64,000 nucleotides of DNA from Flavobacteriaceae bacterium (GTDB lineage: Bacteria; Bacteroidota; Bacteroidia; Flavobacteriales; Flavobacteriaceae), in contig JAFMLQ010000004.1 of NCBI GenBank assembly GCA_017852075.1, forward strand, positions 1 to 64,000, written 5' to 3'. Positions 1 through 64,000 of this stretch are shown here, in pieces (within the stretch, counting starts at the first letter, position 1; each line of letters begins with the position of its first letter). The notes beneath the pieces were generated by a model. The model worked only from the letters and a program-made list of their open reading frames with translations. It was not told where the DNA came from and did no database searches. The position numbers and the translations under genes are program-made.

Positions 1-363
1 GAAGATTATAAAAAGGGGAATTAAAAATCCCTCTGTTCCTTTAAAAAAGTAGTCTTAGGTGGTTTTGTTTTTTACTTCCAAATTTTGAGAAGATCAATTT
101 ATTTTACAGTTAGTTAAGTCGTTCCATTTAAAAGAAAGCAACACCCTTAACAAAAAGCATTTCATCATTAGAATGTAAAAAAACAAGATTTGAGCGAAAC
201 ATTCTTGAATATAATTTATTAAAAGCTTATTTCAAAAAAAACTTTGTTAACTAAAACAGTTAGAATTTAACAAGCCGAAACACCTTAAAACCTTGGACTT
301 TGTTAAGAGAGCGGTTTTTGATTTATAAATTGAAAGAAATAATAATTTCCCCTTAGTATTGTA
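1..363. other. AT-rich intergenic region at left edge
   Basis: No convincing gene is seen. The stretch lies downstream of the minus-strand lipoprotein gene that ends at 364. It has two weak inverted repeats: AGAATGT near 173 with ACATTCT near 200, and TTGTTAA near 245 with TTAACAA near 267. Neither has a T-run that would make a clear terminator. No open frame runs in from the left edge. Confidence 0.5.
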
Positions 364-1746
364 TTATAGTTTTTGCAATAATTTTTCAAAAGCAACTTCA
401 GAAAAATTTCCAAAACCTTGAACAACTTTACCATTGGAATCTACCACTATGGCCTTATTGAGCAGGGTCAGAACCCAAGCTTTACTTGCTTTTTCAAAAT
501 TGACCAATGCGTATTGATTGTCTAGGTTGATTTCCATCATTTTTTGTACTTGATCCACCAGGGCATTAAAGGGTTGGATACAAATGCCCACAAAACGCAG
601 TTTTGGATTTTTCTTTTGAAGTATTTTAACGCGATCCAAGGTATTGCGGTACTGGTTCATCTGAGTTTGTGACCAGAAATAAAACACGGTAGGTGTTTTT
701 CTGACAACAGAAGCGCTACTAATAATCTCGCGCTGGGCATTTTGCAATTGCACTTCGGGCAGGGGTTTTCCAGGATCCATCCTACTGATGTCCACGTGCA
801 GGGCGAGTATTTCTGCTAAATAAGCCGGAGAACTGTTTACGGTAGCATAATACTGTAAAAAACGTTCATGATCGCCGTGATTTGTAAAGTTTAGAATTTC
901 TTCGAAGGCAATGGCTCTAGCGATATTGTTGCGCAACAATTTTCCAGAAATCTCACGATCCAATACCTCCAATCGCTGAATATTAAAGTCTGTGGTTTGC
1001 TTGACTTTAAAATACGACTCATTAGGTTTTAATGCTTTTTGATTGATATAGCTGATGATATAACTTACATAAGGATCAAAAAAAGCGAGGTCGTTATCTC
1101 CAAAGTTTAAAAATCTTCTATAACGAAAAAAGAGACTATCTTCTTCTGATGTCCATTGTGCGCCGCGAAGCAAGGCATAGCGCTCTCGAATGTTGGCATA
1201 TGGATAGATGTAGGCTGCCTGGGTAACTTTTTGTGCAATGGGACTCAAATTGTTTAAGGAGTCCATCTGTATCCACAGTTGCTTTTTTTCAAATAACAAT
1301 GAGTCAATAATCGCATTGAAAACCAACTGATTGTTCGAATACTTTGAAGATAAAAAATTGACTTCTGCTTCTTGTTTTAAAAACAATTCGAGTAGAAAAT
1401 TGTTTTTGGAAGCGCCCACACCAGAGTACACCATGGATTCATCAAAAGCCGCCGCATTGATCCGTACCCAAAGGCTGTCCTGATTTTCTAAAAGAAGGGT
1501 TTGGTATTCAGGCAAATGCTCTAGTTTATAGATGCCATCAGGAAGTGAATCGTACTGGCGTTGAAATCTCAGGTTTTCCCCTAAATCAAGCATCTCGATC
1601 ACTTTAGATCCTTGATATAGCGTTACCGAACGTGAAGAGGGATTGACAATATGTCCTCCAAGAAAAATACCATCGCGTTCTTTAACGCTAGGTTGACAGC
1701 TTAAAAAAACTCCTACGACAAAGATGAACACAATTCCTTTTTTCAT
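364..1746 (-). CDS. Thioredoxin-fold lipoprotein without the redox CxxC
   Basis: A 460-residue probable lipoprotein. The start has a short charged and hydrophobic leader ending in a lipobox (FLSC, Cys17), so it is likely anchored in an outer or inner membrane and faces the periplasm. The middle (about 30-330) resembles the helical and beta parts of flavobacterial TlpA-like lipoproteins but has no motif I can name. The C-terminal 110 residues look like a thioredoxin fold (strand FYFW at 355-358, helix, then KAIVVDSNGKV near 430). Where TlpA proteins have WCxxC, this one has WSQTQ, and the usual cis-proline before the last strands is also absent. It is therefore unlikely to be a disulfide reductase. 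A TAATTTTG box lies 7 nt upstream of the ATG. It is divergent from the ABC-F gene. Confidence 0.75.
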   Translation of the reverse strand: MKKGIVFIFVVGVFLSCQPSVKERDGIFLGGHIVNPSSRSVTLYQGSKVIEMLDLGENLRFQRQYDSLPDGIYKLEHLPEYQTLLLENQDSLWVRINAAAFDESMVYSGVGASKNNFLLELFLKQEAEVNFLSSKYSNNQLVFNAIIDSLLFEKKQLWIQMDSLNNLSPIAQKVTQAAYIYPYANIRERYALLRGAQWTSEEDSLFFRYRRFLNFGDNDLAFFDPYVSYIISYINQKALKPNESYFKVKQTTDFNIQRLEVLDREISGKLLRNNIARAIAFEEILNFTNHGDHERFLQYYATVNSSPAYLAEILALHVDISRMDPGKPLPEVQLQNAQREIISSASVVRKTPTVFYFWSQTQMNQYRNTLDRVKILQKKNPKLRFVGICIQPFNALVDQVQKMMEINLDNQYALVNFEKASKAWVLTLLNKAIVVDSNGKVVQGFGNFSEVAFEKLLQKL

Positions 1747-1753
1747 ATACTTT

Positions 1754-1761
1754 CAAAATTA
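1754..1761 (-). promoter_or_regulatory. TAnnTTTG promoter box for the 1746 lipoprotein gene
   Basis: Read on the minus strand this is TAATTTTG, matching the -7 box TAnnTTTG known for the primary sigma factor of Bacteroidota. Only 7 nt separate it from the ATG, so the transcript would have almost no leader. No clear upstream TTG was found. Confidence 0.5.
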
Positions 1762-1818
1762 CCATTTTTTATGAGTAAAAATCTTATCGTAGCGTTAAAT
1801 CACTCAAGGAGATTTGTG

Positions 1819-5066
<3,248 letters not shown>

Positions 5067-5112
5067 GTGTCGATTAAATCAAATGTTATGAACTAAATGT
5101 ATAAAAACTAAT

Positions 5113-5334
5113 TTAAAGGGTAAGTGCTTTTAGAATTTCTTCTGCCTTTTCTTTTTCGTCGGGATGCACCCAAACTTCTTGGTCAGTAGAGAAAGATCCA
5201 AATCCTGCAAGTCGTGCTGATTCAGCTCGGTCTTTTACCACAGGGATGATATTCGCATCACTTAAAGCGCCACAAATTTTGAGGACCTCAACCTGAGGAC
5301 CCATAAACAATTTTAAGTAGGAAGATTGAGACAT
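5113..5334 (-). CDS. DUF2007 small signal-transducing-like protein
   Basis: A 73-residue protein with the DUF2007 pattern: a beta-alpha-beta start (YLKLFMGPQVEVLKICGALSD), a central VVKD, and an end in which DEKEKAEEIL forms the last helix. Such proteins fold like small PII-type or ferredoxin-like modules, and their role is unknown. It lies 12 bp downstream of the two-TM hypothetical at 5347 and 46 bp upstream of the symporter, all on the minus strand, so the three may be cotranscribed. Confidence 0.75.
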   Translation of the reverse strand: MSQSSYLKLFMGPQVEVLKICGALSDANIIPVVKDRAESARLAGFGSFSTDQEVWVHPDEKEKAEEILKALTL

Positions 5335-5346
5335 CTGAATTTGGGT

Positions 5347-6027
5347 TTAGGATTTGTTGTAGCGATTATTCCAAATCGCAGGATTAAAGTTTTTTCCCAA
5401 TGCAAAACCAAAGTAAAGAACCACAGAGGCTAAGGCTTTAAACATAAAGAACAGTAACATCCAATAGGAAGAATCATCAGGAGTTCTGGTGAATAATGCC
5501 ATGGGGGTCAACTCTGTAAGGAACCAGCTGAATACAAAAACAACACACAATAGATTCCATATATTTTTGAAAGGCCACATCAGTAATTTACGGAGAGGAT
5601 GCAAATCATCTCCCCACTTGTGTACTAAGTAATAATAGTCATTTCCTAGGGGAACAAACAACAAGGGATCATCCGTTTTTTCCAACCTAAATAGGGCAGA
5701 AGGAGCCATGATTTTAAAAGACCCTAGTTGGGTGTCGTGTTCTTTTTCAAGGGATTGAATTTTATCAAGTGCTTCTTGAGGTAGCTTATTTTTAAAGTAT
5801 TTAAGATCTAAAAAACGCAAACGATAATCGATACTTACTTTTTTGATTTGGTCAATATGATAAATTTTATCAGCAGTCAACAAATCGAAATCAAACGTAT
5901 TGAATGTCGTGATATGTAAAGATCTAAAAATGTCTTCAAGGCTTGACTGAGACACATCTTGTGTAAGTTTACGAGACTTGGATAGTGCGTCTTCAATATT
6001 GGTTCTTGGCAGTAGTTTCGCTTTCAT
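5347..6027 (-). CDS. Hypothetical protein with two C-terminal TM segments
   Basis: A 226-residue protein I do not recognise. The first 145 residues are soluble and charged. They contain a segment (about 60-130) that reads like a description of enzyme levels or membrane-proximal helices rather than a known domain. Two hydrophobic stretches near 152-170 (WNLLCVVFVFSWFL) and 186-206 (WMLLFFMFKALASVVLYFGF) are likely membrane helices, leaving a short tail. It lies upstream of the DUF2007 gene on the same strand and downstream of pheT (59 bp gap). Confidence 0.6.
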   Translation of the reverse strand: MKAKLLPRTNIEDALSKSRKLTQDVSQSSLEDIFRSLHITTFNTFDFDLLTADKIYHIDQIKKVSIDYRLRFLDLKYFKNKLPQEALDKIQSLEKEHDTQLGSFKIMAPSALFRLEKTDDPLLFVPLGNDYYYLVHKWGDDLHPLRKLLMWPFKNIWNLLCVVFVFSWFLTELTPMALFTRTPDDSSYWMLLFFMFKALASVVLYFGFALGKNFNPAIWNNRYNKS

Positions 6028-6085
6028 AACTCCTTCACATTATATAACAAAAATAGGAATTATTCGGCCAACTTATGAAAATAAC

Positions 6086-8494
6086 CTATCGTAATTCCGC
6101 ATTAAATTCTTTAGAAAAATTTTGTTGAAGTTTTTCCATGACTTTATCCACTTGTTTATCTGTCAGTGTCTTGTTTTTATCTTGAAACGTAAAACTGATT
6201 CCATAAGACTTCTTCCCTTTGGGAAGATTTTTTCCTTCGTAAACATCAAATAGTTGTACCGATTTAAGGATCTTGCGTTCGGTTTGAAGTGCAGTATTTT
6301 TGAGTGCCTCGAACTGAACTTCTTGGTCTATAAGCAAAGCGAAATCTCTACGCATCAGCGGAAACTTGGTCACTTCTTCATATTGTAAAGGCTCTGAAAA
6401 AGCGTCTTTTTGAAGGATGCTCCAATCCAAATCAGCCAGATATACCTCTTGATCGATTCCGTAGGCTTGTGCTCGTGAAGCTGCAATTAATCCATAATAG
6501 CCATAACATCGATTCTGGTACTTCAATTCAAAACATTCTTCAAAATGAGGATGAGTGGTTTTAGTAAAATCTACAGTGTCGTAACCCAAACTTTGAAAAA
6601 GATCATTTAGGACTCCTTTGCCATAGAAATATGGGTCTGGAGACGAGGATATGTCCCAATGAGATGCAAAGGGAGTTCCGACCAAAGCTAAGCTCAATCG
6701 TTTGGTTTCGAGATATTTTTCTCCTTTTTTCCCATAAATAGTCCCAAATTCAAACAGCTTTAGTTCTTTATTTTGTCGATTCAAGTTAAACGCAACTACC
6801 TCGAGGGTCTGAGGAATCAAGGATTGCCTCATGATGGACAATTCTTTACCTAGTGGATTTACCAAGGAAACGGCTTCGTGAAAATCTGCTTTATCTTCAG
6901 GTCGGGTCAGGGAATTATTCATCATTTCAAAAAAACCGTGTCCTGTAAGTTTTTGAGCAATGGCTCCTTCTAATTTGTGACTGTCTTTCCAATCGTACGG
7001 AGGTGAGGCTTGATATTGTAGCGGTCGATTTTCAAGATTATTATACCCGTAAACCCTTAGAATTTCTTCAATGACATCTGCGGGGCGGGTCACATCGACG
7101 CGATACCGTGGTATGGTCATCCCAATACCGGTTTCAGAAACATTATTGATCTCAATTTCGAGTGCGTTTAAAATGGTATTTAAATGCTTTTCATCTATGG
7201 ACTGTCCAATGATTTTTTTAATTTGATCAAAAGAGAGGAATACTTGAGTGGGTTCCTTAAGGGGCTTACAAACCTCTTGAATTTCACTAGAAATAGTACC
7301 TCCGGCCAATTCCCGAATTAAGATTGCAGCACGCTTAAGTGCTGTGATTCCGATTTCGGGATCAATCCCACGTTCAAAACGAAAGGAGGCGTCAGTATTA
7401 AGTCCATGCCGTTTGGCCGTTTTCCGAATACTTATTGGATCAAAATAAGCACTTTCTAAAAATATAGTAGTGGTTTGTTCGTCTACCCCTGAATTCAGTC
7501 CGCCGAAAACTCCTGCAATACAATGGGCTTGGTTACTGTCACAAATCATCAAGTCTTCCTCACTCAATTCGCGTTCCACTTCATCTAAAGTGGTAAATGG
7601 GGTCTTATCAGCACAGGTTTTTACATGGATATCACCCTTAAGTTTCGCAGCATCAAAAGCGTGTAAAGGCTGTCCTAAGTCATGCAACACATAGTTGGTT
7701 ATATCAACTACATTGTTTTTAGGGGTAATTCCAATGGCTTTTAGTCGATTTTGCAGCCAAGTAGGTGAGGGAGCAACTTGAACTCCAGTCAGGGTAATAC
7801 CGTAATATTGTTCACATCTTTCTTTATCTTCTACCTCTACAGAAATTGTACTTAGGGTATTGTCCACAGAAAAAGATGAAGTTTCTGGAAAACTCCATTC
7901 ATGAGGAATTTCATTCAACAAGCACACAGCCCTCAGATCACGTGCTACACCCATATGACTCATGGCGTCTGCCCTGTTGGGAGTCAATCCGATTTCAAAA
8001 ACCACATCTTGCTCAATATCAAAAATTTCAGCTGCAGCAGTTCCTACTTTGTATTTCGCATCCAAGACCAAAATGCCATCGTGATCAGAACCCAAGCCAA
8101 GTTCATCTTCCGCACAGATCATTCCTTCACTAACTTCCCCGCGAATTTTACCCTTTTTAATTTTCAGACTCGAACCATCAAAGAGGTGTAGTGTCGTTCC
8201 TATGGTAGCAACCAACACCTTTTGTCCTTTTGCTACGTTTGGCGCACCACAAACAATTGAGAGATTCGTGTCTCTGCCAATATTGACTTCGGTGAGTTTT
8301 AAACGATCGGCATTGGGGTGTTGTTCACAACGAAGGACTTCTCCTACCACAACTCCCTTTAGTCCACCTTTGACACTTTCAAAAGTTTCAGTTCCTTCAA
8401 CTTCCAGACCCAAATCGGTGAGCAAAACGGATAGTGCTTCTATAGATAGGTCGATTTTAATAAACTGTTGTAACCAGTTGTGGGATATTTTCAA
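6086..8494 (-). CDS. pheT: Phenylalanyl-tRNA synthetase beta subunit
   Basis: An 802-residue protein of normal length for bacterial PheT, which forms the alpha2-beta2 synthetase with PheS to charge tRNA-Phe. It has the N-terminal OB/tRNA-binding domain (VVVGEVLRCEQHPNADRL near 47-64), the B3/B4 editing region (about 210-380), the B5 domain (about 400-480), the catalytic-like core, and a C-terminal anticodon-binding FDX-ACB domain (about 705-802). The start is a TTG at 8494: the frame upstream reaches a stop within a few codons without any ATG. A TATATTTG promoter box lies 26 nt upstream. pheS is not in this window. Confidence 0.96.
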   Translation of the reverse strand: MKISHNWLQQFIKIDLSIEALSVLLTDLGLEVEGTETFESVKGGLKGVVVGEVLRCEQHPNADRLKLTEVNIGRDTNLSIVCGAPNVAKGQKVLVATIGTTLHLFDGSSLKIKKGKIRGEVSEGMICAEDELGLGSDHDGILVLDAKYKVGTAAAEIFDIEQDVVFEIGLTPNRADAMSHMGVARDLRAVCLLNEIPHEWSFPETSSFSVDNTLSTISVEVEDKERCEQYYGITLTGVQVAPSPTWLQNRLKAIGITPKNNVVDITNYVLHDLGQPLHAFDAAKLKGDIHVKTCADKTPFTTLDEVERELSEEDLMICDSNQAHCIAGVFGGLNSGVDEQTTTIFLESAYFDPISIRKTAKRHGLNTDASFRFERGIDPEIGITALKRAAILIRELAGGTISSEIQEVCKPLKEPTQVFLSFDQIKKIIGQSIDEKHLNTILNALEIEINNVSETGIGMTIPRYRVDVTRPADVIEEILRVYGYNNLENRPLQYQASPPYDWKDSHKLEGAIAQKLTGHGFFEMMNNSLTRPEDKADFHEAVSLVNPLGKELSIMRQSLIPQTLEVVAFNLNRQNKELKLFEFGTIYGKKGEKYLETKRLSLALVGTPFASHWDISSSPDPYFYGKGVLNDLFQSLGYDTVDFTKTTHPHFEECFELKYQNRCYGYYGLIAASRAQAYGIDQEVYLADLDWSILQKDAFSEPLQYEEVTKFPLMRRDFALLIDQEVQFEALKNTALQTERKILKSVQLFDVYEGKNLPKGKKSYGISFTFQDKNKTLTDKQVDKVMEKLQQNFSKEFNAELR

Positions 8495-8520
8495 GAGTAG
8501 CGTATTTAATTATAGATATG

Positions 8521-8528
8521 CAAATATA
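8521..8528 (-). promoter_or_regulatory. TAnnTTTG promoter box for pheT
   Basis: On the minus strand this reads TATATTTG, 26 nt before the TTG start of pheT. It falls in the 53-bp gap between the recG stop and the pheT start, so pheT likely has its own promoter. Confidence 0.45.
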
Positions 8529-8547
8529 AGAATCTCTTAGCCCATTT

Positions 8548-10647
8548 TTAACTAATGAAATTCCAAATGTTTGAATCAAATCGAAGTGCAGTAAGTGTTC
8601 TTTTAATAATTTGATGTTCAGCCTGTTTGAGTTCAGGATCCTGTTTTAAAATTTGCTGAGCGGTATCTCTTGCCGCTTTGAGTAAACTAGAATCTTTAAT
8701 TACATCAGCAATTTTTAGCTGTAAAATACCACTTTGCTGAGTTCCCATCAGATTTCCTGGACCCCGAAGGCGAAGATCTGCCTCAGCAATTTCAAACCCA
8801 TCGGTAGTCTTCACCATAGTATGTAGGCGTGTTTTTCCTTCCTCAGAAAGTTTAGAGCCACTCATCAAAATACAATAACTCTGTGAAGCCCCTCTTCCCA
8901 CACGTCCTCTCAATTGATGAAGTTGTGACAATCCAAAACGCTCGGCACTCTCTATTATCATTACCGAAGCATTGGGCACATTGACTCCCACTTCAATAAC
9001 GGTGGTAGCCACCATGATCTGAGTTTTCCCTGCTGCAAAACGTTCCATTTCAAAGGCCTTGTCTTCAGCTTTCATCTGTCCGTGAAGGATACTGACTTGA
9101 TAGTGAGGAGGAGGAAAACTTCGAGTAATGCTTTCATAGCCATCCATCAAATCTTTATAATCCAATTTTTCAGATTCCTGAATCAAGGGATAAACTACAT
9201 ATACTTGGCGACCCTCTTGAATCTGTTCTTTAATAAAGGCAAAAACAGCCAGACGTTTACTTTCAAATCGATGGCTTGTTTTTACTGGTTTTCGGCCTGG
9301 AGGCAATTCATCAATTACCGAAAGATCCAAATCTCCGTAAATACTCATGGCTAAAGTTCTGGGGATGGGAGTGGCGGTCATTACTAAAACGTGAGGCGGA
9401 ATTTCATTTTTGACCCATAGTTTGGCACGTTGCGCTACTCCGAAACGGTGCTGCTCATCAATAATGGCAAGACCTAAATTTTTAAATTGTACTTTTTCTT
9501 CAAAAACAGCATGGGTGCCGATCAAAATATCCAAGGTTCCCATTTCTAGAGCTTCGTGAAGGATTTTACGGTCTTTTGATTTTGTGCTTCCAGTCAGTAA
9601 TGCAATTTTAACTCCAGTTCCGTTTAGCAAATCCAAAAGGGATTGATAATGTTGTTGAGCTAAAATTTCTGTAGGAGCAACCAAGCAGGCTTGAAACTCA
9701 TTGTCGATGGCAATCAACATACTGAGTAAGGCCACAATTGTCTTTCCAGATCCCACATCACCTTGCAGTAAACGATTCATTTGTCGTCCTGATCCCAAAT
9801 CTATTCGAATTTCCTTGACCACACGTTTTTGGGCATCAGTAAGAGGAAAGGGAAGGTGATTTTTAAAAAAAGCATGGAAGGTATTTCCTACTTCGGAAAA
9901 AATAAACCCTTTGATTTTATTCTTGCGTTGTAAGTTTTTTAAAATCAATTGCATTTGTAGATAAAAGAACTCTTCGAACTTGAGTCGGGCTTGGGCACGA
10001 CTCAAATTGTGCTGAGTGCTGGGATAATGGACTTCTTTTAATGCATTTCCCTTTTCAATTAGCTTAAAATGATTCAGCAGATAGGGAGGGAGGGTTTCAG
10101 AAAATGGAGCACCACCCATTTCGATGAGATGAGCTACCAATTTTTGAGTCACCCGCTGGGAAATTCCTTTGTTAATTAATTTTTCGGTAGAAGGATAAAT
10201 AGGGTAAAAGGCTGCTTTTATTCCTTTTTGAAAGTTCGCTTCCAATTCCATTTCAGGATGGGGCATACTGGCCTTCCCTTTAAACCAATTGATCCTGCCG
10301 AAAATCACGTAAGCTTGATTTAACTTAAGGGTTTCTCGAATCCATTGATAACCTCGAAACCAGACCAATTCCATTGCTCCTGTATCATCTTCAAAATGGG
10401 CAACCATCCGTTTTCCTCGTTTTTGTGATACATACTCGATTTGGGTTAGTCTTCCTTTGATTTGTACCTCAGAATTGTTTTGTGGCAATTGGTTGATGGG
10501 ATAAAATTGACTTCGGTCAATGTATCGATTGGGGAAAAAGTGCAATAAGTCTTCAAAAGTGCGAATATTGAGTTCTTCTTTCAGCAAACGGGCACGTTCA
10601 GGTCCTACTCCCTTGAGGTATTCTATTCCCGTTTGTGTTCCACTCAT
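8548..10647 (-). CDS. recG: ATP-dependent DNA helicase RecG
   Basis: A 699-residue helicase that reverses stalled forks and branch-migrates Holliday junctions. It has the N-terminal wedge/OB domain (about 50-150, GIEYLKGVGPERARLL at the start), Walker A (GDVGSGKT near 291-298), motif II as DEQHRFG near 394, motif III (MTATPIPRT near 420), and motif VI with QLRGRVGRG near 575. The C-terminal RecG hook follows (DLRLRGPGNLMGTQQSG near 620-636). Its start is divergent from the patatin gene, with 67 bp between the two start codons. Confidence 0.97.
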   Translation of the reverse strand: MSGTQTGIEYLKGVGPERARLLKEELNIRTFEDLLHFFPNRYIDRSQFYPINQLPQNNSEVQIKGRLTQIEYVSQKRGKRMVAHFEDDTGAMELVWFRGYQWIRETLKLNQAYVIFGRINWFKGKASMPHPEMELEANFQKGIKAAFYPIYPSTEKLINKGISQRVTQKLVAHLIEMGGAPFSETLPPYLLNHFKLIEKGNALKEVHYPSTQHNLSRAQARLKFEEFFYLQMQLILKNLQRKNKIKGFIFSEVGNTFHAFFKNHLPFPLTDAQKRVVKEIRIDLGSGRQMNRLLQGDVGSGKTIVALLSMLIAIDNEFQACLVAPTEILAQQHYQSLLDLLNGTGVKIALLTGSTKSKDRKILHEALEMGTLDILIGTHAVFEEKVQFKNLGLAIIDEQHRFGVAQRAKLWVKNEIPPHVLVMTATPIPRTLAMSIYGDLDLSVIDELPPGRKPVKTSHRFESKRLAVFAFIKEQIQEGRQVYVVYPLIQESEKLDYKDLMDGYESITRSFPPPHYQVSILHGQMKAEDKAFEMERFAAGKTQIMVATTVIEVGVNVPNASVMIIESAERFGLSQLHQLRGRVGRGASQSYCILMSGSKLSEEGKTRLHTMVKTTDGFEIAEADLRLRGPGNLMGTQQSGILQLKIADVIKDSSLLKAARDTAQQILKQDPELKQAEHQIIKRTLTALRFDSNIWNFIS

Positions 10648-10714
10648 TATTAGACTTTATTTTTTTATCCGATATAAAGCGGTAAATTTAACAAGTAATC
10701 CCAAATATGATTCT

Positions 10715-11596
10715 ATGCGAGCACTAGTAATTTCTGGAGGAGGAAGTAAGGGTGCATTTGCTGGAGGTATCGCCCATCATTTGATCCATGATGCAAAGCG
10801 CAATTACGACCTTTTTTTAGGAACTTCTACAGGAAGCCTCCTAGTAACCCATCTTGCTGCAGGCGCTCTGGAAGAAATCAGAGAAGCCTTTACTAACGTT
10901 AATCAATCTTCAATTTTTTCTAACAATCCCTTCATTATAAGACAAAAAGGGAAAGCCAATCGTATTAAAATCAATCATTTTAACGTATTGAAAAATTTCC
11001 TAAGAGGTAAAAAAACCTTTGGAGAAAGTCAAAATTTACGTGACTTAATTGGTAGGCAAATTACTCCTAGTTTGTTTGAATTGGTCAAAAAACAAGATCG
11101 TGAGGTAATCATCTGCGTGTCTAACTTTACCTTAAACAAGGTTGAATACAAAGCTTTATCGGACTGTAGCTACACAGATTTTTTAGATTGGATTTGGATT
11201 TCTTGTAATTACGTTCCCTTTATGAGTTTGGTAATTAAAGACAGAAATGAATATGCGGATGGAGGTTTTGGATGTATCATTGCCATTGAAGAAGCATTAC
11301 GAAGAGGGGCTACAGAAGTAGATGCGATTATGCTTAGCACAGAAGTTCAAATGCTCAACAGAATGCGCTCTCGCAATGCCTTTGATTTATTATTGTCCAC
11401 CTTAGACTTTATGGGAGATCAAATTACACAAGACAACCTCAAGGTAGGAAACTTGCTTGCTTTACAAAATGAGGTAAAGCTTCAAACTTTTTTCACACCC
11501 CGAGTATTAACCACACAGTCTTTGGTTTTTAATAAAGAAGAAATGGAATTGTGGTGGCAAGAAGGACGTGACTATGCCGCATCGCTACTTACTTAA
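10715..11596 (+). CDS. Patatin-like phospholipase
   Basis: A 293-residue cytosolic lipid acyl hydrolase. I place the start at the ATG at 10715 because the patatin fold begins there with MRALVISGGG; a longer frame from 10520 would run 65 codons into recG on the other strand. It has the oxyanion motif GGGSKG (8-13), the nucleophile elbow GTSTGS (Ser38) and the catalytic Asp in ADGG (Asp182), so the Ser-Asp dyad is complete. There is no signal peptide and no POTRA or beta-barrel part, so it is not the secreted PlpD type. Substrate is probably a membrane phospholipid or acyl ester. It overlaps the convergent M20 gene by 12 bp. Confidence 0.9.
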   Translation: MRALVISGGGSKGAFAGGIAHHLIHDAKRNYDLFLGTSTGSLLVTHLAAGALEEIREAFTNVNQSSIFSNNPFIIRQKGKANRIKINHFNVLKNFLRGKKTFGESQNLRDLIGRQITPSLFELVKKQDREVIICVSNFTLNKVEYKALSDCSYTDFLDWIWISCNYVPFMSLVIKDRNEYADGGFGCIIAIEEALRRGATEVDAIMLSTEVQMLNRMRSRNAFDLLLSTLDFMGDQITQDNLKVGNLLALQNEVKLQTFFTPRVLTTQSLVFNKEEMELWWQEGRDYAASLLT

Positions 11597-12850
11597 AAAA
11601 TCGAGGCTCAACTGCACCATTGCTTTGACCCCGTATTCCAATCCAGCATCATCTACCATAAATTCTGGAGTATGATGGGAAGGAGCGTCTTCAGGTGAGT
11701 TCCCTTGTATCAAACCTCCTAGAAAAAAATAAAACCCAGGTACTTTTTCTTGAAATGCAGAAAAATCTTCAGCCCCAGTCACAGCCTTCATTTCAACCAC
11801 CTGATTTTCTCCAAGAGCCTTTTTAAGACTTTTTACAGCTGTCTCCGTGAGGGTAGGGTCGTTGTAGGTAAGTGCAGCGGATTCAAAGATATCGATCTCA
11901 GCAGTACCCCCATAGGCAGCTGCAATTTGTGGAACCATTTCCTGCATGCGTTTGATGATTTTCTGTTTCATGTTTTCATCCAGTGTACGAACTGTTCCTA
12001 CCATACGTGCGGTGTCAGGAATGATATTAAAACGAATCCCAGAATGAATAGAACCCACGGAAATGACAGCCCCTTCTTTGGTCAATTCTGAATTACGGCT
12101 GATGATGGTTTGAAGGCCATCTATAATCTTTGCAGAGATAAGTATAGGATCTACACTCATCCAAGGTTGAGAGCCATGAGCTTGCTTCCCTTGTACATCG
12201 ATGACAAAACGTTGGGCGGCCGCCATTATACCTTTGGATTTATAACGTACTTGACCCACAGGAGTGGCAGAGTTGATGTGCAATCCATAAATAGCATCTA
12301 CTTTTGGGTTTTCTAAAACGCCTTCTTCTACCATCAATCGTGCGCCTCCTTTTTCACCCTGTGGAGGCCCTTCTTCTGCGGGTTGGAAAATGAACTTTAC
12401 AGTCCCATAAAAATCGTTGTTTTGAGCCAAATATTCCGCCACTCCCATCAAAATAGCGACATGTGTATCATGGCCACAGGCATGCATGACACCTGATTCT
12501 TGTCCGGAAAAGATGGCTTTCACTTTAGAGCGATAAGGCAATTCGTTGTCTTCTGAAACGGGTAAGGCATCCATGTCTGCTCTAAGGGCCAAAACCTTTC
12601 CAGGTTTTTTCCCTTTGAGGATACCCACGACACCGGTATGTGCAACCCCAGTTTGTACTTCAATCCCTAAATTTTGTAAGTGTAATGCCACTTTTTCGGC
12701 GGTTTTGAATTCTCGATTGGACAACTCTGGATTTTGGTGAATTTCATGTCGCCATTGAATCACCTTATTGAGTAAATCGCGATTAATTTTTTGTGCAAAA
12801 AGTTGTGACGAAATGCACAGAATGAATAGCCATAAAATTTGTTTCATCAT
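11585..12850 (-). CDS. Secreted M20 family amidohydrolase
   Basis: A 421-residue metallo-amidohydrolase of the M20D group (N-acyl amino acid or hippurate hydrolase-like). A signal peptide (about 1-19, ILWLFILCISSQLFAQ) sends it to the periplasm or outside. Metal and catalytic sites are visible: DMDALP near 90-95, HACGHDTH near 122-129, PAEEGP near 157-162 and the C-terminal HHTPEF near 395. The dimerisation lid (about 205-310) contains GKQAHGSQPW. It probably removes acyl groups from amino acids or cleaves small peptides; the exact substrate is not evident. Confidence 0.92.
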   Translation of the reverse strand: MMKQILWLFILCISSQLFAQKINRDLLNKVIQWRHEIHQNPELSNREFKTAEKVALHLQNLGIEVQTGVAHTGVVGILKGKKPGKVLALRADMDALPVSEDNELPYRSKVKAIFSGQESGVMHACGHDTHVAILMGVAEYLAQNNDFYGTVKFIFQPAEEGPPQGEKGGARLMVEEGVLENPKVDAIYGLHINSATPVGQVRYKSKGIMAAAQRFVIDVQGKQAHGSQPWMSVDPILISAKIIDGLQTIISRNSELTKEGAVISVGSIHSGIRFNIIPDTARMVGTVRTLDENMKQKIIKRMQEMVPQIAAAYGGTAEIDIFESAALTYNDPTLTETAVKSLKKALGENQVVEMKAVTGAEDFSAFQEKVPGFYFFLGGLIQGNSPEDAPSHHTPEFMVDDAGLEYGVKAMVQLSLDFLSK

Positions 12851-12924
12851 ATTATTTTTAAACGAGAGTTGTGAAGATACAATGTTTATAATTAAAGTCT
12901 AAAAATCCAGTCAAAATAATAGAA

Positions 12925-15261
12925 ATGGCTAATTTTAGTCCCAGTATGAAAGAGGATCTCACCGCCAATCTAAACGCCTTAAACGAGGCACAACGCGCAC
13001 CTGCATTGCACAAAGAAGGACCTTTAATTGTAATTGCTGGTGCAGGCTCTGGAAAGACTAGGGTACTGACTTATCGAATTGCATATCTTATGTCTCAAGG
13101 GGTCGATTCCTTTTCTATATTGGCCTTGACTTTTACAAACAAAGCAGCGCGTGAAATGAAAGCGCGGATCGGAGAACTGGTAGGAGAGAGCGAGGCAAAA
13201 AACCTTTGGATGGGAACATTTCACTCTGTTTTTGCTCGAATTCTCAGATCTGAAGCAGATAAACTTGGGTTTCCTTCCAACTTTACCATATATGATACGC
13301 AAGATTCTGACCGTTTGATATCTGCGATCATCAAGGAGATGGGATTGGACAAGGATATTTATAAATACAAACAAATACGCAGCAGGATTTCTGCCTTCAA
13401 AAACAGTCTGATCACTGTAAAGGCTTATTTCAACGATCCTGACCTTCAAGAAGCTGACACGATGTCCCGTCGTCCTGAAATGGGAGCGATTTACAAAGAG
13501 TATGTAGATCGTTGCTTTAAAGCTGGAGCTATGGACTTTGATGATTTATTGCTGCGCACCAATGAACTATTGAATCGATATCCCGATGTACTTGCCAAAT
13601 ATCAAGAACGTTTTCGCTATATTTTGGTGGATGAGTACCAGGATACCAATCACTCTCAATACCTCATTGTGAGAGCCCTTTCTGATCGGTATCAAAACAT
13701 CTGTGTGGTAGGAGACGATGCACAAAGTATTTATGCCTTTCGCGGTGCAAACATCAATAATATTTTAAACTTTCAAAAAGATTATTCAGATGTTGCGCTT
13801 TATCGTTTAGAGCAAAATTACCGATCCACCAAGACCATCGTCAATGCAGCGAACTCCATTATCAGTCACAACAAAAGTAAAATTGACAAAGTGGTATGGA
13901 CGTCAAACGACCAAGGTGCACCCATTCAAATCAATCGTTTAGCCACAGATGCAGAAGAAGGACGCCATGTGGCTTCTAGTATTTTTGAATTCAAGATGCA
14001 AGAACAGCGTAAAAATTCAGATTTTGCCATACTGTATCGGACCAATGCACAGTCTCGAGCTATGGAGGATGCCTTGCGAAAACGCGACATTCCTTATCGA
14101 ATCTATGGAGGACTGTCCTTTTACCAGCGCAAAGAAATCAAAGACGTATTGGCCTATTTGCGATTGATTGTGAATCCTAAAGACGAGGAAAGTCTTAAAC
14201 GGGTGATCAATTATCCTCCGAGAGGGATTGGACAAACTACCGTTGATAAATTGGTGGTGGCATCAAAAAACTATAATATCTCTCTTTTTGAAACTCTAGA
14301 GCGAGCTCAAGAAATCGGTTTGCCTGTCAATTCAGGCACACTTACCAAACTCACCAATTTCGCCACATTGATTCAACGTTTTCAAATCGAAAATGAAGCC
14401 TTAAATGCTTTTGAGATTACCGACCTAGTGACCAAGAAAATTGGTTTGGTACAGGAACTCAAGAAAGATGCTACACCAGAGGGAGTAGCGCGTATTGAAA
14501 ATATTGAAGAGTTGCTCAACGGAATTAGAGACTTCACAGAAGGACAAGTGGAACTTGCAGATGCGACTGGAAGTCTTTCAGAATTTTTAGAAGATGTAGC
14601 TCTAGCTACCGATGCAGATAATGACAAGGATCCTAATAGTGATCGGGTATCATTAATGACCATTCATTTGTCCAAAGGATTGGAATTTCCTTTTGTGTAT
14701 ATCGTAGGATTGGAGGAAGATTTGTTTCCCTCCGCTATGAGTTTAAATACTCGCTCTGAACTAGAGGAAGAAAGACGTTTGTTTTATGTCGCTATAACAC
14801 GGTCCGAGGAGCGAGTTTTTCTGTCCTATACGCTTTCCCGTTACCGTTGGGGAAAACTGATTGACGCAGAACCCAGTAGATTTATAGAAGAAATTGATTC
14901 TCAGTACGTCAATTATATCAAACCCAAGGAGGATTACAGCTTTAAACCGCTGATCAACACTTCAATTTTTGGGGAACCTGTGGCTGTACCTCGAAAACCA
15001 ATTGCAAAGGAAAAAACCATTTCTAGTCCCACACCTTCTCAACTTAAAAAGCTGAGAAAAATTGATGTGAATAGTACCGCACCTCAAGCAGAATCAACCC
15101 TTACTCTAGAAGAGGGAACAGAAGTGGAACACGCTCGCTTTGGTAAGGGGGTTGTACAAAGTATTGAAGGAGAGGGGAATGATCGAAAAGCCGTGATAGC
15201 CTTTAAAGGGTTTGGTACCAAAAACCTATTGCTGCGATTTGCAAAACTTAGAATCATTTAA
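12925..15261 (+). CDS. UvrD/PcrA-type DNA helicase
   Basis: A 778-residue superfamily 1 3'-5' helicase. Walker A is GAGSGKT (39-45), followed by motif Ia (LTFTNKAAREMKARI), motif II (ILVDEYQDTNHSQY near 232), motif III (VGDDAQSIYAFRGA near 263), motif IV (LEQNYRST) and motif VI (VAITRSEERVFLSY near 622). The last 60 residues form a small tail with the PcrA-like pattern GTEVEHARFGKGVV, which is known to contact RNA polymerase in PcrA. It is likely the PcrA/UvrD used in nucleotide excision repair. A tail and length like this favour UvrD/PcrA over RecB or AddA, which are larger. The YciO gene follows 3 bp after the stop in the same frame. Confidence 0.93.
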   Translation: MANFSPSMKEDLTANLNALNEAQRAPALHKEGPLIVIAGAGSGKTRVLTYRIAYLMSQGVDSFSILALTFTNKAAREMKARIGELVGESEAKNLWMGTFHSVFARILRSEADKLGFPSNFTIYDTQDSDRLISAIIKEMGLDKDIYKYKQIRSRISAFKNSLITVKAYFNDPDLQEADTMSRRPEMGAIYKEYVDRCFKAGAMDFDDLLLRTNELLNRYPDVLAKYQERFRYILVDEYQDTNHSQYLIVRALSDRYQNICVVGDDAQSIYAFRGANINNILNFQKDYSDVALYRLEQNYRSTKTIVNAANSIISHNKSKIDKVVWTSNDQGAPIQINRLATDAEEGRHVASSIFEFKMQEQRKNSDFAILYRTNAQSRAMEDALRKRDIPYRIYGGLSFYQRKEIKDVLAYLRLIVNPKDEESLKRVINYPPRGIGQTTVDKLVVASKNYNISLFETLERAQEIGLPVNSGTLTKLTNFATLIQRFQIENEALNAFEITDLVTKKIGLVQELKKDATPEGVARIENIEELLNGIRDFTEGQVELADATGSLSEFLEDVALATDADNDKDPNSDRVSLMTIHLSKGLEFPFVYIVGLEEDLFPSAMSLNTRSELEEERRLFYVAITRSEERVFLSYTLSRYRWGKLIDAEPSRFIEEIDSQYVNYIKPKEDYSFKPLINTSIFGEPVAVPRKPIAKEKTISSPTPSQLKKLRKIDVNSTAPQAESTLTLEEGTEVEHARFGKGVVQSIEGEGNDRKAVIAFKGFGTKNLLLRFAKLRII

Positions 15262-15264
15262 AGC

Positions 15265-15882
15265 TTGGACAAACTCAGAACCTTTTATTCCAAAACACCC
15301 AACTCAAAATACCTACAGGAAGCTGCAAATCTTTTGCATGAGGGAGGAATGATTATTTTCCCCACAGATACAGTATATGCCCTAGGGTGTTTGTCTACCC
15401 AGGGAGAACGTCTGAGAGACTTAGCAAAAATCAAAGGGATGAAATTAGAACAAGCTCCGCTGAGTTTTATTTTTGATGATATTCGTTCTTTATCTCATTT
15501 TGTAGTACCGATGAATTCCCAAATTTTCAAATTGGTAAAACGCCTACTTCCAGGTCCTTATACGCTTATTATGCAAGCCGCACACAAGCTACCAAAACCT
15601 TTTCAAAAAAGACGAACCATAGGAGTTCGTATTTCGAATCATCCCGTGCTCAAAGCGTTATTGCCTTTACTCAATGCACCGTTGGTCTGTACTTCCATTC
15701 ATGATCCAGATGAGATCTTGGACTATACCACCGATCCTGAAACCTTACTAGAACTATGGGATAAAAGCATTGACTTAATGCTTTCAGATGGCTATGGAAG
15801 CAATATTCCTTCTACAGTAATTGACCTCACAGAAACTCCATTTAAAATTCTTAGGCAAGGGGCGGGGGAAAACCCCTTTTGA
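15265..15882 (+). CDS. Sua5/YciO/YrdC family protein, YciO-like
   Basis: A 205-residue protein of the family that makes threonylcarbamoyl-AMP. Its sequence is closer to E. coli YciO than to TsaC/Sua5: GGMIIFPTDTVYALGC at 28-43, RTIGVRI near 118, TVIDLTETPFKILRQG near 184 and the ending GAGENPF. The function of YciO itself is less certain than that of TsaC. The start is a TTG at 15265, because the preceding codons (TAA, AGC) are the uvrD stop and one spacer codon, so translation is probably coupled to the helicase gene. The first in-frame ATG (Met29 in GGMIIF) would cut the fold. Note tsaE lies 4.4 kb away. Confidence 0.82.
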   Translation: MDKLRTFYSKTPNSKYLQEAANLLHEGGMIIFPTDTVYALGCLSTQGERLRDLAKIKGMKLEQAPLSFIFDDIRSLSHFVVPMNSQIFKLVKRLLPGPYTLIMQAAHKLPKPFQKRRTIGVRISNHPVLKALLPLLNAPLVCTSIHDPDEILDYTTDPETLLELWDKSIDLMLSDGYGSNIPSTVIDLTETPFKILRQGAGENPF

Positions 15883-15883
15883 T

Positions 15884-17002
15884 CTATTCGATAGGGCTAA
15901 CATAGAGACCGGTTAGAATTTTAGGTAAGATATAGGTAGATTTAGCAGGGAGGTTTTCTCCTTTTTTGACCAAATCAAACAACCGTTTTTTGGTTATGGG
16001 TTTCATGAAAAATACAATATCGAAGTTTTCCCACTTTTTAAAATCAATTTTTTGATTCGTATCAGGTTGATAGTGCAAGGATTCAGCAAGTTTCGGTTCA
16101 GCTGCTAACAGATTTTGGTTGATAAAAGCGGGAGGATTTGAAAAAGACCCCTCCAGACCATAATATGTATCTCTAATTTTAACGATAATTTCAAAATCAG
16201 TAGTTGCCTTCGGATCAAGGTCAATTCTTTTACCCTGATGGAGTAATACCACTTGCAATAAGTGTTCTATATCGAGATCTGACTCACACCGTTTTAGATA
16301 CCATACAAAGCTATACAACTGAAATTGAGACTGATGAACCAAAAAACAAGAAATTGGTGCAGGATGCTTTTTCTGATGAGACAAATGAATCATGCTCGCC
16401 ACACGATGATGACCATCCGCCAAATGAAAATGGGGTTGGCTACGACACCAGCTTTCAAGTAGCTTTCTTTCTTCCTTATTCAACTCCCACAATTGGTGAT
16501 GGGTTTTTTCGAAATTAAAATTTAAAACACTTGTGCGTTTTTCTATTTGAGTGAAATCAATTTTAGAGTCTATAGGATCTTCGTGAATGACCATAACAGG
16601 TTCTGCTTGAATCTGAACTGTTTTTAAGTAGTCTGCCATAAGTTCCACGCGCTGGGAATAAATTTTTTCATGCTGTGTAATGGCACCCATTTCGAAATCT
16701 GAAGTAAGGCATGCGCCTATTATTCCTCGATAAACCCTACCCTCACAATTCATTTTATACAAATAGACGCCCTCATTTTTTAGAAGGTATTGCTGCTCAT
16801 TTACTGCATGGGCCCATTTTTTTCTAATCTCAATATTCTTTTCTTGAGGTTTTGGCTCTGGCTGGATAATGTGAATAAACCCTTGTTTCTGGTGGGACTT
16901 TAATGCCAAAATTTCTTCCCTATCGTAGTCATCCAAACTACGCATGACTTGTTCGTGTGGGTTCTTGGGCAAAAAAAGAGAAACTGGCTTAAAGGCTGGC
17001 AT
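15884..17002 (-). CDS. DUF1015 family protein
   Basis: A 372-residue protein of the DUF1015 family, whose function is unknown. Typical features are the N-terminal MPAFKPVSLFLP, a central LADGHHRVASM (about 197-207) with conserved Asp, His and Arg, and a C-terminal MKPITKKRLFDLVKKGENLPAKS that matches the family's usual end. There is no signal peptide or membrane segment. It lies 6 bp downstream of the Gfo/Idh/MocA oxidoreductase on the same strand, and they are very likely cotranscribed. In many genomes DUF1015 genes sit near hydroxyacid dehydrogenases and serC, but those are not seen here. Confidence 0.88.
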   Translation of the reverse strand: MPAFKPVSLFLPKNPHEQVMRSLDDYDREEILALKSHQKQGFIHIIQPEPKPQEKNIEIRKKWAHAVNEQQYLLKNEGVYLYKMNCEGRVYRGIIGACLTSDFEMGAITQHEKIYSQRVELMADYLKTVQIQAEPVMVIHEDPIDSKIDFTQIEKRTSVLNFNFEKTHHQLWELNKEERKLLESWCRSQPHFHLADGHHRVASMIHLSHQKKHPAPISCFLVHQSQFQLYSFVWYLKRCESDLDIEHLLQVVLLHQGKRIDLDPKATTDFEIIVKIRDTYYGLEGSFSNPPAFINQNLLAAEPKLAESLHYQPDTNQKIDFKKWENFDIVFFMKPITKKRLFDLVKKGENLPAKSTYILPKILTGLYVSPIE

Positions 17003-17008
17003 ATTGAT

Positions 17009-17971
17009 TTACCCGATACAGTCGATAATTTTATGTGCAACTTCTAAAGCATAAGCACCATCTCGTAAAGACACTATTGGGTTACTTTTGGAATGAATAC
17101 AACTAGCGAAAAATTCTAATTCGTCCTGTATGGCGTTGTTTTTTGTAATTGAAGGGTTCTCAAAATAAATTTGCTTCTTTTTCCCCTCGGCGTTGGTGAG
17201 AAGGATTGAAAGTTCATCGGTTTGCTCTGGTGCATCTTTCATTTTTACCACTTCCACTTTTTGGGTTAGATAATCCACGGCGATATATGCGTTTTTTTGA
17301 AAAAACCGAGTCTTACGCATCTTTTTTAGTGAAATTCTACTGGCAGTAAAATTAGCAACACATCCATTTTCAAAAACAATTCTGGCGTTACTGATGTCTG
17401 GAGTTTCACTAATGACTGCAACTCCTGAAGCATCAATTCGTTTTATAGGAGAATCCACAACGCTCAATACAATATCAATATCGTGAATCATTAAGTCCAA
17501 TACTACCGATACATCTGTACCACGTGGATTAAATTCCGACAAGCGGTGGGCTTCAATAAACATCGGATTTTCAAACGAATGCTGTACTGCCTTAAAAGCA
17601 GGATTAAAACGCTCCACATGTCCTACTTGACCTAGCACTCCGTGTTTTTGTGCCAATTGAATGAGGGTGGAGGCTTGCTGATCCGTTTGTGCGATTGGCT
17701 TTTCGATAAAGACATGCTTTTTTGCACAAATTGCTTTTTTTGCCATTTCAAAATGGGAAAGTGTAGGGGTGATGATACTTACTACATCCACAACAGCGAT
17801 AAGGGCTTCTGCACTTTCAAAAGCAGTATACCCTTGTTCTCCTACAAGCTTTGCAACAGCTTCCGGATTGGGATCGTAAAAACCTACCAACTGAAAGGCT
17901 GGAGAAGAAGCGACAATCCTAAGGTGGATTTTCCCGAGATGACCAGCTCCTAAAATTCCTATTTTCAACAT
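17009..17971 (-). CDS. Gfo/Idh/MocA family oxidoreductase
   Basis: A 320-residue NAD(P)-dependent oxidoreductase. The Rossmann start GILGAGHLGKIH (4-15) and the EKP motif (FIEKPIA near 90-96) define the family. The second domain (about 125-300) has the usual central sheet, with MIHDIDIVLS near 162-171 holding a conserved catalytic-type His. Substrates in this family are sugars, inositols or small cyclic compounds such as biliverdin; I cannot choose between them. A TACTTTTG box precedes it at 17989-17996, so the oxidoreductase and DUF1015 genes likely form one unit. Confidence 0.88.
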   Translation of the reverse strand: MLKIGILGAGHLGKIHLRIVASSPAFQLVGFYDPNPEAVAKLVGEQGYTAFESAEALIAVVDVVSIITPTLSHFEMAKKAICAKKHVFIEKPIAQTDQQASTLIQLAQKHGVLGQVGHVERFNPAFKAVQHSFENPMFIEAHRLSEFNPRGTDVSVVLDLMIHDIDIVLSVVDSPIKRIDASGVAVISETPDISNARIVFENGCVANFTASRISLKKMRKTRFFQKNAYIAVDYLTQKVEVVKMKDAPEQTDELSILLTNAEGKKKQIYFENPSITKNNAIQDELEFFASCIHSKSNPIVSLRDGAYALEVAHKIIDCIG

Positions 17972-17988
17972 TTGGTTTTGCTTTGATT

Positions 17989-17996
17989 CAAAAGTA
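17989..17996 (-). promoter_or_regulatory. TAnnTTTG promoter box for the oxidoreductase-DUF1015 unit
   Basis: On the minus strand it reads TACTTTTG, 17 nt before the ATG at 17971. It matches the Bacteroidota -7 consensus. Confidence 0.5.
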
Positions 17997-18029
17997 CAAT
18001 CAAAATCTCAATTTATTGAGAAACTAACT

Positions 18030-18037
18030 TATTTTTG
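18030..18037 (+). promoter_or_regulatory. TAnnTTTG promoter box for pcm
   Basis: TATTTTTG lies 6 nt before the ATG at 18044. If used, the transcript would be almost leaderless. It also argues against the upstream TTG at 18035 as the start, because that codon lies inside the box. Confidence 0.5.
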
Positions 18038-18043
18038 CATCGC

Positions 18044-18685
18044 ATGGAAGACACGACAAAACATCAAGGTTTAAGAAGGCAATTGATTGAAATCCTTCAA
18101 GAAAAGGGGATTTCTTCAGCTCAAGTTTTGCAAGTGATGTCCTCCATACCAAGGCATTTTTTTATGGATCCTGGATTGGTCAATTTTGCTTACGAAGATC
18201 AAGCCTATCCTATTGCTGCAGACCAGACTATTTCACAACCCTTTACCGTGGCATTTCAAACCCAACTTTTAGAGGTAGCACCACATCATAAAGTACTGGA
18301 AATTGGAACGGGTTCTGGTTATCAAACGGCAGTTTTGTTAGGACTTAGTTCCCAGGTATATACTGTAGAACGACAACAAGAATTATTTAAAAAAACTCAG
18401 CGTCTCTTTACCAAACTCAATTTACGCCCTAAGAAGGTGGTTTTTGGCGACGGATATAAAGGCTTGCCCACTACGGCTCCCTATGATCGAATTCTTGTCA
18501 CTGCTGGTGCTCCCGAAGTTCCTAAGGAGCTTTTGGAACAACTAACCATAGGAGGTAAACTGGTGATTCCTGTGGGTAGGAAAGAACAGATCATGATGCG
18601 CTTTTCGAAAACTTCTGAAAAAAACTTTGATAAAGAATCCTTTGGAAAGTTTCGTTTTGTGCCACTTTTAAACAATAAAAATTAA
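18044..18685 (+). CDS. pcm: Protein-L-isoaspartate O-methyltransferase
   Basis: A 213-residue SAM-dependent enzyme that repairs isoaspartyl residues in aged proteins. It has the PIMT pattern: MSSIPRHFFMDP near 33-44, AYPIAADQTISQPF near 57-70, the SAM motif LEIGTGSGYQ near 87-96, and VTAGAPEVPKELLEQL near 154-169. I use the ATG at 18044, not the TTG 9 nt upstream, since the TTG overlaps the promoter box. The gene stands alone between the divergent oxidoreductase gene and proline dehydrogenase. Confidence 0.94.
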   Translation: MEDTTKHQGLRRQLIEILQEKGISSAQVLQVMSSIPRHFFMDPGLVNFAYEDQAYPIAADQTISQPFTVAFQTQLLEVAPHHKVLEIGTGSGYQTAVLLGLSSQVYTVERQQELFKKTQRLFTKLNLRPKKVVFGDGYKGLPTTAPYDRILVTAGAPEVPKELLEQLTIGGKLVIPVGRKEQIMMRFSKTSEKNFDKESFGKFRFVPLLNNKN

Positions 18686-18742
18686 TTTTTTAAACAAGCT
18701 TTTTTTTAGAAATACTGTTAATTTGAATTCTATTTTTATTGT

Positions 18743-19918
18743 ATGAATTTCGAGAATACAAAGGAGGCATATCGGTTAAAAACAAATAGTGAGTTACACA
18801 GGGCATTATACCTGTACCGCTTGATTGCAAACAATACCTTGGTAACCATAGGAAGTAAGGTTGCGCTTTGGGCATTACAATTAGGTTTGCCTATTTCAGG
18901 GGTTTTTAAACATACTGTATTTAAACAATTCTGTGCAGGAACTGCAAAAGAAGATTCCATCAAATTGGTGCATCGGTTGGCAGATTTAAATGTAAAATCA
19001 TATATGCACTTTGCGGCTGAAGGGCAAAAAACGGAGGCAGGAATGGAATACAGTTTAAAAAAGACATTAGAAACTCTTTCCTTTTCAAAGGATTCTGGAG
19101 CCCTTCCATTTACGGTTTTTAAGGCAACCAGTTTAGGTCCTTTTGCACTTTTTGAAAAGAAAAGTGCTGGAATTGAGTTTAATGAGTCAGAACTTGCCGC
19201 TTGGGATCGTATGCTGAAACGAATTCAGAAATGTTGTAATTATGCCCAAAAACTTAATGTTCGGATGCTAATCGATGCAGAGGAATCGTGGGTTCAAGAT
19301 GCAATTGATGAAATCGCTGAAGGTTTGATGGAAGAATATAATCGCGAGCAAACATTGATTTTTACTACGGTACAAATGTATCGGAAAGACCGATTGTCCT
19401 ATCTTGAGTATTTACTTCAAAAAGCAGAAAAAAAAGGTTTTACGATTGGAATAAAATTGGTTCGAGGAGCCTACATTGAAAAGGAAAATAAGCGTGCTCA
19501 AAATAGGGGTATTCCTTCACCTATTTGTGAGAGTAAAAAAGCTACAGATCGCAATTTTGATGCAGGATTAGATCTTATCCTTCCTAAAGTAGATCGTTGT
19601 AACCTTTTTATAGGATCTCATAGCGAGTCTAGTATTTTAAAAGTGACCCAATGGATGAAAGCACATCAACTCCCGAATAATCACCCTACTGTTTGGTTTT
19701 CTCAACTTTACGGAATGGCAGACCATATTTCATTCAACTTGGCTTCCTCTGGTTATCAGGTGGTGAAATACGTGCCTTATGGCCCAGTTAAAGAAGTAAT
19801 TCCTTACTTGATTCGAAGAGCAGAAGAGAATACTTCTGTGAGTGGACAAACCCCAAGAGAATTGGACTTAATCAGAAAAGAAATCACTCGGAGAAAACTC
19901 AAGGAAGTTGCATATTGA
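18743..19918 (+). CDS. Proline dehydrogenase
   Basis: A 391-residue flavoenzyme (ProDH, FAD-dependent) that oxidises proline to pyrroline-5-carboxylate. It is the stand-alone type, not the PutA fusion. The TIM-barrel motifs are visible: VRMLIDAEESW near 173-183, GFTIGIKLVRGAYIEKEN near 232-249, SHSESS near 292, and the C-terminal YGPVKEVIPYLIRRAEENTS near 348-367, where the two Arg bind the substrate carboxylate. The P5C dehydrogenase partner is not in the window. It overlaps the convergent small membrane protein gene by 20 bp. Confidence 0.94.
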   Translation: MNFENTKEAYRLKTNSELHRALYLYRLIANNTLVTIGSKVALWALQLGLPISGVFKHTVFKQFCAGTAKEDSIKLVHRLADLNVKSYMHFAAEGQKTEAGMEYSLKKTLETLSFSKDSGALPFTVFKATSLGPFALFEKKSAGIEFNESELAAWDRMLKRIQKCCNYAQKLNVRMLIDAEESWVQDAIDEIAEGLMEEYNREQTLIFTTVQMYRKDRLSYLEYLLQKAEKKGFTIGIKLVRGAYIEKENKRAQNRGIPSPICESKKATDRNFDAGLDLILPKVDRCNLFIGSHSESSILKVTQWMKAHQLPNNHPTVWFSQLYGMADHISFNLASSGYQVVKYVPYGPVKEVIPYLIRRAEENTSVSGQTPRELDLIRKEITRRKLKEVAY

Positions 19919-20261
19919 AAACCTTCAATTGCCTTTTACAATTTTCTACTTGAAGAAACGAAGCTGCTTTTTGATCAATTTCAATATAATACTGACGACA
20001 CGAATCCAATTGTGTCTCACTTTTTGAAAAATCAATACTACCCTGAGTAATCATGTCGCGTAAAATACTGTCATTGATCTCGGGAAAACGCCTTAGAATC
20101 TCAGGACTGATTTGTATGGTTTTTTGCAGCATGTTGTCTTTTACTCGTGCCGAAGGGCCGTAATTGCAACTTGTTTTCTTGCCACTAAATATAAAAGTCA
20201 ACAAAATCAAACCTACAGAAAAGCCAGCAAGGTAATACCCCAATCGATACAATAGTTTCAT
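19899..20261 (-). CDS. Small membrane-anchored protein, DUF4258-like
   Basis: A 120-residue protein with one N-terminal membrane helix (about 8-26, YLAGFSVGLILLTFIFSG) followed by KKTSCNYGPSARV and a short soluble domain (about 45-115) with FSKSETQLDSCRQYYIE. This layout resembles small flavobacterial proteins annotated as DUF4258; I recognise the pattern from memory and cannot test it. It starts in a 4-bp overlap (ATGA) with the tsaE stop, so it is cotranscribed with tsaE and porX. Function unknown. Confidence 0.65.
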   Translation of the reverse strand: MKLLYRLGYYLAGFSVGLILLTFIFSGKKTSCNYGPSARVKDNMLQKTIQISPEILRRFPEINDSILRDMITQGSIDFSKSETQLDSCRQYYIEIDQKAASFLQVENCKRQLKVFNMQLP

Positions 20262-20671
20262 AGAATGTTTTTGGAAGTTAATTTTCGAGTTTGTAGATCG
20301 AGAATGTCAAGTGTATAGTGATTATAGGTTTCGGGTAGGTGAGGAGCTGCTTTTTCTGCCCATTCCAAAAAGCAAAGCTGTCCTGATTCCAGATATTCTT
20401 CCAAACCAAAGTCTAAGGCCTCGTCTGGATGTTCCAAACGATAAAAATCAAAATGATAAATCAATCCGGTTGAGGCTTGGTAGGTGTTGACCAAAGAAAA
20501 GGTGGGACTAGAGACGGGTTCATTTACTCCTAATTCTTTACAAAGTGCTGCAATAAGAGTCGTTTTTCCAGCCCCCATAGGTCCGTCAATTCGTATAACC
20601 TTGCTTGAAAAGTCTTCGATCAAAAGCGAACACAGTTGCTTTAAATCCTGTAATTTAAAGGAGCTCTCCAT
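20258..20671 (-). CDS. tsaE: tRNA threonylcarbamoyladenosine biosynthesis ATPase TsaE
   Basis: A 137-residue P-loop ATPase that works with TsaB and TsaD to make t6A37 in ANN-decoding tRNAs. It has Walker A GPMGAGKTT (30-38), the following SSPTFSLVNTY near 54-64, HFDFYRL near 74-80 and FLEWAEKA near 96-103. Length and motif order are normal for the family. It lies 15 bp downstream of porX and overlaps the next small gene by 4 bp. The porX-tsaE neighbourhood is common in Bacteroidota as far as I recall. Confidence 0.95.
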   Translation of the reverse strand: MESSFKLQDLKQLCSLLIEDFSSKVIRIDGPMGAGKTTLIAALCKELGVNEPVSSPTFSLVNTYQASTGLIYHFDFYRLEHPDEALDFGLEEYLESGQLCFLEWAEKAAPHLPETYNHYTLDILDLQTRKLTSKNIL

Positions 20672-20686
20672 GTTGCAAATATAATG

Positions 20687-22234
20687 CTAACGCGGGCGTA
20701 AAACCACAAAAGGAACAATCATTTCTTCAAGAGAAATACCTCCGTGTTGGAAGGTGTTGTTAAATAATTTCGCAAAGTGGTTGTAGTTGTTTTTGTAAAT
20801 AAAATAATAGTCTTCTTTCGCGAAAATATATCTACTATTGAGCGATGTGGAAGGGAGCGCAAAGGCGGAAGGTTTTTCGCAGTCCAATACCTGTTTGGTT
20901 TCAAAAGTCAAACTTTTGCCTGTTTTATAACGTAAATTCACACTAGTTTCTTTGTTTGCAACAACTACACTTGGATGATTGACATTTAAAGTACCATGGT
21001 CTGTGGTTAAAAGAAGCTGAAAGTCCAATTGAGCTGCTTTTTTAAGTAATTTTCTAAGGGGACTATTTTTATACCAACTCAATGTAAGCGAACGATAGGC
21101 TTTGTTGTCGGGAGCCAATTCTTTAATCATTTCCATCTCGGTTTTCGCGTGAGAAATCATATCTACAAAATTGTAAACCACCACTGTCAATCCCTCATGG
21201 CAATGATTTTGAAGATTTTTGATGAGTTGTTCTCCTTGATTGAGTTGTGTGATTTTGTGATAGCTCAAAGGACGTTCCATCCCCATTCGGTTACATTGCG
21301 AATTAAGCAACTCTTCTTCATAGAGATTCTTACCTCCTTCTTCATGATCAAATTTCCACCATTGAGGAAATTGCTTATGAATTTCCAAGGGTGTCAATCC
21401 AGCAAATAATGCATTTCTAGCATACTGTGTAGCGGTAGGGAGGATACTGAAATAGGCGTCTTCCTTTTCTACAGTATAGTGGTTTGAAATTTCATTTTGA
21501 ATGATTTTCCATTGATCAAATCGCAAATTATCAACTACCAAGAGTAGGGTTGGCTTGTGCTGTTTTAAGGTGGGTAAAATTAATTTTTTAAAAAGCTGAT
21601 GCGATAAGACGGGACCGTCAGATCCTTCAATCCAATCCTGATAATGCTGTTGAATGTATTTTGCAAACAAAGCATTGGCTTCTTTTTTTTGTGATTCAAA
21701 AATTTGCAGCATACTGGTGTCTTCAAGAGATTCGAGCTCCAGTTCCCAGAAAATGAGCTTTTGATAATGGGCAACCCAATCCTGATGGGTTTTTAATCCG
21801 TTCAAATCATGCGCCAATTGACCAAATTCTTTTTGATAATTTTGAGTGGTTTTTTCCGCAATAAGATGATCTTGATTCAAAATTTTCTTTAAGGACAGTA
21901 AAATTTGATGGGGATTGACAGGTTTGATCAAGTAATCCGAAATTTTTGCGCCAATAGCATCTTCCATAATGCGCTCTTCTTCGTTTTTTGTAATCATTAC
22001 AACGGGTAGCTGTGATTTTCTGTTTTTGATCTCCTGTAAAGTTTCTAATCCATTGAGTCCTGGCATATTTTCGTCCAACAGCACAATCGCATAATGATTA
22101 GTATCGATCAAATCCAAAGCATCCTGGCCGTTGGTACAAGGAGTGACGTCGTAACCCCGTTCATCCAAAAAAAGGAAATGAGGCTTGAGCATTTCAATTT
22201 CATCGTCTACCCATAAAATTTTGATCCGATTCAT
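20687..22234 (-). CDS. porX: PorX, response regulator with PglZ-type domain
   Basis: A 515-residue response regulator that in Porphyromonas and Flavobacterium controls the type IX secretion system and gliding or gingipain export. The receiver domain occupies 1-120, with acidic residues DD at 10-11, the phosphoacceptor Asp54 (VLLDENMPG) and a conserved Lys near 103 (LIKPVNPH). The C-terminal half (about 200-515) is a PglZ/alkaline-phosphatase-like domain, with metal-ligand candidates in VVDNLRFDQW near 227 and TTDHGTLN near 405. In PorX this domain hydrolyses oligonucleotides such as pGpG. There is no DNA-binding helix-turn-helix. The PorY kinase is not in the window. Confidence 0.94.
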   Translation of the reverse strand: MNRIKILWVDDEIEMLKPHFLFLDERGYDVTPCTNGQDALDLIDTNHYAIVLLDENMPGLNGLETLQEIKNRKSQLPVVMITKNEEERIMEDAIGAKISDYLIKPVNPHQILLSLKKILNQDHLIAEKTTQNYQKEFGQLAHDLNGLKTHQDWVAHYQKLIFWELELESLEDTSMLQIFESQKKEANALFAKYIQQHYQDWIEGSDGPVLSHQLFKKLILPTLKQHKPTLLLVVDNLRFDQWKIIQNEISNHYTVEKEDAYFSILPTATQYARNALFAGLTPLEIHKQFPQWWKFDHEEGGKNLYEEELLNSQCNRMGMERPLSYHKITQLNQGEQLIKNLQNHCHEGLTVVVYNFVDMISHAKTEMEMIKELAPDNKAYRSLTLSWYKNSPLRKLLKKAAQLDFQLLLTTDHGTLNVNHPSVVVANKETSVNLRYKTGKSLTFETKQVLDCEKPSAFALPSTSLNSRYIFAKEDYYFIYKNNYNHFAKLFNNTFQHGGISLEEMIVPFVVLRPR

Positions 22235-22247
22235 TATGCTATCTTTG
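22221..22247 (+). promoter_or_regulatory. Promoter for the HD hydrolase gene
   Basis: TATCTTTG at 22240-22247 matches TAnnTTTG, with TTG at 22221-22223, a spacing of 16 nt (slightly short of the usual range). The GTG start follows 21 nt later. Its upstream part overlaps the 5' end of porX on the other strand. Confidence 0.45.
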
Positions 22248-22268
22248 ATAAAAATTACTGCCTAAGCT

Positions 22269-23495
22269 GTGCATCAAAAGCGTACTTTATTTAACGACCC
22301 AATTTATGGTTTTATTGCCATTGAAACCGATTTGATTTTGCATTTAATCAACCATCGTTTTTTTCAGCGTTTGCGTCGAATTACACAAATGGGACTTTCC
22401 AGTTTGGTATATCCAGGGGCACATCATACACGATTTGAGCACGCCCTGGGCGCGATGCATGTCATGCAAAAAGCCATTAGCGAATTGAAGCAAAAAGGAA
22501 TTGACATTTCAAAGGAAGAAAGTGAGGCCATGCAAATCGCTATTTTGTTACACGATATTGGTCATGGTCCTTTTTCTCATGCCTCTGAAAAAATCCTCCT
22601 TAAAGGCATTACGCACGAAGCAGTGTCTTTACGTGTCATTGAACAATTAAATCAAGAGTTTAAAGGCAGATTGGATTTGGCAATACAAATCTTTACTAAC
22701 ACCTATCATCGAAAATTCATGCACCAACTGGTCTCAGGTCAAATTGATGTTGACCGATTGGACTATTTGAAACGAGACAGCTTCTACACAGGGGTTACAG
22801 AGGGTAACATCAATACGGATCGCATCCTCAGTACCATGCACGTGGAAAACGAAAATTTGGTTTTTGAATCCAAAGGTGTACATTCTCTAGAAAAATTTTT
22901 GCTTGCTCGTAGATTGATGTATTGGCAGGTCTATTTACATAAGACCAGCTTGGTTGCAGAGCTTTTGTTGGTTAAAACACTGGAACGCTTTCGGGAATTG
23001 GTAAACTCAGAAAAAGAAACCCTTCCCAAGGATCACATTTTTTATCCTTTGATTCACGGCAACCCACAAGAATCGCTATCAGAATCTATCCTAGCACATT
23101 ATCTTACCCTCGAAGATGTAGATATTTTGCATCTGCTAAAGCAATGGATGCATCATAAAGATTTAGTTTTAAGCAGTCTCTCTAAGCAGATCATTTACAG
23201 ACAACTACCTAAAATAAAAATTCAGAACAAACCGTTTGACAACCATGTGCTAGAACAAAAAGCAGAGCGTTTAGAAAACCTTTCCATTGCTGACAATGAC
23301 ATTTCCTATTTTGTCTTTTCTGGAAACATTTCCAATCAAACCTACATTGCGGATCATGCTCAAATTCTTCTTAAAAATAAATCGGGAAATCCAACTCCTC
23401 TAGATCAAACCATTGATTATTTGGATTTTAATACCTTCTCAAAGCCACTTTACCGTTATTATTTGTGCTATCCAAAGCATCATTTTTCCTTATAA
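22269..23495 (+). CDS. HD-domain phosphohydrolase
   Basis: A 408-residue HD-superfamily protein of the dGTPase/SAMHD1-like branch. The HD core has RFEHALGAMHVM (56-67), ILLHDIGHGPFSHASE near 92-107 with the HD pair, and a later D in SGQIDVDRLDYLKRD near 156-170. The remaining 230 residues are mostly helical. Such proteins hydrolyse dNTPs or other phosphoesters; the substrate here is not evident. The start is a GTG at 22269. It is divergent from porX and lies 18 bp upstream of lpxD. Confidence 0.88.
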   Translation: MHQKRTLFNDPIYGFIAIETDLILHLINHRFFQRLRRITQMGLSSLVYPGAHHTRFEHALGAMHVMQKAISELKQKGIDISKEESEAMQIAILLHDIGHGPFSHASEKILLKGITHEAVSLRVIEQLNQEFKGRLDLAIQIFTNTYHRKFMHQLVSGQIDVDRLDYLKRDSFYTGVTEGNINTDRILSTMHVENENLVFESKGVHSLEKFLLARRLMYWQVYLHKTSLVAELLLVKTLERFRELVNSEKETLPKDHIFYPLIHGNPQESLSESILAHYLTLEDVDILHLLKQWMHHKDLVLSSLSKQIIYRQLPKIKIQNKPFDNHVLEQKAERLENLSIADNDISYFVFSGNISNQTYIADHAQILLKNKSGNPTPLDQTIDYLDFNTFSKPLYRYYLCYPKHHFSL

Positions 23496-23500
23496 ATTCC

Positions 23501-23508
23501 TACTTTTG
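23501..23508 (+). promoter_or_regulatory. TAnnTTTG promoter box for the lpx operon
   Basis: TACTTTTG lies 5 nt before the ATG of lpxD at 23514, so the lpxD transcript would be close to leaderless if this box is used. It sits in the 18-bp gap after the HD gene. Confidence 0.5.
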
Positions 23509-23513
23509 CAGTC

Positions 23514-24545
23514 ATGAAATATACTGCTTTTGAAATCGCTGACAAACTCAATGGAAGTGTTTTAGGCAACGGGAAGGTAGTTGTGAATGCCCTAGCGAAA
23601 ATAGAACATGCTCAACCCGGCTCGTTAAGTTTTTTAGCCCATCCGAAATACATTCCTTTTCTTTCCGATACTCAAGCGAGTATTGTTTTGGTGGCAAAAG
23701 ACTTTACCTTAAAACACGCTTCAAAAGCAACTTTAATCCAGGTTGAAAATCCCTACCACGCATTTACTGTTTTACTACAAGAGTTTGCAAAAGAAAAAAA
23801 GAAAAACTTACATGGGATCCATCCCTCTGCTCTTATAGATCCTTCAGCATCTATTGCTACTGATGTTTATATTGGTCCCAATGTGACAATTGGAGCCAAC
23901 ACTAGTATAGCAGAAAGGGTTCGGATTCATGGACATTGTTATATCGGATCTGAGGTGACAATTGGAAAAGACAGTGAAATTCACCCAAGAGTCAGTGTTC
24001 TTGATGAGTCCGAAATTGGAGCAAACTGTATTATTCAGAGCGGAGCTGTCATAGGCTGTGAGGGTTTTGGATTTGCACCTCAAAAAGAGGGTAATCAAGT
24101 AAAAATCCCCCAGCTGGGAAAGGTTATCGTTGAAGATGATGTAGAGATTGGCGCCAATACTACCATCGATCGCGCTACGCTTGGAGCCACAGTGATCCGA
24201 CAAGGGGTCAAACTCGACAATCTAGTACAGATCGCCCACAATGTAGAGATTGGTCCACATACTGTAATTGCTGCCCAGTCTGGTGTTGCAGGATCTTCCA
24301 AAATCGGAGCACGTTGTGTTATTGGTGGACAAGTGGGCATTATTGGACATTTAAACTTAGGGGATGATATTCAAATCCAAGGTCAAACGGGAGTCATTAG
24401 TAATATCCCGAATGGTCAGGTCATTCAAGGAACACCTGCCATAGATTTTAAATCGTTTTACAAGTCCTACGCTTTGTTTAAGCAATTGCCTGATTTTGAA
24501 TCGCGTCTTAAAAAACTAGAAAAAACTAATACTCATGATCGTTAA
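23514..24545 (+). CDS. lpxD: UDP-3-O-acylglucosamine N-acyltransferase
   Basis: A 343-residue acyltransferase for the third step of lipid A synthesis, adding the N-linked 3-hydroxyacyl chain. It has the N-terminal uridine-binding domain (about 1-100), then a left-handed beta-helix of hexapeptide repeats (about 105-310), with the catalytic-type His in QIAHNVEIGPHT near 239-250, and a C-terminal helix (SFYKSYALFKQLPDF). It overlaps the lpxC/fabZ start by 11 bp, so the two are translationally linked. Confidence 0.96.
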   Translation: MKYTAFEIADKLNGSVLGNGKVVVNALAKIEHAQPGSLSFLAHPKYIPFLSDTQASIVLVAKDFTLKHASKATLIQVENPYHAFTVLLQEFAKEKKKNLHGIHPSALIDPSASIATDVYIGPNVTIGANTSIAERVRIHGHCYIGSEVTIGKDSEIHPRVSVLDESEIGANCIIQSGAVIGCEGFGFAPQKEGNQVKIPQLGKVIVEDDVEIGANTTIDRATLGATVIRQGVKLDNLVQIAHNVEIGPHTVIAAQSGVAGSSKIGARCVIGGQVGIIGHLNLGDDIQIQGQTGVISNIPNGQVIQGTPAIDFKSFYKSYALFKQLPDFESRLKKLEKTNTHDR

Positions 24546-25935
24546 AAATAAACCCCAACAGACACTAGCAAATGCGGTATCGCTCCATGGAATTGGATTG
24601 CATTCTGGAACATCGATTGACCTCACTTTAAAACCCGCAGAAGAGCACAGCGGTTTTGTTTTTTTGAGAAGTGATTTGGATCCTCCAGTCGAAATTCCCG
24701 CTCTTGCCCAGTTTGTAAGTAAAACTGAACGCGGAACTACCTTGTCCAAAGAAGGGGTGGAAATTCAAACTACAGAACACATTTTGGCTGCTTTGATAGG
24801 TTGTGAAATACATAATTGTATCATTGAAATCAACGGGACCGAAGTGCCCATTATGGACGGTTCTTCAAAGCCTTTTGTAGAGGCCATTCAAAACACAGGT
24901 GTCCAAGTACAAGAGGCCTTACAAGAAGTTTTTGTAGTTCAAGAAAATATTCATATCGCTGATGAGGTCACAGGTAGTGAAATCCTTATCGTTCCGGCAG
25001 AAGAAACTTCTTTAACAGTCATGATCGATTTTGAAACTAAAGTTTTAGGAACCCAAAATGCAGTGCTTCATAAGTTGGAGGATTTTCCTTCAGAAATTGC
25101 ATCTTCACGCACGTTTAGTTTTCTTCATGAATTGGAGATGCTTCTAGATCAAGATTTAATTAAAGGTGGAGATTTGAACAATGCCATTGTGTATGTAAAT
25201 AAAACCTTAGATGACAGTACAATGGAGCGCCTAAAAAAGGCTTTTGGTAAAAATGAAATAGCGGTCAAAAACAATGGGATTTTAGACAACTTAACCTTGC
25301 ATCATCCCAATGAAGCCGCACGACACAAGCTGCTGGATGTAATTGGAGATTTGGCCTTGATTGGTATGCCCGTGCAGGGTCGTATCATTGCCACCAAACC
25401 TGGACATAAAATCAATACAGAATTTGCAAAGCACCTCAAAAATATTATTAAAACCACAAAAAATTCAAATGCACCTGTAGTTGATCTCAGTCAGCCCCCT
25501 GTAATGGACGTGAACCAAATTATGGACATGCTTCCTCACAGGCCCCCATTTTTATTGGTGGATAAAATTCTTGAATTGTCAGACACTCATGTGGTAGGGT
25601 TGAAAAACGTGACTATGAACGAAACTTATTTTGAAGGACATTTCCCTGGGGCACCAGTCATGCCTGGTGTTCTCCAGATTGAGTCTATGGCTCAAGCGGG
25701 AGGGGTTTTAGTTCTAAGTACAGTTCCAGACCCTGAAAACTATCTTACTTTTTTTATGAAAATTGACAATGTCAAATTCAAACGTCCCGTACACCCTGGA
25801 GATACCTTAATCTTCAAACTTGAGTTAATAACACCCATACGGCGCGGTATCTGCAATATGCGTGGATATGCCTTTGTAAACGGACAAATTGTTAGTGAAG
25901 GAGACTTGATGGCTCAAATTTCCAGACGCAAATAA
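24535..25935 (+). CDS. Bifunctional LpxC deacetylase / FabZ dehydratase
   Basis: A 466-residue fusion typical of Bacteroidota. The N-terminal LpxC part (about 1-305) is the zinc deacetylase that commits UDP-3-O-acyl-GlcNAc to lipid A; zinc and active-site residues are in TTEHILAAL (His82) and LHHPNEAARHKLLDVIGD near 254-271. The C-terminal FabZ part (about 320-466) is a hotdog 3-hydroxyacyl-ACP dehydratase with HRPPFLLVDKI near 335, then GHFPGAPVMPG near 367 (catalytic His) and QIESMAQAGG (Glu). The fusion joins lipid A and fatty acid synthesis. It sits between lpxD and lpxA. Confidence 0.97.
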   Translation: MIVKNKPQQTLANAVSLHGIGLHSGTSIDLTLKPAEEHSGFVFLRSDLDPPVEIPALAQFVSKTERGTTLSKEGVEIQTTEHILAALIGCEIHNCIIEINGTEVPIMDGSSKPFVEAIQNTGVQVQEALQEVFVVQENIHIADEVTGSEILIVPAEETSLTVMIDFETKVLGTQNAVLHKLEDFPSEIASSRTFSFLHELEMLLDQDLIKGGDLNNAIVYVNKTLDDSTMERLKKAFGKNEIAVKNNGILDNLTLHHPNEAARHKLLDVIGDLALIGMPVQGRIIATKPGHKINTEFAKHLKNIIKTTKNSNAPVVDLSQPPVMDVNQIMDMLPHRPPFLLVDKILELSDTHVVGLKNVTMNETYFEGHFPGAPVMPGVLQIESMAQAGGVLVLSTVPDPENYLTFFMKIDNVKFKRPVHPGDTLIFKLELITPIRRGICNMRGYAFVNGQIVSEGDLMAQISRRK

Positions 25936-25948
25936 AATCATACTCACT

Positions 25949-26722
25949 ATGCTAAACGCCACTGCAATACATCCCGAAGCAAAACTCGGAAAAAACGTTC
26001 ATGTTGATCCCTTTACAATGATACACAAGAATGTAGAAATTGGAGAAGGAACTTGGATTGGATCCAATGTAACGATTATGGAGGGAGCTCGAATAGGAAA
26101 ACATTGCAAGATATTTCCTGGGGCAGTCATTAGTGCCATACCTCAGGATTTAAAATTCAAAGGAGAAGAAACACATGTCCATATCGGTGACCACACTACA
26201 ATCCGAGAATGTGTAACGATCAACCGTGGAACCGCAGCACTTGGTGTTACCAAAATTGGATCCCATTGTTTAATTATGGCCTATTCTCATATAGCACACG
26301 ATTGTAAGGTTGGGGATTATTGTGTCTTTTCTAACAACAGTACCTTGGCAGGACATATTAATGTGGGCAACAAGGTCATTCTGTCAGGATTTACTGCAAT
26401 TCATCAATTTTGTACTATAGGAGATTATGCTTTTGTTGCTGGAGGTTCAATGGTGCGAAAAGACGTACCTCCCTTCATTAAAGTAGGACGTGAACCGCTT
26501 GCTTTTATAGGGATCAATTCTGTTGGTCTGAATCGAAACGGTTTTTCAGACGAACAAATCAAAAGAATTCAAGAGGCATACCGTACTGTTTTTCAAAGCA
26601 ATTTGAATTCCTCTCAGGCTTTGGATGTTTTAGAGCAAGAAGAAACCAACAGTGATGAAAAATTTAAAATTATTGAATTTTTAAAAAAATCCGAACGGGG
26701 AATCGTAAAAGGATATTCCTAA
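25949..26722 (+). CDS. lpxA: UDP-N-acetylglucosamine acyltransferase
   Basis: A 257-residue left-handed beta-helix acyltransferase for the first lipid A step. The hexapeptide helix covers about 1-190, with the catalytic His in SHIAHDCKVGD near 114-124, and the C-terminal helical part (about 195-257) has the family's GLNRNGFSDEQIKRI near 190-204. It lies 13 bp after lpxC/fabZ. Confidence 0.96.
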   Translation: MLNATAIHPEAKLGKNVHVDPFTMIHKNVEIGEGTWIGSNVTIMEGARIGKHCKIFPGAVISAIPQDLKFKGEETHVHIGDHTTIRECVTINRGTAALGVTKIGSHCLIMAYSHIAHDCKVGDYCVFSNNSTLAGHINVGNKVILSGFTAIHQFCTIGDYAFVAGGSMVRKDVPPFIKVGREPLAFIGINSVGLNRNGFSDEQIKRIQEAYRTVFQSNLNSSQALDVLEQEETNSDEKFKIIEFLKKSERGIVKGYS

Positions 26723-26728
26723 ATAAAC

Positions 26729-26736
26729 TAATTTTG
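26729..26736 (+). promoter_or_regulatory. TAnnTTTG promoter box for efp
   Basis: TAATTTTG lies 7 nt before the efp ATG, in the 21-bp gap after lpxA. It suggests an extra promoter inside the operon that would give a near-leaderless efp message. Confidence 0.45.
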
Positions 26737-26743
26737 GCATTCT

Positions 26744-27310
26744 ATGGCATCAACATCAGATATTAGAAAAGGATTGTGCATTAAGTACAACAACGACATT
26801 TTTAAAATAATAGAATTTTTACACGTCAAACCGGGTAAAGGACCTGCTTTTGTCCGTACCAAGCTTAAAAGCGTCACTACGGGGAAAGTAATTGACAATA
26901 CATTCTCTGCAGGACACAAGATTGAAGACATTCGGGTAGAAACACAAAAATATCAATACCTATACAACGAAGGGGATCAGTATCATTTTATGAATACAGA
27001 TGATTACAATCAAATCAGCGTTGATAAAAATATTTTAGAAACCCCAGATTTGTTGAAAGAAGGAGAACTGGTTTCCATTTCCATCAATACGGAAGATAAC
27101 ATGCCCCTTTCTGCAGACATGCCAGCCAGTGTGATTTTGGAAGTAACCCATACAGAGCCTGGAGTCAAAGGGAATACCGCAACCAATGCGACGAAACCTG
27201 CTACTGTTGAAACGGGTGCTTCGGTAAATGTCCCTTTGTTCATCAACGAAGGCGATAAAATCAAAGTGGACACCGAAAAAGGACAATATATCGAACGAAT
27301 AAAAGAGTAA
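26744..27310 (+). CDS. efp: Translation elongation factor P
   Basis: A 188-residue EF-P that relieves ribosome stalling at polyproline. Three domains are visible: the KOW-like N domain (1-64), with the conserved Lys32 at the loop tip in HVKPGKGPAFVR, then two OB domains (about 66-128 and 130-188), the last with the family signature VPLFINEGDKIKVDT near 165-179. The modification enzyme for Lys32 (EpmA, EarP or others) is not in the window. It follows lpxA by 21 bp. Confidence 0.97.
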   Translation: MASTSDIRKGLCIKYNNDIFKIIEFLHVKPGKGPAFVRTKLKSVTTGKVIDNTFSAGHKIEDIRVETQKYQYLYNEGDQYHFMNTDDYNQISVDKNILETPDLLKEGELVSISINTEDNMPLSADMPASVILEVTHTEPGVKGNTATNATKPATVETGASVNVPLFINEGDKIKVDTEKGQYIERIKE

Positions 27311-27331
27311 AACCAAACTAAATTTAAACGA

Positions 27332-28204
27332 ATGAGTGTATTAGTAAACAAGGAATCAAAAATAATTGTTCAAGGATTCACAGGAAGTGAAGGCACTTTC
27401 CACGCCACTCAAATGATTGAGTATGGTACCAATGTAGTAGGTGGGGTGACACCAGGAAAAGGGGGTCAAACCCACCTGGACAAACCTGTCTTTAATACGG
27501 TTGCTGAAGCTGTGAATAAAGTAAATGCAGACACCTCGATTATTTTTGTACCCCCAGCCTTTGCCGCCGATGCAATTATGGAAGCCGCAGAAGCAGGCAT
27601 CAAAGTCATCATCACAATTACTGAGGGAATCCCAATTAACGATATGACCAAAGCGTTCCAGTATGTCCAACAAAAAGGAGCTAGATTAGTAGGCCCTAAC
27701 TGTCCCGGGGTCATTACTCCAGATGAGGCTAAAGTGGGCATCATGCCTGGTTTCGTCTTTAAAAAGGGTAAGGTGGGAATTGTATCTAAATCAGGAACTC
27801 TTACCTATGAAGCTTCAGATCAAGTTGTCGCAGAGGGCTTGGGAATTTCCACAGCAATTGGAATTGGAGGTGACCCTATCATCGGAACCACTACCAAAGA
27901 TGCCATTGAACTTTTTATGAATGACGATGAAACCGATTGTATCGTTATGATTGGTGAAATTGGAGGACAACTTGAAGCGGACGCCGCAAAATGGATTAAG
28001 GCAACTGGAAACAAAAAGCCTGTAGTGGGCTTTATAGCTGGTGAAACCGCCCCCAAAGGACGTACCATGGGACACGCAGGGGCCATTGTAGGAGGTAGCG
28101 AAGATACGGCAGAAGCCAAAAAACGCATCATGAAAGAATGCGGTATTCATGTGGTAGATTCTCCTGCACAAATTGGGGCTAAAGTGGCTGAAGTTCTTGC
28201 TTAA
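27332..28204 (+). CDS. sucD: Succinate-CoA ligase alpha subunit
   Basis: A 290-residue subunit of the TCA-cycle enzyme that makes ATP or GTP from succinyl-CoA. The N-terminal CoA-binding Rossmann domain (about 1-130) is followed by [20 protein letters not shown] near 121-140, then a flavodoxin-like domain with [11 protein letters not shown] near 178 and the phosphorylated His in GHAGAIVGG near 246-254. The beta subunit gene sucC is not adjacent, unlike the usual sucCD pair of many Proteobacteria. Confidence 0.96.
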
Positions 28205-28215
28205 AATGAATTAAT

Positions 28216-28962
28216 ATGAAACTCTTAGAGAACAAAACTGCTCTCATTACTGGAGCAAGCAGAGGTATTGGAAAAGGAATTGCCGAAACTTTTGCAGAGC
28301 ATGGTTGTGCTGTAGCTTTTACTTACAGCAGTAACTCTGAAGCTGCTGAAACGCTTGTTAAAGAATTGACTACCGCCGGTATCCAAGTAAAAGCCTACCA
28401 AAGTAATGCCGCTGACTTCGAAGCGGCTCAAAAACTAGTGGATGAAGTACTCGCAGATTTTGGAAGTCTTGATATTTTAATCAACAATGCTGGGATTACC
28501 AAAGACAATCTTTTGATGCGTATGGGAGAAGAAGACTTCGACCATGTGATAGAAGTTAACTTAAAATCTGTTTTCAACATGACAAAGGCTGTGCAACGTA
28601 CTTTTTTAAAACAACGTCACGGTTCTTTGATTCACATGAGTTCTGTTGTTGGGGTAAAAGGAAACGCTGGTCAGGCAAACTACGCTGCTTCAAAAGCAGG
28701 AATCATTGGCTTTTCAAAGTCGGTGGCACTGGAGTTGGGTTCGCGAAATATCCGATCCAATGTAATTGCTCCAGGGTTTATAGAAACTGAAATGACTGCA
28801 AAACTACCCGAAGATGTAGTCCAAGGATGGCGTGATGGAATCCCTTTAAAAAGGGGAGGACAACCCATTGATGTAGCCAATGCCTGTGTGTTTTTGGCTT
28901 CTGATCTGTCTAGTTATGTAACTGGACAAGTACTCCACGTAGATGGAGGAATGTTAACCTAA
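28216..28962 (+). CDS. fabG: 3-oxoacyl-ACP reductase
   Basis: A 248-residue short-chain dehydrogenase for the NADPH reduction step in fatty acid elongation. It has TGASRGIGKGIAE near 12-24 (cofactor), NNAGITKDNLLMRM near 89-102, the active-site Ser in HMSSVVGVKGNAGQANYAAS (Ser near 137-138, Tyr and Lys in YAASKAG near 154-160), and the tail VTGQVLHVDGGM. The TKDNLLMRM segment favours true FabG over other SDRs. It follows sucD by 11 bp. Confidence 0.93.
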   Translation: MKLLENKTALITGASRGIGKGIAETFAEHGCAVAFTYSSNSEAAETLVKELTTAGIQVKAYQSNAADFEAAQKLVDEVLADFGSLDILINNAGITKDNLLMRMGEEDFDHVIEVNLKSVFNMTKAVQRTFLKQRHGSLIHMSSVVGVKGNAGQANYAASKAGIIGFSKSVALELGSRNIRSNVIAPGFIETEMTAKLPEDVVQGWRDGIPLKRGGQPIDVANACVFLASDLSSYVTGQVLHVDGGMLT

Positions 28963-28974
28963 AAAAAAATAATT

Positions 28975-29793
28975 ATGCAAAAACTACCTAAGATTGGTTT
29001 GCCAATCATTTTACTTGTAATCGTACTATTGATCTTTGCTTCTAAATCATCCATTAATATTGGCTATGGTGAAGCGGGGGTATTGTTTAAAACCTTTGGA
29101 GGGGGTGTAGTTACAGATGAACCTACCCTTGGAGAAGGATTTCACATTATTGCTCCCTGGAACAGAGTGTATGTTTATAATGTCAAACAACAAGAATTTT
29201 TCGAAGGAAACATGCAAGTGCTTTCTTCCAATGGACTTGAAATTTCACTAGATGTATCAGTGTTATATCAACCCAAATACAATGAATTGGGACTTTTACA
29301 TCAGACGAAAGGTGAAAACTATGTGAATATTGTTTTGATCCCTCAAATTCGTGCTGTAGCGCGTTCTGTCGTAGGGCGTTATACCCCAGAACAATTGTAT
29401 TCTACCAAGCGAGATGCGATTCAAAATGAGATTTTTGAAGAAACCGTTAAAAATGTAGAGACACAACACATCCAGGTCAATGCTGTTTTGGTTCGTGATG
29501 TTACTTTACCGATGGCTATTAAAGAAGCCATTGAGCGCAAGTTGCGTCAAGAGCAAGAAGCTTTGGAATATGAATTTAGAATCGAAAAGGCAAAACAAGA
29601 AGCAGAACGTCAGCGTATTGATGCGGAAGGAAAAGCTACTGCAAACCGTATCCTTAGCGCCTCATTAACACAAAAAATCCTTCAGGAAAAAGGAATTGAG
29701 GCGACTATTAGATTGTCCGAATCTCCAAACTCTAAAGTTATTGTGATTGGGAGTGGAGAAAGTGGACTGCCAATTATTCTAGGAAATCAATAA
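28975..29793 (+). CDS. Prohibitin / SPFH family membrane protein
   Basis: A 272-residue SPFH-domain protein. One N-terminal membrane helix (about 8-25, GLPIILLVIVLLIFASKS) is followed by the SPFH/PHB domain (about 30-200) and a charged helical coiled-coil tail (about 180-235, rich in EKAKQEAERQRIDAEG). The N-terminal anchor with a large periplasmic or cytosolic cage is typical of HflK/C, QmcA or prohibitins, which assemble microdomains around membrane proteases such as FtsH. Which partner it serves is unknown. It follows fabG by 12 bp and ends the lpx-efp-fabG run. Confidence 0.9.
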   Translation: MQKLPKIGLPIILLVIVLLIFASKSSINIGYGEAGVLFKTFGGGVVTDEPTLGEGFHIIAPWNRVYVYNVKQQEFFEGNMQVLSSNGLEISLDVSVLYQPKYNELGLLHQTKGENYVNIVLIPQIRAVARSVVGRYTPEQLYSTKRDAIQNEIFEETVKNVETQHIQVNAVLVRDVTLPMAIKEAIERKLRQEQEALEYEFRIEKAKQEAERQRIDAEGKATANRILSASLTQKILQEKGIEATIRLSESPNSKVIVIGSGESGLPIILGNQ

Positions 29794-29797
29794 ATAA

Positions 29798-29826
29798 TTG
29801 CTATTTAATTTTTTTGAATATATTTG
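29798..29826 (+). promoter_or_regulatory. Promoter of the histidine operon
   Basis: TTG at 29798-29800 and TATATTTG at 29819-29826 are 18 nt apart, the best match in the window to the Bacteroidota consensus TTG-(17 to 23)-TAnnTTTG. The leader peptide ATG follows 8 nt after the box. Confidence 0.7.
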
Positions 29827-29834
29827 CAACTCAA

Positions 29835-29891
29835 ATGAAAACAACAACACTACATAGACATCATAGTACGACTCGATCAAACGAGATGTAG
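29835..29891 (+). CDS. His operon leader peptide
   Basis: An 18-codon ORF, ATG to TAG, encoding MKTTTLHRHHSTTRSNEM. Three of 18 residues are His, with codons at 29853-55, 29859-61 and 29862-64. It lies just after the his promoter and just before a rho-independent terminator upstream of hisG, as in classical amino acid attenuation. When His-tRNA is scarce the ribosome should stall at these His codons and leave the segment TCAAACG (29877-29883) free. That segment pairs perfectly with CGTTTGA (29920-29926) in the terminator. A ribosome at the stop codon would instead cover it. The peptide itself is probably unstable and has no other role. Confidence 0.85.
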   Translation: MKTTTLHRHHSTTRSNEM

Positions 29892-29946
29892 TAAGATTTC
29901 TATGTATCTATTACAAGCCCGTTTGAGTAATCAGACGGGTTTTTTT
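29877..29946 (+). terminator. His operon transcription attenuator
   Basis: The terminator has arms CCCGTTTGA (29918-29926) and TCAGACGGG (29931-29939), a 9-bp stem with one G-U pair, a 4-nt loop GTAA and a run of seven T (29940-29946), 11 nt before hisG. The competing antiterminator is TCAAACG (29877-29883) in the leader coding region, a 7-nt perfect complement of the terminator's 5' arm. A small hairpin CTCG/CGAG (29872-29875 with 29882-29885) could shield it. Only the pairing is read from sequence; ribosome position and termination efficiency are inferred. Confidence 0.83.
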
Positions 29947-29957
29947 ATTAAAAAAAT

Positions 29958-30809
29958 ATGGTACGTATTGCAATTCAAAAATCAGGGCGACTCAATGAAG
30001 ATTCATTGAACTTACTCAAAAGCTGTGGAATTTCTATCGACAACGGTAAAGACCAGCTCAAGGCTGCTGCTAGAAACTTCCCTATGGAGGTATTCTACCT
30101 TCGCAATGGCGACATTCCCCAATACATGAGAGATGGGGTTGTAGATTTAGCCATTTTAGGGGAGAATTTACTCGTTGAAAAAGGGGAAGACCTTAAGGTT
30201 ATAGAGCAATTGGGTTTTTCTAAATGCAGGGTTTCAATAGCAGTCCCTAAAAATATTGCTTTTCAGGGATTACAAGATTTGGAGGGTAAGCGAATCGCGA
30301 CCTCTTACCCGAATACAGTAAATCGCTTTTTAGATGCAAATCAAATCAAAGCAGATCTTCACATCATTAACGGATCAGTTGAAATCGCACCCAATATTGG
30401 ATTGGCGGACGCTATTTGCGACATAGTTTCTAGTGGGAGTACCCTTTTTAAAAACAATTTAAAAGAAGTTGTTGAAATTTCACGTTCAGAGGCCGTACTG
30501 GTTCAAGCACCTTCAGTTTCAGACGCTGCTGCTGCAACTATTGATAAACTTCGTTTCCGTATCCAATCTGTTTTACGCGCCAAACAATCAAAATACATTT
30601 TACTCAACGCTCCTAATGATAAAATCGACGCTATCAGTTCTATTTTACCCGTCTTAAAAAGTCCTACAGTCTTGCCTTTGGCACAAGAAGGCTGGAGTTC
30701 TTTACATTCAGTCATCAACGCTGGAGATTTTTGGGAGGTTATTGATCAACTTAAAGCTGCTGGAGCAGAAGATATACTGGTATGTCCTATAGAAAAAATG
30801 GTCTTATGA
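29958..30809 (+). CDS. hisG: ATP phosphoribosyltransferase (long form)
   Basis: A 283-residue enzyme that starts histidine synthesis by joining ATP and PRPP. It has the HisG core (about 1-205), with MVRIAIQKSGRLNEDS at the start and ADAICDIVSSGSTLF near 152-166, and an extra C-terminal ACT-like domain (about 210-283) that allows feedback inhibition by histidine. The long form works alone, and no hisZ is present. It is first in the operon, 11 nt after the attenuator T-run, and overlaps hisD by 4 bp (ATGA). Confidence 0.97.
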   Translation: MVRIAIQKSGRLNEDSLNLLKSCGISIDNGKDQLKAAARNFPMEVFYLRNGDIPQYMRDGVVDLAILGENLLVEKGEDLKVIEQLGFSKCRVSIAVPKNIAFQGLQDLEGKRIATSYPNTVNRFLDANQIKADLHIINGSVEIAPNIGLADAICDIVSSGSTLFKNNLKEVVEISRSEAVLVQAPSVSDAAAATIDKLRFRIQSVLRAKQSKYILLNAPNDKIDAISSILPVLKSPTVLPLAQEGWSSLHSVINAGDFWEVIDQLKAAGAEDILVCPIEKMVL

Positions 30810-32101
30810 TGCAACACTATTTAAATCCATCCCAATCAGAATGGGATTCTCTGACTGAAAGGCCCACAGCCAGTTACGACTCTTTAGAACCTTTGGTTGC
30901 AACTGTTTTTGATGCGGTAAAAGCGGATGGAGATCAAGCGCTTAAAAAGTATACCGCTGAATTTGACGGAATACAACTCTCAGACTTTAGAGTAAGTGAA
31001 GAAGAGCTTAAATTGGCCGCGTCAGCAGTACCTCTAGCATTAAAGAAAGCCATACAAAACGCAAAGGAGAATATCGAACGTTTCCACGAGGCACAAAAGA
31101 CTGAAACGGTCAAAGTAAGCACTCAAGCTGGGGTGGACTGTTGGCAAGAAAAAAAGCCAATCGAAAAGGTAGGCTTGTATATACCAGGAGGATCAGCACC
31201 TTTATTTTCTACGGTGTTGATGTTAGCCATTCCCGCTCAAATCGCAGGATGTAAGGAAATAGTTCTCTGTTCGCCTCCCACTAAAGAGGGTACTTTACCC
31301 GCAGTTGTTCTCTATACCGCTCAGCTTTGTGGCGTAAAAAACATTTATAAAGTAGGAGGAATACAGGCTGTAGCAGCCATGGCAGTGGGAACAGCAAGTA
31401 TTTCAAAAGTTCATAAGATTTTTGGACCAGGAAATCAATATGTTACTGCAGCCAAACAATGGGCAACACGTCATCATGTGGCAATCGATATGCCCGCAGG
31501 TCCAAGCGAACTATTGGTAGTTGCTGATGCTACTGCCGATCCCAATTTTATCGCTGCAGATCTGCTTTCCCAGGCCGAACACGGTCAAGACAGTCAGGTG
31601 TTGTTTGTCAGCACTTACAAACCCTTACTAGATCAAGTCGCTGAAGCGATAAAAGCCCAGCTAGTTGAGCTGCCTCGTAAAGAAATTGCCCTAGCAGCTT
31701 TAAAGAATTCTAAAGCCATCTTTTTTGAAACAGATCAGGCTGCCATAGATTTTATCAATGCCTACGGCCCTGAACACTATATCATTTGTGTAGAAAAAGA
31801 GGAGCTTTATTTGGATCAGCTAATCAATGCAGGCTCAGTCTTTGTTGGAAACTACACTCCAGAATCAGCAGGTGATTACGCCTCGGGGACGAATCACACC
31901 TTGCCGACCAATGGATATGCAAAACAGTATAGCGGTGTTAACTTAGACAGCTTTAGAAAGGCAATTAGCTTTCAAAAGATTTCTAAGGAAGGCATACAGG
32001 CTTTAGGGGAAACCATAGAGTTGATGGCTGCAGCTGAGGGATTAGATGCCCATAAAAATGCAGTAAGCATACGTTTAAAAGCCTTGAAGGATGAAATTTG
32101 A
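30806..32101 (+). CDS. hisD: Histidinol dehydrogenase
   Basis: A 431-residue zinc enzyme that oxidises histidinol to histidine in the last two steps. It contains GLYIPGGSAPLFSTVLMLAI near 115-135, GPGNQYVTAAKQ near 210-221, GPSEL near 233-237, and the catalytic GPEHYII near 321, then NYTPESAGDYASGTNH near 350-365. I set the start at 30806, in an ATGA overlap with the hisG stop; a second ATG follows at 30809. The longer frame from 30782 would overlap hisG by 28 bp with no family match. It overlaps hisC by 11 bp. Confidence 0.96.
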   Translation: MMQHYLNPSQSEWDSLTERPTASYDSLEPLVATVFDAVKADGDQALKKYTAEFDGIQLSDFRVSEEELKLAASAVPLALKKAIQNAKENIERFHEAQKTETVKVSTQAGVDCWQEKKPIEKVGLYIPGGSAPLFSTVLMLAIPAQIAGCKEIVLCSPPTKEGTLPAVVLYTAQLCGVKNIYKVGGIQAVAAMAVGTASISKVHKIFGPGNQYVTAAKQWATRHHVAIDMPAGPSELLVVADATADPNFIAADLLSQAEHGQDSQVLFVSTYKPLLDQVAEAIKAQLVELPRKEIALAALKNSKAIFFETDQAAIDFINAYGPEHYIICVEKEELYLDQLINAGSVFVGNYTPESAGDYASGTNHTLPTNGYAKQYSGVNLDSFRKAISFQKISKEGIQALGETIELMAAAEGLDAHKNAVSIRLKALKDEI

Positions 32102-33137
32102 TTATAAAAAATACATCAGAACGCATTTACTCTCTTTGACACCATACCAATCTGCAAGAGAGGAGTTTACAGCTGACGGTAGAGAAATGATTTTATTGGA
32201 TGCAAATGAAAATCCCTTTGCTACTGAAGTAAATCGGTATCCAGACCCGCTCCAATTAGAACTCAAAGAACAGATTGCTGAATGGAAAGGAGTAGGGGTA
32301 GACCAGCTCTATTTAAGCAATGGCAGTGATGAGTTTATCTCAAATGTCATCATGGGGTGCTGTGAGCCGGGCCAAGATCAAATTGTCATTGTACCTCCCA
32401 CTTTTGGCATGTACAAAGTTTCGTCGAGAACGCATGGGGTAGGCGTTGTCGAGGTTCCACTTACAGATGCATTCCAGCTTGACGTGCCTGCTATTCTAAA
32501 AGTAGTTGATGCATCTTGTAAAATTATTTTTATTCCTACACCAAACAATCCTACAGCAAATAGTTTTGATTTGAATACCATCAAAGAATTGCTAGAGAAT
32601 TTTCAGGGTTTAGTCCTTGTGGACGAGGCTTATGTTGAATTCAGCACCAATCCTTCAATCATCCCTTGGTTAGAAGACTACCCAAATCTTATGGTTAGTC
32701 AAACCTTTTCTAAGGCACAAGGTATGGCTGGAGCACGTTTGGGAATGGCTTTTGCTCACTCTGATTTTATTCGCTTTTTCAATCGTATAAAAGCACCTTA
32801 CAATATTAACACACTGACCATAAACGCTGCATTAAACCGACTAAAAGAGCAAGATAAGGTTGGAGAACAAGTACAATTACTACTCGATGAACGCCATCGA
32901 TTAGAGGGAGCTTTTGGTAGTATTCCTTTTATTAAGCAGTGTTTTCCCTCAGATGCAAATTTTATATTGATACGGGTTGACGATAGCAGTTTGCGTTATC
33001 AGCAATTGATCGACTGTGGTATAGTGGTTCGCAATCCTTCTAAGAATCTAAATTGTGAAAATACCCTTCGTATTTCAGTAGGACTCCCAGAAGAAAACAA
33101 CCGTTTAATCGATGCCCTAAAAAGTTTGAGTATATGA
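32091..33137 (+). CDS. hisC: Histidinol-phosphate aminotransferase
   Basis: A 348-residue PLP-dependent class I/II aminotransferase for the imidazole acetol phosphate step. [19 protein letters not shown] near 34-52, the NPNNPTAN-like TPNNPTAN near 148-155, DEAYVEF near 178-184 and the PLP Lys in [16 protein letters not shown] near 203-218 are clear. It overlaps hisD by 11 bp and hisB by 4 bp. Confidence 0.95.
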
Positions 33138-34261
33138 AAAACGTATTATTTATAGATCGCGATGGTACCTTGGCTTTAGAGCCGGAGGGATATCAGTTGG
33201 ATACTTTTGAAAAGTTGGTCTTTTATCCAGAGGTATTTACTTATTTAGCCAAAATTGCTAAGGAGCTGGACTTTGAATTGGTAATGGTAACTAATCAGGA
33301 CGGGCTGGGTACAGCTTCGTTTCCTGAAGAGACTTTTTGGCCTGTGCAGGATTTTTTAATTCAGTCTTTTAAAAACGAAGGAGTACAATTTAACGAGATA
33401 CTGATAGATAAAAGTTTACCCGCCGATAATGCTCCTACACGCAAACCTCGAACGGCTATGATGAATCACTATTTGGATAAGGCTGATTATGACCTGAAAA
33501 ATTCATTTGTGATCGGGGATCGACTAACCGATATGGAGCTTGCAAAAAATTTAGGCAGTCAAGGTATTTTTATTGCCAATGATCCGGAACTCGGACAAGA
33601 TGAGACTACCGCAAATGCTGATCTGCCTATAGTTCTGACAACCACCTCTTGGAAAGACATCTACGCTTTTTTAAAATTAGAGCAGCGTCAGGTTGACTAT
33701 GAGCGCAAGACCAACGAGACGGATATCAAACTCAAACTGAATCTCGATGGTACTGGGAAAAGCAGTATAGATACCGGTATTGCCTTTTTTGATCATATGT
33801 TGGATCAATTGGCACGTCACGGGAGTATGGATATTGAGTTTGAGGTAAAAGGCGATTTGGAAGTGGATGAACACCACACCATTGAAGACACTGCCATTGC
33901 CTTAGGGGAAGCCTTTGCTCAAGCTTTGGGGAATAAATTAGGTATAGAACGTTACGGTTTTTGTCTGCCCATGGATGATTGTCTGGCGCAAGTAGCTATA
34001 GATTTTGGAGGCCGGAATTGGCTGGTTTGGGAAACTGAATTCAAAAGAGAGATGATTGGTAAAATGCCTACAGAAATGTTTTTCCACTTTTTTAAATCCT
34101 TTTCAGACGGGGCCAAGGCGAATATCAACATCAAAGCTGAAGGAACAAATGAACACCATAAGATTGAAGCTATTTTTAAAGCCTTTGCAAAGGCAATTAA
34201 GGTGGCTGTTAAGCGCGATCCCGATAAAATGATTTTACCCTCAACAAAAGGAAGTCTCTAA
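33134..34261 (+). CDS. hisB: Bifunctional histidinol-phosphatase / imidazoleglycerol-phosphate dehydratase
   Basis: A 375-residue fusion like that of enteric bacteria. The N-terminal HAD phosphatase (about 1-165) has [10 protein letters not shown] with the Asp8/Asp10 pair and [16 protein letters not shown] near 132-147. The C-terminal IGP dehydratase (about 180-375) has [11 protein letters not shown] near 220-230, [16 protein letters not shown] near 244-259, and [11 protein letters not shown] near 316-326. It supplies two of the pathway's steps in one protein. The next gene, hisH, begins directly after its stop. Confidence 0.96.
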
Positions 34262-34840
34262 ATGCTAGCCATTATCGATTACGGAGCGGGGAATACCAAA
34301 AGCCTGCAATTTGCATTGGAACGATTGGGAGTAAACAGTTTATTGACTTCTGATGCTGATCAAATCAATTCTGCAGACAAAGTTATTTTTCCGGGGCAAG
34401 GGGCTGCTGGAAGTGCCATGCAAAAACTGAAACACTTCGGTTTAGATCAATTGATTCCTAAACTGCAACAACCGGTCTTGGGGATTTGTTTGGGCATGCA
34501 ACTCTTTTGTGAACATACTGAGGAAGGTGATGTTCAAGGGCTTGGAATTGTAAAAGGAACAGTCAAACGTTTTTCTACTGAGGTAAAAGTCCCTCAAATG
34601 GGCTGGAACAGTATTCACAACCTAAAAGGGGAATTGTTTGAGGGGATAACCGATGGGGCTTATATGTATTTGGTGCACTCCTATTTTGTTCCAAACAGTA
34701 CAGAGACAGTGGCGAATGCAAATTACGACGGCAGCTATAGCGTAGCATTGCAAAAGGATAACTTTTATGGAGTGCAGTTTCACCCCGAAAAAAGCAGTAA
34801 GGCAGGCAGTCGTTTACTTCAAAACTTTTTAGCATTATGA
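34262..34840 (+). CDS. hisH: Imidazole glycerol phosphate synthase glutaminase subunit
   Basis: A 192-residue class I glutaminase that feeds ammonia to HisF. The catalytic triad is complete: Cys76 in GICLGMQL, His174 and Glu176 in QFHPEKSS. The hinge QMGWNSIH near 116-123 is intact. It starts at the base after the hisB stop and overlaps hisA by 4 bp. Confidence 0.96.
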
Positions 34841-35562
34841 GAATCATCCCCGCCATAGATATCATAGAGGGAAAGTGTGTTCGCCTAACCAAAGGCGATT
34901 ACAGCACACAAAAAACCTACAATGAAAACCCTTTGGAAGTTGCAAAAGCCTTTGAAGCGCATGGTATTGCACATTTACATCTTGTAGATCTAGACGGAGC
35001 GAAATCCAAACATATCGTAAACCACAAAGTTTTGGAGAACCTAGCTAGCAAGACCCAATTAAAAATAGACTTTGGAGGAGGCCTTAAATCAGATGAGGAT
35101 TTGCGTATTGCATTCGAATGTGGAGCGCAACAAATTACGGGAGGAAGTATTGCAGTTAAATCCCCAGAGACATTTACTTCATGGATTCAATCCTATGGAG
35201 CTGATAAAATCATTTTAGGAGCCGATGTTAAAGGGATTCATATCGCTACAGACGGCTGGTTGGAAACTTCAGATAAAACACTTTTTGACTTTGTGGACTA
35301 CTACAAAACTCAAGGAATAAGCTATGTTATCTGTACTGACATCAGTAAAGATGGTATGTTAGAGGGGCCTGCTTTTGAGTTGTACCAAAGTCTACTCGAA
35401 CAAGTAAAAGTCAAACTTATTGCTTCAGGTGGGATTTCCAAATTTGAAGAGCTTCCGCAACTGCAAGAATTGGGTTGCGAAGGAGTGATTATCGGTAAAG
35501 CGATTTATGAAAATCGGATTTCGCTTAAAGCTTTGGAACACTTTATTATCAATTCAAACTAA
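34837..35562 (+). CDS. hisA: ProFAR isomerase (HisA)
   Basis: A 241-residue (beta-alpha)8 barrel that isomerises ProFAR to [24 protein letters not shown] near 3-21 includes the catalytic Asp8, and the second catalytic Asp is in CTDISKDGM near 165-173; [10 protein letters not shown] near 193-202 binds phosphate. The TAATG junction with the next gene (1-base overlap) shows it is translationally coupled to the DinB gene. Confidence 0.95.
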
Positions 35563-36071
35563 TGGAAAATCAGGTTCTTTCGGAATTTAAAAAGCACGCC
35601 ATCTTTCGACTAAACGAAAGCCAACGGATGATTCACCTTGCCCTTGCCAAAGTAAATGAAGAGCAACTGTGGCAACTTCCTGTAAGCAATGGCCTCCGTT
35701 TAGGAAATCAACTGTTACACCTCTGTGGTAATATGACCCAGTATCTTATTGCTTCCTTGGGAGAAAAAACCGATGAGCGGAAACGGGATGAAGAATTTAC
35801 TGCAGCAGGAGGAGCAGATATCCGTACGTTGTTGACTCTTTTTGACAATACGGTAAAACAGGCTATAAATACCATAGAAGAGGCGCCAGAGTCTGCCTTT
35901 ATTCGGATACGAAAAGTACAAGATTTTGAATTTTCTGGAGTGGGAGTGGTACTGCATGCTGTAGAACACTGTTCCTATCATACAGGACAGATTGCCTTTT
36001 GGGTAAAACAGCTTACCGCAGCAGATTTAGGATTTTATGACCAACATGACTTAAACCGATTAAACGAATAA
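35562..36071 (+). CDS. DinB superfamily protein inside the his operon
   Basis: A 169-residue four-helix-bundle protein of the DinB/YfiT-like type. Three metal-ligand His positions typical of the family can be seen: His49 in LLHLCGNM, then His131 and His135 in [12 protein letters not shown]. Proteins of this fold often bind a metal and include thiol-dependent transferases, but the role of this one is unknown. It starts in a 1-base TAATG overlap with hisA and lies 1 bp before hisF. This tight placement between two sequential enzymes argues that it is expressed with the pathway. It is not a known histidine enzyme, and all pathway steps are already covered by the other genes. Confidence 0.83.
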
Positions 36072-36072
36072 G

Positions 36073-36837
36073 ATGCTTAGCAAACGTATCATTCCTTGTT
36101 TAGACATTAAAGACGGGAGAACCGTTAAGGGAATCAACTTTATCAATCTACGCGATGCAGGTGACCCAGTCGAATTGGCTACCCAATACGCCTTGGAGCA
36201 GGCAGACGAATTGGTTTTTTTAGATATTTCTGCTACAGAGCAAAAACGCAAAACACTGGCAGATCTGGTCTTAAAAGTTGCCGCAGCTATAGACATTCCT
36301 TTTACAGTAGGGGGTGGAATCCGGTCAGTTGAGGATGTTTCTATTTTGCTAAAAAATGGAGCAGATAAGGTTTCGATCAATTCAGCAGCAGTTAAAAATC
36401 CAAGCCTTATCAATAAACTTTCGGAGCAGTTCGGTTCCCAATGTATTGTAGTAGCTATAGATGCCAAGCAAATTGACGGTCAGTGGAAAGTGCATTTGGT
36501 AGGAGGTAAGGTGCCCACCGAATTGGACCTGTTTGATTGGGCAAAGGAAGTTGAACAACGCGGAGCAGGAGAAATCCTTTTTACTTCTATGGACCACGAC
36601 GGTACCAAACAAGGCTTTGCCAACAACGCACTGGCTCGATTGAGTACTGAGGTCAATATACCCATCATTGCTTCAGGAGGAGCGGGTACTGTCCCTCATT
36701 TTATTGATACATTTACAAAGGGTAAAGCAGATGCTGCCTTGGCAGCCAGTGTGTTTCACTTTGGTGAAATCTCCATACCCGAACTCAAAAAACAACTGAA
36801 CCAACAGCAACTAGCTGTGCGAATAGACGAATTATGA
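36073..36837 (+). CDS. hisF: Imidazole glycerol phosphate synthase cyclase subunit
   Basis: A 254-residue (beta-alpha)8 barrel that uses HisH-derived ammonia to make IGP and AICAR. It has [19 protein letters not shown] near 5-23, with the catalytic Asp11, [11 protein letters not shown] near 80-90, and the second Asp in [12 protein letters not shown] near 174-185 followed by IASGGAG near 202. It overlaps hisIE by 4 bp. Confidence 0.97.
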
Positions 36838-37430
36838 AACCAGACTTTTCAAAATCACCCGATCAGCTTATCCCTGCCGTCATACAGGATGCAAAAACAC
36901 AAAAAGTTTTGATGCTGGGCTATATGAATGAAGCAGCCTTTGAAGCAACTCAAAAAAGCCAAAAGGTGACCTTTTACAGCCGCTCAAAACAACGCCTTTG
37001 GACCAAAGGAGAGGAGAGTGGGAACTTTTTAAACGTGGATTCCATTCATTTAGATTGTGACCAGGACGGTTTGCTTATTTACGCAAATCCAGAGGGTCCA
37101 ACCTGTCACAAGGGAACGGATACTTGCTGGGGGGAACAAAATGTAAACTCACTGGCCTTTATAGCAGAATTGGAAGCCATTATCGCTCAGCGAAAGGCAG
37201 CAGACGATCAAAACAGCTATGTGGCTTCTTTGTTTAGAGAGGGCATCAATAAAATCGCTCAAAAAGTAGGTGAGGAAGCTGTAGAGACTGTGATTGAGGC
37301 CAAAGACAACAACGATCAGTTGTTTTTAGAGGAAAGTGCCGACCTCTTGTTTCACTACCTCGTATTACTTCAAGCCAAAGGGTTTAAATTGAACGATATC
37401 GCCCGGACCTTGTCGTCACGAAACGGTTAA
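36834..37430 (+). CDS. hisIE: Bifunctional phosphoribosyl-AMP cyclohydrolase / phosphoribosyl-ATP pyrophosphatase
   Basis: A 198-residue fusion for steps two and three of the pathway. The HisI half (1 to about 110) has [20 protein letters not shown] near 23-42, the zinc-binding DCDQDGLL near 73-80 and CHKGTDTCW near 91-99. The HisE half (about 115-198) has [14 protein letters not shown] near 147-160 with the metal-binding Glu residues. It is the last his gene; no clear rho-independent terminator follows. Confidence 0.96.
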
Positions 37431-37458
37431 GTCTCATTCGCATTTCCCCAAAAAAATG

Positions 37459-37466
37459 TACATTTG
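37459..37466 (+). promoter_or_regulatory. TAnnTTTG promoter box for the DUF2461 gene
   Basis: TACATTTG lies 29 nt before the ATG at 37496, in the 65-bp gap after hisIE. It suggests that transcription restarts after the his operon. Confidence 0.45.
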
Positions 37467-37495
37467 ACTTCTTAGGAAAGATAACGTGAAAACCC

Positions 37496-38167
37496 ATGAG
37501 TAAGATCAATCCCGATGTTTTAGCCTTTTATAAAGAACTTGAAAAGAACAATACCCGTGAATGGTTTGAACCTCAAAAAAGTCGCTTTAAAGGACTGGAA
37601 GCTGAAATCAAGCAGTATGCAGAGGAGATTAAGCAGGGGTTGAGCGAAACCGATGAGATCGATCGGGCGAAACTCTTTAGAATTTACAGGGATGTGCGTT
37701 TTTCAAAAAACAAAACCCCCTTTAAAACTCATTTTGGTATTTCCTTTCACCGTAAAAAGCCTCATCTAAGAGGAGGGTATTACCTACATATTGCACCTGG
37801 AGATTCATTTATAGCCACCGGCTTTTGGAATCCAGACAAGGACGATTTATTCCGTATCCGAAAAGAAATGGAAGTCGATGCTGCTGAATTGCGAGAGGTG
37901 ATGGCAGATGCCGAGCTTCAAGCCCATTGGGGCGGCCTTCAAGGAGATGAAGTCAAAACCGCACCCAAAGGTTTTTCTAAAGAGCATGCCGACATAGACC
38001 TCATCCGTAAAAAACAATATTTATTCATGAAAAAATTTACAGATAAAGAAGTATTGTCTGCCGATTTTCAAAAGCAAATTTTATTCCACTTTAAAGCCAT
38101 ACGCCCCTTTTTCGATTATATGAGTAATGTACTAACCACTGACTTAAACGGAGTTTCCCTCCTCTAA
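37496..38167 (+). CDS. DUF2461 (TIGR02453) family protein
   Basis: A 223-residue protein of the DUF2461 family. FYKELEKNNTREWFEPQKSR near 12-31, RIYRDVRFSKNKTPFKTHFG near 62-81 and GGYYLHIAPGDSFIATGFW near 91-109 match its recurrent pattern. The biochemical role is unknown. There is no signal peptide, so it is cytosolic. It begins after its own promoter box and ends 9 bp before the M61 peptidase gene. Confidence 0.88.
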   Translation: MSKINPDVLAFYKELEKNNTREWFEPQKSRFKGLEAEIKQYAEEIKQGLSETDEIDRAKLFRIYRDVRFSKNKTPFKTHFGISFHRKKPHLRGGYYLHIAPGDSFIATGFWNPDKDDLFRIRKEMEVDAAELREVMADAELQAHWGGLQGDEVKTAPKGFSKEHADIDLIRKKQYLFMKKFTDKEVLSADFQKQILFHFKAIRPFFDYMSNVLTTDLNGVSLL

Positions 38168-38176
38168 ACAAACCCT

Positions 38177-40072
38177 ATGAAATCCTTATTATTTAAATCG
38201 CTTTTATCCCTAGTTGCTGCTGTCTTATTTGTAGGTTGTGCTGCACTAAGAACCTCTAGCACACCAAGCTCTAACGTCATACAAGCCAGTATCGATCTGG
38301 TAGGTATAGAAGACGACAAGGTAGAAATTACCATTACACCACCACCTATGAAAGTGGAGTCCACGGTGTTTTATATCCCGCAGATTGTACCGGGAACCTA
38401 TGAATATTCCAATTTTGGTCGATTTGTAGAAGATGTAAAAGCCTTTGATAAAAAAGGCAATGAAATGGAACTGATTTCTTTAGATCAAAACAGTTGGGAA
38501 ATTGTAAAGCCAAAAAAATTGGCAAAGATCAGCTATAAAGTAAACGACACCTTTGACGGTCCTGACGGTCAGGAAATCTATCCTATGGGAGGAACCGATT
38601 TTCAAGAAGGGGAGGTTTACCTTTTGAATTTACACTCCATGATCGGTTATTTTGAAGACATGAAAGAGAGCTCTTACAAACTGAGCGTAAGCTCACCTAA
38701 AGATTTGGAAGCCTTTACCTCCTTAACTGCCCTCTCTATCAGTGACAGTTTGGATGTTTTTAATGCCGAGCGTTACTTTCACATTATCGATAATCCCATC
38801 CTTTACAGCAAGCCTAATGCGGTTTCCTTTGATCTGGACGAGATCAAAGTAGGCTTGGCCATTTACTCACCTTCAGACGTGCATCAGGCAACCGACTATC
38901 AGCCTGCCATAGAGGAAATGATGAAAGCGCAAAAAGCCTTTTTAGGAGATGCTAATGACACTCCCAGTTACGACATCCTATTGCATTTGATGAATATGGA
39001 TGCCCTTCAGTATTTTGGTGGGATGATGGGTGCGCTTGAACACCACACTTCTACTACGGTAGTCTTTGTTGATGCCATGGGAGCAGGGGAGTTGACCCAA
39101 AGTTTGGTCGATGTGGTCTCCCACGAGTTTTTTCATACGCTGACCCCTTTAAATGTGCATTCCGAAGAGATTCACAACTTTGAATACAACAGGCCTTTGA
39201 TGTCGCAGCATTTGTGGATGTACGAGGGTACTACAGAATATTTTGCAAACTTATTTCAAATCAATCAAGGCCTAATCGACGCTCCTGACTTCTATAATCG
39301 CATGATGGAAAAAATCACTTTGGCACAGCGTTATGACGATACCATGTCCTTTACTGAAATGAGTGCAGGCATTGTAGATGAACCTTATCAAGCCAATTAC
39401 GGCAATGTGTATCAAAAGGGAGCCTTGATCAATATGTGTCTCGATATATTGATCCGTGAAAAGAGTGGGGGGTCAAAAGGAATTCTTTGGGTGATGAAAA
39501 ATTTAGCCGAAAAATACGGCAAAGAAAAGCCGTTTAAAGACGAAGATTTAATCCCTGAAATTGTTGCAATGACTTATCCAGAAGTAGGAGCGTTTTTTGA
39601 AACCCATGTAGTGGGTACTACACCCATAGATTACGACACCTATTTTGCTAAAGTAGGATTGATCAGTGGAGAGGTGGATTCGCCTTTGCGCTCCATCATC
39701 TTTGCAAACAGTACACAATTGTTTTTTAGTCCCCAGCCCAATGCTGAGGGGGAGTTGCAGTTTGTGGTCAATCAGCTCAATGCTTCCATTGAAGCTATGG
39801 GCATGCAAGTAGGGGATGTGCTTTTGGGAATGGAAGGCGAACGCTTTCCTGAAATCAATCAAGAAAACGGCGGAAAAATCAATGCTCTTTTAACGCCCAG
39901 CATAGGATGGGAAGCCGACAAAATCGTAAGTTTTACCGTAGCACGCGATGGTGAAGAACTTGAGCTCAGCGGTAAGGTTGGAACACCTACCGCAACTGCA
40001 AAAGGACTGCTAGAAGATCCTGCTGCAGCTGAAAGTACTGTTGAATTGCGAAAAGCTTGGTTGTACAACTAA
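38177..40072 (+). CDS. M61 family metallopeptidase, lipoprotein
   Basis: A 631-residue surface or periplasmic peptidase. A lipobox (LFVGC, Cys21) follows a hydrophobic leader. The N-terminal beta domain (about 35-210) precedes the catalytic domain with HEFFH (His316, Glu317, His320) and a third ligand candidate in YEGTTEYF near 351-358, which is the M61 glycyl aminopeptidase pattern. A PDZ-like domain lies near 500-600 (GMQVGDVLLGMEGE). The end is Ala-rich and does not look like a type IX secretion signal. It follows the DUF2461 gene by 9 bp. Confidence 0.92.
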   Translation: MKSLLFKSLLSLVAAVLFVGCAALRTSSTPSSNVIQASIDLVGIEDDKVEITITPPPMKVESTVFYIPQIVPGTYEYSNFGRFVEDVKAFDKKGNEMELISLDQNSWEIVKPKKLAKISYKVNDTFDGPDGQEIYPMGGTDFQEGEVYLLNLHSMIGYFEDMKESSYKLSVSSPKDLEAFTSLTALSISDSLDVFNAERYFHIIDNPILYSKPNAVSFDLDEIKVGLAIYSPSDVHQATDYQPAIEEMMKAQKAFLGDANDTPSYDILLHLMNMDALQYFGGMMGALEHHTSTTVVFVDAMGAGELTQSLVDVVSHEFFHTLTPLNVHSEEIHNFEYNRPLMSQHLWMYEGTTEYFANLFQINQGLIDAPDFYNRMMEKITLAQRYDDTMSFTEMSAGIVDEPYQANYGNVYQKGALINMCLDILIREKSGGSKGILWVMKNLAEKYGKEKPFKDEDLIPEIVAMTYPEVGAFFETHVVGTTPIDYDTYFAKVGLISGEVDSPLRSIIFANSTQLFFSPQPNAEGELQFVVNQLNASIEAMGMQVGDVLLGMEGERFPEINQENGGKINALLTPSIGWEADKIVSFTVARDGEELELSGKVGTPTATAKGLLEDPAAAESTVELRKAWLYN

Positions 40073-40074
40073 AA

Positions 40075-40488
40075 CTAAACGACCTTTTTTAAAGGAACCT
40101 CAAGCAATTGTACCTGGTCTTTTAAACGTTCGATGACTAAATTCATCATCCGTTTGTTTAGGGAGGAAGATTGCTGCTTGTAAATACCGTATTCAGCCAC
40201 AGTAAAATGCCCGATAAGCATTCCCTTGACTGAATTGCGAAACTTTTGGTCTTTGATCAAACTGCTTTCGATATAATCCAGCTTTTTTTCCAAACTCAAT
40301 TCGTAAAATACGCCTTTGCGCTTTTCGATATAGTTGTGAAACACTTCAATAAGTAAGGGGTTTTGCAGTTTTAAAATAGGGCGGAGGGTCTCGTTTTGAA
40401 AACGCTCTTCAATACTCATCGTATCAAAAGATTGGGTTTTTTTAATCTCCGGGCGGATACGAAGCAGATCGTTTGGACGGTCGTTCAT
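40075..40488 (-). CDS. Conserved flavobacterial hypothetical protein
   Basis: A 137-residue helical protein. I place the start at the ATG at 40488 (MNDRPNDLLRIRPEI), since the longer frame from 40575 runs 29 codons through DNA that encodes the DUF4062 relic in another frame. The core (about 30-125) has EERFQNETLRPILKLQN and SSLNKRMMNLVIERLKDQV. I recall similar short flavobacterial proteins, which are often mis-annotated as glyoxalases; nothing here shows glyoxalase metal ligands. No signal peptide. It is convergent with the M61 gene, with a 2-bp gap. Confidence 0.7.
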   Translation of the reverse strand: MNDRPNDLLRIRPEIKKTQSFDTMSIEERFQNETLRPILKLQNPLLIEVFHNYIEKRKGVFYELSLEKKLDYIESSLIKDQKFRNSVKGMLIGHFTVAEYGIYKQQSSSLNKRMMNLVIERLKDQVQLLEVPLKKVV

Positions 40489-40498
40489 GGTCGTGGTT

Positions 40499-40651
40499 TT
40501 ATATAAATTTACAGTCTTTTTGCCCAAAAAACCAAGCCGCCCCCTTGGATTTATTGACAGCCTTATTAACAGCATTATATGCTGCAGTCCTTTCGTTAGA
40601 TAAATCTAAGACTGTGCTGCTAATGAATATTTTGGGTTGTGTGATGAACAT
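40499..40651 (-). pseudogene. Relic N-terminus of a DUF4062 protein
   Basis: A 50-codon frame starts with MFITQPKIFISSTVLDLSNE and then RTAAYNAVNKA, which matches the start of DUF4062 proteins (KIFISSTxxDLxxER). That domain begins many large NTPase and defence-linked proteins. After about residue 31 the similarity stops, and the frame ends after VNKSKGAAWFFGQKDCKFI. The remainder of the gene is missing, probably because a deletion joined it to the upstream region of the gene starting at 40488. It lies 62 bp downstream of, and on the same strand as, the restriction-modification relic. Confidence 0.65.
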
Positions 40652-40713
40652 TGTTTTTGCTTGTACCTGACTTATTTATATCTGCATATCGCGTTATATA
40701 TTTCAATTTTTAT

Positions 40714-41124
40714 TTACCTCCCACCTTTACGTCTATTATCCCCCAAAACCCCATCAAACGCCTTCATCAACCTATCCGTTTTAGAAAGCGCAACAATAAT
40801 CTTTTGGTAGTGTAGGATATCTTTATAGGATAGGGTTCGTCCTTTACGGTCTTTCAACCATTTTTGGGCGGGTTGATAGCCTCCGATATAAAACTCCCAC
40901 GCTATTTTGGGTACGTTGTAAAAAAACTACTCGTCGTTTATCCAGACCTTGCCTGTGGTGTCGTTTTTGGGTTCGTTAATCGCCTTAATATCTGGAACAA
41001 TTGCTTCGATAAGCTGCGCCAAGTCGCCGCGATAACTATGCTCAGTAGCACGCCCTTGAACATAAAGTCGGTTAATGTTTTTGATGTAAGCATGCAGGTT
41101 ACTGTTGGCGTTTTGGGCAGCCAT
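40714..41124 (-). pseudogene. Relic of a type ISP-like restriction-modification enzyme with internal deletion
   Basis: Two pieces in one reading frame look like the two ends of a large type ISP-like (single-chain methylase/helicase) restriction-modification enzyme. The first (41124 to about 40970) reads INRLYVQGRATEHSYRGD then LAQLIEAIVPDIKAINEPK, the usual N-terminal pattern. The second (40926 to 40717) reads NVPKIAWEFYIGGYQPAQKW, LKDRKGRTLSYKDILHYQKI, the usual C-terminal end. They are joined near GKVWINDE, and an in-frame TAG at 40927-40929 (perhaps from CAG for the expected Gln) lies between. The nuclease, helicase and methylase core, several hundred residues or more, is gone. A stop at 40714-40716 ends the frame. 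A longer start from 41196 is possible. Confidence 0.72.
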
Positions 41125-41483
41125 AGGTTTGTTTGGGTTAAGTAAACCCCACATCAGTAAAATGTCTTTGTAAACAAGCAGGTTATTCGGCAACAAAGAA
41201 CTGATTTGGGGTCAATTCATTAACGAATATATCAATTTTAAAAGCAGCATACAACTGAGTAAACAATTAAAGTCAGAGTATATAGATAACTATAGTTTAT
41301 TCATTCTAAGTTAATTTGATAAATAGGAATTAATCAGTCGGCTGCGCCTTGTATAAAATGCTTTAGCGCATTTATGACTTGCTATAACATTCCATATCGA
41401 AAAAGGAATAAAACTATAGATCGTTCATTAAAAAGCTTTCAATCTTTCTATTCAGGACCTAACGTCCAAAATTACGCCGTTTA
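41125..41483. other. Gap beside the defence relics
   Basis: About 360 bases without a recognised gene. A 6-bp hairpin with arms AAATGC (41356-41361) and GCATTT (41368-41373) is the only tidy structure. Short open frames of about 45-57 codons on the plus strand have no family I recognise. The stretch is probably a scar left by the same loss that made the two relics, but no insertion sequence end or direct repeat is visible. Confidence 0.4.
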
Positions 41484-41903
41484 CTAATACTGCTCCAATA
41501 AATATTTAATCAAATCTGTAGTAGTAAGGATACCGAGTAGTTTTTTGTTTTCTACCACGGGTAGGGCATGAAACTCAGATTTTAAAAAGAGTTCTGCAGC
41601 ATCTTTAATCAATATATCGGGAGTGATACACTGAGGATTACGGACCATGATTTGCTCTAAAGAAAAAAGGGAATAAATGGAGGTATCCACATTAAAGTTG
41701 TTGGGATCGTAACTGTCCACAAAACTGATCCGAGCCAAATCGGTCATACTCAATATTCCTATAATTTCCTCTCCAGAGACTACAGGTAAATGACGTACTT
41801 TATGACGCTTAAATAAAATTTCAGCATGACTTAAACCGTCTGTTAGGTTTAAAACATAAGGATCCGTAGTCATGATATGGGATATGGGTTCACGTTTTTT
41901 CAT
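41484..41903 (-). CDS. Tandem CBS-domain protein
   Basis: A 139-residue protein built from two CBS domains (about 8-62 and 77-136) and nothing else. Typical pieces are HIMTTDPYVLNLTDGL and RHLPVVSGEEIIGILSMTDL in the first, and IMVRNPQCITPDILIKDAAE and HALPVVENKKLLGILTTTDL in the second. Such proteins bind adenosyl ligands such as AMP, ATP or SAM and act as sensors or regulatory subunits. No partner can be named from the neighbours. Confidence 0.92.
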   Translation of the reverse strand: MKKREPISHIMTTDPYVLNLTDGLSHAEILFKRHKVRHLPVVSGEEIIGILSMTDLARISFVDSYDPNNFNVDTSIYSLFSLEQIMVRNPQCITPDILIKDAAELFLKSEFHALPVVENKKLLGILTTTDLIKYLLEQY

Positions 41904-42047
41904 AAGATTGGGGTTTAAAAGCTAAATATATAAAAAGTTTGACTTATAATCACTAACATCACTTTTGGTTATAATTTATGTTATGTAAAATAACAAAAGA
42001 ATAAAGAATATTGTACATTTAACCCAACAAATAAATCCTACTCCCTT

Positions 42048-42584
42048 ATGAAAATTTTAAAATACTCTCTAGTTGTACTTCTCACTGTTGTGGTGGTAGC
42101 AGCGGCATATTTTGTTTATGGTTTATACATTAATCCGAAAAGCCCTAAAGGAATGGCAGAATACAGTAATGGAGCTACCTCCATACAGATTCGCTATTAC
42201 CGTCCCTTTAAAAATGAACGTTTGATTTTTGGTGTCCAGCAAGATGGTGCTCTGGTGCCTTTTGGGGAATACTGGCGTTTGGGAGCCAACTTGACCACAC
42301 GTTTACAAACCAATACTGATCTTAGTTTGGCCAGTCGTCCACTGCCCGCGGGCACTTATGGTCTCTATACTTATCCTTACCAAGACCATTGGATGCTTGT
42401 AGTGCATGAAAAAACAGGAGGTTTCAGTAATGCAGAACCCGACCCTGCAGGTATCGTTATGAGAATCAACCTCCCTGTGGAGTATCTTCCTGAAACCATG
42501 GAACAATTCACCATCGATTTTGTAGAACAAAACATACGCTTGCGTTGGGATACCACCCAGGTACTAATTCCTTTTAGCGAGTGA
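42048..42584 (+). CDS. DUF2911 family membrane-anchored protein
   Basis: A 178-residue protein with an N-terminal membrane helix (about 5-26, KYSLVVLLTVVVVAAAYFVYG) and a DUF2911 domain (about 40-178). The family pattern is clear: FGEYWRLGANLTTRLQTNTD near 73-92 and LPAGTYGLYTYP near 100-111. DUF2911 proteins in Bacteroidota are exported and of unknown function. It overlaps the next gene by 4 bp (GTGA) and heads a four-gene unit of exported or membrane proteins. Confidence 0.86.
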   Translation: MKILKYSLVVLLTVVVVAAAYFVYGLYINPKSPKGMAEYSNGATSIQIRYYRPFKNERLIFGVQQDGALVPFGEYWRLGANLTTRLQTNTDLSLASRPLPAGTYGLYTYPYQDHWMLVVHEKTGGFSNAEPDPAGIVMRINLPVEYLPETMEQFTIDFVEQNIRLRWDTTQVLIPFSE

Positions 42585-43720
42585 AAAAAATACTCAATGG
42601 GCTTTGGACTTTAATCCGTTTGAGTTTTGCACTGTTGTTTATCGGTGGTCTCACCTACTACGTTATAGATAAAATTCAAGAAAAGAAAAACCTGATGGAC
42701 ATCGAGGAATACAGTCCCAAATCGACGCTTGTAGTCCCTCAGAATCAGGTAAAACGCGCTAAATATCCTTTTATTGACGTGCATAACCATCAGTTTGACA
42801 TGCCCTTAAAAGACCTGTCCCAACTGGTCACGGAAATGGATAGTTTGAATATGGCATTTATGATTAACCTGAGTGGGTTTAGAGGTTTGTACTTACAACA
42901 ATCCCTTAAAAATGTAAAAAAGCATGCCCCTACTCGATTTGGTTTGTTTGTCAACATCGATTTTGAAAAAATTGACGATCCTGATTTTGCTAGTGAACAA
43001 GTTGCTATAATAGAACAAGCCGTTCAGGATGGAGTAATGGGATTAAAAGTGTATAAGTCACTGGGACTAACCGATAGAGCGAAGAATGGCAATCGGATTG
43101 CCATCAACGATCCTCGTTTGGATCCCATTTGGAAAGCATGTGGGGACAACCATATTCCAGTATTGATTCACAGTGGAGAACCGGAATCTTTTTGGAATCC
43201 AAAAGACCGATACAACGAACGCTGGTTGGAATTACGACAAAAACCCAATCGCTATAGAGATCCTAAAACCAATCCCTCTTTTGAGGAGGTTCTCTCGGAA
43301 CAACACGCTGTCTTTGCAAAACATCCCAATACCACTTTTATTAATGCACACTTGGGATGGATGGGAAATAATTTAGATCGTCTGGGGACTCACCTTGACC
43401 GTTATCCCAATGTAATGACTGAAATTGGAGCTGTGTTGGCAGAATTGGGACGTCAACCCAAACGAGCACGACAATTTTTCGTGGACTATCAAGACCGTAT
43501 TCTTTTTGGTAAAGACGCATATAAAGTTTCCGAATACTATACCTATTTTAGAGTATTGGAAACAGACGATGAATATTTTGATTATTATCGAAAACGCCAC
43601 GCCCATTGGAAAATGTATGGACTCGCTCTTCCCGATTCGATTTTAAAAAAGATCTATTTTAAAAATGCCCTTCGTTTATTTCCCACTATTGATTCAAAAC
43701 TATTTAAACCCGCACTATGA
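42581..43720 (+). CDS. Membrane-anchored amidohydrolase family protein
   Basis: A 379-residue TIM-barrel hydrolase of the amidohydrolase-2 (PF04909) type. One N-terminal helix (about 9-28) anchors it. The metal site begins with DVHNHQFDMP near 66-75, continues with LIHSGEPESFW near 194-204 and INAHLGWMG near 257-265, and ends with LFGKDAY near 307-313. The first motif HNH matches the HxH of this superfamily. Start is a GTG in a 4-bp overlap with the DUF2911 stop. The substrate is unknown; relatives hydrolyse or decarboxylate ring carboxylic acids. Confidence 0.85.
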   Translation: MKKILNGLWTLIRLSFALLFIGGLTYYVIDKIQEKKNLMDIEEYSPKSTLVVPQNQVKRAKYPFIDVHNHQFDMPLKDLSQLVTEMDSLNMAFMINLSGFRGLYLQQSLKNVKKHAPTRFGLFVNIDFEKIDDPDFASEQVAIIEQAVQDGVMGLKVYKSLGLTDRAKNGNRIAINDPRLDPIWKACGDNHIPVLIHSGEPESFWNPKDRYNERWLELRQKPNRYRDPKTNPSFEEVLSEQHAVFAKHPNTTFINAHLGWMGNNLDRLGTHLDRYPNVMTEIGAVLAELGRQPKRARQFFVDYQDRILFGKDAYKVSEYYTYFRVLETDDEYFDYYRKRHAHWKMYGLALPDSILKKIYFKNALRLFPTIDSKLFKPAL

Positions 43721-44031
43721 TAATTGTAAATACACCCGACATTTCCGACAAAAAAATCACTGAAACCCTTGGTATAGCACGAGGCAGTACTGTACGTGCG
43801 CGCAATGTGGGGCAAGATATTTTTGCGGGATTGAAAAACATCATTGGAGGTGAAATCTCTGAATATACAAAACTCCAAGCCCAGTCTCGCGAACAAGCCT
43901 TACAGCGCATGATAGAAGATGCAGAAAGAATGGGAGCCAATGCTATCGTAAACGTTCGTCTAACTACCTCTATGGTCATGCAAGGCTGCTCTGAAATCCT
44001 CGCCTATGGAACTGCTGTCGTGGTTAAATAA
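43717..44031 (+). CDS. YbjQ family protein
   Basis: A 104-residue protein of the YbjQ (DUF74) family: IIVNTPDISDKKITETLGIA near 2-21, RGSTVRARNVGQDIFAGLKN near 23-42 and MIEDAERMGANAIVNVRLTT near 69-88. Family members form small oligomers, and the name heavy-metal binding domain is not well proven. The start overlaps the amidohydrolase stop by 4 bp (ATGA). Confidence 0.92.
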   Translation: MIIVNTPDISDKKITETLGIARGSTVRARNVGQDIFAGLKNIIGGEISEYTKLQAQSREQALQRMIEDAERMGANAIVNVRLTTSMVMQGCSEILAYGTAVVVK

Positions 44032-44032
44032 T

Positions 44033-44137
44033 ATGGAATTTCTCTTATTTATTGGATGTGGAGTGCTTTTGATATATCTCATCTTTAAACGCATTGAAAA
44101 TGAAAAAGAAGAGCACTTTGAAGATCGGGACAATTAA
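44033..44137 (+). CDS. 34-residue single-pass membrane protein
   Basis: A short ORF with ATG 2 bp after the YbjQ stop, encoding MEFLLFIGCGVLLIYLIFKR and then a charged tail rich in Glu and Asp (14 residues, IENEKEEHFEDRDN). The hydrophobic first 18 residues form one membrane helix and the acidic tail faces one side. Position, spacing and composition argue for a real product that ends the four-gene unit. Its stop overlaps the stop of the convergent gene at 44134 by 4 bp. No family is known to me. Confidence 0.6.
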   Translation: MEFLLFIGCGVLLIYLIFKRIENEKEEHFEDRDN

Positions 44138-44709
44138 TTCTTAAGTCCTAAAAAAACATTCACTCCCTTGGGAATGGGATTTCCTGAACTACGCCGAAAA
44201 CTCACCACTTGTCCCGTATGGTATAAAGCGTCGGAAATGGGCCCGTTGATCAAATTCCACAGAGGAAATTCACTTCGCTTTCCTCCCCGATCAAAAATAA
44301 CTTTTTGCATTGCCAGATCTTCTGTTTTTATTGACTGAAAATTGATTACAGCATCCTGAAGCTGATGCAAGGTTTTGGAACGTAGAGTTTCGAAATCTTC
44401 GGGAATGCTTGGAACGGGTCTTACGGAGGGCTTATTTTTTGAAGTATTTAAAATTACTTCGGTTAGTCCGTAGAGGTGTTCCAAAGTTTCCCTACTACTC
44501 TGCCCAGTTGCAGAAGGTTTGTATGCCAAATCTTCTGTGCGCAATCCTTCTGTGGCCCAGTAATAGCGAAATCCCAACCCTTGAATCATTCTCACAAGCA
44601 GATTTTCAGCCGTCATTTGAGGAGGAGCTTCAGGAATCGAACGAAAAGGAAGGTCTTGCGCCATAAGAGATAGGTTAAAGCTGAAAAAAAGAATAAGGAA
44701 CAAACGCAC
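44134..44709 (-). CDS. Secreted DinB-like protein
   Basis: A 191-residue protein with a signal peptide (about 1-17, LFLILFFSFNLSLMAQ) and a DinB-like four-helix domain. Possible metal-ligand His residues are in LEHLYGLTEVIL near 77-88 and ALYHTGQVVSFRR near 160-172. DinB-fold proteins are usually cytosolic, so an exported one is somewhat unusual, although such proteins occur in Bacteroidota. Start is a GTG at 44709. It overlaps the convergent small ORF by 4 bp. It is the second DinB-fold gene in the window. Confidence 0.78.
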   Translation of the reverse strand: MRLFLILFFSFNLSLMAQDLPFRSIPEAPPQMTAENLLVRMIQGLGFRYYWATEGLRTEDLAYKPSATGQSSRETLEHLYGLTEVILNTSKNKPSVRPVPSIPEDFETLRSKTLHQLQDAVINFQSIKTEDLAMQKVIFDRGGKRSEFPLWNLINGPISDALYHTGQVVSFRRSSGNPIPKGVNVFLGLKN

Positions 44710-44761
44710 AGTTTATATTTTACATCACTAAAATAGTATTTTAGCAGTTCAATTCGTATTA

Positions 44762-45103
44762 ATGAGCAAGAAATTATCCTCCTTAGAAGAACTGGCTAAA
44801 ATCCAATTTGAGAACCTCGCTCCTGACCGAGAAGAACTCAATACCCCAGAAACTGAGTTTGTTCCCCAAAAACTCGAAGCTCATTTTAGCAACAAAGGAC
44901 GTGCAGGTAAAGTGGTTACGGTGATTAAAGGTTTTGAAGGCGACATACAAACGCTGAAATCTCTAGCAAAAAAATTAAAAAATGCAGTGGGTGTTGGGGG
45001 TACAGTCAAAAATGGAGAAATAATCATTCAGGGGAATTATCGTGACAAACTCATGGCAATCCTTCAAGAAATGGGACACCAGGTGAAGCGTGTTGGAGGG
45101 TAA
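44762..45103 (+). CDS. SUI1/YciH family translation initiation factor
   Basis: A 113-residue protein with the SUI1 (eIF1) fold at its C-terminal half. VTVIKGFEGDIQTLKSLAKK near 57-76, then VGVGGTVKNGEIIIQGNYRD near 81-100 and a final helix match the YciH branch. An N-terminal extension of about 45 residues is charged and probably flexible. Bacterial members may affect start-codon choice, but this is not firmly shown. It stands alone between secreted DinB (divergent) and ung (convergent). Confidence 0.92.
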   Translation: MSKKLSSLEELAKIQFENLAPDREELNTPETEFVPQKLEAHFSNKGRAGKVVTVIKGFEGDIQTLKSLAKKLKNAVGVGGTVKNGEIIIQGNYRDKLMAILQEMGHQVKRVGG

Positions 45104-45131
45104 ACGTCATAAAAGCTCAATATTTGAACCG

Positions 45132-45809
45132 CTAGGAGTCAACTCGCCAATCGATGGCTTTTAATCCGTGCTGTTTTAAATAGGAATTACATTGGCTAAA
45201 ATGTTTATTCCCAAACCAATAACCCCGATTAGCACTCAACGGGGAAGGATGCCCACTTGTCAGTATTAGATGTTTAGAATCGTCAATAAATTTGGATTTC
45301 TGTTTGGCATAGCCTCCCCAAAGCATAAAGACGACCCCTTGTTTTTCCTTAGAAATGGTCTGAATTACGAAATCGGTAAAGATTTCCCAACCTTTTTTTT
45401 GGTGGCTACCCGCTTGGTGTGCTTGCACGGTTAGGGTAGCATTCAAGAGAAACACTCCTTGTTTGGCCCAGGGCATAAGATTTCCGCTTTTGGGATAGGG
45501 AATATCTAAGTCACTTTCAATTTCCTTAAAAATATTGATGAGCGAAGGTGGGTGCGCCATCCCTTCAGGAACAGAGAAAGACAATCCGTGCGCCTGTCCT
45601 GATCCGTGATAGGGGTCTTGTCCTAGAATAACCACTTTTAATTGATCTAAAGGGCACGTGTTAAAGGCTTCGAATATGTGTTTTCCCGGTGGATAGCAGA
45701 TGGTTTTTTGATAGGCATCTTTGACAAACTCAACTAAATTTTGAAAATAAGGTGTCGCAAATGCAGCCTGTAATGGCTTTTCCCAACTGGAATGTATATG
45801 CACCTTCAT
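45132..45809 (-). CDS. ung: Uracil-DNA glycosylase
   Basis: A 225-residue family 1 UDG. The water-activating motif is GQDPYHG (Asp65), followed by AHGLSFSVPEGMAHPPSLIN near 73-92, FMLWGGYAKQK near 158-168 and the DNA-intercalating loop HPSPLSANRG near 187-196. All motifs and length are normal. It removes uracil from DNA as the first step of base excision repair. It is divergent from mutS2. Confidence 0.97.
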   Translation of the reverse strand: MKVHIHSSWEKPLQAAFATPYFQNLVEFVKDAYQKTICYPPGKHIFEAFNTCPLDQLKVVILGQDPYHGSGQAHGLSFSVPEGMAHPPSLINIFKEIESDLDIPYPKSGNLMPWAKQGVFLLNATLTVQAHQAGSHQKKGWEIFTDFVIQTISKEKQGVVFMLWGGYAKQKSKFIDDSKHLILTSGHPSPLSANRGYWFGNKHFSQCNSYLKQHGLKAIDWRVDS

Positions 45810-45817
45810 GAATTTGT

Positions 45818-45825
45818 TACTTTTG
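45818..45825 (+). promoter_or_regulatory. TAnnTTTG promoter box for mutS2
   Basis: TACTTTTG lies 23 nt before the ATG at 45849, in the 39-bp gap between the divergent ung and mutS2 genes. Confidence 0.5.
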
Positions 45826-45848
45826 CAGGGCTAAGTTAAGAAAATCCA

Positions 45849-48026
45849 ATGGGTCATATTCCTACCAAAACACTTGAAGATCTGGAGTACCAAGAAGTAC
45901 TAAGACAATGCGCAGATTTCGCCATTACCCCTCTTGGAAAAAAAGCTTGCTTGGAATTGACCCCTGAAGTAGAAACGGAATGGATCATGAATCAACTGCA
46001 AGCCGTCTCTGAATTTCGTGCTTCTTTTGAGAATGAAAACCGAATCCCCAACCATGGTTTTGAGTCTTTGACAGAAGTTTTTGCTTTATTGAAAATTGAA
46101 AATAGTGTCTTAGAAGTTCACTCTTTTAGAAATATTACTACCAATACGGAGACGACGAACACCCTAATCTCGTTTCTTAAAAAATTTCAATCCTATTATC
46201 CTACTCTTTTTCAACGATGTGAGGGTCTTACGGTAGAAAAGGAAATCAAATCTTCAGTCGATGCGGTCATTGACCGTTTTGGAGAAGTCCGCGACAATGC
46301 CTCGGAAAGTCTTTATAGCATTCGAAAAAAAATCCAACAGCTGAGAGGAAAAATAAGCAGTAGCTTCAATAAAGCGCTGAGTCAATATCAAACTGCAGAT
46401 TACTTGGATGATATTCGAGAGTCCATTATTGATAACCGTCGTGTTTTGGCGGTAAAGGCCATGTATCGTCGGAAAATAAAAGGCACTATTATGGGTAGTT
46501 CCAAGACGGGCAGTATCGTATTTATAGAGCCTGAAGCTACCCATGCCCAAACCCAAGAGCTTCAAAACCTGTTGTTTGAGGAAGGGGAAGAAATTAAAAA
46601 AATATTAAGCCAACTCACAGATTTTTTTCGCCCTTACCTACCCTATCTTCAATTGCAACAGGCCTTTCTTTTAGAAATGGATATTCTTTATGCCAAGGCA
46701 CGTTATGCACAAGAAATCAAGGGTTTACTCCCAAAAATGGAAACCGATTCACGCGAGTTGGAATTTATAAAAGCGTACCATCCTCTTTTGTTACAAGCAC
46801 ACAAACTCGAGGGTAAAATCACCCACCCTCAAGACATTCGTTTGGATACAGAGCATCGGATCATTGTCATTTCTGGACCCAATGCAGGTGGGAAGAGCAT
46901 TACACTAAAAACCGTAGGACTTTTACAATTGATGTTACAAAGCGGAATGTTGATCCCTGTTCACGAGCGCAGCAAGGCCTGCCTTTTTAATCGAATTCTA
47001 ACCGATATCGGAGACAACCAATCCATCGAAAACCATTTAAGTACATATTCGTACCGTTTGAAGAATATGAAATATTTCTTGCGTAAATGTGATCAAAATA
47101 CACTCTTTTTGATCGATGAATTTGGAACTGGATCAGATCCAGAGCTGGGTGGGGCACTGGCAGAAGTGATTTTAGAAGATTTTTATGAACGCAATGCCTA
47201 CGGTTTAATCACCACACACTACTCCAATCTAAAAGTGCTTGCTACGGAATTGCCCGCTATGATGAATGCCAATATGCAATTCGACAACCGAACGCTAGAA
47301 CCAGTTTTTAAGCTGATTCTTGGCGAAGCAGGTAGCTCATTTACCTTTGAGGTAGCACAAAAAAATGGGCTCCCTTTTAATCTGATCAACCGGGCAAAAA
47401 AGAAAATTGAACGTGGGAAAGTTCGCTTTGACGCAACCATTGCCAAATTGCAAAAAGAACGATCCCAAATGCAAAAAACGGGACAAAGCTTAAAAGAAAA
47501 AGAATCTAAAGCCGCTCAAGAAAGCGATCGTATGGCAGAGATGAACACCAAACTACAAACCAAACTGGTGAGTTATCAAGAATTGTTTGATCAAAACCAG
47601 CGGATGATCGTTTTAGGGAATAAAGTGAATGATATTGCAGAGCGTTTTTTTGAGAACAACAAAAAACGTCCTTTAATTTCTGAACTGCTAAAACTAGTAG
47701 AAGGTGAAAACGCTAAGCGCAAAAGAAAAACAGCTGCTGTAGCCAAAAAAGAACGAGAAAAAAAGAAACAACTCAATGAAGAAGTAGCTAAAGAAATTGA
47801 AGTTGTTCGCAAAGAAAAAAAGAAAAAAGCCAAGCAAAAAGAAGTTCCATCCAAGCCTAAACCGAAGCTTCATGTGGGAGACAGAGTACGCATGTATGAT
47901 GGACGTTCAGTGGGGAGTATTGATTCCATTGAAAAAAACAAAGCCATTGTAAATTATGGCATCTTTACAACTCAGGTCAATCTTGAACTGCTGGAACTGG
48001 TAGAAGCAGTAAAATCCAAAAAATGA
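45849..48026 (+). CDS. MutS2-type protein lacking an Smr domain
   Basis: A 725-residue MutS-family ATPase of the MutS2 branch. After a helical lever region (about 1-300), the ATPase has Walker A SGPNAGGKSITLKT near 343-356, then LTDIGDNQSIENHLSTYSYR near 379-398, Walker B LIDEFGTGSDP near 421-431 and THYSNLKVLA near 456-465. A long coiled, Lys- and Glu-rich linker (about 520-675) leads to a small KOW-like beta end (KLHVGDRVRMYDGRS near 675-689). The nuclease-type Smr domain that ends most MutS2 proteins is absent. In other bacteria MutS2 acts on ribosome collisions or recombination. It overlaps the DCC-protein gene by 4 bp. Confidence 0.92.
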   Translation: MGHIPTKTLEDLEYQEVLRQCADFAITPLGKKACLELTPEVETEWIMNQLQAVSEFRASFENENRIPNHGFESLTEVFALLKIENSVLEVHSFRNITTNTETTNTLISFLKKFQSYYPTLFQRCEGLTVEKEIKSSVDAVIDRFGEVRDNASESLYSIRKKIQQLRGKISSSFNKALSQYQTADYLDDIRESIIDNRRVLAVKAMYRRKIKGTIMGSSKTGSIVFIEPEATHAQTQELQNLLFEEGEEIKKILSQLTDFFRPYLPYLQLQQAFLLEMDILYAKARYAQEIKGLLPKMETDSRELEFIKAYHPLLLQAHKLEGKITHPQDIRLDTEHRIIVISGPNAGGKSITLKTVGLLQLMLQSGMLIPVHERSKACLFNRILTDIGDNQSIENHLSTYSYRLKNMKYFLRKCDQNTLFLIDEFGTGSDPELGGALAEVILEDFYERNAYGLITTHYSNLKVLATELPAMMNANMQFDNRTLEPVFKLILGEAGSSFTFEVAQKNGLPFNLINRAKKKIERGKVRFDATIAKLQKERSQMQKTGQSLKEKESKAAQESDRMAEMNTKLQTKLVSYQELFDQNQRMIVLGNKVNDIAERFFENNKKRPLISELLKLVEGENAKRKRKTAAVAKKEREKKKQLNEEVAKEIEVVRKEKKKKAKQKEVPSKPKPKLHVGDRVRMYDGRSVGSIDSIEKNKAIVNYGIFTTQVNLELLELVEAVKSKK

Positions 48027-48421
48027 AACCCTTGATTCTCTTTTACGACGGACCCTGTGTACTTTGCAACTATTGGATTCGGAAATTGTGTCATTGGGAC
48101 AAAAAGGATCAATTACGGTTTACTTCACTAGACAGTGAATATGCGAATGATTTCTTCAAAAACCACCCCACTCCCCTACTTGAAAAAGATGCAATTCTTA
48201 GTTGGGATTCTGAAACGGGTTATTCTTCGGAAGCGGAAGCCCTTTTTAGCATTTTAAAGCGTTTAAAAGGAATTTGGAATGTCTTTCTTGTCCTGCGTCT
48301 TTTCCCCTTGTCATGGACCAATGGGTTATATCGATTCATAGCAAGAAACCGCTATAAGTGGTTTGGAAAATATGAGCAATGTCCTATTCCAGAGAAAAGA
48401 TTCCAACATAAATTTATTTAA
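48023..48421 (+). CDS. DCC1-like thiol-disulfide oxidoreductase family protein (DUF393)
   Basis: A 132-residue protein with the DCC pattern: ILFYDGPCVLCNYWI near 5-19, which has DGxCxxC, and ALFSILKRLKGIWNVFLVLR near 72-91. The fold is thioredoxin-like and the CxxC suggests redox activity, but partner and substrate are unknown. It starts in the last 4 bp of mutS2. Confidence 0.88.
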   Translation: MKPLILFYDGPCVLCNYWIRKLCHWDKKDQLRFTSLDSEYANDFFKNHPTPLLEKDAILSWDSETGYSSEAEALFSILKRLKGIWNVFLVLRLFPLSWTNGLYRFIARNRYKWFGKYEQCPIPEKRFQHKFI

Positions 48422-48461
48422 AGTTGTATATTGAATTGCTAAACACCTTAAATCTTAACTA

Positions 48462-48857
48462 ATGAAAGAATTCAAAAAATTTATCAGCAAAGGGAATGTC
48501 ATAGATATGGCAGTAGGTTTAATTATGGCAACCTACTTTGGTGCCATTGTAAAGTCATTGGTCAATGATGTGATCATGCCACCAGTAGGGCTACTCCTTG
48601 GGGGAGTCGATTTTTCAGCTTTAAAATTTGTCGTTCAGGAAGCCCGGGGAGAAACCCCAGAAGTGGCGATTATGTATGGGACTTTTATCAATACCATCAT
48701 CACCTTTTTAATCGTTTCTTTTGCTATTTTTATCGTTGTCAAAATGTACAACAAAGCGCAAGAACGCTTCAAAAAAGAGGAAGAAAACACCAAACCGGCA
48801 ACACCTCCACAACAGGAAGTTTTACTTACAGAAATCAGAGATTTGCTTAAGAAGTAG
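48462..48857 (+). CDS. mscL: Large-conductance mechanosensitive channel
   Basis: A 131-residue channel subunit. [20 protein letters not shown] near 2-21 and the two membrane helices (about 15-45 and 70-96) match MscL, which opens under membrane stretch to release solutes. The charged C-terminal helix (about 97-131, [10 protein letters not shown]) is normal. It overlaps the 3' end of the convergent symporter by 11 bp. Confidence 0.96.
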
Positions 48858-50124
48858 GCGGGTCCTTTAATTTTCCAATTGATTTTCCTACGATCATGGA
48901 GACGGCTGCATCACCCGTAACATTGACGATGGTTCGGCACATATCCAAAGGGCGGTCTATGGCAAAAATCAACGCCAAACCCGCTTCGGGAATCCCTGCT
49001 TGAGCCAGTACTATAACTAGCATGACAATCCCTGCACTAGGAACAGCAGCTGTTCCAATAGAAGCCAATGTTGCAGTAAAGACAATACCTAATTGAGCAG
49101 AAAGACTGAGGTCTAATCCAAAAGCCTGAGCAATAAAAACTGCGGCAACTCCTTGGTAAACTGAAGTGCCATCCATATTGATCGTTGCTCCTATGGGCAA
49201 AACAAAACTAGCCACCTCTTCATCTACTCCCAAATTGTCTTCTACACATTCCATGGTAATAGGCAGTGTAGCCGCACTGGAGCTGGTTGAAAATGCCAAC
49301 AATTGTGCAGGAGCGATTCCCCGCATAAAAAAATCAGCTTTCCGCTTAGTGAAAATGCGGACAATAATGATATAAACCACGATCATTGCTGCCAGACCCA
49401 ATAAAAGTGTAATTGCATATAGGGCTAAAGCTTGAAATAACTCTAAACTAGGTGCTTCTACCACCAAAGCTGCTAGTAATGCAAATACGCCATAAGGCGC
49501 TGCAAGCATAATCAAATCAATAAGTTTGAGAATGATGACATTAAAAGAATCAAAGAATTTTTTAACCGGTTTGACTTTTTTGCTGGGCAACAAAATCATA
49601 CCGATACCAAAAAACAGGGCAAAGAAGATTACTTGCAACATATTGCGGTTGTTAGAAGCAGCCAAAAAGATATTGGAAGGAACCACATCTACCAAAGCCT
49701 GTAAAGGTCCTGATTCTTGTTGTTTGGCTGCCGCAGCTTTCTTGGCTTGTGTGTCAGAAGCATAAGCTTCGACCAATTCATTTCGAGTTTCGATGCTAAT
49801 TGATTTCCCAGGTTGGATTACATTCACTAAAATTAACCCGATGGTTACAGCTGTCAAAGTTGTTATTAGGTAGGTGATGATAGTACGACCACCCATTTGG
49901 GACAATTTGGAAATGTCTTTTAAATCTGATACTCCTTTGATTAAAGAAGCGAGGATTAGAGGTACTGCAATAAGTTTTAAGAGGTTGATGAAAATGGTGC
50001 CAAAGGGCTTGATATAGTCTGAAATAAACTGACTTCCATGGGGAACATAGGAGAGGAAAAGTCCAAAAAGAACCCCCAGCCCCATTCCAATTAAAATTTT
50101 CCAGTGCAATGCTAGTTTTTTCAT
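48847..50124 (-). CDS. Dicarboxylate/amino acid:cation symporter
   Basis: A 425-residue DAACS (GltP/GltPh-like) transporter. I place the start at the ATG at 50124 ([17 protein letters not shown]); the frame extends to 50169 but would overlap aroC. Hairpin and substrate motifs are visible: [14 protein letters not shown] near 278-291 and [14 protein letters not shown] near 315-328, with [18 protein letters not shown] near 388-405. The MDGTS and DxxRTxxNVxGD patterns bind acidic amino acids or dicarboxylates with sodium or protons. Specificity between glutamate, aspartate and succinate is not decided. It starts 4 bp after the aroC stop. Confidence 0.93.
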
Positions 50125-50128
50125 ATGT

Positions 50129-51193
50129 TTAAATTTTATTGGTGCGTTTACGAAGACTAAAATCAGCAAGAACTAATGCCGCCATCGCTTCCACAATAGG
50201 TACCGCACGAGGTACAACACAAGGATCGTGTCTTCCTTTGCCTTGCATAGATACTTGTTCTCCTTTAGAGTTTATCGTTTGTTGATTTTGCATAATGGTG
50301 GCAACGGGCTTAAAGGCAACATTGAAGTAAATGTCCATACCATTGGAAACACCTCCCTGGATACCTCCTGATCGGTTGGTTTGAGTTGTTCCATCAGAAT
50401 TAAATAAATCATTGTGTTCGCTGCCTTTCATTTGAGTGCCTAAAAAACCACTACCGTATTCAAAACCTTTTACAGCATTGATAGATAGCATGGCTTTCCC
50501 TAGTTCTGCATGGAGCTTGTCAAATGCTGGCTCTCCTAGCCCTACTGGAACATTTTTGATAATACAGGTCACTACTCCTCCAATCGTATCTCCTTCTTTT
50601 CGAATTTGCTTGATTAAAGATTCCATTGCAGCTGCCATTTTAATATCAGGACAACGAACCGGGTTTTCCTCCACATAAGACAAATCTACTTCGGAAGGAT
50701 GGGTGTCTAAAGAAAGCTTACCCACTGCAGAAACATAAGCATTTATGGACATAGGAGCTAAAAACTGCTTGGCTATAGCACCCGCGACAACACGGCTTGC
50801 AGTTTCTCGTGCAGAACTTCTCCCTCCCCCTCTATAATCGCGAATACCGTATTTTTCGTCATAAACATAATCGGCATGTGAAGGTCGATAATAGTCTTTG
50901 ATATGCGAATAGTCTTTGGATTTTTGATTGGTGTTATGAATCGCGAAACCTATAGGAGTTCCCGTAGTTTTTCCTTCAAATATTCCAGAAAAAATGGTCA
51001 CCTCATCGGGTTCTTTACGCTGAGTTACAATAGCAGACTGCCCAGGTTTCCTTCGATTTAAATCCAGTTGAATGGCATTTAAATCCAGTTGAATCCCTGA
51101 GGGACAGCCGTCGATCACCCCTCCGATAGCCGGACCATGTGATTCTCCAAATGTGGCAAGTTTAAAAAGGGTGCCAAAAGTGTTGCCTGACAT
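50129..51193 (-). CDS. aroC: Chorismate synthase
   Basis: A 354-residue FMN-dependent enzyme that makes chorismate, precursor of aromatic amino acids. [20 protein letters not shown] near 3-22, [20 protein letters not shown] near 119-138 and [20 protein letters not shown] near 321-340 are the three family signatures. Residues 34-45 read [12 protein letters not shown], from a perfect 18-base direct repeat (51056-51073 and 51077-51094); the segment has the same length as in E. coli AroC, so the frame is intact. It has its own TAnnTTTG box and is 4 bp from the symporter gene. Confidence 0.97.
51056..51094 (-). repeat. In-frame 18-bp direct repeat within aroC
   Basis: The plus-strand sequence ATTTAAATCCAGTTGAAT occurs twice, at 51056-51073 and 51077-51094, with a 3-base spacer. 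The period is 21 bp or seven codons, encoding QLDLN twice. It lies within the alpha-helical region after the first signature. Confidence 0.9.
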
Positions 51194-51221
51194 ACATTCA
51201 ATTATAAGCTCAAAGATAAAG

Positions 51222-51229
51222 GTATTGTT
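51222..51229 (-). promoter_or_regulatory. TAnnTTTG promoter box for aroC
   Basis: On the minus strand it reads TATCTTTG, 28 nt before the ATG at 51193. The aroC-symporter pair could be expressed from it. Confidence 0.45.
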
Positions 51230-51289
51230 TGGAAAGTCTTTTGGAGTTTAATTTTTTTTAACCTTCCGAGTCTTAAAACAGCTTATTAA

Positions 51290-54184
51290 TCAAACCAACG
51301 CACGTCTTAAAATTGTAATGGGATGTAAACTTTCCCGCTGAGTACCGTCTAAAATTTGGTGACGACAACTGGTTCCATTTGCAGCAATCAATACTTCTGC
51401 TGCTGCATTTCGGACTGCTGGAAACAAACGCTCCTCACCTACCTGCATGCTGATCTCATAGTGTTCTTTTTCATAGCCAAAAGAGCCCGCCATACCACAG
51501 CATCCTGTGTTGAGTAAACGCACAGTGTAATTTTTAGGAAGGTTTAAGATCTGAAACGTTTCCGAGGGGTTACCTAAAGCCTTTTGATAACAATGGGCAT
51601 GAATTTTAACTTCTTTTGCTACAGTATGAAATTGATCTGCTTTAAGATTTCCTGCTTTTAATTCATTTGCCAAAAAAGATTCCAAAGGCAGACAATTTTG
51701 AGCCAATTCTTTTGCAGCCACAGGATCACTAGCCAATTTTAGATACTCATCAGTAAAGGTGTAAATAGCGGAAGGCTCTATGCCCACTAGGGGTGTCTCT
51801 GATGAAATACAATTTCGATATAATGCAATATTGCGATCTGCACATGCTTTAGCTTGTTTCAAAAAACCTTTGGAAATATAGGTACGTCCACTTTCCGTGG
51901 GAGGCAACATATGAACTTGATATCCCAAGCCTTCTAAAAGCGTCAAAGCATCGGCACCAATTTCAGTATCGTTATAATTGGTAAATTCGTCTAAATATAA
52001 ATAAACACTTCTATTTGAATGTGTTATTTTTCTATTTTTCAATGTTTTATAAAATGATTTTTTAAGTTTAGGAACGCTTCTTTTTAGGGCAATACCCATA
52101 CTTGATTTGATTTCATCTCCAATAATGGGAGTATTTAAAATCGCATTTTGTAAACTCCGTACAGGTTGTGCAATGTGATTCAATCGGCCGAAATATGCAA
52201 AGATCTTATCACGCAAGGAACTTCCGTGTGTCTTTTGATATTGATACAAAAATTCGGCTTTGTAAGTTGCGATATCAACACTACTAGGGCATTCTGTTGC
52301 ACAGGCCTTACAGCTCAAACAAAGATCCATGACTTCTTTTAACTCCTTTTGGTCAAATGCATTTACTTTTTTATTTTGTGTCAATACCGTCCGTAACACA
52401 TTGGCACGTCCACGGGTATTGTGTTTTTCATCCCTAGTCGCACGATAACTGGGACACATGACTCCCGAAGGCTGTACCGAACGACATTTTCCAGCCCCAT
52501 TACACTTTTCAGCAGCCCTTAGAATACCCTGATCGTCAGAAAAGTCAAAAGCTGTATTAAATTCAGGGGTTTGGTTAAGTTCCGTGCGTAAGTTTTGATC
52601 CATAGGAAGTGGATTGACGATCTTGCCAGGATTGAAGATGGAATTGGGGTCGAATACTTTTTTAACTTTTAGGAATAATTCATAATTAGCATCTCCGACC
52701 ACAATCGGTATAAATTCGGAACGCACTATTCCATCCCCATGCTCACCACTTAGAGAGCCTTTGTATTTTTTAACCAATTTTGCAACAGCCAGTGTAATAG
52801 CTCGAAAGTCCTGAACTCCTTTTTTGGATTTGAGATTCAGTATGGGGCGTAGGTGTAATTCTCCTGCACCTGCATGTGCGTAATACACCACCTCTTGCTG
52901 AAACTGTACCATGAGCTTTTGAAACTCCTCAATATAGGCTGCCAATTTTGGTAAAGGAACCGCGGTATCCTCAATACAAGCCACCGCCTTATCATCACCC
53001 ACCATGTTTCCCAACAGTCCTAATCCTGCATGGCGTAATTCATTTGCCAAATCAATTTCATCGCCCCAAAGAGGGACAGCAGCGTAGGCCAACTGTTGCT
53101 TATTCACTTGATCTTCCAGACGTGCTAATTGAGCCTTTAACTCTTCCTTATCTTCATGTCGCAATTCCAAAAGCAGTATTGCTTTCGGGTCATCTTGAAG
53201 GAAGAATCTGTTTTTTTGATACCCAGGGTGGTCCTTGGTACAATCTAAAATGGTCTTGTCGATTAATTCACATGTGTATAGATGGTTTTGCATTACAGGT
53301 GCCACAGCTTTCATGGCTTCTGAAATACTTTTGAAATGCAAAACCAACATCACAGTGTTTTTGGGAGGAAGGGGATCTAGCTCCAGTGTAATCGCAGTTG
53401 TAAAAGCAAGTGTCCCTTCACTTCCTGCTAAAAGTTTAGAAAGATTTAATGGCATTCCTTCGGACTTAAAAGGCTGCATCTTGATCAATTCATCTACCGC
53501 ATAGCCCGTATTGCGTCGGTGAATACTTGCTTCTGGAAAATCCTTTATTATATCTTCTTGAACTTCTCTTTTAGAAAGCAATTCGAGAAAGGTTTTATAA
53601 ATATTCCCTTCTAGGGTTTGAGTGGCTTTTTTTTGCTTGAGTTGTGTTTCAGAACAGTCTTCAAAATGAGCCAAACTACCATCTGATAGTACTACTTCTA
53701 GAGCACTCACTTTGTCTCGGGTTACTCCGTAACGAATCGAAGTAGTTCCTGAAGAATTGTTTCCCACCATTCCCCCTAACAAACAGAATTGTGAAGTGGA
53801 TGTATTGGGTCCAAAAAACAAACCCTTTTCAGCCAAATATCGATTTAATGTATCTCTGTTAACACCCGGTTGAACGGTTACTCTTTTGTTTTCTACATCA
53901 AAATCTAGAATTTTAGTAAAATATTTTGATACATCAACCACAATTCCAGTACCTACACATTGACCTGCAAGAGAGGTTCCTGCTGCACGTGGAATAAGGC
54001 TCGTTTGGTGTTCTTGGGCAAAGGCTATTAGCTTTTGAAGATCTGTAATGGTTTTGGGAAAAGCGACTGCTAGTGGGAGTATTTTATAAACTGAAGCATC
54101 AGTGGCGTAAAGGGTTAGGTGAAGTGAATCCCATTCAAGATTGCCTTCCAAGGCTTCGTTCAGTTGTTCTAATTTTTTCTGCAC
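51290..54184 (-). CDS. FAD/Fe-S dehydrogenase, YdiJ-like (probable D-2-hydroxyglutarate dehydrogenase)
   Basis: A 964-residue fusion of a GlcD-like flavin half and a GlcF-like iron-sulfur half. The FAD-binding PCMH domain (about 30-210) has PRAAGTSLAGQCVG near 65-79, and the oxidase cap follows (about 240-520) with the HxH-like GELHLRP and the catalytic GSLSGEHGDG near 470-479. The C-terminal part has CNGAGKCR near 557-564, a 4Fe-4S site CLSCKACATECPS near 622-634 and a CCG-type site NTGCCGMAGSFGYE near 890-903. This layout matches E. coli YdiJ, which oxidises D-2-hydroxyglutarate. Its place near the DUF1338 gene supports that substrate, though D-lactate or glycolate are alternatives. No signal peptide. 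Confidence 0.85.
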   Translation of the reverse strand: MQKKLEQLNEALEGNLEWDSLHLTLYATDASVYKILPLAVAFPKTITDLQKLIAFAQEHQTSLIPRAAGTSLAGQCVGTGIVVDVSKYFTKILDFDVENKRVTVQPGVNRDTLNRYLAEKGLFFGPNTSTSQFCLLGGMVGNNSSGTTSIRYGVTRDKVSALEVVLSDGSLAHFEDCSETQLKQKKATQTLEGNIYKTFLELLSKREVQEDIIKDFPEASIHRRNTGYAVDELIKMQPFKSEGMPLNLSKLLAGSEGTLAFTTAITLELDPLPPKNTVMLVLHFKSISEAMKAVAPVMQNHLYTCELIDKTILDCTKDHPGYQKNRFFLQDDPKAILLLELRHEDKEELKAQLARLEDQVNKQQLAYAAVPLWGDEIDLANELRHAGLGLLGNMVGDDKAVACIEDTAVPLPKLAAYIEEFQKLMVQFQQEVVYYAHAGAGELHLRPILNLKSKKGVQDFRAITLAVAKLVKKYKGSLSGEHGDGIVRSEFIPIVVGDANYELFLKVKKVFDPNSIFNPGKIVNPLPMDQNLRTELNQTPEFNTAFDFSDDQGILRAAEKCNGAGKCRSVQPSGVMCPSYRATRDEKHNTRGRANVLRTVLTQNKKVNAFDQKELKEVMDLCLSCKACATECPSSVDIATYKAEFLYQYQKTHGSSLRDKIFAYFGRLNHIAQPVRSLQNAILNTPIIGDEIKSSMGIALKRSVPKLKKSFYKTLKNRKITHSNRSVYLYLDEFTNYNDTEIGADALTLLEGLGYQVHMLPPTESGRTYISKGFLKQAKACADRNIALYRNCISSETPLVGIEPSAIYTFTDEYLKLASDPVAAKELAQNCLPLESFLANELKAGNLKADQFHTVAKEVKIHAHCYQKALGNPSETFQILNLPKNYTVRLLNTGCCGMAGSFGYEKEHYEISMQVGEERLFPAVRNAAAEVLIAANGTSCRHQILDGTQRESLHPITILRRALV

Positions 54185-54288
54185 CTCGTTCTATTCTTCT
54201 ACTTCAATAAATATTTTATAAAGCTAAAATACACATTAGTTTCCCATTTCCCTGCAATTGTTTAATTTAGCCGTCATACAAACAGATT

Positions 54289-55401
54289 ATGAACAAGAAA
54301 TTAATTATACTGATGACTCTTGGCCTATTGGTTTCAAGCTGTCAAAATAACTCAACTACATTAAAAATTAAAGGCGCTGCTGATTTGGACGACAATAGTA
54401 CAATCTATCATATCGTTGCAGACCTGAATAATCAACCCACAACTTTGGATACTTTAACGGTAAACAAAGGGGTATTTAATCTTGTTACTGAGATAGCAGA
54501 GCCCAATATTCATTTTCTTCAAATTGCTGGGCAACAAGGTAGTTTTCCTTTTATAGCAGAATCGGGAACGGTCACTATTGAACTTTACAAGGATAGTCTA
54601 GGACTCTCTAAAGCTACAGGAACCCAGTCCAACGATGATTTTATGCGCTATAAATCAGAAACTAAAGTCTATATCGAATCTTTAAACGCAATTGGCAATG
54701 ATCTTCAACAAGCCATGATTTTGAAAGACTCTTTAATGGCCGATGATCTTCAGCAGCAATATCAAGATGTAAGGGATCAAATTCAACAATATGAAATTGA
54801 TTTTATCAAGTCGTCTTCCAATTCGTTGATTTCAATTTTAATTTTAGAACGCCTTGTTGCCAACAAGGTTATTCCTATCAATGAGGCAAATGACATGTTT
54901 GAATTGTTGAGTGATCGAATAAAGAACACACGTTCAGGTCGTGCTATTCAAAAGCAATTTGACGAACCGCCCAAGGCAGAGGTAGGTCAAGTAGCTCCTA
55001 CTTTTGAGGGGCCAAGTCCAGAAGGTGCTCAATTTGCATTGGAAAATGGATTGGGCAAGGTCACGATTATTGATTTTTGGGCCAGCTGGTGTCGTCCATG
55101 TAGGGTTGAAAATCCAAATCTAGTTCAACTTTATCGTTCCAATAAAGATCGGGGTTTACGTATCGTAGGGGTCTCTTTAGATAAAGAAAAAAACAAATGG
55201 ATTCAAGCTATAAAAGACGATGGTTTAGTTTGGAATCATGTATCCAATCTACAATTTTGGAACGATCCTATTGCAAAGTTGTATAAAGTATCTGCCATTC
55301 CAGCTACCTTTATTCTTGATGATAAAGGGGTCATAATTGCTCGAGACCTTAGAGGTATAGAATTATACAACAAGGTTGAGGAGCTTCTGAGCAAAATGTA
55401 A
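54289..55401 (+). CDS. TlpA-family disulfide reductase lipoprotein with DUF4369-like N-terminus
   Basis: A 370-residue lipoprotein with lipobox VSSC (Cys18). The N-terminal part (about 25-120) resembles DUF4369 and precedes a helical linker (about 120-220). The C-terminal thioredoxin domain (about 230-370) has the redox site WASWCRPC (Cys268, Cys271) and a cis-Pro context VSAIPATFILD near 342-352, so unlike the protein at 364 it should be an active thiol-disulfide oxidoreductase in the periplasm. It lies between the YdiJ-like gene and the lysine operon on the opposite strand. Confidence 0.91.
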   Translation: MNKKLIILMTLGLLVSSCQNNSTTLKIKGAADLDDNSTIYHIVADLNNQPTTLDTLTVNKGVFNLVTEIAEPNIHFLQIAGQQGSFPFIAESGTVTIELYKDSLGLSKATGTQSNDDFMRYKSETKVYIESLNAIGNDLQQAMILKDSLMADDLQQQYQDVRDQIQQYEIDFIKSSSNSLISILILERLVANKVIPINEANDMFELLSDRIKNTRSGRAIQKQFDEPPKAEVGQVAPTFEGPSPEGAQFALENGLGKVTIIDFWASWCRPCRVENPNLVQLYRSNKDRGLRIVGVSLDKEKNKWIQAIKDDGLVWNHVSNLQFWNDPIAKLYKVSAIPATFILDDKGVIIARDLRGIELYNKVEELLSKM

Positions 55402-55404
55402 TTT

Positions 55405-56058
55405 CTATTTCTGGTTGCGATATAACAACACTCCAGCCAAGATGAGAGTTACACTCAAAATTCCCAGCATCAATAGAGAGGTATAAATTACCTCAAAATT
55501 AAAGAGTATTGTCATCAGAATACCTCCGATTGCTCCTCCAAAATGTGCTGTATGGCCAATGTTATCGTTCTGTACTTTCATGCCATATAACGTATAGATC
55601 ATATATCCTATTCCAAACAGATAACCCGGTATGGGAATAGGAATGAAAAAGAGCATCATTTCCAATTCTGGATATAAAAGCAAGGCACTAAACAACACCC
55701 CCGTTACCGCTCCACTTGCTCCTACTGCGATATAGTTCGGTTGTTTACTGTGAAATGCAAAGGCAAAACCATTTCCTGCTATCAAGCTCCCGAAATAAAG
55801 CAATACAAAAGGAATTGACCCTAGGGAATACACCACAAAAGAGACAAAAAAGTAAAAGGTTATCATGTTAAACAACAAATGGGTTGTGTTTACATGCAGA
55901 AAAGCAGAGGTCAATAATCGGAAATACTCTCCTTGATTGATTTTCTTAATTTCAAAACGATACTTGTCAAAAAAATGTTCCTGTTTAAAACCTATCAAAC
56001 TGATAATCACATTGGCCGCCAAGATGAGTAAACCTATAAATGGAATGTTTTCTAGCAT
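55405..56058 (-). CDS. Rhomboid family intramembrane protease
   Basis: A 217-residue membrane protein with six predicted helices. The catalytic pair is present: Ser115 in GASGAVTG and His172 in AHFGG, and the ARFLHxNxxHLxxN-like element is seen as SAFLHVNTTHLLFNM near 51-65. Its substrate is not known. It starts 5 bp after the aldehyde dehydrogenase gene's stop on the same strand, so it should share that transcript. Confidence 0.9.
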   Translation of the reverse strand: MLENIPFIGLLILAANVIISLIGFKQEHFFDKYRFEIKKINQGEYFRLLTSAFLHVNTTHLLFNMITFYFFVSFVVYSLGSIPFVLLYFGSLIAGNGFAFAFHSKQPNYIAVGASGAVTGVLFSALLLYPELEMMLFFIPIPIPGYLFGIGYMIYTLYGMKVQNDNIGHTAHFGGAIGGILMTILFNFEVIYTSLLMLGILSVTLILAGVLLYRNQK

Positions 56059-56063
56059 AAAGT

Positions 56064-57596
56064 CTAAAGGTCAAATACAATGCCTTGAGCCAAAGGAAGT
56101 GCATCTGAAAAGTTTAAGGTATTGGTTTGTCTGCGCATATAGACTTTCCAGGCATCGGAACCGCTCTCACGTCCTCCTCCTGTTTCTTTTTCACCGCCGA
56201 AAGCACCTCCAATTTCAGCACCCGAAGTACCAATATTGACATTGGCAATTCCACAGTCACTTCCCCAGTGCGATAAAAAGGTTTCTGTTTCGCGCATGTT
56301 GAGTGACATGATTGAGGAAGATAGTCCTTGTTTTACCTCATTTTGAATGGCGATTGCTTCTTCTAATTCACCCTCGTATTTCATAAGATAAAGAATAGGT
56401 GCAAAAGTTTCTTTGTGAACAATGTTTGCATCGTGCGAAATAATAGCCACAGCAGGTTTCACATAACATCCGCTACCGTACTCATCGGAAGAGAGTGTGC
56501 CTCCAGAAACGAGCCAGCTTCCTCCTTCTGCATCCACTTGAGCCAATGCATCCTCATACATAGCAACAGCATCAGTATCAATCAAAGGACCTACATGATT
56601 TTTTTCATTTAAAGGGTTCCCAATTTGCAATTGCTGATAGGCTTTGCGTAATACTTCAGAAAACGCATCAAAAATAGACTCATGTACGATGAGTCTTCTC
56701 GTAGAAGTACAACGCTGTCCACAGGTCCCCACTGCCCCAAAAACAGCTGCTCTCATGGCAGTATCTAGGTCTGCACTAGGTGTAATGATTATGGCATTAT
56801 TTCCTCCAAGTTCCAAAAGTGATTTTCCCAGTCGTGCTCCTACGCGTTGAGCTACATCTTTTCCCATTCTAGTAGATCCAGTAGCTGACAATAAAGCAAT
56901 ACGCTGATCCTCTGCCATCCACTTGCCAACCTCTGCGCCCCCATTGAGAACACAAGAAACTCCTTCTGGGATATTATTTTCTTGGAGAACTTCTGCGATG
57001 ATATTTTGACAAGCAATACTGCACAAAGGAGTCTTTTCACTAGGCTTCCACACACAAACATTACCACAAACCCAAGCCAAAGCCACATTCCAGCTCCAAA
57101 CTGCTACAGGAAAGTTAAAGGCTGAAATAATCCCTACTATTCCTAAAGGATGATATTGCTCGTACAAACGATGCGAAGGCCGTTCCGATGTCATGGTCAC
57201 GCCGTGTAATTGCCTAGAAAGTCCTACAGCAAAATCACAAATATCAATCATCTCTTGTACTTCTCCCAAACCCTCTTGGAGGGATTTTCCCATTTCCCAC
57301 GAAACCAATTGTCCCAGGTCTGATTTTTTCTCCCGGAGTTTATTTCCAAATTGACGCACCAATTCTCCTCGTTGTGGTGCTGGGATTTTCCGAAAATGCA
57401 AAAATGCGTGTTCAGCTCGTTCAATAAGGTCATCATAATCTTCTACAGAAGCCGTCTGAACGTTACCCAATAAACTTCCATCTACTGGGCTGTAGGAAGC
57501 TATACCAGGTCCCGATCCCATCCACTCTCTGCCTGTACTACAACCCTTTTGTTCAGATTCGACGGCTAAATTCTTTAAAATTGTTTTGATGGACAT
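56064..57596 (-). CDS. Alpha-aminoadipic semialdehyde dehydrogenase (ALDH7 type)
   Basis: A 510-residue aldehyde dehydrogenase closest to ALDH7A1/AmaB, which oxidises 2-aminoadipate 6-semialdehyde (in equilibrium with piperideine-6-carboxylate) to 2-aminoadipate. Catalytic Glu262 (LELGGNNA) and Cys296 (GQRCTSTRR) are intact, with ATGSTRMGKDVAQRVGARLG near 238-257 and GTSGAEIGGAFGGEKETGGG near 450-470, a pattern typical of ALDH7. Length is normal. It lies in a run lysDH-like, DUF1338, ALDH7 and rhomboid, which supports a role in lysine breakdown. Confidence 0.92.
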   Translation of the reverse strand: MSIKTILKNLAVESEQKGCSTGREWMGSGPGIASYSPVDGSLLGNVQTASVEDYDDLIERAEHAFLHFRKIPAPQRGELVRQFGNKLREKKSDLGQLVSWEMGKSLQEGLGEVQEMIDICDFAVGLSRQLHGVTMTSERPSHRLYEQYHPLGIVGIISAFNFPVAVWSWNVALAWVCGNVCVWKPSEKTPLCSIACQNIIAEVLQENNIPEGVSCVLNGGAEVGKWMAEDQRIALLSATGSTRMGKDVAQRVGARLGKSLLELGGNNAIIITPSADLDTAMRAAVFGAVGTCGQRCTSTRRLIVHESIFDAFSEVLRKAYQQLQIGNPLNEKNHVGPLIDTDAVAMYEDALAQVDAEGGSWLVSGGTLSSDEYGSGCYVKPAVAIISHDANIVHKETFAPILYLMKYEGELEEAIAIQNEVKQGLSSSIMSLNMRETETFLSHWGSDCGIANVNIGTSGAEIGGAFGGEKETGGGRESGSDAWKVYMRRQTNTLNFSDALPLAQGIVFDL

Positions 57597-57602
57597 GAAT
57601 GT

Positions 57603-58484
57603 TTATTTTTTTAATTGTGAGGTAAAAGTACTTTCAAAAATGCGATCTGCATTAGCCGTTTCAAACCCCTCTCTGCGGTGTTCTCGTCGAAGCTCAGAAT
57701 TTTTTAAATGTGCAAATTCAGGAAGAGGGCTTCGCTCGGCAAACTCGACATAACTTCCGGCAATATCTCTTGATTTTTGATTTGCAAAAGAAGCGCGAAC
57801 CATATTGGCAACAGAACTACTCTGTCTTAAAAGTTGATCTCCACTGGTTTTAATTTCCCCTCCAGAAGTATTCAGTTGGATTCCAATTTCTTTTAAAAAA
57901 GCATTGAAAGCTTCCAATTGATTAAACGGCTCCGGTAGGGCATGCACACTAATGGTGTAATGGTTTAAATAATAACGGTTGTAGATTACCCAAGCTGCGT
58001 ATTCACTTTCTTTTAATAGCAATTCATAATCTTCAAGAGTGGGCAATTCCCAAAGTGGAGTTTGGAAATAGGTCGCAACGGCAGCTGCATCCTCTAAGTT
58101 TAGTGCATCTACTGGATCTGATGTGACCGTATCGGTATACGATCTAATGATATTTTGAGTAGATACCGATAGTTGATCCACTTTCAATTCACTAATAAAG
58201 ACCCGAGGCAAATCAGGGGTTGGAGGAGCAAACCAGTAGGCATCTAGCTTTTTGGCTTCGAAATGATAAAACTCTTTTCTTTGATAACCATGCCTCAAAA
58301 ATATCTTTTCAAATGAGGCGATTCCCAAATGGGGAACACCCATTGTTCGAAAGGCAACATGATCATTGATGATCTCGTTTTGATTGGTTACCATACCTTT
58401 GCGTACCATCGCATCAGTAATTTTTTTGACATCGGGTACACGTTTTACATATACTGCAAAAAGCGTATCCAAAATTTGGGTCAT
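57603..58484 (-). CDS. DUF1338 protein, 2-oxoadipate dioxygenase/decarboxylase-like
   Basis: A 293-residue protein of the DUF1338 family. In Pseudomonas putida the family member HglS turns 2-oxoadipate into D-2-hydroxyglutarate using Fe(II) and oxygen. Candidate metal ligands are His42 (NDHVAFRTMGV), His181 (HYTISVH) and Glu247 (GSYVEFAER); the spacing is only an analogy to HglS, which is longer (about 460 residues). I choose the ATG at 58484; a GTG at 58508 would add 8 residues. The gene lies between lysDH-like and ALDH7 genes with 6 bp to the latter, which supports the lysine role. Confidence 0.85.
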   Translation of the reverse strand: MTQILDTLFAVYVKRVPDVKKITDAMVRKGMVTNQNEIINDHVAFRTMGVPHLGIASFEKIFLRHGYQRKEFYHFEAKKLDAYWFAPPTPDLPRVFISELKVDQLSVSTQNIIRSYTDTVTSDPVDALNLEDAAAVATYFQTPLWELPTLEDYELLLKESEYAAWVIYNRYYLNHYTISVHALPEPFNQLEAFNAFLKEIGIQLNTSGGEIKTSGDQLLRQSSSVANMVRASFANQKSRDIAGSYVEFAERSPLPEFAHLKNSELRREHRREGFETANADRIFESTFTSQLKK

Positions 58485-58529
58485 GGTGGTCTTGCTTTGA
58501 AATTTCACAGAGATGTGTTTTTAGAATAT

Positions 58530-59588
58530 TTATAAAAATAAGCTTCCTGTAGGAGTTTTCAAGAATTTTTCAAAAGGAATTTCTTCTTGTTTTAAAAACC
58601 CCTTTTGAGGAAGAATTCCAGAAGCTACCATCTCTACTACAGCCACCAAAGAAGCTGCTGTAGTCCACGAAATGGCACGCCATTTTTTTCCTGCAATTTC
58701 AATGGGATGAAAGGCTTTGTAATACTCTTTTCGAGACAAGGTCATGTTTTGCCAGCCTTCTACAACTGCATATACATAAACCACATCTTCTTCAACAGGT
58801 GGTTTTGCATTGCTTAAGATACGCTCGAGTTGCTCTTTGTCTTCTTTTAAAATTAACTCATACATCAAAAATCGCATGAGTTTTCCATGCCCTGGGTAAC
58901 GTATGGTTTTGTAGTTTAACGTATCTACTTTCCCTTCAAAAGTATCGCAAAGTGTACCTAGGCCTCCCGAAGTGGTAAACGCCTCAAATTCCTGCCCCTC
59001 AATATTAATATATTCAAAACCTTCCAAGGAGGGAATAAACTTCTTTTGACCGTTGTGAATAGCCTCAGCATCATTCAAATATTCATTAATCACTCCATGT
59101 GGTGACCAAGTAAACGAATAAGCCAACTGACCGTTGGGATAACGTGGCAAAGCTCCTACACGGAGTTCAATATCTCGGAGTTGATCAAAACTATGAGTCA
59201 AATCCATTCCGATGATTCCAATCAAGCCTGGAGCCAAACCACATTGAGGCGCTAAAAGAGATTCAGAGGTTTCTCCCAAAGCCTGAATGAATTTTGTGGT
59301 AGGTACATCCTCAGTTAAATCAAAATAATGTTTCCCTTCATCATGAGCCAACTGTGCAATAGGCTTATTCAAAAAATAAGGAAGTGCAGAAACTACAGCA
59401 TCATGTTTAGAGATTTGATTTTTCATAAAATTCAAATCACTTACATCCCCCTGAATGCAATCAAAGGGTAAGGTATATTCATAATGGGGTTTCTTTTCAT
59501 CGATAGCAGTAACATTAAAATTTTTACTCAAAAGAACGCCTACTAGACTCCCTACTTTCCCCATTCCCAATACTAAAATATGTTTCAT
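58530..59588 (-). CDS. Lysine 6-dehydrogenase-like / saccharopine dehydrogenase family oxidoreductase
   Basis: A 352-residue NAD(P)-binding protein. The Rossmann start is LVLGMGKVGSLVG near 5-17 and the second domain has APQCGLAPGLIGIIGMDL near 110-127. EAFTTSGGLGTLCDTFEG near 202-219, followed by YKTIRYPGHGKLMRFL near 225-240, closely resembles L-lysine 6-dehydrogenase of Geobacillus, which converts lysine to aminoadipate semialdehyde in one step. Saccharopine dehydrogenase is the alternative. I start at the ATG at 59588; the longer frame begins with TTG three codons earlier. It is first in the probable lysine operon. Confidence 0.85.
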   Translation of the reverse strand: MKHILVLGMGKVGSLVGVLLSKNFNVTAIDEKKPHYEYTLPFDCIQGDVSDLNFMKNQISKHDAVVSALPYFLNKPIAQLAHDEGKHYFDLTEDVPTTKFIQALGETSESLLAPQCGLAPGLIGIIGMDLTHSFDQLRDIELRVGALPRYPNGQLAYSFTWSPHGVINEYLNDAEAIHNGQKKFIPSLEGFEYINIEGQEFEAFTTSGGLGTLCDTFEGKVDTLNYKTIRYPGHGKLMRFLMYELILKEDKEQLERILSNAKPPVEEDVVYVYAVVEGWQNMTLSRKEYYKAFHPIEIAGKKWRAISWTTAASLVAVVEMVASGILPQKGFLKQEEIPFEKFLKTPTGSLFL

Positions 59589-59610
59589 ATGTAACAAATT
59601 ACGTGTTTAG

Positions 59611-59626
59611 TGTTATATATATAACA
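59611..59626. promoter_or_regulatory. 16-bp perfect palindrome, candidate operator
   Basis: TGTTATATATATAACA is a perfect palindrome 22 nt upstream of the lysDH-like ATG. It overlaps the 3' end of the TATTTTTG box at 59625-59632 (minus strand), where a bound regulator would block or modulate transcription of the lysine operon. The central AT run could arise by chance in AT-rich DNA, but the GTTA/TAAC ends and the location favour a site. No regulator gene is adjacent. Confidence 0.45.
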
Positions 59627-59632
59627 AAAATA
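59625..59632 (-). promoter_or_regulatory. TAnnTTTG promoter box for the lysine operon
   Basis: On the minus strand it reads TATTTTTG, 36 nt before the ATG at 59588. It matches the Bacteroidota -7 consensus and overlaps the palindrome. Confidence 0.45.
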
Positions 59633-59700
59633 AAGTCTTTTTGATATATAAATTATGAACCCAGAGAAAGTTTTCAACAATTAAAAACGGGAGAAATGTG

Positions 59701-59708
59701 TACTTTTG
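59701..59708 (+). promoter_or_regulatory. TAnnTTTG promoter box for the acyltransferase gene
   Basis: TACTTTTG ends 9 nt before a GTG at 59718. It also contains the alternative TTG start at 59706, which could not be used by a transcript from this box. Confidence 0.45.
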
Positions 59709-59717
59709 AAAAAAAAA

Positions 59718-60596
59718 GTGAACGCAGTTGTCTATTATTTAAGCTTTCCACTTTTGTGGATCATATCGCGTCTACCTTTTTCCCTATTCTATTATTTTTC
59801 GGATCTCGTTTGTTTTCTCCTTTATAAAATAGTGGGCTATCGCAAATCGGTAGTTCGAAGCAATTTAAAGAGAGCTTTTCCTAAAATGCAACCCGATCAA
59901 CTCCAGAGTATAGAAAAGCAATTTTACTCGCATTTGTGTGATTTATTTTTAGAAATCATTAAATCCATGGGGATGAGTAAGGAAGAAATGTTGGAGCGTT
60001 TTCAGGTCAAAAATATTGAGGTATTAAAAACCTTTGAACAGCAAAATCGTTCAATTTTTTTGATCTGTGGACATTATGCTTCTTGGGAGTGGATGATGTC
60101 TTTAGGGTATCATATTAAACACAAAGGCTATGGAATTTACAGACCCATTTCCAATCCTTATTTCGATGCTTTGATCAAAAGAATTAGAAGTCGTCACGAT
60201 GCCTATATGATTCCTCAAAAACAATCTGTTTCTATCATTAAAAATAAAGAAGCAGCTGGCGAATTGGGGATTTATGGTTTTGCGAGTGATCAGTCGCCTA
60301 GACCCAAACCATTGACCTATTGGCGCTCTTTTTTAGGGGTTCATGTTCCTGTGTATACAGGTGCGGAACGTTTGGCTGTAGAGCTAGATATCCCCATAGT
60401 TTTTGCTAAAATCAAAAGGGTGAAACGAGGCTTCTACGAGGTGGAATTTAAAACGCTGACAGACCAACCCAAATCCATGAAAAAAAATGAAATCACAGCC
60501 CTTTTTACAACATGGCTTGAAGCTCAAATAAAAGAAGATCCTAGTCAGTACTTTTGGACCCATAAGCGATTTAAATACGCTAAAACAACTGTTTAA
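59718..60596 (+). CDS. LpxL/HtrB-type lysophospholipid (lipid A) acyltransferase
   Basis: A 292-residue membrane-linked acyltransferase. An N-terminal hydrophobic helix (VNAVVYYLSFPLLWIISRLP, about 1-20) anchors it, followed by YRKSVVRSNLKRAFP near 43-57, the HxxxxE-like catalytic pattern in CGHYASWEWMM near 119-129, and GFASDQSPRPKPLTYWRSFL near 190-209. It probably adds secondary acyl chains to lipid A, in line with the lpx genes earlier. I prefer the GTG at 59718 since the TTG at 59706 lies in the promoter box. It overlaps the 3' end of the GlmM gene by 17 bp. Confidence 0.9.
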   Translation: MNAVVYYLSFPLLWIISRLPFSLFYYFSDLVCFLLYKIVGYRKSVVRSNLKRAFPKMQPDQLQSIEKQFYSHLCDLFLEIIKSMGMSKEEMLERFQVKNIEVLKTFEQQNRSIFLICGHYASWEWMMSLGYHIKHKGYGIYRPISNPYFDALIKRIRSRHDAYMIPQKQSVSIIKNKEAAGELGIYGFASDQSPRPKPLTYWRSFLGVHVPVYTGAERLAVELDIPIVFAKIKRVKRGFYEVEFKTLTDQPKSMKKNEITALFTTWLEAQIKEDPSQYFWTHKRFKYAKTTV

Positions 60597-61959
60597 TTTC
60601 AGTGACAAAACGAGCTGCAAGTGCTGTAGCAGCCTCTTCGCTTTTGGCCTCGGTATAGATGCGAATGATAGCTTCTGTATTGGATTTACGAAGGTGTACC
60701 CATGACTCTTTAAAATCAATTTTCACGCCGTCTAGGGTAGTAATTTTTTCGCTTTCGTATTTTTGAGTAATCGATTCGAGAATCCCTTCTACATTCATTC
60801 CTTCTTCTAATGTAATTTTATTTTTACTCATAAAATAGGAAGGGTAGGACGCGCGAATCTGAGCCACAGTTTGTTGTCTTTCCACCATAAGGGATAAAAA
60901 CAAAGCAACCCCAACCAGTGCATCTCTACCATAGTGTAATTCAGGGTAAATCACTCCCCCATTTCCTTCACCACCAATGATGGCTCCTACCCTTTTCATC
61001 TCTGTGACTACATTCACTTCACCTACCGCACTAGCCGTGTAAGTTCCTCCGTATCTTTTGGTTAAGTCATCTAGGGCACGAGTGGAGGAAAGGTTAGATA
61101 CTATAGCTCCAACTTCTTTTGAAAGAATATAATCGGCGCAGGCCACTAAGGTATATTCTTCTCCAAAAAGCTCCCCATTTTCATCAACAAACACCAAACG
61201 ATCCACATCGGGATCAACCGCAATTCCAAAATCAGCTTGATGATCAATCACCGCTTGACAGAGATCGCCTAAATGTTCTTTTAAAGGCTCTGGGTTGTGA
61301 GGAAATTCCCCATTCGGAGTACAATGAATTGGAATCGTTTCCACTTGCAAAGCTTCTAAAAGTTTTGGGATAGCGATGCCTCCTGAGGAATTAACCCCAT
61401 CCACGACTACTTTAAAATTTGCATTTTTAATTTTTGAGACGTCTACAGTTTTTAAAGACAAAGTGGCCTCAATATGTTTTTCTATATAATTCGGATCAGA
61501 TTTTACAGTTCCTAAAGCATCAATTTCTGCGTACTGAAAATCTTCAGCTTGTACACTTTCTAAAATCGTAGCTCCAGCTTCAGCATTAATAAATTCTCCA
61601 TCAGCATTCAACAATTTTAAGGCGTTCCATTCTTTGGGGTTGTGACTTGCCGTTAAAACGATGCCCCCTTGTGCGGCTTCCATAGGAACCGCAATGGCTA
61701 CAGTAGGAGTAGTGGAAAGCCCTAAATCAATGACATCTACTCCCATTCCCACTAAAGTTTGATTTACCAAAGCATGGACCATAGGTCCCGATATTCGCGC
61801 ATCTCTTCCCGTCACAACGGTGAGCTTTCCCTTGCTTTGCTTCTTTAGCCACTGGGCATAAGCGCTTGTAAACAAAACTATATCTAATGGAGTTAAGTTG
61901 GTTTCTGTCTTCCCCCCTATAGTTCCCCGAATACCTGAAATGGATTTAATTAAGGTCAT
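60580..61959 (-). CDS. Phosphoglucosamine mutase-like enzyme
   Basis: A 459-residue alpha-D-phosphohexomutase. The catalytic phosphoserine is Ser105 in TASHNPKEWNALKLL, the metal-binding loop is AVDPDVDR near 246-253, the sugar-binding loop is GEGNGGVIYP near 334-343, and the phosphate-binding tail is HLRKSNTEAIIRIYTEA near 419-435. The SNTEAIIRIYTEA end and lack of other paralogues favour GlmM, which makes glucosamine-1-phosphate for peptidoglycan and LPS, over phosphomannomutase. It is convergent with the acyltransferase gene. Confidence 0.92.
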   Translation of the reverse strand: MTLIKSISGIRGTIGGKTETNLTPLDIVLFTSAYAQWLKKQSKGKLTVVTGRDARISGPMVHALVNQTLVGMGVDVIDLGLSTTPTVAIAVPMEAAQGGIVLTASHNPKEWNALKLLNADGEFINAEAGATILESVQAEDFQYAEIDALGTVKSDPNYIEKHIEATLSLKTVDVSKIKNANFKVVVDGVNSSGGIAIPKLLEALQVETIPIHCTPNGEFPHNPEPLKEHLGDLCQAVIDHQADFGIAVDPDVDRLVFVDENGELFGEEYTLVACADYILSKEVGAIVSNLSSTRALDDLTKRYGGTYTASAVGEVNVVTEMKRVGAIIGGEGNGGVIYPELHYGRDALVGVALFLSLMVERQQTVAQIRASYPSYFMSKNKITLEEGMNVEGILESITQKYESEKITTLDGVKIDFKESWVHLRKSNTEAIIRIYTEAKSEEAATALAARFVTEIKQLF

Positions 61960-62446
61960 TGGTTTGATTTTTTATTTGAACTGCAATTTAATTCATAATC
62001 GGTAAACATAAATTGATATCCCATGATAATTCTATCAAACTCCTGAATAGATTAGGAGTTTTTTTAGCATGGTGGAAAGAATCATACACGAACATTTGGA
62101 TTAAGAATCTATAAAATTCGAGTTAAATAGATTAGTTCAATCGAAGTTTTATTTATTGATTTATTCCATATATTAAATAAAATCTAGGGTTGGAGCAAAT
62201 TCCAATAGAGCAAAATCTCGGAATAAATAAATTTCCATTGAGTTCGGAGTCCCTACCAATTCCTATCCACTCTAGAAGCATTAACAACGAAAAGTAACCA
62301 TTGGGTTTTGTAATGGGAACCTTATTTTGCAACATCAAAAAAGCATATCTGAAAACCTTAATCGTTATTAATTGATCGCTTTTTGGAGTTAACAAGTTGG
62401 CACCTGAAATTAAAGAAAATAGCGACCAAAAAACTACATTTACAAA
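61960..62446. other. Gene-poor gap with a terminator
   Basis: 487 bases between glmM-like and acpH-like genes. It contains a plus-strand rho-independent terminator at 62037-62065 with no gene upstream of it in the gap. An 80-codon minus-strand frame (62153-62395) reads as Cys- and Pro-containing low-quality protein, and I do not trust it. No tRNA or known RNA motif was recognised. Confidence 0.5.
62037..62065 (+). terminator. Rho-independent terminator without an upstream gene
   Basis: Arms AAACTCCT (62037-62044) and AGGAGTTT (62054-62061) form an 8-bp stem with a 9-base loop, followed by seven T in all (62059-62065). On the plus strand there is no coding gene in the 77 bases before it, so it may end a short RNA or act on readthrough. 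On the minus strand the T-run is poor. Confidence 0.65.
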
Positions 62447-63031
62447 GTGAATTTTTTAGCCCATGTTTATTTATCGGGAGACCACACAGAATTAGCCATC
62501 GGGAATCTTATTGCAGATCGTGTAAAAGGCAAAAATATGGATTGGCTTCCACTGGAAATGCAAAAAGGTGTTTTGCTGCATCGAGCCATTGATCAGTTCA
62601 CAGACCAGCATCCTCTTTTTAAAGGTTGTGTAAGCTTACTATTTCCAAAATACCGTCACTACAGCAGAGTTATAGTGGATATGTATTTTGACCATTTTTT
62701 GGCAGTACATTGGAAGCAATTTCACAAAATACCACTTCAAGATTATGCAAATAGTTTTTACCAAAAACTCCAAGAGGCAGCTGTTGACTTTCCAGAGCCC
62801 CTCCAAAAATTTAGTAATGCACTCATTCTTCACAATTGGTTTGCACAATATCAAACCATCTCAGGACTGCGAATGATTTTAAAACAAATGGAACAACGTA
62901 CGCGCTTTCCTTCAAATTTGGCAGCTTCCACTAAGGATTTAGAAGAAAATTATTCCTATTTTGAAGGGCAATTTTTTGAGTTTATGAGTGCGTTAATCTC
63001 CTTTACAAAAACAAAAACTATCACTTTATGA
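62447..63031 (+). CDS. Acyl carrier protein phosphodiesterase
   Basis: A 194-residue HD-type phosphodiesterase of the AcpH (PF04336) family, which removes 4'-phosphopantetheine from ACP. MNFLAHVYLSGD near 1-12, NLIADRVKGKN near 19-29 and LLHRAIDQFTDQHPLF near 44-59, with the conserved Asp and His residues, are clear. The start is a GTG at 62447. It overlaps the gamma-glutamyltransferase start by 4 bp (ATGA). Confidence 0.93.
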   Translation: MNFLAHVYLSGDHTELAIGNLIADRVKGKNMDWLPLEMQKGVLLHRAIDQFTDQHPLFKGCVSLLFPKYRHYSRVIVDMYFDHFLAVHWKQFHKIPLQDYANSFYQKLQEAAVDFPEPLQKFSNALILHNWFAQYQTISGLRMILKQMEQRTRFPSNLAASTKDLEENYSYFEGQFFEFMSALISFTKTKTITL

Positions 63032-64000
63032 AATCTATTTTTAAAAGAACAATGAATGTCAACTTTTTGTTGATGGGCATACTCCTGCTGAGCTGCACTT
63101 CTCCAAAGCCGATTAAGGGTGCCGTTGTGAGTGCCAGAGAAGAAGCCTCAGCTATCGGAGTGGAGATAATGAAGCAAGGAGGCACCGCCTTTGATGCGCT
63201 AATTGCCACAGATTTAGCCCTCACCGTATGTTATCCCAATGCCGGAAACATCTCTGGAGGAGGTTTCTTGGTATATCGAACCGCTGAAGGAAAAGTAGGA
63301 AGTTTAGATTACCGCGAAAAAGCTCCTATGGGAGCATCCGCAGATATGTATTTAGATGAACAAGGAAACGTCATGCCTGGAAAAAGCACACTAGGAGGAT
63401 TGGCCGTAGGAGTTCCCGGAACAGTAGCCGGCTTGGCGGCAATTCATAAAAAATTCGGAACCTTACCTTGGGAAGATTTGGTGCAACCTGCCATCGACTT
63501 GGCAAGAAAGGGCTACTTCGTAACTAAAAAACAACAGCGAAGTTTTGAGAGTAAAAAAGAAGATTTTATTGCTGTAAATGGACCCGATACCTTCTATGCA
63601 CAAGATTTTAAAGCAGGAGATCGAGTACAAAATACGGCCTTAGCAGAAACCCTGGAGCGTATAGCCAAATATGGTAAGGCAGGTTTTTACCAAGGTCCGG
63701 TAGCAGAAGACCTAGTGAATCGGGTTATGGAAACAGGAGGAGTAATCACATTAGAAGATCTCTTGGCTTATGAGCCTGTATGGAGAGATCCTATTAATTT
63801 CCAATACAAGGATTTGAATATTTACGCTATGGGACCTCCTTCTAGTGGTGGCATTTGTCTCGCTCAAATCATGAAAATGATTGAACCCTACAATGTGGGA
63901 CAATACGATCATAATTCCAAAGAAGCCATGCAGGTGATTGTTGAAGCCGAACGGCGTTCTTATGCAGATCGAAGTTTGTATTTAGGAGATCCTGATTTTG
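63028..64000 (+). CDS. Gamma-glutamyltransferase, cut by window end
   Basis: The first 324 codons of a gamma-glutamyltransferase-family enzyme. A lipoprotein leader (LLLMGILLLSC, Cys near 24) precedes VSAREEASAIGVEIMKQGGT near 35-54, DALIATDLALTVCYPNAGNI near 57-76 and SGGGFLVY near 78-85, then MGPPSSGG near 269-276. The processing Thr that makes the active two-chain enzyme lies beyond the window. It hydrolyses or transfers gamma-glutamyl groups from glutathione in the periplasm. It overlaps acpH by 4 bp. Confidence 0.94.
   Translation, partial: MKSIFKRTMNVNFLLMGILLLSCTSPKPIKGAVVSAREEASAIGVEIMKQGGTAFDALIATDLALTVCYPNAGNISGGGFLVYRTAEGKVGSLDYREKAPMGASADMYLDEQGNVMPGKSTLGGLAVGVPGTVAGLAAIHKKFGTLPWEDLVQPAIDLARKGYFVTKKQQRSFESKKEDFIAVNGPDTFYAQDFKAGDRVQNTALAETLERIAKYGKAGFYQGPVAEDLVNRVMETGGVITLEDLLAYEPVWRDPINFQYKDLNIYAMGPPSSGGICLAQIMKMIEPYNVGQYDHNSKEAMQVIVEAERRSYADRSLYLGDPDF

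Follow-up and report, generated by a model that had tools for sequence, protein, structure and literature searches.

The DNA between the SPFH/Band 7 gene and hisG very probably controls the his operon by ribosome-mediated transcription attenuation. It lies in a window of 64,000 nucleotides, the whole stretch of DNA analyzed, from a Flavobacteriaceae bacterium, and it lies in the gap between the stop of the Band 7 gene (29793) and the start of hisG (29958). The promoter, the 18-codon leader peptide with three His codons, the terminator and the antiterminator that a first-pass annotation had placed in this gap were recovered base for base (Table 1). The antiterminator sequence TCAAACG is the exact reverse complement of CGTTTGA (29920-29926) inside the terminator 5' arm, and it falls at the leader codons that had been annotated. 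This anatomy is conserved in relatives, where both helices covary. The his operon that follows looks complete, with the order hisG-D-C-B-H-A-(DinB/DUF1572-like)-F-IE. The DinB/DUF1572-like ORF (35562-36071) is situated inside the operon, between hisA and hisF.

Table 1. Features of the his leader region and operon, with positions in the window.
Feature	Position	Strand	Basis
Possible -33 element TTG, weak	29798-29800	+	Sequence alone
-7 promoter element TATATTTG	29819-29826	+	Sequence; fits Bacteroidetes sigma-A consensus TAHHTTTG
Leader peptide ORF MKTTTLHRHHSTTRSNEM, 18 codons, ATG 29835, stop TAG 29889-29891	29835-29891	+	Sequence; kept in relatives
Regulatory His codons 7, 9, 10	29853-29855, 29859-29861, 29862-29864	+	Sequence
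Protector hairpin (1:2), His codons in 5' arm, antiterminator enclosed	29851-29906	+	Fold
Antiterminator 5' arm TCAAACG	29877-29883	+	Leader codons 15-17; pairing kept in 72 sequences
Antiterminator inner extension, 29887-29897 pairs with 29906-29915	29887-29915	+	Fold with upstream RNA removed, representing a ribosome stalled at His
Intrinsic terminator, stem 29915-29926 / 29931-29942, T-run 29940-29946	29915-29946	+	Fold; conservation
hisG, first gene of the operon	29958-30809	+	Pfam HisG and HisG_C
hisD, hisC, hisB, hisH, hisA, DinB/DUF1572-like ORF, hisF, hisIE	30782-37430	+	ORFs and Pfam; hisIE by sequence reading

The -7 box occupies positions -12 to -5 relative to the transcription start in F. 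psychrophilum (PMC9723704) and F. johnsoniae (PMC6847099). Therefore, transcription in the window is predicted to start at 29830-29831. The -33 elements of F. johnsoniae are poorly defined (PMC6847099). The leader is separated from the Band 7 gene by 41 nt (29794-29834) that contain no terminator, and transcripts reading through from upstream would therefore also meet the his attenuator.

From this anatomy we infer the start site, the ribosome stalling and the dependence on histidine. The RNA would start about 4 nt ahead of the leader ATG, and the leader peptide would be translated from a nearly leaderless RNA. When charged His-tRNA is short, the ribosome would stall at His codon 7, 9 or 10 and occupy the 5' arm of the protector hairpin, which would free TCAAACG. 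The freed sequence could pair with CGTTTGA before the terminator 3' arm is made, and RNA polymerase would read into hisG. When His-tRNA is plentiful, the ribosome would reach the stop codon and cover TCAAACG, and the terminator would form. An untranslated leader would terminate too, with TCAAACG hidden by the protector hairpin.

The RNA from 29831 to 29957 has a fold of -38.6 kcal/mol compared to a shuffle mean of -15.5 (z -7.4), and none of 200 shuffles was as good. The terminator has 12 pairs and a loop of 4, followed by seven T. When the leaders were folded without the terminator, the antiterminator was enclosed by at least 5 pairs in 115/116 Flavobacteriales leaders, and the His codons were part of the protector hairpin 5' arm in 110 of the 116. 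Stalling was simulated by removing the RNA covered by the ribosome, for which a footprint of 15 nt ahead of the A-site codon was assumed. In RNA extending up to the terminator loop, the antiterminator probability was 0.00 without a ribosome and rose to 0.89-0.98 when a stall was placed at any one of the His codons 7, 9 and 10. A ribosome simulated at the stop codon covers the antiterminator arm and makes the antiterminator impossible. These simulated positions support the earlier proposal that a stall at the His codons may free the antiterminator and that a ribosome at the stop may cover it. Within the genus the antiterminator starts at a median of 15 nt past the last His codon and 13 nt ahead of the stop. 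In the equilibrium fold of the full leader, the terminator is favored over the antiterminator for every simulated ribosome position. Since the terminator wins at equilibrium once its 3' arm is made, the switch must be kinetic and decided during transcription.

The terminator hairpin of the window ends just 15 nt ahead of the hisG ATG, which would also suit translational control, in which the hairpin (29915-29942) would mask the start of hisG until the antiterminator opened it. However, an unbroken T-run of 6-9 follows the hairpin in 34/34 genus members. The spacing between the hairpin and hisG also varies: it ranges from 13 to 44 nt within the genus and reaches 64 nt within the family, which is too far to cover the hisG start. 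Hiding of the hisG start was rejected based on the T-run and the variable spacing, and translational control is very unlikely to explain the element.

Conservation of the attenuator was assessed with the hisG loci of 33 other genomes of the genus and the window, 80 loci from relatives that are either named or uncultured, and a Bacteroidota search in which 325 of 392 genomes had hisG and 90 loci were retrieved. The antiterminators that the script picked in L019, L021, L038 and L039 were left out as evidence because they lay near the T-run or went with a wrong inner ORF start. A short, usually His-rich ORF and a terminator precede hisG in 34/34 genus-level sequences and in 82 further Flavobacteriaceae-level ones. 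An ORF that starts with ATG and contains three or more His codons occurs upstream of hisG in 30/31 distinct genus sequences, compared to 0.32 expected from dinucleotide shuffles. The corresponding counts are 70/84 for family-level sequences (1.80 expected), 11/11 for other families of the order (0.16 expected) and 38/65 for more distant sequences (3.40 expected). The isolates carrying a His leader include Kordia, Galbibacter, Arenibacter, Maribacter, Flagellimonas, Tamlana and Spongiivirga. The first-pass annotation had named conserved His codons and compensatory changes in the helices as checks, and every check that sequence allows turned out in favor of its reading. The His codons are kept in the genus and family, and the TCAAACG/CGTTTGA pairing and the terminator are kept there with matched changes.

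In 72 aligned leaders the terminator stem is paired in 99.7% of cells, compared to 17-59% when one partner is slid by 1-3 columns, and three of its pairs have changed on both sides. The antiterminator helix is paired in 98.6% of cells (9.5-56% in the slid controls) and also shows changes on both sides. The terminator 5' arm CCCGTTTGA is common to both helices and nearly frozen, as expected since one strand must pair with two partners. Both partners of this arm drift separately by A-to-G changes that keep the pair with U. The rare changes of the shared arm are matched by both partners (L113, L036, L169, L172); in L113 the antiterminator is ACAAACG, the shared arm CCCGTTTGT and the 3' arm ACAAACGGG. 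The frame of the antiterminator reads Ser-Asn-Glu in the genus of the window and Gln-Ala-Arg in Maribacter and its kin; therefore, selection is on the RNA and not on the peptide.

The mutual exclusion of the two helices had been called unlikely by chance. For the window sequence alone this is only marginally so: the antiterminator match has p about 0.065 with the terminator fixed and the spacer shuffled, and an ordinary terminator that happens to be complementary to part of a short ORF would fit too. The claim is secured by comparison, since the element is conserved throughout the 34 genus members and in most of the family and shows covariation, which refutes chance and leaves it a negligible probability. 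Comparison, not the single sequence, is decisive for the predicted antiterminator pairing. A search for pairing of the TCAAACG/CGTTTGA type elsewhere in the genome gave one other match, which was no better than the reversed-pattern control.

Besides attenuating in cis, the leader might have an additional function in trans, carried out by the terminated RNA or by the His peptide. Two points speak for this: the strong conservation of both the antiterminator and the terminator arms, and the precedent of rnTrpL/peTrpL in Sinorhizobium meliloti, a leaderless attenuator RNA that works in trans (PMC7298713). However, the dual pairing already explains the conservation, and the C-terminal half of the peptide shifts in frame and composition between clades. 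An added role in trans is unlikely.

In distant Bacteroidota the parts of the attenuator occur in the same order with unrelated complementary pairs, such as GGTAAGCC/GGCTTACC and GCGCCGG/CCGGCGC. The automatic terminator/antiterminator finder fails in some distant lineages (e.g. L129-L134, L176-L180), and therefore the structure counts at the phylum level are lower bounds. These failures also make the phylum-level antiterminator test weak (median z 1.29). In four distant Bacteroidota (L129, L131, L140, L144) the His leader is longer and contains around ten His codons, e.g. MKELLLHIHHLSGDVHHAHRGHHHIHVH. The terminator of these long leaders was missed by the simple finder, and they may work differently.

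The highly structured leader could also point to direct sensing of histidine or tRNA by a T-box or riboswitch, or to an RNA-binding protein, in which case the short ORF would be incidental. Against this, no Rfam family reached the gathering score in the window and the loci of 20 relatives, except for an unrelated tRNA. The conserved features are the His codons and the pairing, and the pair sequences are wholly different between lineages, unlike a binding pocket. Direct sensing is therefore extremely improbable, and the attenuator remains the preferred reading. The T-box covariance model had no match in the window, the 400-nt region or the 20 relatives' loci. The Rfam His_leader model (RF00514) had no match at gathering in the window, nor up to E 10 in the 400-nt region. 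Other Rfam matches up to E 10 (e.g. PyrR, L10 leader) were dismissed as chance-level hits resting on the terminator hairpin.

The predicted 5' UTR of the his leader is nearly absent. All 34 genus sequences have an exact TAHHTTTG box ahead of the leader ATG, at a distance of 5-8 nt from the leader start; two members were scored at 14 nt because the script picked an inner ATG. The distance is 4-8 nt in 21/24 near relatives and is bimodal in other Flavobacteriaceae (7-8, or 17 and more). With a start 4-5 nt past the box, the predicted 5' UTR is 4-5 nt in the window and about 1-5 nt in the genus. In five near relatives (L068, L070, L079, L080, L082) the His leader ORF starts with GTG at or beside the predicted transcription start, which would make the GTG start a truly leaderless one. 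Leaderless mRNAs account for 5.5% in F. psychrophilum (PMC9723704), and in F. johnsoniae 87% have leaders of more than 10 nt (PMC6847099). Against these figures, a conserved leader peptide that is predicted to be nearly leaderless stands out.

A broader reading, to which we give slightly less than an even chance, is that the Bacteroidota his attenuators form a phylum-wide family that arose anew or was rewritten several times, using complementary sequences that are unrelated to one another. The marine flavobacterial clade would then be obligately leaderless, with the ribosome loading on the 5'-terminal start codon upon its emergence. If true, 5'-terminal loading would explain how the ribosome keeps step with the polymerase in a phylum without Shine-Dalgarno sequences.

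The same genome also has a leader upstream of trpE (L227, G000:C22, - strand, at about 1333 in the reverse complement) that encodes the peptide MNRTIIFFNWWHEDLH with tandem Trp codons. The -7 box of this leader is 5 nt ahead of the ATG, and the terminator is AGGCTTGTCATCACGACAAGCCTTTTTT. The trpE leader is conserved in five congeners (L228, L229, L231, L232, L234) and appears to be a similar attenuator, built like that of the his operon. No leader peptides were found before ilvD and the aspartokinase gene of this genome using the same promoter rule.

Leader-peptide transcription attenuation is a textbook mechanism, usually taught from Proteobacteria. Candidate attenuators in Bacteroidetes/Chlorobi were reportedly mentioned by Vitreschak et al. 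in 2004. A 2010 survey listed leader-peptide systems from Proteobacteria, Actinobacteria and, newly at that time, Firmicutes, and a survey of his genes in the superphylum of the bacterium studied here described attenuation for enterobacteria only (PMC8305728). The 2021 F. psychrophilum transcriptome paper reports a conserved 5' element without an Rfam family upstream of hisG in Flavobacteriaceae, as well as strong clues for leader-peptide attenuation ahead of amino-acid operons (PMC9723704). The kind of attenuation and a conserved hisG 5' element in Flavobacteriaceae are thus already known. The main text of that paper gives neither a structure nor a peptide for hisG, and the organism of the window is a marine relative of MS024-2A / Cand. 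Arcticimaribacter. Sequence comparison here adds the anatomy of all three hairpins, their occurrence over the phylum and the nearly leaderless layout predicted for the whole genus. Three points go beyond the first-pass annotation: the protector hairpin, the very short 5' UTR that is predicted, and the earlier report from Flavobacteriaceae.

The element resembles hisL of E. coli and Salmonella (RF00514) in having a short leader ORF (18 aa in both; E. coli: PMC3896937) with His codons directly before the operon, and a terminator and mutually exclusive antiterminator with the same logic. Unlike E. coli hisL, which has seven His codons in a row (PMC3896937), the leader peptide has just three, in a run broken by one Arg codon, which counts against the attenuator reading. 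The Bacteroidetes -7 promoter and the predicted near-lack of a 5' UTR also set it apart from the enterobacterial leaders. The His leaders of Firmicutes (Bacillus cereus group, Peptostreptococcaceae, Erysipelotrichales; PMC9413887) likewise combine a leader peptide with three to five His codons, a terminator and an antiterminator, and they too are unmatched by RF00514. These leaders, compared by description, belong to another phylum and have their His codons in a row. In S. meliloti rnTrpL/peTrpL the leader ORF also starts at the RNA 5' end (PMC7298713); however, that system concerns Trp in Alphaproteobacteria and is experimental, while here it is His and the start is predicted from the -7 box.

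In much of Bacteroidota, the his operon appears to be commonly controlled by leader-peptide attenuation, for which there is no Rfam model. A covariance model for the Bacteroidota His leader would annotate many genomes. The nearly leaderless form, as predicted here, would allow the coupling of transcription and translation to be tested cleanly in bacteria that lack Shine-Dalgarno sequences.
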